Origin: a virus
DNA length: 23,054 nt
Direction: 5' to 3' (one strand)
IMG/VR virus record: IMGVR_UViG_3300045921_000602
Span: 1 to 23,054 of that record
In this document: one piece after another, positions 1 through 23,054 of the stretch
Numbering within the stretch: the first letter of the stretch is position 1
Layout of the letters: each line of letters begins with the position of its first letter
Notes under the pieces: generated by a model
The model's input: only the letters and a program-made list of their open reading frames with translations
Database searches by the model: none
What the model was told of the DNA's origin: nothing
Made by a program: the position numbers and the translations under genes

Positions 1-17
1 TCATTCCATTCTCTCCT
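1..17 (-). promoter_or_regulatory. RBS and start codon of a leftward gene leaving the window
   Basis: On the minus strand an AGGAG (17 to 13) is followed after 8 nt by ATG (4 to 2), so a leftward gene almost certainly begins here and lies outside the window. An alternative ATG at 9 to 7 meets a TGA after one codon, so it is not the start. The spacing is ideal and the direction matches the small gene at 105-308, suggesting a shared leftward transcript. Nothing can be said of the product. Confidence 0.6.
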
Positions 18-43
18 TTTTCTTTTTCCCGCGGCCTCGTCAG

Positions 44-95
44 CGCCCGATACGGGATACGGGCGGAGCCAGGGGAAGGGGTTCACCCTCCCCCC
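44..95. repeat. Two GC-rich inverted repeats between the leftward genes
   Basis: CGCCCG (44-49) pairs with CGGGCG (60-65) around a 10-nt loop. GGGGAAGGG (72-80) pairs with CCCTCCCCC (86-94) around GTTCA, with one mismatch. Read leftward, neither is followed by a U-run, so they are not classical terminators. They could stabilise or separate the two leftward genes. The pairing is seen; the role is inference. Confidence 0.4.
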
Positions 96-104
96 AGCTT
101 TCGG

Positions 105-308
105 CTATTCGTCCTGCTGGCTAGCGAGCAGCTCGCGCTCCGCCAGCGCGAGCTGCTGGCTAGCGATCTCCAGCCAGAACGCTGCGTGCTTGGTCGCACG
201 CAGATCGCCGTCCTCGCGCGCGCTTTCGTACCGCGCGCGCGCGCTTTCGTACCGCTCGCGCGCGAGGGAAAGCGCGACTTCCCTCGATGACGAAACTAAG
301 TAGTTCAT
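105..308 (-). CDS. Small charged helical protein with 7-residue repeats, unknown function
   Basis: A 67-aa protein begins MNYLVSSSRE. I chose the ATG at 308 because a purine-rich GGGAGAGG lies just upstream; a longer reading from 398 would start inside the promoter. The sequence is Ala/Arg/Glu-rich and predicted wholly helical. It has a tandem 7-residue duplication RYESARA/RYESARE, matched in DNA by a 21-bp repeat (two CTTTCGTACCGC copies at 223-234 and 244-255). No membrane segment or known domain is visible. It is the first gene of a leftward unit driven by the promoter at 340-368, with another leftward start at position 4. GC-rich repeats can create spurious open frames, but the RBS and promoter argue that this one is real. 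Confidence 0.55.
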   Translation of the reverse strand: MNYLVSSSREVALSLARERYESARARYESAREDGDLRATKHAAFWLEIASQQLALAERELLASQQDE

Positions 309-339
309 GTCCTCTCCCTTTCCTCTCTTGTATAAAGAC

Positions 340-368
340 AGTATATAACACTTTTCAATGCCAGTAAA
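340..368 (-). promoter_or_regulatory. Candidate sigma70-type promoter for the leftward unit
   Basis: Read on the minus strand, -35 TTTACT (368-363) and -10 TATACT (345-340) are separated by 17 nt. Transcription would start near 333 and give a leader of about 25 nt to the ATG at 308. An alternative reading uses TTGAAA, 17 nt before TTATAC, in the same stretch. Confidence 0.5.
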
Positions 369-384
369 TAGTACTTTAGTACTA
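369..384. promoter_or_regulatory. Perfect 7-bp dyad next to the leftward promoter, candidate operator
   Basis: TAGTACT (369-375), TT, AGTACTA (378-384) is a perfect inverted repeat. It abuts the leftward -35 on its upstream side, where an activator or repressor would bind. The helix-turn-helix proteins encoded at 1299 and 1550 are possible ligands; that link is inference. Confidence 0.45.
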
Positions 385-390
385 TCCCAC

Positions 391-466
391 GCTCGCACTC
401 ACGCCTGCCCGCCTGCCTGCTCGCTCGCTCGCACTCACGCCTGCCCGCCTGCCTGCCTGCTCGCTC
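391..466. repeat. Tandem duplication of a 36-bp C-rich unit
   Basis: The unit starting GCTCGCACTCACGCCTGCCC occurs at 391-426 and again at 427-466. The second copy has an extra CCTG, giving internal 4-bp CCTG and CTCG steps. The top strand is nearly free of A. No coding role is visible; short-period slippage explains the structure. Confidence 0.75.
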
Positions 467-502
467 GCTTGCCCGCCCGACTGTGCCTGCCTTCGCCTGC
501 GC

Positions 503-539
503 GATGGCGAGATGGCGAGATGGCGAGATGGCGAGATGG
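503..539. repeat. 8-bp tandem repeat GATGGCGA, 4.5 copies
   Basis: Exact copies lie at 503-510, 511-518, 519-526 and 527-534, with a partial fifth at 535-539. A G-rich stretch follows, with a run of nine or so G near 566-575. The period is not a multiple of three, so it is not a protein repeat. It could be an iteron array or a slippage-prone microsatellite. Confidence 0.8.
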
Positions 540-607
540 TGGGGTGGGGTTGACCCCGACCACCAGGGGGGGGGAGCGCAGTCAGTCGGTCCGCATATTT
601 TGAGAAC

Positions 608-622
608 GTCAAAGTTTTTGAC
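608..622. promoter_or_regulatory. Dyad GTCAAA-N3-TTTGAC, candidate operator 1
   Basis: A perfect 6-bp inverted repeat with a GTT spacer. It shares the half-site GTCAA/TTGAC with a second dyad 56 bp to the right, which suggests a two-operator control region for the rightward promoter. Confidence 0.4.
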
Positions 623-663
623 CGGAAATACACTTCTCACAACGTTTATGTCGCTCCAAAAAT

Positions 664-679
664 GTCAAGTTATCTTGAC
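664..679. promoter_or_regulatory. Dyad GTCAAG-N4-CTTGAC overlapping the -35, candidate operator 2
   Basis: A perfect 6-bp inverted repeat with a TTAT spacer. Its right arm contains most of the TTGACG -35 hexamer at 675-680, so a bound protein would block RNA polymerase. The spacer is one base longer than in the dyad at 608. Confidence 0.45.
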
Positions 680-704
680 GACGCAGCTTAATTCGGCATA
701 CAAT
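675..704 (+). promoter_or_regulatory. Strong candidate sigma70-type rightward promoter
   Basis: -35 TTGACG (675-680) and -10 TACAAT (699-704), each five of six consensus bases, are 18 nt apart. Transcription would start near 711. This is the best promoter match in the window and should drive the 833-2859 operon. It overlaps the dyad at 664-679. Confidence 0.65.
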
Positions 705-705
705 A

Positions 706-731
706 GGTTACGGCTGGACAAAGCCGAGACC
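706..731 (+). other. Leader hairpin at the predicted transcript 5' end
   Basis: CGGCT (711-715) pairs with AGCCG (722-726) around a 6-nt loop. GGT (706-708) and ACC (729-731) extend the stem past two internal positions. It would form at or next to the 5' end of the rightward transcript, where it could protect the RNA. No U-run follows, so it is not a terminator. Confidence 0.35.
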
Positions 732-750
732 ACATTATCACCCGCCGATA

Positions 751-790
751 TGTGGGATAATGTGGGATAATGTGGGATAATGTGGGATTG
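751..790. repeat. Iteron array, four copies of TGTGGGATAA
   Basis: Three exact 10-bp copies lie at 751-780, and a fourth (TGTGGGATTG) at 781-790. An inverted partial copy, CCACATTATC, lies at 730-739 and is perfectly complementary to GATAATGTGG at 756-765. The period is close to one helical turn. On the minus strand each copy reads TTATCCCACA, a DnaA box (TTATCCACA) with one extra C. Each copy also contains an ATG, and the earlier ones read a six-codon frame that ends in TAATG overlap with the next. Confidence 0.85.
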
Positions 791-832
791 AAGCGCACGT
801 ACGGCGAGCCAGCCAGCGGAAGGTATAGGGGT

Positions 833-1270
833 ATGAAAAAGAACGCAAACGAGCCGCGGTCATCGAACACGGCACAACCGCCAGCGAAGTCGTGGGCGGT
901 TCTTGAGCAGGAAGTCATCGGCTGGCTAATGTCGGCGGGCGCGCGCCTCCAGACGATTGATGGGGGCAAACGGATTTGGCTTGTGAAATGGATTATTTCG
1001 CGGGCGCTGGAGGGATGGAAGCCGATAATTGCGATAGAGGTTTTCTACCAGCGTGGCGGAGGGGGGACGGCGGTGGTCAGCGCGGAGATCGACGGCTTGG
1101 TAGAGGAATACAAAAACGAATACAGGCGGGTGGGCGAGATAAGAGAGGAGACAGCGCTGCCGCGCCTGATTGCATATCTTCGCAAACACGTTTGGGCGGG
1201 AGAGCATTTTGAGACGCTGGCGGGTTTGGAAGACGGTCAGCCCGATGCGGGCGTTAGTGGACACGCATGA
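833..1270 (+). CDS. Unknown protein, first gene of the rightward operon
   Basis: A 145-aa protein begins MKKNANEPRS. I chose the ATG at 833 because a GGAAGG and an AGGGG lie upstream; an in-frame ATG at 770 is inside the iteron array and has no good RBS. The N-terminal 20 residues are polar and likely disordered. Residues 20-75 are mixed hydrophobic (EQEVIGWLMSAGARL, IWLVKWIISRALEGWKP) and the rest is mainly helical. I recognise no domain or catalytic motif. Its position just after the control region and its overlap with the next gene suggest a regulatory or DNA-processing role, possibly with the two helix-turn-helix proteins downstream. It is also one of several candidates for the missing small terminase. 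Confidence 0.7.
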   Translation: MKKNANEPRSSNTAQPPAKSWAVLEQEVIGWLMSAGARLQTIDGGKRIWLVKWIISRALEGWKPIIAIEVFYQRGGGGTAVVSAEIDGLVEEYKNEYRRVGEIREETALPRLIAYLRKHVWAGEHFETLAGLEDGQPDAGVSGHA

Positions 1271-1298
1271 AGTTACGGTCGAAAGGCAGGGGGTAATG

Positions 1299-1562
1299 AT
1301 GCGGATTACTGATCCGGGCGCTATTCATTTGGTGCTGCGTCGTCTGGAGGTTGCGTTTGTGACGCACCATGCCATTCACAAATGGCTGGCGGGCGGTCTG
1401 AAGTCAGCGCCGGCGTGCATTTTACGTTATTGTGAGGCGTACAATGAGACGCCAGAAGCATGGCGGAGGCGATACGAGGGGGCGGGCGCTGAGAAGCAGC
1501 TTGACATGCTGCTTGAGGTTGAGCAGAGCGAACTTGTGGAGCGCGGGTTGTGGCGGGCATAA
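1299..1562 (+). CDS. Small helix-turn-helix DNA-binding protein
   Basis: The 87-aa protein starts at the second of two adjacent ATG codons (1296 and 1299), which places AGGGGG five bases upstream. An in-frame ATG at 1245 would overlap the previous gene. Residues 6-50 look like an XRE/Cro-type helix-turn-helix: GAIHLVLRRL, then THHAIHKWLAGG as turn and recognition helix, then the AYNETPEAW loop seen in this family. Residues 60-85 form an acidic helix that could support oligomerisation. It overlaps the next gene by 13 bases, implying translational coupling. It could be a Cro-like repressor acting on the dyads upstream, or a small terminase subunit, since those also carry an N-terminal helix-turn-helix and lie before the large subunit. 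Confidence 0.65.
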   Translation: MRITDPGAIHLVLRRLEVAFVTHHAIHKWLAGGLKSAPACILRYCEAYNETPEAWRRRYEGAGAEKQLDMLLEVEQSELVERGLWRA

Positions 1563-2224
1563 AGTTCGATCCGATTGTTGTATCTCTGATGCGAGAGGAT
1601 GAGCTGCCACACGAGGAGCGGGTCATCCACGTCGAAATTCCGAAGCCGCGCGGTCGGTATCCTGAGACGTTCGAGGATGAATACGACAATTTAGAGGCGG
1701 ATACATCTGCTAAGCCGAGCATTCCGAAGCGGAAGCGGGGTCGTCCGAAGGCGAAAAAGCTCAGTGGTGGTATGCGACCGCCATACAAATACCCGAAGGA
1801 AGTTCGCAAGCCGAAGTTCATCCCGCGCAGTCTGCCGCGTCCGGCGGTCGAGGTGCTGGGTCAGCGCGACAGCAGCCAGCTATATGCGGATATGGTATTG
1901 CGTCTGCGGCAGGCACGGCAGCGGGCGATGATTTCGCAGGAAGATATCGCGAGGGCGATCGGCGTATCGAGGGCGAGTGTGGCGGCGTGGGAGGCGGGGG
2001 CGACGCAGATTTCATCTTTTCGTCTGATACAGATGTTGAAGGTCTACAACGCCGATCCGGCGTGGGTAGTATTTGGCGTAGACAGCACGCTGAAGATGAT
2101 AGAATTCCTGGTTGAGCGCGGCATCATTCGCATTGCCCAGGAGAAGGGCGCGGCGGTGGATGACACGCTGTCTGTGGATGCATCACAACTGCCCACAGCG
2201 CCGGGTCGTGTTCGCGCAGAATAA
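1550..2224 (+). CDS. XRE-family DNA-binding protein with an AT-hook
   Basis: The 224-aa protein starts at GTG 1550, 8 nt after GGAG, inside the end of the previous gene. Residues 1-100 are charged, proline-rich and probably flexible. They include RKRGRPKAK (61-69), whose R-G-R-P core matches the AT-hook that binds the minor groove of AT-rich DNA. Residues 115-176 form an XRE helix-turn-helix (LRLRQARQRAMISQEDIARA, GVSRASVAAWEAG), followed by the PAWVVFG loop typical of phage repressors. Residues 180-224 are helical, then disordered. No LexA-type peptidase (Ser-Lys pair) is visible, so RecA-stimulated self-cleavage is unlikely. It probably regulates the divergent control region. A role in DNA packaging is an alternative. 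Confidence 0.75.
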   Translation: MAGIKFDPIVVSLMREDELPHEERVIHVEIPKPRGRYPETFEDEYDNLEADTSAKPSIPKRKRGRPKAKKLSGGMRPPYKYPKEVRKPKFIPRSLPRPAVEVLGQRDSSQLYADMVLRLRQARQRAMISQEDIARAIGVSRASVAAWEAGATQISSFRLIQMLKVYNADPAWVVFGVDSTLKMIEFLVERGIIRIAQEKGAAVDDTLSVDASQLPTAPGRVRAE

Positions 2225-2259
2225 GCGGCGGCGGGTAAAAGAGGTCGAGGACGAAGGCG

Positions 2260-2859
2260 ATGCAATATCGTGGGCAAATGGGGGAGCAGGATTCGGGGCG
2301 GGCGGACGAGTTCCAGGAGGTTGAGCGAACGGACAACCGCATTTACTTTTACTGCGATGTGTCCGCTGCGTCAGCGATGGAGCTGCTGAAGGCGTTGAGG
2401 GCGGCAGATCAGGAGATGACGGCGGCGGAGAACAGGTATGGTGTTCGCCATCGTAGCCTGCCGATTTACCTGCATGTGATGAGCGACGGTGGCGAGGCGT
2501 TTTCTGGGTTAATGCTTGCGGATCGGCTGGCAAATTATCCGCGTCGGCTGGTCGGATCCATCGATGGATACGCGGCGTCGGCGGCGACGCTGATTGCGCT
2601 GGCATGTCACCACCGGGTCATGAATTCGCTGGGGATGATTCTGGTACATCAAGGGACGACGTGGATCGGGGGAACACACCAGCAGTTGGCGGATCACAAG
2701 CGGATGTCGGATAATATGCTTGAGGGTCTGATCACATTTTATTTGCGGGCGGCGCGTGGTCGTTTGGCTCGGCGGGAGGTAGAAGCGCTGCTGGTTCGTG
2801 AGAGTTGGCTCACGGCGTCGGAAGCGCGGGAGATGGGGTTTATCGACGAGATACGCTAG
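2260..2859 (+). CDS. ClpP-like serine protease
   Basis: A 199-aa protein of the ClpP/crotonase fold. The oxyanion region is HVMSDGGEAFSG (72-83). The nucleophile is Ser107 in GYAASAA, and the base is His130 in MILVHQG. The helix ending TASEAREMGFIDEI is the usual ClpP C-terminal element. The third catalytic residue is not obvious: Glu181 (RESW) sits near where the ClpP Asp is expected. Phage ClpP homologues usually act in prohead maturation and lie beside the portal or capsid. This one is upstream of the terminase, behind a terminator, and the phage has a second protease fused to its capsid, so its target may differ. The start at 2260 has GAAGG only 3 nt upstream; an in-frame ATG at 2278 is an alternative. 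It is the last gene before the terminator. Confidence 0.85.
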   Translation: MQYRGQMGEQDSGRADEFQEVERTDNRIYFYCDVSAASAMELLKALRAADQEMTAAENRYGVRHRSLPIYLHVMSDGGEAFSGLMLADRLANYPRRLVGSIDGYAASAATLIALACHHRVMNSLGMILVHQGTTWIGGTHQQLADHKRMSDNMLEGLITFYLRAARGRLARREVEALLVRESWLTASEAREMGFIDEIR

Positions 2860-2860
2860 G

Positions 2861-2889
2861 ATTCGCCGGGCACGTCGCCGTTGGCGAAT
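2861..2889 (+). other. Perfect 7-bp hairpin after the ClpP gene
   Basis: ATTCGCC (2861-2867) pairs with GGCGAAT (2883-2889) around a 15-nt loop, starting two bases after the stop codon. No U-run follows. It may protect the 3' end of the transcript together with the terminator immediately downstream. Confidence 0.4.
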
Positions 2890-2900
2890 ATTGATAGCAC

Positions 2901-2934
2901 TCCCTCCGACACCAACTATCGGGGGGAATTTTTT
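2901..2934 (+). terminator. Intrinsic terminator between the ClpP and terminase operons
   Basis: TCCCTCCGA (2901-2909) pairs with TCGGGGGGA (2919-2927): nine base pairs including one G-U, with a 9-nt loop. It is followed by A and six T (2929-2934). Stem, loop and U-tract all fit a Rho-independent terminator. It closes the 833-2859 operon. Confidence 0.8.
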
Positions 2935-2939
2935 ATAAT
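2934..2939 (+). promoter_or_regulatory. Perfect -10 hexamer of the likely late promoter
   Basis: TATAAT overlaps the last T of the terminator tract. No hexamer resembling TTGACA lies 16-18 nt upstream, because that space is the terminator stem and loop. An activator or phage-encoded factor may therefore be needed. A start near 2946 would leave a leader of about 27 nt to the terminase ATG at 2973, which itself lacks a strong Shine-Dalgarno. This is the only obvious promoter for the long late operon. Confidence 0.45.
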
Positions 2940-2972
2940 GAGGTTAGAACTGAACAGATAGTATGGTCACCT

Positions 2973-4205
2973 ATGCCGCACATTCAAAATAACACCATTG
3001 ATTTCAAACTCAGGAAGCTGCATCCGGCGCAGGAACGGGTGGCGAAGTCGTCTGCCAAGCACAAGCGGGTGCGGGCTGGACGGCGGTTCGGGAAGTCCTT
3101 ATACTGCGCGTCGGATGCGGTGCTGACCGCTCTCCAGATGCGCTATCCGGTGTGGTGGGTGGCGCCGACGTACAACAACACGCTGGCGGCGTGGAAGGAA
3201 CTGACCGATTTGGCGCGCCAATTTGGAAAGTTTGCCAGGATCTTCAAGTCAGAAAACCTGATCGAGCTGCCGGGTGGTGGGTCAGTGCGTGTGGTGTCTG
3301 GCGCGGAGCCCGACAATGTGCGCGGCAGTGGCATTGGCAAGCTGATCCTTGATGAGGCGGCATACGTTGAAAGTCGTCTGTACAAGGAAGTCCTGCTGCC
3401 GATGCTGGCGGACATGGACGGCGACACGACGATGATCTCGACGCCGAGGGGATACAATTGGTATTACGACGAATATATGCTCGGCGAGGGCAGCAGACTT
3501 CCGGGTTACGAATCGTTCCATTTCACGTCATATGACAATCCCACTCTGAAAAGGGAGTTTCTGGACGGTCTTGCCAACCAGATGACCGCGCGCGCCTATC
3601 AGCAGGAGATCATGGCGGAATTCGTTGCGGACGCGCTGTCGGTATTCCGTGGCGTGCAGGACTGCATTCATTACAATACATATGCAGAACCGATTGCGGG
3701 ACATACGTATGTGATGGGTGTGGACTGGGGACGCAAGAATGACTATACCGCGATCTCCGTATGGGATGTGGACGAGCGCATGGAAGTCGATCTGGATCGC
3801 TTTACCGACATTTCGTTCGGCATCCAGTTCGGTCGATTGCAGGCGCTGGCGGCGAAGTGGGGGGTCAGCGCGATCAATGTCGAAGAAAATGCGATGGGGT
3901 TTGGCAATATCGAGGAGCTTCATAAGCGCGGTTTGCCCGTAACCGCCACGCATATGACCCAACCGAGCAAAAAACGACTGGTGGAATTGTTTGCGCTGGC
4001 GATAGAACAGGGCACGGTTGCGCTGCTGGATCACAAGGAAGCCAATGACGAACTGGTCATGTTTGAAGAAGAAGTTACCCAAAACGGCGTAGTACGTTAT
4101 CACGCGCCGCAAGGACGACACGACGATACGGTCATCGCCCGCATGCTAGCCTACGATCTGATCGGATCGGACATTGCCGAACCGTCTTTCTTGTCATTTC
4201 TTTAG
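2973..4205 (+). CDS. terL: Terminase large subunit
   Basis: The 410-aa packaging motor joins an ATPase that drives DNA into the prohead to a nuclease that cuts the concatemer. The Walker A loop is AGRRFGKS (35-42), the Walker B is LILDEA (124-129) and the coupling motif is STPRG (156-160). The C-terminal RNase H-like nuclease has Asp251 (MGVDWG), Glu304 (INVEEN) and Asp384/Asp385 (RHDD). All required residues are present, so the protein should be active; it is at the short end for the family. The RBS is weak, and an ATG at 2963 is out of frame. The portal gene follows after 9 nt. No small terminase is recognisable beside it. Confidence 0.95.
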   Translation: MPHIQNNTIDFKLRKLHPAQERVAKSSAKHKRVRAGRRFGKSLYCASDAVLTALQMRYPVWWVAPTYNNTLAAWKELTDLARQFGKFARIFKSENLIELPGGGSVRVVSGAEPDNVRGSGIGKLILDEAAYVESRLYKEVLLPMLADMDGDTTMISTPRGYNWYYDEYMLGEGSRLPGYESFHFTSYDNPTLKREFLDGLANQMTARAYQQEIMAEFVADALSVFRGVQDCIHYNTYAEPIAGHTYVMGVDWGRKNDYTAISVWDVDERMEVDLDRFTDISFGIQFGRLQALAAKWGVSAINVEENAMGFGNIEELHKRGLPVTATHMTQPSKKRLVELFALAIEQGTVALLDHKEANDELVMFEEEVTQNGVVRYHAPQGRHDDTVIARMLAYDLIGSDIAEPSFLSFL

Positions 4206-4214
4206 GGGTGAACA

Positions 4215-5936
4215 ATGTTAGAACGTTTGTTCCCGCGCCGTCAGCCCGTGGTTTCGGAAGGCGCTGCTGCCGATGTGCCGTTGGGATTTTATGTGCGCGG
4301 AAACAGCGTCGTCCCGATCACTTCGAAGGGCATTCAGGGTGGGATGGGCGGTGGTCGGAAATCGGTCACCGGTCTGTATGGGATTAGCCAGCAGGCTGCC
4401 ATCCGGACGCGCAAGGAACTGTTGGCTTCGGATGGCGAGCTTGCGCTTGCTTATGCCAGCAATGTTATTGCGCATCGCTGTGTCGATCTGCGATCACAGA
4501 AGGTCGCCGAGATGCCGCGCCGACTGGTCAATAAGCGCACTGGAGAGGTGGTCAAGGATCATCCTTTTCTGGATGCGGTGCGTCTGAGCAACAAGGTGCA
4601 TCGCAAGTCTATTTTTTATTTGTGGCAGAACGCCAAGTGCATTCATGGGGAAACCTATTTCCTGAAGACGACCGATACTTTTGGTCGCCCCTTAATGATG
4701 CAGTGGTTAAATCCCACTGCGACGGAACCGTTTGTTTTCGGTGGACGTATTCTGTATTTTGAATACTATGACGATGCTATCGGCGCGCAGGGCACACAAA
4801 TTCCGACCTGGCAGGTAATGTACGACTACTACCACAACCCGTCGGATGATCTGCGCGGGCTGTCCCCTATGCAGGTGGCGCTGGAGCCGATTAACGTCAT
4901 GAACAGCATCCAGGCTTATCAACTGTCGTTTTTTCAGAACGACGCCACGCCGGGCGGTCTGATCGGGGCAAAACAAGGCACAATTTTGCAAAAGAGCGAT
5001 CAGGATCGCCTGTTAAAGTGGTGGCAGGAACAGCTTCAGGGAGTGCGTAAGCGTTTCAAGCCTGTTTTCTTGCCGTTTCCCCTGGAGTGGCAGAACGTAC
5101 AGCAGCCGCCTTCGCCGGAGCATACGGATATTGAGCGGGCGCAGATTCGTAAGATATGCGATGTTTTTGGCGTGCCCGTGCCGTTGGTCGATTACGATCA
5201 GGCGCGCTACCAGTTTTCTGGCGAACACCCAAAGATGCTGTATGAGAACACGATCATCCCTGACTGCGAAGTGATCGCCGAGCATGTCAACAATGAACTG
5301 CTGCCATTTTTTGACGACAGCGATACGGTGCGCTTCGAGTTTGAATACGACAAGGTACGCGCGCTGATTGACGATCAGACCAAGCGCACGACGGCGATTA
5401 ACGCGCGGCAGATGGCGGGCAACATCACGCTGAACGAGGCGCGGCAGCGCTTCGGTGACGCGCCGATTGACGGCGGAGATGTCGTGTTTGTCCCGAAAGC
5501 GATTATGGCAGTCGATGTGGAGGATCTGCCCGATCTGGATCAGCTCGCAAGGCCGGAACCCATCGGCAATCGCGATCCGGAAAACCTGCCGATGGAAATC
5601 CTGCCCGAAAACAACGGCAGGACTGGAACTGGACAGCAGGATATGGCGCTGGCAGAGCTGAAGGCGTGGCGTCGGAAGTATAAGCAGAAAGGGTTGAAGG
5701 GCGCTCGTAATTTTCGCGAACAACATCTCCCGACCCGTGTCGCCGACAGTCTGCGGTCGATGCTGTTTGCGTTTCCGGATGACGCGCCAGCCGAGCAGGT
5801 AAACGGCGCATTCGAGACGGCGCAGCGGGAGCTTAGGGCTGTGCTGGACAGCGAACTGTTGGCAGGGCTGGCGGAGCGCATTCGGGAAGCCCGACTTGAA
5901 GATGTATTGGACATTCGCAATGCCCAGCCTGACTGA
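4215..5936 (+). CDS. HK97-family portal protein
   Basis: The 573-aa protein forms the dodecameric ring at the unique capsid vertex through which DNA passes and to which the terminase docks. Family signatures include DDLRGLSPMQ (211-220), FFQNDATPGGLI (239-250) and the helix-turn IRKICDVFGVPVPLV. The core resembles HK97/SPP1-like portals up to about residue 455. A further 120 residues follow: a linker rich in D, P and N, then a charged helical tail (ELKAWRRKYKQKGLKGAR) that often interacts with the minor head protein in such phages. AGGGGTG precedes the ATG. The last 17 bases overlap the next gene, implying coupled translation. Confidence 0.93.
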   Translation: MLERLFPRRQPVVSEGAAADVPLGFYVRGNSVVPITSKGIQGGMGGGRKSVTGLYGISQQAAIRTRKELLASDGELALAYASNVIAHRCVDLRSQKVAEMPRRLVNKRTGEVVKDHPFLDAVRLSNKVHRKSIFYLWQNAKCIHGETYFLKTTDTFGRPLMMQWLNPTATEPFVFGGRILYFEYYDDAIGAQGTQIPTWQVMYDYYHNPSDDLRGLSPMQVALEPINVMNSIQAYQLSFFQNDATPGGLIGAKQGTILQKSDQDRLLKWWQEQLQGVRKRFKPVFLPFPLEWQNVQQPPSPEHTDIERAQIRKICDVFGVPVPLVDYDQARYQFSGEHPKMLYENTIIPDCEVIAEHVNNELLPFFDDSDTVRFEFEYDKVRALIDDQTKRTTAINARQMAGNITLNEARQRFGDAPIDGGDVVFVPKAIMAVDVEDLPDLDQLARPEPIGNRDPENLPMEILPENNGRTGTGQQDMALAELKAWRRKYKQKGLKGARNFREQHLPTRVADSLRSMLFAFPDDAPAEQVNGAFETAQRELRAVLDSELLAGLAERIREARLEDVLDIRNAQPD

Positions 5937-6633
5937 GCGCCTGCGGGAGGCACTGGACGATCTGCCCACCCGGTCAGCGCCGCCGCCGGAAGACGACGCC
6001 GAACAGTACGAATATCTCGAAACCTATATTGAGATGACGCGCGGACGATTGGTCGGCATTACCACGCGGTTAGCAGTTGGTGAACTGACATCGGATGAGT
6101 GGCGCTACCTATTCGAGATGGAAATGCGTTACTTGCATCTGATGGCAGCGGTGTTTGGCGCGGGTGGATTTGATGGACTGACCCGCGATATGGTTTCGTT
6201 GATGGAAAGCGCGCTGCGGGATCAGGTCGCCTATCTGAACAATTGGTATCTCGCAATTACACCGAACCTGATCATTCAACAGGACGGCGGCGGCAGTGAG
6301 GATGGGTTGTATACGCCGACGCAGGCACAGTTAGAGGCACGCGCCGCGCTATATGCGGAGGCGGCGCGAGCGACATATTTTCGCATACGCGCTCGCGGAC
6401 TGGGACTGCCGCCGATGCCGTTTTTACCTGGCATCGGCACGCAGTGTCATGCCAATTGCAAATGTCGGTGGGATTTTGTCAAGTTGGGTGAGCAGGGGGA
6501 CTGGGATTGTTATTGGCGGCGAGCGCCTGTAGACAGTTGTGAAACCTGTCTGACACGGGAGGCGGTTGCCAGTCCACTGCGCGTTCGACGGGGCGTCATC
6601 CTGCCCTATGATGCCACGGGGACAATGGTATGA
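5920..6633 (+). CDS. Mu F-like / SPP1 gp7-like minor head morphogenesis protein
   Basis: The 237-aa protein lies directly after the portal, where this family always sits. It enters the prohead in a few copies and aids assembly or DNA ejection. The diagnostic element is near the C-terminus: CHANCKC (176-182) followed by W184, then C197 and a CETC pair (207, 210). This is a probable metal-binding knuckle like the conserved C-H-x-N-C-x-C of Mu F-like proteins. The N-terminal 110 residues are helical. I prefer the ATG at 5920 (MPSLTERL), six bases after GGAC. An ATG at 5902 and a TTG at 5896 are in frame. Its stop overlaps the next start as ATGA. Confidence 0.8.
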   Translation: MPSLTERLREALDDLPTRSAPPPEDDAEQYEYLETYIEMTRGRLVGITTRLAVGELTSDEWRYLFEMEMRYLHLMAAVFGAGGFDGLTRDMVSLMESALRDQVAYLNNWYLAITPNLIIQQDGGGSEDGLYTPTQAQLEARAALYAEAARATYFRIRARGLGLPPMPFLPGIGTQCHANCKCRWDFVKLGEQGDWDCYWRRAPVDSCETCLTREAVASPLRVRRGVILPYDATGTMV

Positions 6634-7286
6634 TCACCGTCACCACGACGTTCGATCTCAGGCAAATCGGGGCGCTCGACGGGAAAAAGGTGCGGCGCGA
6701 ATGGACGCTGTTGAAAACGCGGTTTAACACCGTCCTTCGCGAGGAATATCAACGCGGAAACTTCGGCGCTGCCCTGATTGAGCAGTTGTCGATCTATCCG
6801 CCGGAGCGTACTGCGGCTCCGGTGTGGAAACACGATCGGCAGCGGATCGCGGCTATCGCCCGCATGAAGGCGATGGGACGCGCAGAGATCGTCAATGGGC
6901 GGCTGAAATACCGACGCAGTTTTGATTACCAGAATGGCTGGCTGACTGAGTTAACGGTGACAGACGACGGTTCTGACCTGCGCGTATACAATGTCACTGA
7001 ATACGGGGGTTATGTAGGGGGCAACCTGGTGTTATATTCCGGGGGCATCATGACACGATCCAACGTTGATCCCACGCCGCAAGTGCTCAATCGTGCGACA
7101 CTACAGGACTGGCAGCAGGCGTTTCACCGCGCGCAGGGATGGGTAACGGTTGCACCCATTGTTCAAAGCGAACTGGACACTTTCATCGAGCGCATCATCA
7201 GGCGGTTTAATCTCAACGTCAAGACACTGGCGGAACGCGGTCTGCTTTTTGTGGGCACTTCCACGTCAGTGCAAACGGGGTTATAG
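6630..7286 (+). CDS. Putative virion morphogenesis / HK97 gp10-like protein
   Basis: The 218-aa protein starts in an ATGA overlap with the minor head gene. I recognise it only loosely. A basic N-terminal helical half is followed by a beta segment (LRVYNVTEYGGYVGGN) and a C-terminal amphipathic helix (SELDTFIERIIRRFN). This arrangement resembles Mu gpG-type and HK97 gp10-type tail-completion proteins, in which a Y-x-x-Y-V-x-x-G segment comes before the final helix. In Mu, gene G also follows gene F. If correct, it acts at the head-tail joint. Position and fold impression are the only support, and it may be a different head protein. Confidence 0.45.
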   Translation: MITVTTTFDLRQIGALDGKKVRREWTLLKTRFNTVLREEYQRGNFGAALIEQLSIYPPERTAAPVWKHDRQRIAAIARMKAMGRAEIVNGRLKYRRSFDYQNGWLTELTVTDDGSDLRVYNVTEYGGYVGGNLVLYSGGIMTRSNVDPTPQVLNRATLQDWQQAFHRAQGWVTVAPIVQSELDTFIERIIRRFNLNVKTLAERGLLFVGTSTSVQTGL

Positions 7287-7314
7287 ATCCGCTGCTGTCG
7301 AGGATAAATTGAGA

Positions 7315-7980
7315 ATGACGGACACAATTTACCGGCGCGCGGACGGAGAATGCTTTTTCATCCGTTTGGGGCAGTACGAGGATGTGGATCGCTTCGTCGT
7401 AGACGAAGTGCCCGAATCCTATCTGTGGGAGCGTCTGAAACGTGTTGAGACGGCTATCGATGTCGGCGCGCACATCGGGGTCTGGACGCGCAATCTCAAG
7501 CGTCTATTTCCGCGCGCGGAGGTTCTGTGCGTTGAACCACATCCGGGCAATTTTCGGCTGTTAAGACGAAACGTGTATGGACTTCGCGCTGTGATGCCTA
7601 TTTGCACCGCCGTACAGTACAGCGCGCCCTTTTACCGTCTGCATACGCACCAGGTTAACAGCGGTGGGCACACCACCGAACCTTTGCGCGCCGACGAACA
7701 GGGCAATGGTGAAGCGGAAACGCTTGAAAGTCTGATCGATTGGTGGGGATGGGGACGATGCGACCTGCTAAAACTTGACTGCGAAGGGGCAGAGGTAGAT
7801 ATTATTCAGAACGCCGATCTGACGCTGTTCAAACAGATTGTCGGTGAATATCACGCCGGCGTGATGGCATTCGACGTTCAGTGCCGCCCCGCGTTGGAAA
7901 CGGCGCATTTCCGCGTGGAGGTATTTCCCCACCCGAACTGGCCGGATAACGGCATCTTTTTTGCGGAGCGTGAAGCATGA
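7315..7980 (+). CDS. FkbM-family SAM-dependent methyltransferase
   Basis: A 221-aa class I methyltransferase, likely to O-methylate a sugar. Motif I is AIDVGAHIGVWTRN (47-60), which binds S-adenosylmethionine. Glu74 in CVEPHPGNF would hold the ribose. LLKLDCEGAEVDII (151-164) is the FkbM signature. The start at 7315 has GAGG upstream and is the only good ATG; an open frame extends upstream through the previous gene without an RBS. It overlaps the protease-capsid gene by 4 bases (ATGA), so it is translated with structural genes. FkbM enzymes are common in glycan biosynthesis clusters, and this phage carries such a set downstream of its capsid. It probably caps a glycan attached by those enzymes, perhaps on the virion. 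Confidence 0.88.
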   Translation: MTDTIYRRADGECFFIRLGQYEDVDRFVVDEVPESYLWERLKRVETAIDVGAHIGVWTRNLKRLFPRAEVLCVEPHPGNFRLLRRNVYGLRAVMPICTAVQYSAPFYRLHTHQVNSGGHTTEPLRADEQGNGEAETLESLIDWWGWGRCDLLKLDCEGAEVDIIQNADLTLFKQIVGEYHAGVMAFDVQCRPALETAHFRVEVFPHPNWPDNGIFFAEREA

Positions 7981-10292
7981 GTGAAACACTAACACCACGA
8001 CAGACGAGCAAACACACCAATTTTGTTGCCGACCGCCATATAATGAAAGAAGAATTCGAGGGCGATAAGTTGGTGGGTTTTGGCGGTAGCGTCAAGGCGC
8101 TCGGCGGCGGGCGCGTGGGTGGTTATCTGGTAATGTATGGCTCACCAGACACCCGCGATCTGCATGGCGAGTACTTTGACCGCGAACGCACCAATTTTAT
8201 GATGGACGACTACCCCATCAAGGGCGAGCGCGTGCTATATAATCACGGTCTCGATCGCACGCTGAATGTCAAGCGAATTGGTCAGTTTGATGCGGTGGGG
8301 ACGGATGAGGTAGGAATCTGGGTCGAAGCCCAGTTGAACATGGCGGATGCCTACCAGCGCGCGATTTACCAAATGGCCGAGTCTGGCAAGCTTGGATGGA
8401 GCTCTGGATCGCTGCCTCAGGCAGTGCGTACCGCCGAAGATGGTTGTATTGAACAATGGGCAGTTATCGAGGGCAGCCTTACCCCTTCCCCCGCTGATCC
8501 GCGCAATCGCGCTCGCGTCGTGCCGATCAAGGCGTTGGTTGATGTACCTGTGAATACACCTGAAGAACAGGCGGAGGCGGACGACCAGTCCGCGCCTGTT
8601 AAAGAGGAAGAAGCCGGACTATTGCCAATGCGGGCAGACGCGGAAAGCGCGCAAGCGATTTTGAATAGTGAAACAGATGTGTCAGGAGACACCACGATGG
8701 ACAATGAAAAACTGGCGCACATTATCGGTGTGGCGCTGAAAACGGTCGTTGCCGAGCTTGGCATCAAGATGTCCGATGAGGACATGCAGAAGGCGAAGGA
8801 CATGGCTGAGGACGAGGTCATGAGCATGTACGGCGAGCAGGAAGATGAAGCCGAGGTGCGTAAGTCGATTGCGTCCGAAGAATTTGTCACCCGTCTCGCG
8901 GATATTGCCAATCAGGTAAGCAAGGTGCAGGACGATCAGTTGGCGTCAAGCATCAAGAACATCATGGGCAAACGTCAGCCCGCCCCCGGCCTGCCGGCTG
9001 TGAGCAGCAACGGCGGTCGGCAGCAGCAGGCACAATACGCTCCCCGCCTCGAAGTGTCGAGCAAATATGCGAACATGGATGTCAAGGACATGGCGTTCGC
9101 TGCGTTCGTCAAGAAGACGCAGGAACGTTTTGGCAGGGCGCAGTACGACATGGTTGGCGAGCAGCAGTTCTATCGCGAGCTGGCGGACAAGGCTAGCAAG
9201 GCGATCAGTGCCAACCAGCTTGATCGGTTCGCTGTCGAAAGCAATGTAATCAAAATGGTCAACGCGATCAAGGCGGATGAACTGAACTACACCACGCAGG
9301 CGGGCTACGGAGAGGAATGGGTTGCCGATCTGTGGTCAAACGATTTGTGGCGGCAGGATCGCGTGGATAATCCGGTTTGGTCTGCAATGCGCGTTACCGA
9401 CATGCCGAGCAATCCGTACACGCTGCCAATCGAGGGCGCTGATCCGACTGTCTACCGCGTGCCAGAGACGACTGACGAAGCCGATCTCAATCCCGGCGCG
9501 ACCCCATTTACTTCGAGCAAGGTCGCAACGGGCAAGCGCACGCTGGAAGCATATAAGATGGGTGTGCGCGTCCCGTTCAGCGCAGAGATGACGGAAGACA
9601 GCATCATCGCCTTTGCGCCCGAACTGCGGCGCCAGGCGATGGAAGCGATGGTGGACGCTATCGAATACGTGCTGCTTCAGGCCGACAGCACCATCGCAAG
9701 CTCGCCGTCCGGCAACATCAACAGGTACGACGGCGCGACGCAGGCGACCGACCCGGATCGCTGGCTGCTCGGCTTCGACGGCGTGGCGCATCTGCCGCTG
9801 GTGGAAAATACTGCGCTTTCACTCGATGCCGGTGGCGCTGCCCCTACCCTGTCGCTGCTGCGAGAGGTGCGGCGCAAGCTGCCCGTCAACCGTGTCGGAA
9901 AGCTGTCAGATCTGGTATACGTCACCGACCCAATCACCGCCACCAAGCTGCTCGACATTGACGAAGTGCTGACGGTGGACAAGATCGGGGATCGTGCGAC
10001 GGTGCTGCGCGGGCAGATCGCTTCAATTGACAGCATTCCTATCCTTCAGACGGATCAGTTTGGGCTGGCGGACGAAAACGGCAAGCTGAGCGAAACCGGC
10101 ACGAACAACACGCGCGGGCGCATTTTGCTCATTCACATTCCGTCCTGGCGGGTGGGCTATCGCCGTCAGATCAAGACCTCGGTCGATTACCTGGCGTGGT
10201 CCGACAGCTATGTTCTGACTTCCTCGGTTCGTGTGGCGCTTTTCAACCGCGATACGCAGGCATCCACGATCCTGTATAATCTGTCGGTCTAA
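7977..10292 (+). CDS. Prohead protease - scaffold - major capsid polyprotein
   Basis: A 771-aa fusion of three parts normally encoded apart. Residues 30-190 are an HK97-type (U35) prohead protease: the G-G-Y-L-V-x-Y-G entry strand, DLHGEYFD, His90 in YNHGL, and the nucleophile in LGWSSGS (Ser143 or Ser145) with EGSLTPSPADP after it. Residues 240-340 are acidic and helical, like a scaffold or delta domain. Residues 345-771 are an HK97-fold major capsid protein with N-arm, E-loop region and C-terminal A-domain strands (ILLIHIPSWRVGY). The protease would remove itself and the scaffold during maturation. A strong internal RBS and ATG at residue 241 could also make a protease-free 531-aa capsid precursor. 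The gene starts in an ATGA overlap with the FkbM gene. Confidence 0.9.
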   Translation: MSETLTPRQTSKHTNFVADRHIMKEEFEGDKLVGFGGSVKALGGGRVGGYLVMYGSPDTRDLHGEYFDRERTNFMMDDYPIKGERVLYNHGLDRTLNVKRIGQFDAVGTDEVGIWVEAQLNMADAYQRAIYQMAESGKLGWSSGSLPQAVRTAEDGCIEQWAVIEGSLTPSPADPRNRARVVPIKALVDVPVNTPEEQAEADDQSAPVKEEEAGLLPMRADAESAQAILNSETDVSGDTTMDNEKLAHIIGVALKTVVAELGIKMSDEDMQKAKDMAEDEVMSMYGEQEDEAEVRKSIASEEFVTRLADIANQVSKVQDDQLASSIKNIMGKRQPAPGLPAVSSNGGRQQQAQYAPRLEVSSKYANMDVKDMAFAAFVKKTQERFGRAQYDMVGEQQFYRELADKASKAISANQLDRFAVESNVIKMVNAIKADELNYTTQAGYGEEWVADLWSNDLWRQDRVDNPVWSAMRVTDMPSNPYTLPIEGADPTVYRVPETTDEADLNPGATPFTSSKVATGKRTLEAYKMGVRVPFSAEMTEDSIIAFAPELRRQAMEAMVDAIEYVLLQADSTIASSPSGNINRYDGATQATDPDRWLLGFDGVAHLPLVENTALSLDAGGAAPTLSLLREVRRKLPVNRVGKLSDLVYVTDPITATKLLDIDEVLTVDKIGDRATVLRGQIASIDSIPILQTDQFGLADENGKLSETGTNNTRGRILLIHIPSWRVGYRRQIKTSVDYLAWSDSYVLTSSVRVALFNRDTQASTILYNLSV
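8684..8699 (+). promoter_or_regulatory. Internal RBS and start for a scaffold-capsid product
   Basis: AGGAG (8684-8688) stands 8 nt before an in-frame ATG (8697), codon 241 of the polyprotein. The product would be 531 aa, starting MDNEKLAHII at the likely scaffold boundary. It would let the phage make many capsid subunits per protease, as separate genes do in related phages. Confidence 0.6.
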
Positions 10293-10322
10293 TCGGCGCA
10301 TCGCTGAGGAAGGACAACGCTG

Positions 10323-10499
10323 ATGGGCATCATGCAGACGCGGTCTGCCACTCGCAAGGCGTTCAACATCGGTACGGCAGCGCGGGCATACGGTTATGCA
10401 CAGGTGCAAACCCTGTCGCCATATCGCTATATACAGATCGAGATGACAGCCAATCAGCATAACGCGGTGACATGCGTCATCCCGGTCAAAAATAACTGA
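10323..10499 (+). CDS. Small 58-aa protein after the capsid gene, unknown
   Basis: A 58-aa reading frame starts MGIMQTRSATRK and ends IPVKNN-TGA. A near-perfect RBS (AGGAAGGA) lies about 7 nt upstream, and it begins 30 nt after the capsid stop. It is easily missed by a 60-residue length cut-off. The sequence is rich in Ala, Thr, Tyr and Gln, with alternating beta-like stretches (AYGYAQVQTL, YRYIQIEM, AVTCVIPV) and one Cys, and no membrane segment. The slot after the capsid gene often holds a decoration or cement protein, but this is shorter than lambda gpD-type proteins. It could be a minor decoration protein or a target of the neighbouring glycosyltransferases; both are inference. Confidence 0.7.
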   Translation: MGIMQTRSATRKAFNIGTAARAYGYAQVQTLSPYRYIQIEMTANQHNAVTCVIPVKNN

Positions 10500-10508
10500 T
10501 GTACTTCG

Positions 10509-10565
10509 CCGTGACCGATAGGGTCGCTCCCGAAAAGCGGCTCGCCTCACCGCCTGCGGTCACGG
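10509..10565 (+). other. 9-bp perfect inverted repeat between capsid and glycosylation genes
   Basis: CCGTGACCG (10509-10517) pairs with CGGTCACGG (10557-10565), enclosing 39 nt with a smaller GCGG/CCGC stem. It fills most of the gap between the 58-aa gene and the first glycosyltransferase. No U-run follows. It could stabilise the capsid mRNA or lower expression of the genes after it, or be a recombination relic. Confidence 0.5.
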
Positions 10566-10592
10566 TCTTGAGGCATAATGCGAGAGGGACGC

Positions 10593-11747
10593 ATGATAAT
10601 TCTGTGGGCAAGCAACATCTCATCTGCCAGCGCGTATGCACAGCAGGCGCTGATGATGTTCCCATATATCAAGGCGCTCGGTCATGATATTACGGCGTTA
10701 GAATTAGGAAATGCATCCCGCAAGCCGTACATGATAAACGACGACATTCGCGTTCTGCCTGTGGCTCACGATCCGCTTGCCAATGATTGCATTCTCGAAC
10801 GAATGGTGCAGAGCAAAGCGGATGTGGTCGTTACGCTGGTCGATGTGTGGCGATTTGATCCGTCCATATGGAGACAAGTGAACTGGTGGGCGATCTGTCC
10901 TGTTGATCACGCCCCCTTGCCGCCGGATGTTGCGAAGGCGTTGAGCGCGGCAAAGGGCGTGATTGCGTTAAGTCGGTATGGGCAAGACAAGTTAAGGGCG
11001 GCGGGGTTTGATGCTCTGTATGCCCCACATATGGTCGATCCGACCATCTTTCACCCGGTCGAGCGCGTGTACGCGCGCGCGCAGGCAAACATTCCCCACG
11101 ACAGTTTCTGGGTAACGTTCGTCGGCGTTAACGACAGCGTACAGTCCCGCAAGGGAATACCGGAGTTACTGGTCGCATGGAAGGCATTTTCTGATCGTCA
11201 TCCGGACGCCGTTTTATATTTGCACACTGCCATTGCAGGCAACCTGCCGGTCAACAGCATTGGTGGCGTCCGGATTGATCATATCCTAAACACGTTGGAG
11301 GTGCGTAACGGATCGGTACGGATATGTGATCAGAGTAAATATCTGGCGCAGTCGATCCCGCAGACGGAAATTGCGACCATTCTCGCCGCCAGTGATGTCT
11401 TTATACTCCCGTCACGTGGTGAAGGGTTTGGGGTTCCGCTGATCGAAGCCCAATCTACAGGCACGCCGGTGATCACCACTGATTTCGCGGCGGGTTCCGA
11501 ACTGGTCGGCGCGGGCTGGAAGGTTGGCTATGAAGTCGAATGGACGTTCCAAAATGCTTTTTGTGCCAAGCCCGGTATTGCTGATATAATCGACGCGCTT
11601 GAGGATGCATATCGCCAGCGGCACAATCAGCAAATCCGCCAACAGGCAGTGAAATTCGCAGAACGATTCCACATCCAAAACGCTTTCCCAAAATACTGGC
11701 AGCCCGTTTTCGATGCGATTGCCGAGCGTTCGCTGGAGGTGATCTGA
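10593..11747 (+). CDS. GT4-family glycosyltransferase
   Basis: A 384-aa GT-B fold enzyme that transfers a sugar from an activated donor. The C-terminal half carries the EX7E signature: PSRGEGFGVPLIEA, with Glu277 and Glu285. The SRKGIPELL segment (185-193) supplies the phosphate-binding Arg/Lys. The N-terminus, MIILWASNISSASAYAQQA, is the usual first strand and acceptor loop. I chose ATG 10593 because GAGAGGG lies 4-5 nt upstream; ATG 10578 is in frame and possible. It begins the run of glycan genes between the capsid and the connector and overlaps the next by one base (TGATG). There is no membrane segment, so it acts in the cytoplasm, where virions assemble. Donor and acceptor cannot be read from sequence. 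Confidence 0.88.
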   Translation: MIILWASNISSASAYAQQALMMFPYIKALGHDITALELGNASRKPYMINDDIRVLPVAHDPLANDCILERMVQSKADVVVTLVDVWRFDPSIWRQVNWWAICPVDHAPLPPDVAKALSAAKGVIALSRYGQDKLRAAGFDALYAPHMVDPTIFHPVERVYARAQANIPHDSFWVTFVGVNDSVQSRKGIPELLVAWKAFSDRHPDAVLYLHTAIAGNLPVNSIGGVRIDHILNTLEVRNGSVRICDQSKYLAQSIPQTEIATILAASDVFILPSRGEGFGVPLIEAQSTGTPVITTDFAAGSELVGAGWKVGYEVEWTFQNAFCAKPGIADIIDALEDAYRQRHNQQIRQQAVKFAERFHIQNAFPKYWQPVFDAIAERSLEVI

Positions 11748-12757
11748 TGCGCATTTGCATTTTGTCGGATGCGATGGGTGCAACGCCAACAGCGCATGGA
11801 CACGGTCTTGGTCGCGCCGTTCACCTGATTGCGGAAGGACTGCTTGCTGCTGGTCACGACATCACGTTGGTGGCTGTTGAAGGAAGCAGTTTCAGCGGTA
11901 CACTGCTGACGCCATGTTCGGAAGGCAAAGATAACGAGAAATATCTGGCAAAAGCGGCCTATGCCGCGCATCTTCAGAAACCGTTTGACGTGTTCTACGA
12001 TCACGGTCATCAGCATCTGCTGAGCCGGTTCTTTCCGTCCTTTCCGATCGTCAATCACTACCACGATAAGTGGCAGCCCCACGCTCCCAACCCCATCTGC
12101 TGCTCAAATGCGCAGCGCAGTTTGATGACAAGGGAGGTGGACGAACGATTTGCGGAGGCGCGGGTGATCCATAATGCCATTCCAGCCGATCAGATCACCG
12201 TCAGCTACCGCGCGGACAGCGACGAGCCTTATGCACTGTTCGTGGGTTTTCTGCGTGATTACAAACAGCCTATTCTGGCAATCGAGGCGGCGGCACGCGG
12301 TCGGTTTCGGTTGGTGATGGCGGGCGGGCAGGTTGGATCCAATAATTTCCTGTTCAGCGGGAATGAAATGGTGGAATATATCGGCGCGGCACCGCGCAGC
12401 CATGTCATTGAACTAATGCGCGGCGCGCAAGCCCTCCTGCAGCTTGGTCACAGTGAGGCCTGTCCGATGGTCAACATTGAGGCGGGGCTAGCGGGCTGTC
12501 CTGTTGCGGCATTCGGCAGCGAAGGTAATCTCGATTATATCGTTGAGGGCGTCAACGGATATATTATTGATCCTGCTGCGCCGGACAAGGTGGACGCAGT
12601 TATCGAAGCATACGAGAAGGCGCGTTTGTTGGATAGAAAACAGGTGCGCGCCAGCGTGGTTGACCACTGGGGCAGCGCAGAGCGGCAAATAAAGGAGTGC
12701 GAAGATGCGCTGCGGGCATGTGCCGAGGGTCAGCGCTGGGGTATTTCCCGCACCTAA
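11747..12757 (+). CDS. GT4-family glycosyltransferase, second
   Basis: A 336-aa GT-B enzyme. The N-terminal Rossmann domain has MRICILSDAMGA and the glycine-rich GHGLGRAVHLIAEGL acceptor loop. The C-terminal domain has FVGFLRDYKQPILAIEAA, the strand before the donor site, and the EX7E motif SEACPMVNIEA (Glu237, Glu245). The linker VIHNAIP (140-146) is the common inter-domain segment. It starts one base inside the upstream glycosyltransferase stop, so the two are coupled. The sequence differs enough from its neighbour that it is not a recent duplicate, and the two probably add successive sugars. It is cytoplasmic, with no signal or membrane segment. Confidence 0.87.
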   Translation: MRICILSDAMGATPTAHGHGLGRAVHLIAEGLLAAGHDITLVAVEGSSFSGTLLTPCSEGKDNEKYLAKAAYAAHLQKPFDVFYDHGHQHLLSRFFPSFPIVNHYHDKWQPHAPNPICCSNAQRSLMTREVDERFAEARVIHNAIPADQITVSYRADSDEPYALFVGFLRDYKQPILAIEAAARGRFRLVMAGGQVGSNNFLFSGNEMVEYIGAAPRSHVIELMRGAQALLQLGHSEACPMVNIEAGLAGCPVAAFGSEGNLDYIVEGVNGYIIDPAAPDKVDAVIEAYEKARLLDRKQVRASVVDHWGSAERQIKECEDALRACAEGQRWGISRT

Positions 12758-12835
12758 TCAACGACATCGACAGTGAACGGTTGCGTGTCTTCGCGCCGTA
12801 TCGATTAGTGTATTGAGGCAACACAGGAGCAGTGC

Positions 12836-13537
12836 ATGTCCCCTTCAAAGCACCAGGAACACTGGCAGGACGGTTTTAAAAACGAACTGTCTTACTGGCG
12901 ATATATTCTGGCAGATATGGGCGCGGCGGAAGGCGTTTCTGAGGATACCCGCGCCCGCCTGGATCCATTGACCCCACTTCAGGATATTTTCCGCGAGCTG
13001 GCAGATGGGCGCAAGACGGTGCGCATCCTGGACGTTGGGGCTGGCGTATTGACCAACATCGGCAAGGTCTGGGATGAGCATACGGTAGATATTACCGCTG
13101 TCGATCCGCTGGCAAACTACTACGACGATATGCTGACAGAATTCGGCATTGAGCCGCCCGTGCGAACGATTGAGGGACAGGCAGAGAATTTGCCGAAACA
13201 ATTTCCGCGCAAACGATTCGATATTGTAGCAGCAACGAATGCGCTTGACCACAGCGCCGATGCCCCTGCAAGCATTCAGGGCATGTGGAAGGTTGTTGAC
13301 AAAGGTGGCTGGCTGTTTTTGAGTCATGCCATCAATGAAGCGGAGACCCACCGTTATCAGGGAATGCACTGTTGGAATTTCTTTGTCGATGAAGACTACA
13401 ACCTGATGGTGAGAGATAACGAACAGTCCGTATCGGTGCTTGATCTGATCGACGACGTGGCGGAAAAGCGCGTCACGGTCTCCGACGCGCCGAATAAGCC
13501 CGGTTGGATCGTTGCGTGTTACCAGAAGAAGGCGTAA
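12836..13537 (+). CDS. Class I SAM-dependent methyltransferase
   Basis: A 233-aa enzyme. Motif I is RILDVGAGVLTNIG (63-76). Asp90 in AVDPLANYYDDML binds the ribose hydroxyls. FDIVAATNALDHSADA (128-143) is the post-I motif IV region seen in methyltransferase type 11 proteins. GMHCWNFF (176-183) recalls sugar methyltransferases of glycan clusters. AGGAG stands 7 nt before the ATG. A 78-bp gap precedes it, with no clear promoter. It lies between two glycosyltransferase genes and abuts the next, so the substrate is probably a sugar of the same glycan. A protein or small-molecule substrate cannot be excluded. Confidence 0.8.
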   Translation: MSPSKHQEHWQDGFKNELSYWRYILADMGAAEGVSEDTRARLDPLTPLQDIFRELADGRKTVRILDVGAGVLTNIGKVWDEHTVDITAVDPLANYYDDMLTEFGIEPPVRTIEGQAENLPKQFPRKRFDIVAATNALDHSADAPASIQGMWKVVDKGGWLFLSHAINEAETHRYQGMHCWNFFVDEDYNLMVRDNEQSVSVLDLIDDVAEKRVTVSDAPNKPGWIVACYQKKA

Positions 13538-14269
13538 ATGTCGTCTGTCAGTGTGCTTATTCCCGCTTACAACGCCAGCAGCACGCTTTTGCGCGCCCTG
13601 GACAGCGTACACCGACAGAAGGACGTGGATGTCGAGGTATGCCTATGTCTCAACGGGTCTGAAGACGAAATTGCGGCGATGCGGCATATCTTTGCCACTG
13701 AAAGCACGTTGGTCGGCTTATGCACAGAACTTCCCGGAGCGGTTGGTGCAGCACGTGCGTTGAATGAGGCGGCGGCATTGGCGAAGGGCAGCTACTTTAT
13801 TGAGTTAGACGCCGATGATGTTCTCTGGGACGATACGTGTCTGAGTCATATGGTCAAGGCGCTGGAAGACAGCCCATCACACGTCGGATTTGTTTACGGC
13901 AATGTGGAATACAACGGCGACGCGGAATTCGTACACACTGCGCCGACATTCTATCGTGAGATCTTCTGGTATGGGAACGCCGCGCTATACCCGTTTCTGT
14001 ATCGCCGCGAGGCTTGGGACAGCGGATGCCGCTATTATAGTCTGTATTATGATGAACAGGCAAAGCGGCAGTATGATTTTCAGGATTGGGATATGTTGTT
14101 GCAGTTGACCGAACTGATGCGCTATGACGGCGTGGCGCTGCCGCATGTAAACGTTTTGCGCTATACGTATAGACAGGATGGGTCGCATGAAACCGCGCGA
14201 CCGCATCATGCAGAAATGCTGAAGCGCATGAAAACACGTTGGCCAATGCTGGCCGTCAACAGAGCATAG
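13538..14269 (+). CDS. GT2-family glycosyltransferase
   Basis: A 243-aa inverting GT-A enzyme. It opens with the family motif VSVLIPAYNASSTL, has the metal-binding DADD (91-94) and the likely catalytic QDWD (182-185) in a Y-D-F-Q-D-W-D context. GAVGAARALNEA matches the G-x-x-x-A-R-N-x-G region that holds the nucleotide. There is no C-terminal membrane anchor, so it is a soluble enzyme. It starts directly after the methyltransferase stop (TAAATG), with GAAGG inside that gene as RBS. It is the last of the glycan genes before tail joining genes resume, and the connector RBS (AGGTGA) overlaps its stop. Confidence 0.87.
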   Translation: MSSVSVLIPAYNASSTLLRALDSVHRQKDVDVEVCLCLNGSEDEIAAMRHIFATESTLVGLCTELPGAVGAARALNEAAALAKGSYFIELDADDVLWDDTCLSHMVKALEDSPSHVGFVYGNVEYNGDAEFVHTAPTFYREIFWYGNAALYPFLYRREAWDSGCRYYSLYYDEQAKRQYDFQDWDMLLQLTELMRYDGVALPHVNVLRYTYRQDGSHETARPHHAEMLKRMKTRWPMLAVNRA

Positions 14270-14278
14270 GTGAATACG

Positions 14279-15151
14279 ATGGCGATCTACTACCCTGACC
14301 TGACAACTCTGGATGCAGTAAAACGTCTTGCCGACATCCAGGATACTGACGCGGATGATGAGCGATTGACCGAATTTATTCATCAGGCCAGTGGTATTGT
14401 GCAGACCATGACGGGCAGGACGTTTGTGCCGTATTATTACGCGCACCGTTTCGACGCGCGGGGATACAATGTCACATCCACCCTGCTCGATCTCGATGAA
14501 GACCTGCTGGAAGTGGAGATGCTGGTCAACGGGGATGGGACAGTAATTGCGGACACAGGCTACATTTTGCGACCCAATAACGAACATCCCAAGTGGCGTA
14601 TCGAGCTTTTGCCGTCGTCGTCGGCGCGGTTTACATACAACACGGACTGGCAGCAGGCAATTTCGGTAGTGGGATGGTGGGGGTTTGTTCAGCACTATCC
14701 CCGCGCCTTTTCCCCTGTCACATCAATCACGACCGGTCTCAGCACAACCGCGGAAACCATCGAAGTGGACAGCGTGGATGGTCTGGAGATACTGGACTAC
14801 ATCAGAATAAACGATGGCAATGAGATCATGCAGATTACGCAGATTGATGCGTCTTCCAAAATCCTGACGTTGGCGCGCGGGCAGCTTGGCACGATCGCTG
14901 AGAGCTATCAGGATGACGACATGGTGCATGTCTATCGGCAGAATGCAGAAATTGGTTTGGCGGCAGCGCGTATCGCGCGCTTCCTGTATGATCATCGCGA
15001 TACGATGGACAGATATATTCAGGTGAGCGATACTACTGCGCTGATGGACAGCCGTTTTCCTAAGGAGGTGATGGCGGTCATTCAAAACTACCGTCGTCTT
15101 CAGATTCAGGTATCACCGACCGCGCCATATCGCGGAACAGGGAATTTCTAA
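14279..15151 (+). CDS. Head-tail connector (gp6-like adaptor) with an inserted beta domain
   Basis: A 290-aa protein. The gp6-type adaptor signature is in its N-terminal third: YPDLTTLDAVKRLADI, then DERLTEFIHQASGIVQTMTGR (28-48). Adaptors form a ring under the portal. These are usually 100-200 aa; here extra beta-rich segments are inserted. Residues 147-220 (VTSITTGLSTT to MVHVYR) resemble a short beta domain found in several phage structural proteins, with T-x-I-x-V-x-S, YIRIND and RGQLGT elements. The C-terminal helices (AAARIARFLYDHRDTM) return to the adaptor fold. I chose ATG 14279 because AGGTGA stands 6 nt upstream; a GTG at 14270 has none. Its stop overlaps the next ATG (TAATG). Confidence 0.75.
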   Translation: MAIYYPDLTTLDAVKRLADIQDTDADDERLTEFIHQASGIVQTMTGRTFVPYYYAHRFDARGYNVTSTLLDLDEDLLEVEMLVNGDGTVIADTGYILRPNNEHPKWRIELLPSSSARFTYNTDWQQAISVVGWWGFVQHYPRAFSPVTSITTGLSTTAETIEVDSVDGLEILDYIRINDGNEIMQITQIDASSKILTLARGQLGTIAESYQDDDMVHVYRQNAEIGLAAARIARFLYDHRDTMDRYIQVSDTTALMDSRFPKEVMAVIQNYRRLQIQVSPTAPYRGTGNF

Positions 15152-15615
15152 TGGGTGTTTTCGAAGTTCGTGATCGTCTGGCGGCTATAGGCGCTGAAAT
15201 AGAGGGCGTGCGAAAAGCCTTCGGCTTTATCCCGCGCGTGCTTCAGCACGCAGAGCTGCCCGCGTTCATCGCGTTCGCGTCGGAAGCGCAGTACGCGGTA
15301 GGCAGTGATACCGTCCAGGAGCAGCGTGTGTGGCGCTGCGTTGTCTTTGTAGACGAGATTGGAGACGGTATAGAGGGGGCGGTTGAAGAAACCGCCTATT
15401 TGTATATTGACCGTCTGCGCGATACGTTTGCGGGGAGACCCGGATTGGAGACGTTTTCCGATCCTGATGGGTTGGCGGCATTCAACGCAATTCCTGTCGG
15501 CGATTCTGCGGTCACCGTATTGGAATATCCGCAAGGCAGCGGCAAACGGTACTGTGCTGTCGAATGCCGCATCATCGTCGAAGATCATATTCGCAGGAAT
15601 TTCATCAATAGCTAG
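15151..15615 (+). CDS. Putative tail terminator / tail completion protein
   Basis: A 154-aa protein in the slot between the connector and the major tail protein, where a tail terminator is expected. The layout fits: an N-terminal helix (FEVRDRLAAIGAEIEGVRK), a beta meander (RVWRCVVFV), a helix (EETAYLYIDRLRDTF) and C-terminal strands (SAVTVLEYP, YCAVECRIIVE) resembling lambda gpU-like folds. I see no sequence motif that proves it. It would cap the tail tube and bind the head connector. The RBS of the next gene (TAGGAGC) overlaps its stop. Confidence 0.55.
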   Translation: MGVFEVRDRLAAIGAEIEGVRKAFGFIPRVLQHAELPAFIAFASEAQYAVGSDTVQEQRVWRCVVFVDEIGDGIEGAVEETAYLYIDRLRDTFAGRPGLETFSDPDGLAAFNAIPVGDSAVTVLEYPQGSGKRYCAVECRIIVEDHIRRNFINS

Positions 15616-15625
15616 GAGCAATCAA

Positions 15626-16468
15626 ATGGCTGTATCCGAAATTGTCAGTGGATCGGGTATTCGTTACGGAACAGTGTTCACACTTGATGCAGATACGGGC
15701 TTGCCGACCACGACTGTGGTCGCCCCCCTGATGGACACTGGCACGCGCATCGAGGGCATTGTCAGCACAACCAGCAATGACCCACAGCCCAACCGCATCA
15801 GTTTTCGCGGTGACGACGTGGTGTTTGCGCAGGATAGTTTGCCGCCGGGCGAGGCTGAAACGTTCAGCTTCCAGACCGACAAGGTCAACTTCAGGCTTAA
15901 TGAAGTGCTTTCCGGCAACAAAGTAGTGTCGTATGGCACGCAGATGATCGCCCAGGCGAAAAACACCAACCGCACAGGCGCCGAGCCACAGGTTTTCGCT
16001 TTGTTCTACCGTCAGGCGCTGGACACAGATGCCGAAAGCTCGACGTTTGGACGCCTGCGGCAGTGGCACTGGCGCGCCTATATGTCTACGCGCATCACCG
16101 AAATCACGCCGGAAATGAATGCGGACAAGTCCGCATCGCAGTACGAGGGCACGCCGACGGCTACCAAAGAAACGCCGTGGGCAGAAAACTTCACAAACGC
16201 AACCTGGGGCGCGCTGCGGGCATTCCATATCGATGGGGTTTCCGAGGGACAGCCAATCCCGCACATTGCAATCGGCGACGGTACGGTCACAGGCTTCACA
16301 CTTCAGAAATCCCCCATCGACGCCGCCGCGATCAAGGTATGGGTCAACGGGTCGCTGACGACACCGAGCAATGTCACAACGGGCGCAAACCCTTCGTTCA
16401 CGTTGGGAGCTGCTCCTGCAAACAACGCGCAGGTCTTCGCGATGGTGTTTACTAACGACGCCGTCTAA
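15626..16468 (+). CDS. Major tail tube protein with a C-terminal add-on domain
   Basis: The 280-aa protein forms the hexameric rings of the tail tube. It is all-beta in character, and is preceded by a strong RBS (AGGAG, 8 nt) expected of an abundant protein. Residues 1-210 are the tube domain. The final 65 residues (from GDGTVTGFTLQKSPIDA) resemble a beta domain found at the ends of phage tail proteins, with the motif G-D-G-T-x-T-x-F-T-L, then VWVNGSLTTP and a final APANNAQV strand. Such add-ons project from the tail surface. The neighbours (terminator candidate upstream, frameshifted chaperones downstream) strongly support the assignment. Confidence 0.78.
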   Translation: MAVSEIVSGSGIRYGTVFTLDADTGLPTTTVVAPLMDTGTRIEGIVSTTSNDPQPNRISFRGDDVVFAQDSLPPGEAETFSFQTDKVNFRLNEVLSGNKVVSYGTQMIAQAKNTNRTGAEPQVFALFYRQALDTDAESSTFGRLRQWHWRAYMSTRITEITPEMNADKSASQYEGTPTATKETPWAENFTNATWGALRAFHIDGVSEGQPIPHIAIGDGTVTGFTLQKSPIDAAAIKVWVNGSLTTPSNVTTGANPSFTLGAAPANNAQVFAMVFTNDAV

Positions 16469-16487
16469 ACGGAAGGTGAATGAGGCG

Positions 16488-16928
16488 ATGCGGATCATTG
16501 ACTGGAAAAATCGGGTGCGCGTGGGAGTGGGCGAGCTGTCGCGCGCACAGTCGCTCGAAGTGTACAAACAAATTGATAACATCGTGGGGATGCATAGGGA
16601 CGATACGGAATATCCCCTGATCGCCGCTTGCGTGGAGGTATTGGCAGCACGGTCTGTGCGTTCCGTCAGCGTGTTTCAAAACGATGAATGGATCGGCGTG
16701 ACTCACGAAAAGCCAAAGGCATATGATGCTGCCGACGCCGCCGCACTGTCCTGTCCGATGTCTGCGGAAACATTGGCGAACCTGCCAGTATCGCTGTATA
16801 CGGAAATCATTGAGGCAGCGCGCGTGGAAAACGAATTGGTGTACAACCAGCTTTTTTTAGCCTCCAACTCGATCGAGAGCAGTACGGAGACTACATCAGA
16901 ACCGCCGTCCGACAGTCCCTCATCCTAG
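16488..16928 (+). CDS. Tail assembly chaperone G (unshifted product)
   Basis: A 146-aa protein between the major tail and tape measure genes, the standard place for the chaperone that coats the tape measure during tail assembly. I chose ATG 16488, after GGAAGGTGA and GAGG; the longer open frame upstream lies inside the tail protein gene. It is helical and acidic. The last 20 residues (NSIESSTETTSEPPSDSPSS) are a Ser/Thr/Pro-rich tail read only in the zero frame. A slippery heptamer at 16853-16859 lets some ribosomes shift to -1 and make a 223-aa G-T fusion instead. Placement and frameshift together make the call firm despite weak sequence conservation in this family. Confidence 0.85.
   Translation: MRIIDWKNRVRVGVGELSRAQSLEVYKQIDNIVGMHRDDTEYPLIAACVEVLAARSVRSVSVFQNDEWIGVTHEKPKAYDAADAAALSCPMSAETLANLPVSLYTEIIEAARVENELVYNQLFLASNSIESSTETTSEPPSDSPSS
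16853..16859 (+). other. -1 programmed ribosomal frameshift site, U UUU UUA
   Basis: T TTT TTA is read with codons CTT-TTT-TTA in the zero frame. This is an exact X-XXY-YYZ slippery heptamer. After a -1 slip the next codon is AGC at 16859 and the frame stays open to TAG 17156-17158. The zero frame stops 67 bases later, at 16926. No simple strong stem is obvious immediately 3'; a pseudoknot was not assessed. Confidence 0.85.
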
Positions 16929-17158
16929 ATGCGAACGCCGGTACTGGCGCCGCGCGAGCGGATCGGGACGATTGGACGATCCGATACAGCGTAAAGGATG
17001 TGCGCTGGTTGACGGCAATGCTGGAAGCATTTGAGTGGAAGTACACCCCATTGGAGATTCTGGAGGTTGACAGCAGGTATCCGGGATTGTGGGAAGACAT
17101 CGACACCATGCGCTGGCAGAAGGAACTGATTAAGAGCCAGGTTGGCGGAGGGGAGTAG
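16859..17158 (+). CDS. Tail assembly chaperone T part, made only as a G-T fusion
   Basis: The -1 frame after the slippery site encodes 99 residues with no start codon of its own, beginning SLQLDREQYG and ending KSQVGGGE. It lies between the chaperone G stop and the tape measure start. The G-T product (124 + 99 = 223 aa) should bind the tape measure through its T part. The segment has the aromatic-rich character of such domains (DWTIRYSVKDVRWLTAMLEA, FEWKYTPLEILE). It ends 5 bases before the tape measure ATG. Confidence 0.8.
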   Translation, partial: SLQLDREQYGDYIRTAVRQSLILDANAGTGAARADRDDWTIRYSVKDVRWLTAMLEAFEWKYTPLEILEVDSRYPGLWEDIDTMRWQKELIKSQVGGGE

Positions 17159-17163
17159 CGCGG

Positions 17164-20064
17164 ATGACATTCAATCGTCAAAGTATCAACATCCAAATCC
17201 GCGCCAATGCCGAAATCAACGATGACGCGCTCAAGCGCCTTAGCGCGCTTACGGCGGCGCTCGATCAACTGCGGGTATCCTCGGATCAGCTCAAGAAAAA
17301 TACCGAATCGCTTTTGCTGGCGGCGCAAGAATTGTCGGTAAAGGGATTTTCGCAAGAGACCATCGCGCAACTGCGGCAGGCGGTCAATGAGTATAAATCC
17401 CAAGAGAAGGTCGTTCGCGATCTGGCAAAAGCCGTTGAGACACTGAGGGCGGCGCGGCAGCGCGAGGTTGAGGCGGCGGAAGCGTCAGCCCGCGCCACAA
17501 GAAATGCGACAGCCGCAGGCGCTGGCGGTGTGGGGCGCGTTGGCGGTGGAATCCCTCTTAGTGGAAGCCCAGCGCCCACGCCTCCGCCAATCCCGCCGAC
17601 CGGAGATGGGCTACGGCGCAGCGTGCCGACATTTCTTCAGTTCAGTCTGTTCCCGTTTGCGGGGATTGCAAGTCGCGCGGGCGCGCCGGGGATTGCCAAC
17701 GCTGCACTTGCCGCTGGTGACTTCATCGGTATCGCGGATGCCATCGGTATCGTCGAAGCGCAGATACCGAAACTCAACGATAATCTGCGGCGGACGGGGG
17801 GAATATTTGGACAGCTTGCGCGTGCGGGAACGCAGGTAGGAAACAGGATCAATCCCCTGGTTGGAAATCTGCTCGGCATTGCCGCCGCCGCGGCGCCCGT
17901 TGCCCTGGCAGTGGGCGGTGTGTCCTTAGTTCTGACGGAACTCCAGCGGCGCGCCGAAGAATTTGCTACCACCGTGCGCATTGGTAACGAAGCCCTGAGA
18001 CTGTCGTTTGGCAATCCGGCAGCGGCGCGGCAAAGACTGCTGGAAATCGAAAGTCAGCTTCAAATCGAAGAACGAATTGCTGAAGTCCGTCGTCAACAGT
18101 TTGAGGAAGCGGGCGGTGCTTTTCAACCGCGGGTTAGTGGAAACATTTTCTTTGACCTGGCGGCAAATATCTCTGAGCTTCTGCGGCGGCAGTTCCAGGG
18201 CATTGAGGTTGATGGAGACATTGTCAGCCTGAATGAACTCGAACACGCGGTTAACTCGTTGGGAAGCGCCAACCGCGAGGCACAGACGGAAATCAACAAT
18301 CTGCGTCTCGGTCTCCGTCTGGCGGAAGAACAGACGCAGCGATTAAATCTCGGACTTGTCGAGAAATTTCTCGGCGATACGGTCGAAGGAATCGTTGCGC
18401 GCTCGGAGCAGTTCTCCACAGAACTGCGCAATCTCGATATTCTGCAATCGACGGGATTGTTCGATAGCAATGTTATCAAGGGACGGGTTCTCGAAATTCA
18501 GCAGGAACTGCGCGCGGCGATCGCCGCCATCAATACGGGTATCCCTGCGCAGAACAGCGCCGAGGTAGCCAGGCGTGCCGCTGAGGAATTCGCAGAGCGC
18601 GTTCGCACCGCCTACCTGGGTGGTTTTACATCTGGTTTTGAACTTACATCCGACGACATCCGCGGACGGATCGCCGATGAACAGCGCCGTATTGCGGCGC
18701 TACGTGAAAGTATTGCGTTTGGCGCTGATGAGGCGGCGGTTAACGACCAAATTCGGGTTGCAGAAGCGTCAATTGACGGGTTGACCCAAGCGCTTAGCAG
18801 CAACGCGGTCGCTGCAAACGACGCGCGCGCGGCACAAGAACGCCTGAATCAGCGTCTCGACGAACTGGCTCGCATTGGTGGCAAGACTACCATCCAGACG
18901 CTGACGCAGACTACGGGTAGGACAATCGAAGACCTGCGACAGGCGCAGGAAGAACTGGACGCATACAATCGGCTACTGGCGCAGCAGCCGCAGTTAACTG
19001 CACTGTTTGCCAGTGAGATCGAGGAACTGCAAACGCGCATTTCCGCGTTACAGGCGGGGATTCCGACCAATCTCGGTCAAGCGCTTGCTAATCCTGCCAA
19101 TCGACGGGCAATTGAGGAATACCGCAACGAAATCGAAGCGCTGACCCAGTCGTTCATTGAAAATCAGCAGCGTGCCGCCGAAGAACGCGCGATCACCGAT
19201 GCCCGCGACCTGGAAGACTTCACTATTGCGCGGCGCCGGGCATTCGAGGACTACAACCGAGAGCTCCAGCGCGCGCAGGAAGATCAGCTCCGCCAGCGCG
19301 CGCGCGAGGAACGCGCCAATACCAAGCGCCTCAGAGACTTTGAGGATCGCTTACGTCGCATTTTGGAACAGCTAAACGCCGACCTGCGGCGAGCGGCAGG
19401 AAACCGCGATGCCGTGGCATTTACGCAAGCGCAGGAGAATGCCGCGCAGCAAATTCGCGACCTGCGGCGTAACCAGAATGAACAAGAGCAGGCGCGCAGA
19501 GAGCAGCTTCAGGAAGAAGAAGAAGCGCGCGAATTATCGCGCAAGCGCCGCGAGGAGGACTTCAGACTGCGTTTGCGGCGCGAGGATGAGGATCGCGCGC
19601 TGCGGCAGCGCAGACTGGTGGAAGATCTCACCCGTCGCAATGCCATTGAACAACAGGCGTATCAAGCGCAACTGAATGCGTTGGTCAGAAGATTCAATCA
19701 AGAGACTAACATTCTGGCTCTGATTGAGGCAAGCTATAGAACGGCATTTGACAACCTGACCACCAGCGCCAATACGTTTGTGAACAACCTAAGAGCGGTG
19801 GCGGCGGGGCTAACTGTCCCACCTAACCCGTATGTTACGTCACCCGGCCCGATTACCTTAACACCAGGCATCGGCGGCGGGCTTCCAAACCCATATACCA
19901 CTAATCCGGGATCGATTATCGGTCGCACTCCTGTCGCCCCGACCCCTATCCGGACGGCGGGCGCGCCGGTGATTAATTTCCAGGTTCTCGGCACGGGATT
20001 GGCTGGCGTTATACGGGCTGTCAATCAACAACTGGACAGCATCCTGAGATCGCAGGGATTTTAG
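17164..20064 (+). CDS. Tape measure protein
   Basis: A 966-aa protein, the longest complete gene here. It spans the tail tube and sets its length; at about 1.5 angstrom per residue that implies a tail near 145 nm. Residues 1-130 form coiled-coil helices. Residues 155-260 contain hydrophobic stretches (SLFPFAGIASRAG; LLGIAAAAAPVALAVGGVSLVL at about 235-256) that may enter the membrane at ejection. Residues 265-850 are long helical coiled coil, with an extreme Arg/Glu-rich part at about 690-840 (runs such as EEEEARELSRKRREEDFRL). The C-terminal 90 residues are Pro/Gly-rich. No lysozyme or peptidase domain is visible. It follows the frameshifted chaperones. Confidence 0.92.
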   Translation: MTFNRQSINIQIRANAEINDDALKRLSALTAALDQLRVSSDQLKKNTESLLLAAQELSVKGFSQETIAQLRQAVNEYKSQEKVVRDLAKAVETLRAARQREVEAAEASARATRNATAAGAGGVGRVGGGIPLSGSPAPTPPPIPPTGDGLRRSVPTFLQFSLFPFAGIASRAGAPGIANAALAAGDFIGIADAIGIVEAQIPKLNDNLRRTGGIFGQLARAGTQVGNRINPLVGNLLGIAAAAAPVALAVGGVSLVLTELQRRAEEFATTVRIGNEALRLSFGNPAAARQRLLEIESQLQIEERIAEVRRQQFEEAGGAFQPRVSGNIFFDLAANISELLRRQFQGIEVDGDIVSLNELEHAVNSLGSANREAQTEINNLRLGLRLAEEQTQRLNLGLVEKFLGDTVEGIVARSEQFSTELRNLDILQSTGLFDSNVIKGRVLEIQQELRAAIAAINTGIPAQNSAEVARRAAEEFAERVRTAYLGGFTSGFELTSDDIRGRIADEQRRIAALRESIAFGADEAAVNDQIRVAEASIDGLTQALSSNAVAANDARAAQERLNQRLDELARIGGKTTIQTLTQTTGRTIEDLRQAQEELDAYNRLLAQQPQLTALFASEIEELQTRISALQAGIPTNLGQALANPANRRAIEEYRNEIEALTQSFIENQQRAAEERAITDARDLEDFTIARRRAFEDYNRELQRAQEDQLRQRAREERANTKRLRDFEDRLRRILEQLNADLRRAAGNRDAVAFTQAQENAAQQIRDLRRNQNEQEQARREQLQEEEEARELSRKRREEDFRLRLRREDEDRALRQRRLVEDLTRRNAIEQQAYQAQLNALVRRFNQETNILALIEASYRTAFDNLTTSANTFVNNLRAVAAGLTVPPNPYVTSPGPITLTPGIGGGLPNPYTTNPGSIIGRTPVAPTPIRTAGAPVINFQVLGTGLAGVIRAVNQQLDSILRSQGF

Positions 20065-20066
20065 CG

Positions 20067-20507
20067 ATGGCAACCCTCTATCAGTATTCCATTGGCAGTG
20101 GACATAATCTTCCACTGGGGTCGCTGACTAACATTGAGCTGTTGGTCGGGTTCGAGCTGCCCGCGAAGACCGCCCCTGTGAATCCGTTTCCGGTTGAGAA
20201 TTTTGTTCTAAATGGAAACGCGCAATCGCAGGGGCGGTTGGATCACATTTGGGAGTTTACCTATCTGAAATACACCGCATTGGATACGTTCATTGACAAC
20301 TACCTTGTCAGCAGTGGAACTTTGTACAGCAGCCGCCCCGTCACAATCTACACGCGCAAACGTGATCGCGGCGAAGACAATTACGGTCGCTATAATGCAT
20401 ATGTCCACTATCCACGACCGAATCAGGATTACGATGTGGACGACAATCCCAGCGATAAGGTTCTGAACGTTCGCATTCGTTTTACCGGTCTGGAAGAACT
20501 GAGCTAA
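20067..20507 (+). CDS. Probable distal tail or baseplate protein
   Basis: A 146-aa beta-rich protein two bases after the tape measure stop, where the distal tail protein usually lies. It is much shorter than typical distal tail proteins (about 200-300 aa), so it may hold only the ring-forming domain. Segments such as GRLDHIWEFTYLKYTALDTFIDN and VTIYTRKRDRGEDNYGRYNAYVHYP suggest a tail-tip fold like phage minor tail proteins, with a W-x-F-x-Y-L central strand and helix. No enzyme motif is seen. Function rests mainly on position. Confidence 0.5.
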   Translation: MATLYQYSIGSGHNLPLGSLTNIELLVGFELPAKTAPVNPFPVENFVLNGNAQSQGRLDHIWEFTYLKYTALDTFIDNYLVSSGTLYSSRPVTIYTRKRDRGEDNYGRYNAYVHYPRPNQDYDVDDNPSDKVLNVRIRFTGLEELS

Positions 20508-20511
20508 CCCC

Positions 20512-23054
20512 ATGCCAAACCTGTCATCCAGCGCGCAGCGCATTCGTCTCGCAGATGGTGGTCGGTACTGGTATAGAATGTATTTGTCGGTTGTAAATGC
20601 CAACAACAGAACATCTGTACTAGAGGGCACGGTCAGCGCGACGCCATCGGCGTATCCTGTAAAACAATTGAACTATACGCTGACCAGCGGATCAGCGGCG
20701 GATGCGCGCGCCGACTACGAAATCGAAGTTTTCACCAGTGCGGGAGTAAGCAAGGGCCGCTTGCGCGTTGCGGCTGGGGGCGCGACGGCGAGCGTTATTC
20801 AGGTCAACGAGTACGGGAAATCGCGCATTGAGGTAGTTAGCGGGGATAAATTCAAGGTCTATAACGAATGCCGCCTCAGGGACAAACTGGTTGCTGCCAA
20901 CGCCGCGTTTGATCGCGATAGTCGCATTGCATACACAGACCAGAACAATAACATTGCGACAGTGATCAACTGCGGAAATGTCAAAGTGGGCTTTGTCGAT
21001 GATGCGACGGGCACGGCGACGTTTTCGTTCTCGGCGACGGGCATCACGGCGAGCGGCACAAGTAGCATGTCCACGGCTTCGCCAGGCACATTTACATGGG
21101 CGTGGAATTTCATTGATGGGACACCGTCCACTTCTACGTCCGCGACGCCAACGGCTGATTTCCCGGCGGGGTATCGTTTGGTCAGGCTGACGGGCACAGA
21201 TAATGCCAACAGTGCCAGTTACACCAAGTATATGCGCGTGTTCGCACACGAGCGTACGGGGATAAATGCGCCATTGGATGTCGGGAATGTCACGCTGTCG
21301 GGCAATATCGACAGTGGCTGGGAAGCAGAAATTGAATTTCCTTACCCCGTCAGCCGCGATTTGCTGCCAGACGGCGCGGAGATCGTGCTGTGGGTTGAGG
21401 AGTGGTACGGCGATCAGAAAATCAGCTACGGTTCGAACGTCAGCGGACAAAGCAATATCAAGTTTGTCGGTATTGTCGTCAGTGATGAGAGTACAATCGA
21501 TGCCGCCAATCAAAACGCGAAGGTGCTGTCGATACGCGCCGTATCTCCGCTAGCGCTGCTTCAGCGGTTTCTGGGGCTGTCGCAGCCGCTGGAAAACGTA
21601 TCGTCTGCTACAAACTGGTTGACGATGCGCAATTTGACGCTGAACAAAGCAAAGTGGTTTTTGCTTTTGAACAACTCGACCTTTGCCCGGCTGTACGATT
21701 ACGTGGTCAGTACCACTGATTATCCGTATCCTCTGCTGTATATTCAGGAGACGACACCATATACGCAGATTAAGGAACTGGTCGAGGCAGCAGATGGGGT
21801 GTTGACGTGTGATCGACTGGGACGAGTTCTGGACTATGACAATCCTGTGATTATCAGCACGTCCGCCCGTAATGCGCTGACGACGACATTTACGCTGACG
21901 GATGCTGATGTGCGGGCGTACACAGCCCTGCGAGATCACCGAAACACCGTTTCCGAGCTTCTCATCAGTGGTTTTCGAGCTGGCAGCACGGTCGCCAGTG
22001 TCAAACCGCTGTATAGTAAATCTTCTGATGCGCCGGGAGAAGGAGACGCAAAGCAGGAGCAGCAGCGCAAGGTCTTCAGCATTAGCGACACAGCGCAATA
22101 TCTGAACCGCTGCGGATGGCTGTTTGCACTGCTGAACAAAACCCATAATGGTCTCCCCGTGCGCAGCGGGGATATTGCGCTCAACGGCAACTACACAATC
22201 TTTGATTTCCACAATGAATGGCTGACGCTCACGCTGTCTTCAAAATATTCCGCTCGTCAGATGGAATTTAACAGCACGCGCGTGCGTCTCAACGGAATAC
22301 AAGAAAACTATGAGGTCACCGCCGGAACCGCCGAGGTCAACCTGACGTATTTAGAGGAAACGGATGGCAAAGCGGGTGTGATCTACGTGCCACCGATCGT
22401 TAACGATGGCGCTGGACTGCCCGATTTTCCGCCATTTACAACCATCCCGATCATTCCGATCACGTACAACCCACGCCGCGTGGGCGGATACGATGGCATT
22501 GACCGCCTGCCGATAAGGTTGGGTGCGCTGAGCGCGCTCACAGACGGTTTCGCCATCATCAATCTCAATACTGACTTCACGACCTCTGCGACCAATATTA
22601 GCACGGGACTATCTGGCAATGGTATGGATTGGGCGCAAGATCCGTTTGCCTTTGCACGCCAGTTTGTCCTGACCTCGAATGGTCTGTATAAGATCGACAA
22701 CATCGACGCTTTTTCATCGTGGTCGCTGGTGGCTAACAATGCGACCATGTTCGGAAACTCAGCGCGGGTCGGCTATAAGATTCGGATGTCGAGCAACTAT
22801 CGGGGTTATATAGCGATCGCTTGCGGCTTCAATATGATGGCGATCTCGTTCAATTACGGCGCGAGCTGGACACAAGTGCGCGTCGCGGGGGCGTCGGACA
22901 GCTACAATACGGAGACATTAACGATCAGTCCCTCTACGCTGGATTTCGATATTTCGCCGTGGAATTCCAACACCGAAGGACATATGTATGCCACATATCA
23001 TCCGACGACAAATTCATGCCGCGTCCTCAAGTCCACAGACTGGGGGCTGACGTG
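20512..23054 (+). CDS. Tail hub / tip protein with PKD-like and Asp-box parts, runs off the right edge
   Basis: At least 847 residues, open from ATG 20512 to the window end without a stop. The RBS is weak and lies inside the preceding gene. Residues 1-155 are beta-rich. Residues 165-245 resemble a PKD domain: FSFSATG, then TFTWAWNFIDGTPSTSTSAT and YRLVRLTGTDNA. From 265 to about 620 the pattern fits a tail hub (baseplate gp27-like) core: SRDLLPDGAEIVLWVEEW, LLQRFLGLSQPL, KELVEAADGVLTCDRLGRV, VSELLISGFRAG. After about residue 690 an Asp-box region begins: SFNYGASW (779-786) and STDWGLT at the edge both fit S-x-D/N-x-G-x-x-W. Such repeats form beta-propellers that bind or cut glycans. It probably links the tape measure to receptor recognition. 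Confidence 0.8.
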   Translation, partial: MPNLSSSAQRIRLADGGRYWYRMYLSVVNANNRTSVLEGTVSATPSAYPVKQLNYTLTSGSAADARADYEIEVFTSAGVSKGRLRVAAGGATASVIQVNEYGKSRIEVVSGDKFKVYNECRLRDKLVAANAAFDRDSRIAYTDQNNNIATVINCGNVKVGFVDDATGTATFSFSATGITASGTSSMSTASPGTFTWAWNFIDGTPSTSTSATPTADFPAGYRLVRLTGTDNANSASYTKYMRVFAHERTGINAPLDVGNVTLSGNIDSGWEAEIEFPYPVSRDLLPDGAEIVLWVEEWYGDQKISYGSNVSGQSNIKFVGIVVSDESTIDAANQNAKVLSIRAVSPLALLQRFLGLSQPLENVSSATNWLTMRNLTLNKAKWFLLLNNSTFARLYDYVVSTTDYPYPLLYIQETTPYTQIKELVEAADGVLTCDRLGRVLDYDNPVIISTSARNALTTTFTLTDADVRAYTALRDHRNTVSELLISGFRAGSTVASVKPLYSKSSDAPGEGDAKQEQQRKVFSISDTAQYLNRCGWLFALLNKTHNGLPVRSGDIALNGNYTIFDFHNEWLTLTLSSKYSARQMEFNSTRVRLNGIQENYEVTAGTAEVNLTYLEETDGKAGVIYVPPIVNDGAGLPDFPPFTTIPIIPITYNPRRVGGYDGIDRLPIRLGALSALTDGFAIINLNTDFTTSATNISTGLSGNGMDWAQDPFAFARQFVLTSNGLYKIDNIDAFSSWSLVANNATMFGNSARVGYKIRMSSNYRGYIAIACGFNMMAISFNYGASWTQVRVAGASDSYNTETLTISPSTLDFDISPWNSNTEGHMYATYHPTTNSCRVLKSTDWGLT

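Follow-up and report, generated by a model that had tools for sequence, protein, structure and literature searches.

Organization of the virion operon

The window analysed here is the whole 23,054-base stretch of a linear IMG/VR virus record. Its + strand genes begin with an HTH regulator, a ClpP-type protease, TerL, the portal, two small genes and an FkbM methyltransferase, continue with a fusion of protease and major capsid protein (MCP), two GT4 glycosyltransferases (GT4a and GT4b), a class I methyltransferase, a GT2 glycosyltransferase and a probable connector, and end with tail genes, among them a candidate for the tape measure and, last, an open tail gene. The features that concern us are the following:

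7315..7980, + strand: FkbM-family SAM methyltransferase (TIGR01444, 70.9 bits against a cut-off of 37.7; PF05050, 1.6e-11)
7977..10292, + strand: MCP with an N-terminal protease-like/scaffold region (TIGR01554, phrog_10, phrog_80, phiPsal1 MCP profile)
10323..10499, + strand: 58-aa ORF between MCP and GT4a (SD AGGAAGG upstream of the ATG)
10593..11747, + strand: GT4a, the core GT4 (GT-B, retaining type; PF00534, 4e-14; phrog_2170, 1e-33)
11747..12757, + strand: GT4b, the second GT4 (PF00534, 3.8e-19)
12836..13537, + strand: class I SAM methyltransferase (PF08241, 5.1e-9; DVGAG)
13538..14269, + strand: GT2 (GT-A) glycosyltransferase (PF00535, 1.1e-19; DADD and QDWD)
14270..15151, + strand: probable head-tail connector, closing the cassette (PF05135, a borderline 21.3 against 21.2; phrog_442, 8.6e-6)

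The four cassette genes are co-oriented and lie between MCP and the probable connector; the order GT4-GT4-methyltransferase-GT2 and the coordinates given in an earlier sequence-only reading of this DNA are correct, with the connector assignment being borderline. Their junctions abut or nearly so on the same strand (TGATG, TAA-ATG, TAG-GTG), and the FkbM gene runs 4 nt into the MCP gene, its stop codon sharing ATGA with the MCP start. Given these close junctions, and since terminator-like matches in the region (7) are not above the shuffled mean (7.7), nothing contradicts a single late transcript. The MCP itself clears TIGR01554 narrowly (28.5 vs 27.5), and is matched by phrog_10 (5.6e-10), phrog_80 (0.004) and, at 2.7e-17, by the MCP profile of Pontimonas phage phiPsal1. 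The 58-aa ORF, which was absent from the earlier account, has a good SD and occupies the slot where relatives of the Microcystis phage Mae-JY09 type have a jelly-roll protein; a PHROG search with it gave no match.

The cassette enzymes are intact and soluble

All four cassette enzymes have Pfam matches, and the signatures that had been read from the letters (EX7E twice, DVGAG, DADD with QDWD) are intact. GT4a, which has the SD GAGAGG upstream, combines an EX7E motif (EGFGVPLIE) with a GT-B fold and PF00534 as expected of the GT4 family, and its residues E277/E285 of EX7E, R186 and K187 are invariant among 44 homologues. In GT4b the EX7E motif reads EACPMVNIE, and this enzyme is 30-32% related to a GT4b sited just before the connector in loci L027, L037, L054 and L104. 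The window GT2 belongs to its family by a DXD-type motif and PF00535, and has relatives in the cassettes of L037, L054, L058 and L201, the last of which also has a relative of GT4b. The profile of the class I methyltransferase finds only itself, with no orthologue in the sampled cassette loci. The separate FkbM enzyme, proposed earlier, is secure by the TIGR01444 score listed above. Membrane segments are absent from all five glycan enzymes, whose 19-residue hydropathy peaks at ≤1.31 (1.11 for GT2), in keeping with the earlier view that no membrane anchor is present, and the window holds no NDP-sugar gene. PHROGs classes these glycosyltransferases as morons and auxiliary metabolic genes.

GT4a recurs beside the capsid gene

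A nucleotide search with the cassette among phages gave no match, and IMG/VR searches with the window MCP alone or GT4a alone gave no relatives. A three-sequence GT4a alignment did retrieve relatives from IMG/VR; they number at least 489, and iterated profiles were used to map the best 80. GT4a has few annotated phage homologues, two of which are those of phiPsal1, with the order MCP-GT4-MTase-GT2-neck, and Mae-JY09, with the order MCP-x-GT4-GT2-epimerase. The IMG/VR loci were selected on GT similarity alone and position was no part of the selection. Among non-redundant members of the best 80 (<80% identity, with a median pairwise identity of ~40%), an MCP ends no more than 1 kb upstream of GT4a in 35/48 loci with sufficient upstream sequence, virion genes lie on the same strand in 59/63, and connector or tail genes follow within 5 kb downstream in 30/35. 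For independent loci and p=0.05 the chance of 35/48 is P ~3e-35, a figure that is only indicative as the loci are interrelated. This recurrence of the MCP-GT4a linkage in relatives excludes a chance arrangement. In many phiPsal-type phages GT4a comes directly after MCP, often with a gap of <70 bp, and in some relatives it follows connector or tail-completion genes and precedes the tail tube.

The reverse search, in which loci were picked on MCP similarity alone, removes the bias of GT-first selection. With the phiPsal MCP type GT4a is the next recognised gene in 68/69 loci, and both GT4a and GT2 lie ahead of the connector in all 34 loci with long downstream sequence (34/34), where it should be noted that these MCPs are ≥65% identical and sample one lineage. 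GT4a is likewise downstream of the Mae MCP type in 16/16 informative loci (L205 was too short) and of MCPs near L034 in 3/3. In L210 and L211, whose MCPs are distant relatives, the connector is present but no GT4a precedes it, and the cassette is thus not universal among these MCPs. The arrangement to which the sequence-only reading had pointed recurs whether loci are chosen by the glycosyltransferase or by the capsid gene.

GT4a is inherited with the structural genes

Distances between GT4a proteins correlate with those between their MCPs (Mantel r 0.79, p 0.0005, n=31), and they track portal and TerL distances likewise. GT4a is the better conserved of the two, with a mean distance of 0.57 vs 0.74 for MCP. 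The GT4a tree clusters by MCP type, yet requires 14 type changes (four labels, unassigned included), and the window sits on a long branch that makes its own place in this tree uncertain. A profile search of ~595 bacterial genomes from two phyla found three GT4a members, each adjoining phage genes, and none in a host glycan locus; two of the three come from anchor genomes, chosen for carrying one. The host GT4s of two anchor genomes score ≤81 bits, compared with 345-524 for GT4a members. A pattern scan of the genome contigs gave 3 loci and is not evidence of phage restriction, because the patterns match only 4/80 viral members. As judged from these comparisons, GT4a behaves like a core gene of these phages.

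Content of the cassettes in relatives

A Pfam census of the 89 ORFs lying from GT4a to the connector or next structural gene in relatives yielded 28 GT2, 9 epimerase/dehydratase, 5 GT4 and 4 radical SAM members together with several methyltransferase families; one of the 89 ORFs is membrane-like, and no flippase or polymerase is among the Pfam families listed for them. Eight loci carry a fusion of GT4a with the methyltransferase family found upstream of the window MCP, either as GT4a-FkbM (L037, L041, L046, L075, L092 and L099) or as GT4a-GT2-FkbM (L049 and L057). The fusions tie the window's separate FkbM gene to the same pathway, and at the level of gene architecture they support a methylated glycan. 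With comparable gene sets in relatives and a widespread core, the idea that the window holds an unusually rich version is not supported, and the cassette is less exceptional yet more widespread than had been supposed.

In Mae-type phages a conserved Ser/Thr-rich protein of 130-138 aa lies between MCP and GT4a in 19/19 inspected loci. It is predicted to be all-beta and jelly-roll-like, with a weak match to a Pam1 capsid chain (TM 0.53), and such a protein was not found in the window.

Comparison with known glycosylation systems

Phage virion glycosylation is known in a few mycobacteriophages and there alters recognition by antibodies. It is reported for Corndog, Che8 and Myrna (Freeman 2023, cited through PMC12363180, PMC12691614 and PMC11256854). 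Cluster O mycobacteriophages (Corndog, Catdawg) have an OMT-GT-GT-GT set in the portal-protease interval of the virion operon. Recovery of their capsid peptides in MS was poor, possibly through glycan and methyl modification according to the authors (PMC4351075). Like the window, cluster O places phage glycosyltransferases and an O-methyltransferase inside a late structural operon, and the GT2 profile of the cassette matches Catdawg gp35 at ~2e-10; unlike the window, its set does not follow MCP, lacks a GT4a-family or FkbM enzyme and has a TylF-type methyltransferase. The Che8 genes gp108-110 (cluster F) combine a GT2-methyltransferase fusion with further glycosyltransferases, and capsid glycosylation is reported for this phage, but these genes sit at the right genome end far from the structural genes and include no GT4a. 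The GT2_Psal family of the cassettes matches Catdawg gp35 and Che8 gp109 at 1e-9 to 1e-10, which is a weak relationship, and the window GT2 profile matches Che8 gp108 at 4e-5. GT4a had no match to the mycobacteriophage virion-glycosylation enzymes compared. The cassette would function in the manner of the proven mycobacteriophage systems, but departs from them in its core enzyme, position and methyltransferase, and in its much wider distribution. A further likeness is to phiPsal1 and Mae-JY09, with a GT4a orthologue after MCP, then GT2 and a methyltransferase or epimerase and then neck genes, although both differ from the window in having a single GT4, another methyltransferase type or an epimerase, and other MCP types. 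Our literature search, which covered few subscription journals, found no published description of an MCP-linked GT4 cassette.

An AF2 model of GT4a has a GT-B fold (pLDDT 94.7). Its best PDB sequence match is B736L of chlorovirus NY2A (3OY2, 1.4e-16), which is also ranked first by Foldseek, and VIA-align ties B736L with sucrose-phosphate synthase as the structural match. Because of this tie the structure comparison, a step that the sequence-only reading had put forward, says nothing firm on the acceptor, and the acceptor of B736L is itself unproven (PMC9614988). Chloroviruses offer a further likeness in PBCV-1 A064R, another of their capsid-glycan enzymes, which joins glycosyltransferase and methyltransferase domains (PMC4691112), but they are eukaryotic algal viruses and the identity to GT4a is 14-15%.

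A probable virion-glycosylation cassette

Taken together, intact enzymes of soluble architecture, a reciprocal and recurrent linkage to MCP, enzyme fusions, inheritance together with MCP and, in the two phyla sampled, occurrence only beside phage genes are direct observations, and from them we infer that these genes probably make up a cassette for virion glycosylation that is expressed late, along with the structural genes, and whose likeliest acceptor is the MCP or a neighbouring head-surface protein. Of the earlier proposal that the phage builds a methylated oligosaccharide on its own virion, the virion target has gained from the MCP linkage and co-inheritance and the methylation from the FkbM fusions, while for the acceptor, the identity of the sugars, the order of steps and the use, be it head shielding or adhesion, we offer a model read from gene context. 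Since the interval has no lipid-carrier or export gene, the glycan would be assembled in the cytoplasm directly upon a virion protein. GT4a would act first, starting or building the core of a short glycan from a host nucleotide sugar, and the donor sugars are presumably host-made as the window has no NDP-sugar gene. GT4b and GT2 would then extend the glycan, and the FkbM and class I methyltransferases would O-methylate or cap its hydroxyls. The acceptor would most likely be the MCP or else a protein of the head surface whose gene adjoins that of MCP, such as the jelly-roll protein between MCP and GT4a in relatives.

The same enzymes could instead alter host surface glycans (LPS, capsule or teichoic acid) late or in lysogeny, in a Gtr-like manner that blocks superinfection or re-adsorption to debris. 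Some observations fit such a role, in that the window GT2 weakly matches GtrB-like PHROGs (phrog_841, 8.5e-5), the GT4 fold is common to WaaG, PglA and TarM, and Pontimonas has an abundance of glycosyltransferases for its cell wall (PMC6106888). However, the MCP-connector interval of this 23-kb contig has no GtrA flippase or membrane-anchored GtrB/Gtr(type) of a Gtr module, and neither the window cassette nor the Pfam families listed for its relatives include a membrane glycosyltransferase, GtrA flippase or polymerase, with the one membrane-like ORF in 89 noted above. A near-obligate linkage to two or more capsid types and inheritance alongside MCP are also unexpected of a moron. The ~595 genomes have zero members in host glycan loci, and we consider a host-surface role unlikely. 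Modification of the virion over the host surface is well supported by the gene-level evidence, namely the near-obligate two-way MCP linkage, MCP co-inheritance, soluble enzymes, the lack of a flippase or polymerase in the listed Pfam families and the mycobacteriophage precedent. Glycosylation of modified bases in phage DNA, as in T4, is a very improbable explanation: DNA is a possible substrate of phage GT-B enzymes and base-modification genes could sit elsewhere, the window being a fragment, but within it there is no match to AGT/BGT or another DNA-glucosyltransferase family, and the methyltransferase, epimerase and second-glycosyltransferase partners and the late-operon position fit such a role poorly.

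Which virion protein would carry the glycan is a finer question. An acceptor other than the capsid shell (a head decoration, connector or tail tube protein) deserves tentative consideration, given the Ser/Thr-rich jelly-roll-like protein in every inspected Mae-type locus and mycobacteriophages that are reported to glycosylate both capsid and tail tube proteins (PMC12363180). The relatives in which GT4a comes after connector or tail-completion genes likewise speak against the MCP and make a connector or tail acceptor possible. On the other side, many phiPsal-type phages leave no space for a gene between MCP and GT4a, and the window has no jelly-roll gene.

Returning to the virion-glycosylation cassette, we see roughly even chances that a capsid-glycan cassette centred on GT4a has long been inherited as a core component of several tailed-phage lineages from the environment, is near-obligate next to two or more MCP types and has moved onto others by exchange, and that heads coated with methylated glycans are thus normal for many phages in nature. 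If so, capsid glycans would be common among environmental phages and would need a purpose outside animals, such as adhesion, stability or protection from proteases or grazers, and GT4a after MCP would be a simple genetic marker for picking phages for mass spectrometry.

Upstream of the first genes of the window, short tandem repeats with periods of 8, 10, 21 and 36 cluster at 215-788. Two candidate head-maturation proteases are present, and in the second, the protease-like N-terminal part (residues 39-187) is matched by Salinibacter phages:

2260-2859, ClpP-type gene, upstream of TerL
7977-10292, major capsid protein (MCP) ORF with protease-like N-terminus

Among related loci carrying GT4a, the core GT4 glycosyltransferase of this MCP-linked family, 19 with an MCP of the Microcystis phage Mae-JY09 type have a conserved Ser/Thr-rich, Lys/Arg-poor protein of 130-138 aa between MCP and GT4a, which is predicted to be all-beta (pLDDT 82) and is probably a so far undescribed head decoration protein. 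Loci L049 and L057 join GT4a, GT2 and FkbM domains on one ORF of ~920 aa, a candidate single-polypeptide glycan assembler. In Pontimonas phage phiPsal1 (L013) a methyltransferase lies between plus-strand GT4 and GT2 genes, and judged by its homology to S-CBS4 gp16 it is a real gene:

L012:9293-9691, L026:7495-7896 and 17 further loci, 130-138-aa protein
L049:5693-8443, fusion ORF
L057:7872-10640, fusion ORF
L013:8162-8680, minus strand, methyltransferase

The run TerL-portal-protease-MCP-GT4a-GT2-connector on a 318-kb contig of a Pirellulales MAG (L105) is likely a prophage or misbinned phage. Finally, 4 of the 89 cassette ORFs aligned from the MCP-connector intervals of related loci (A5) match radical SAM and two matches are to a B12-binding domain, hinting at an unusual modification of sugar or peptide.
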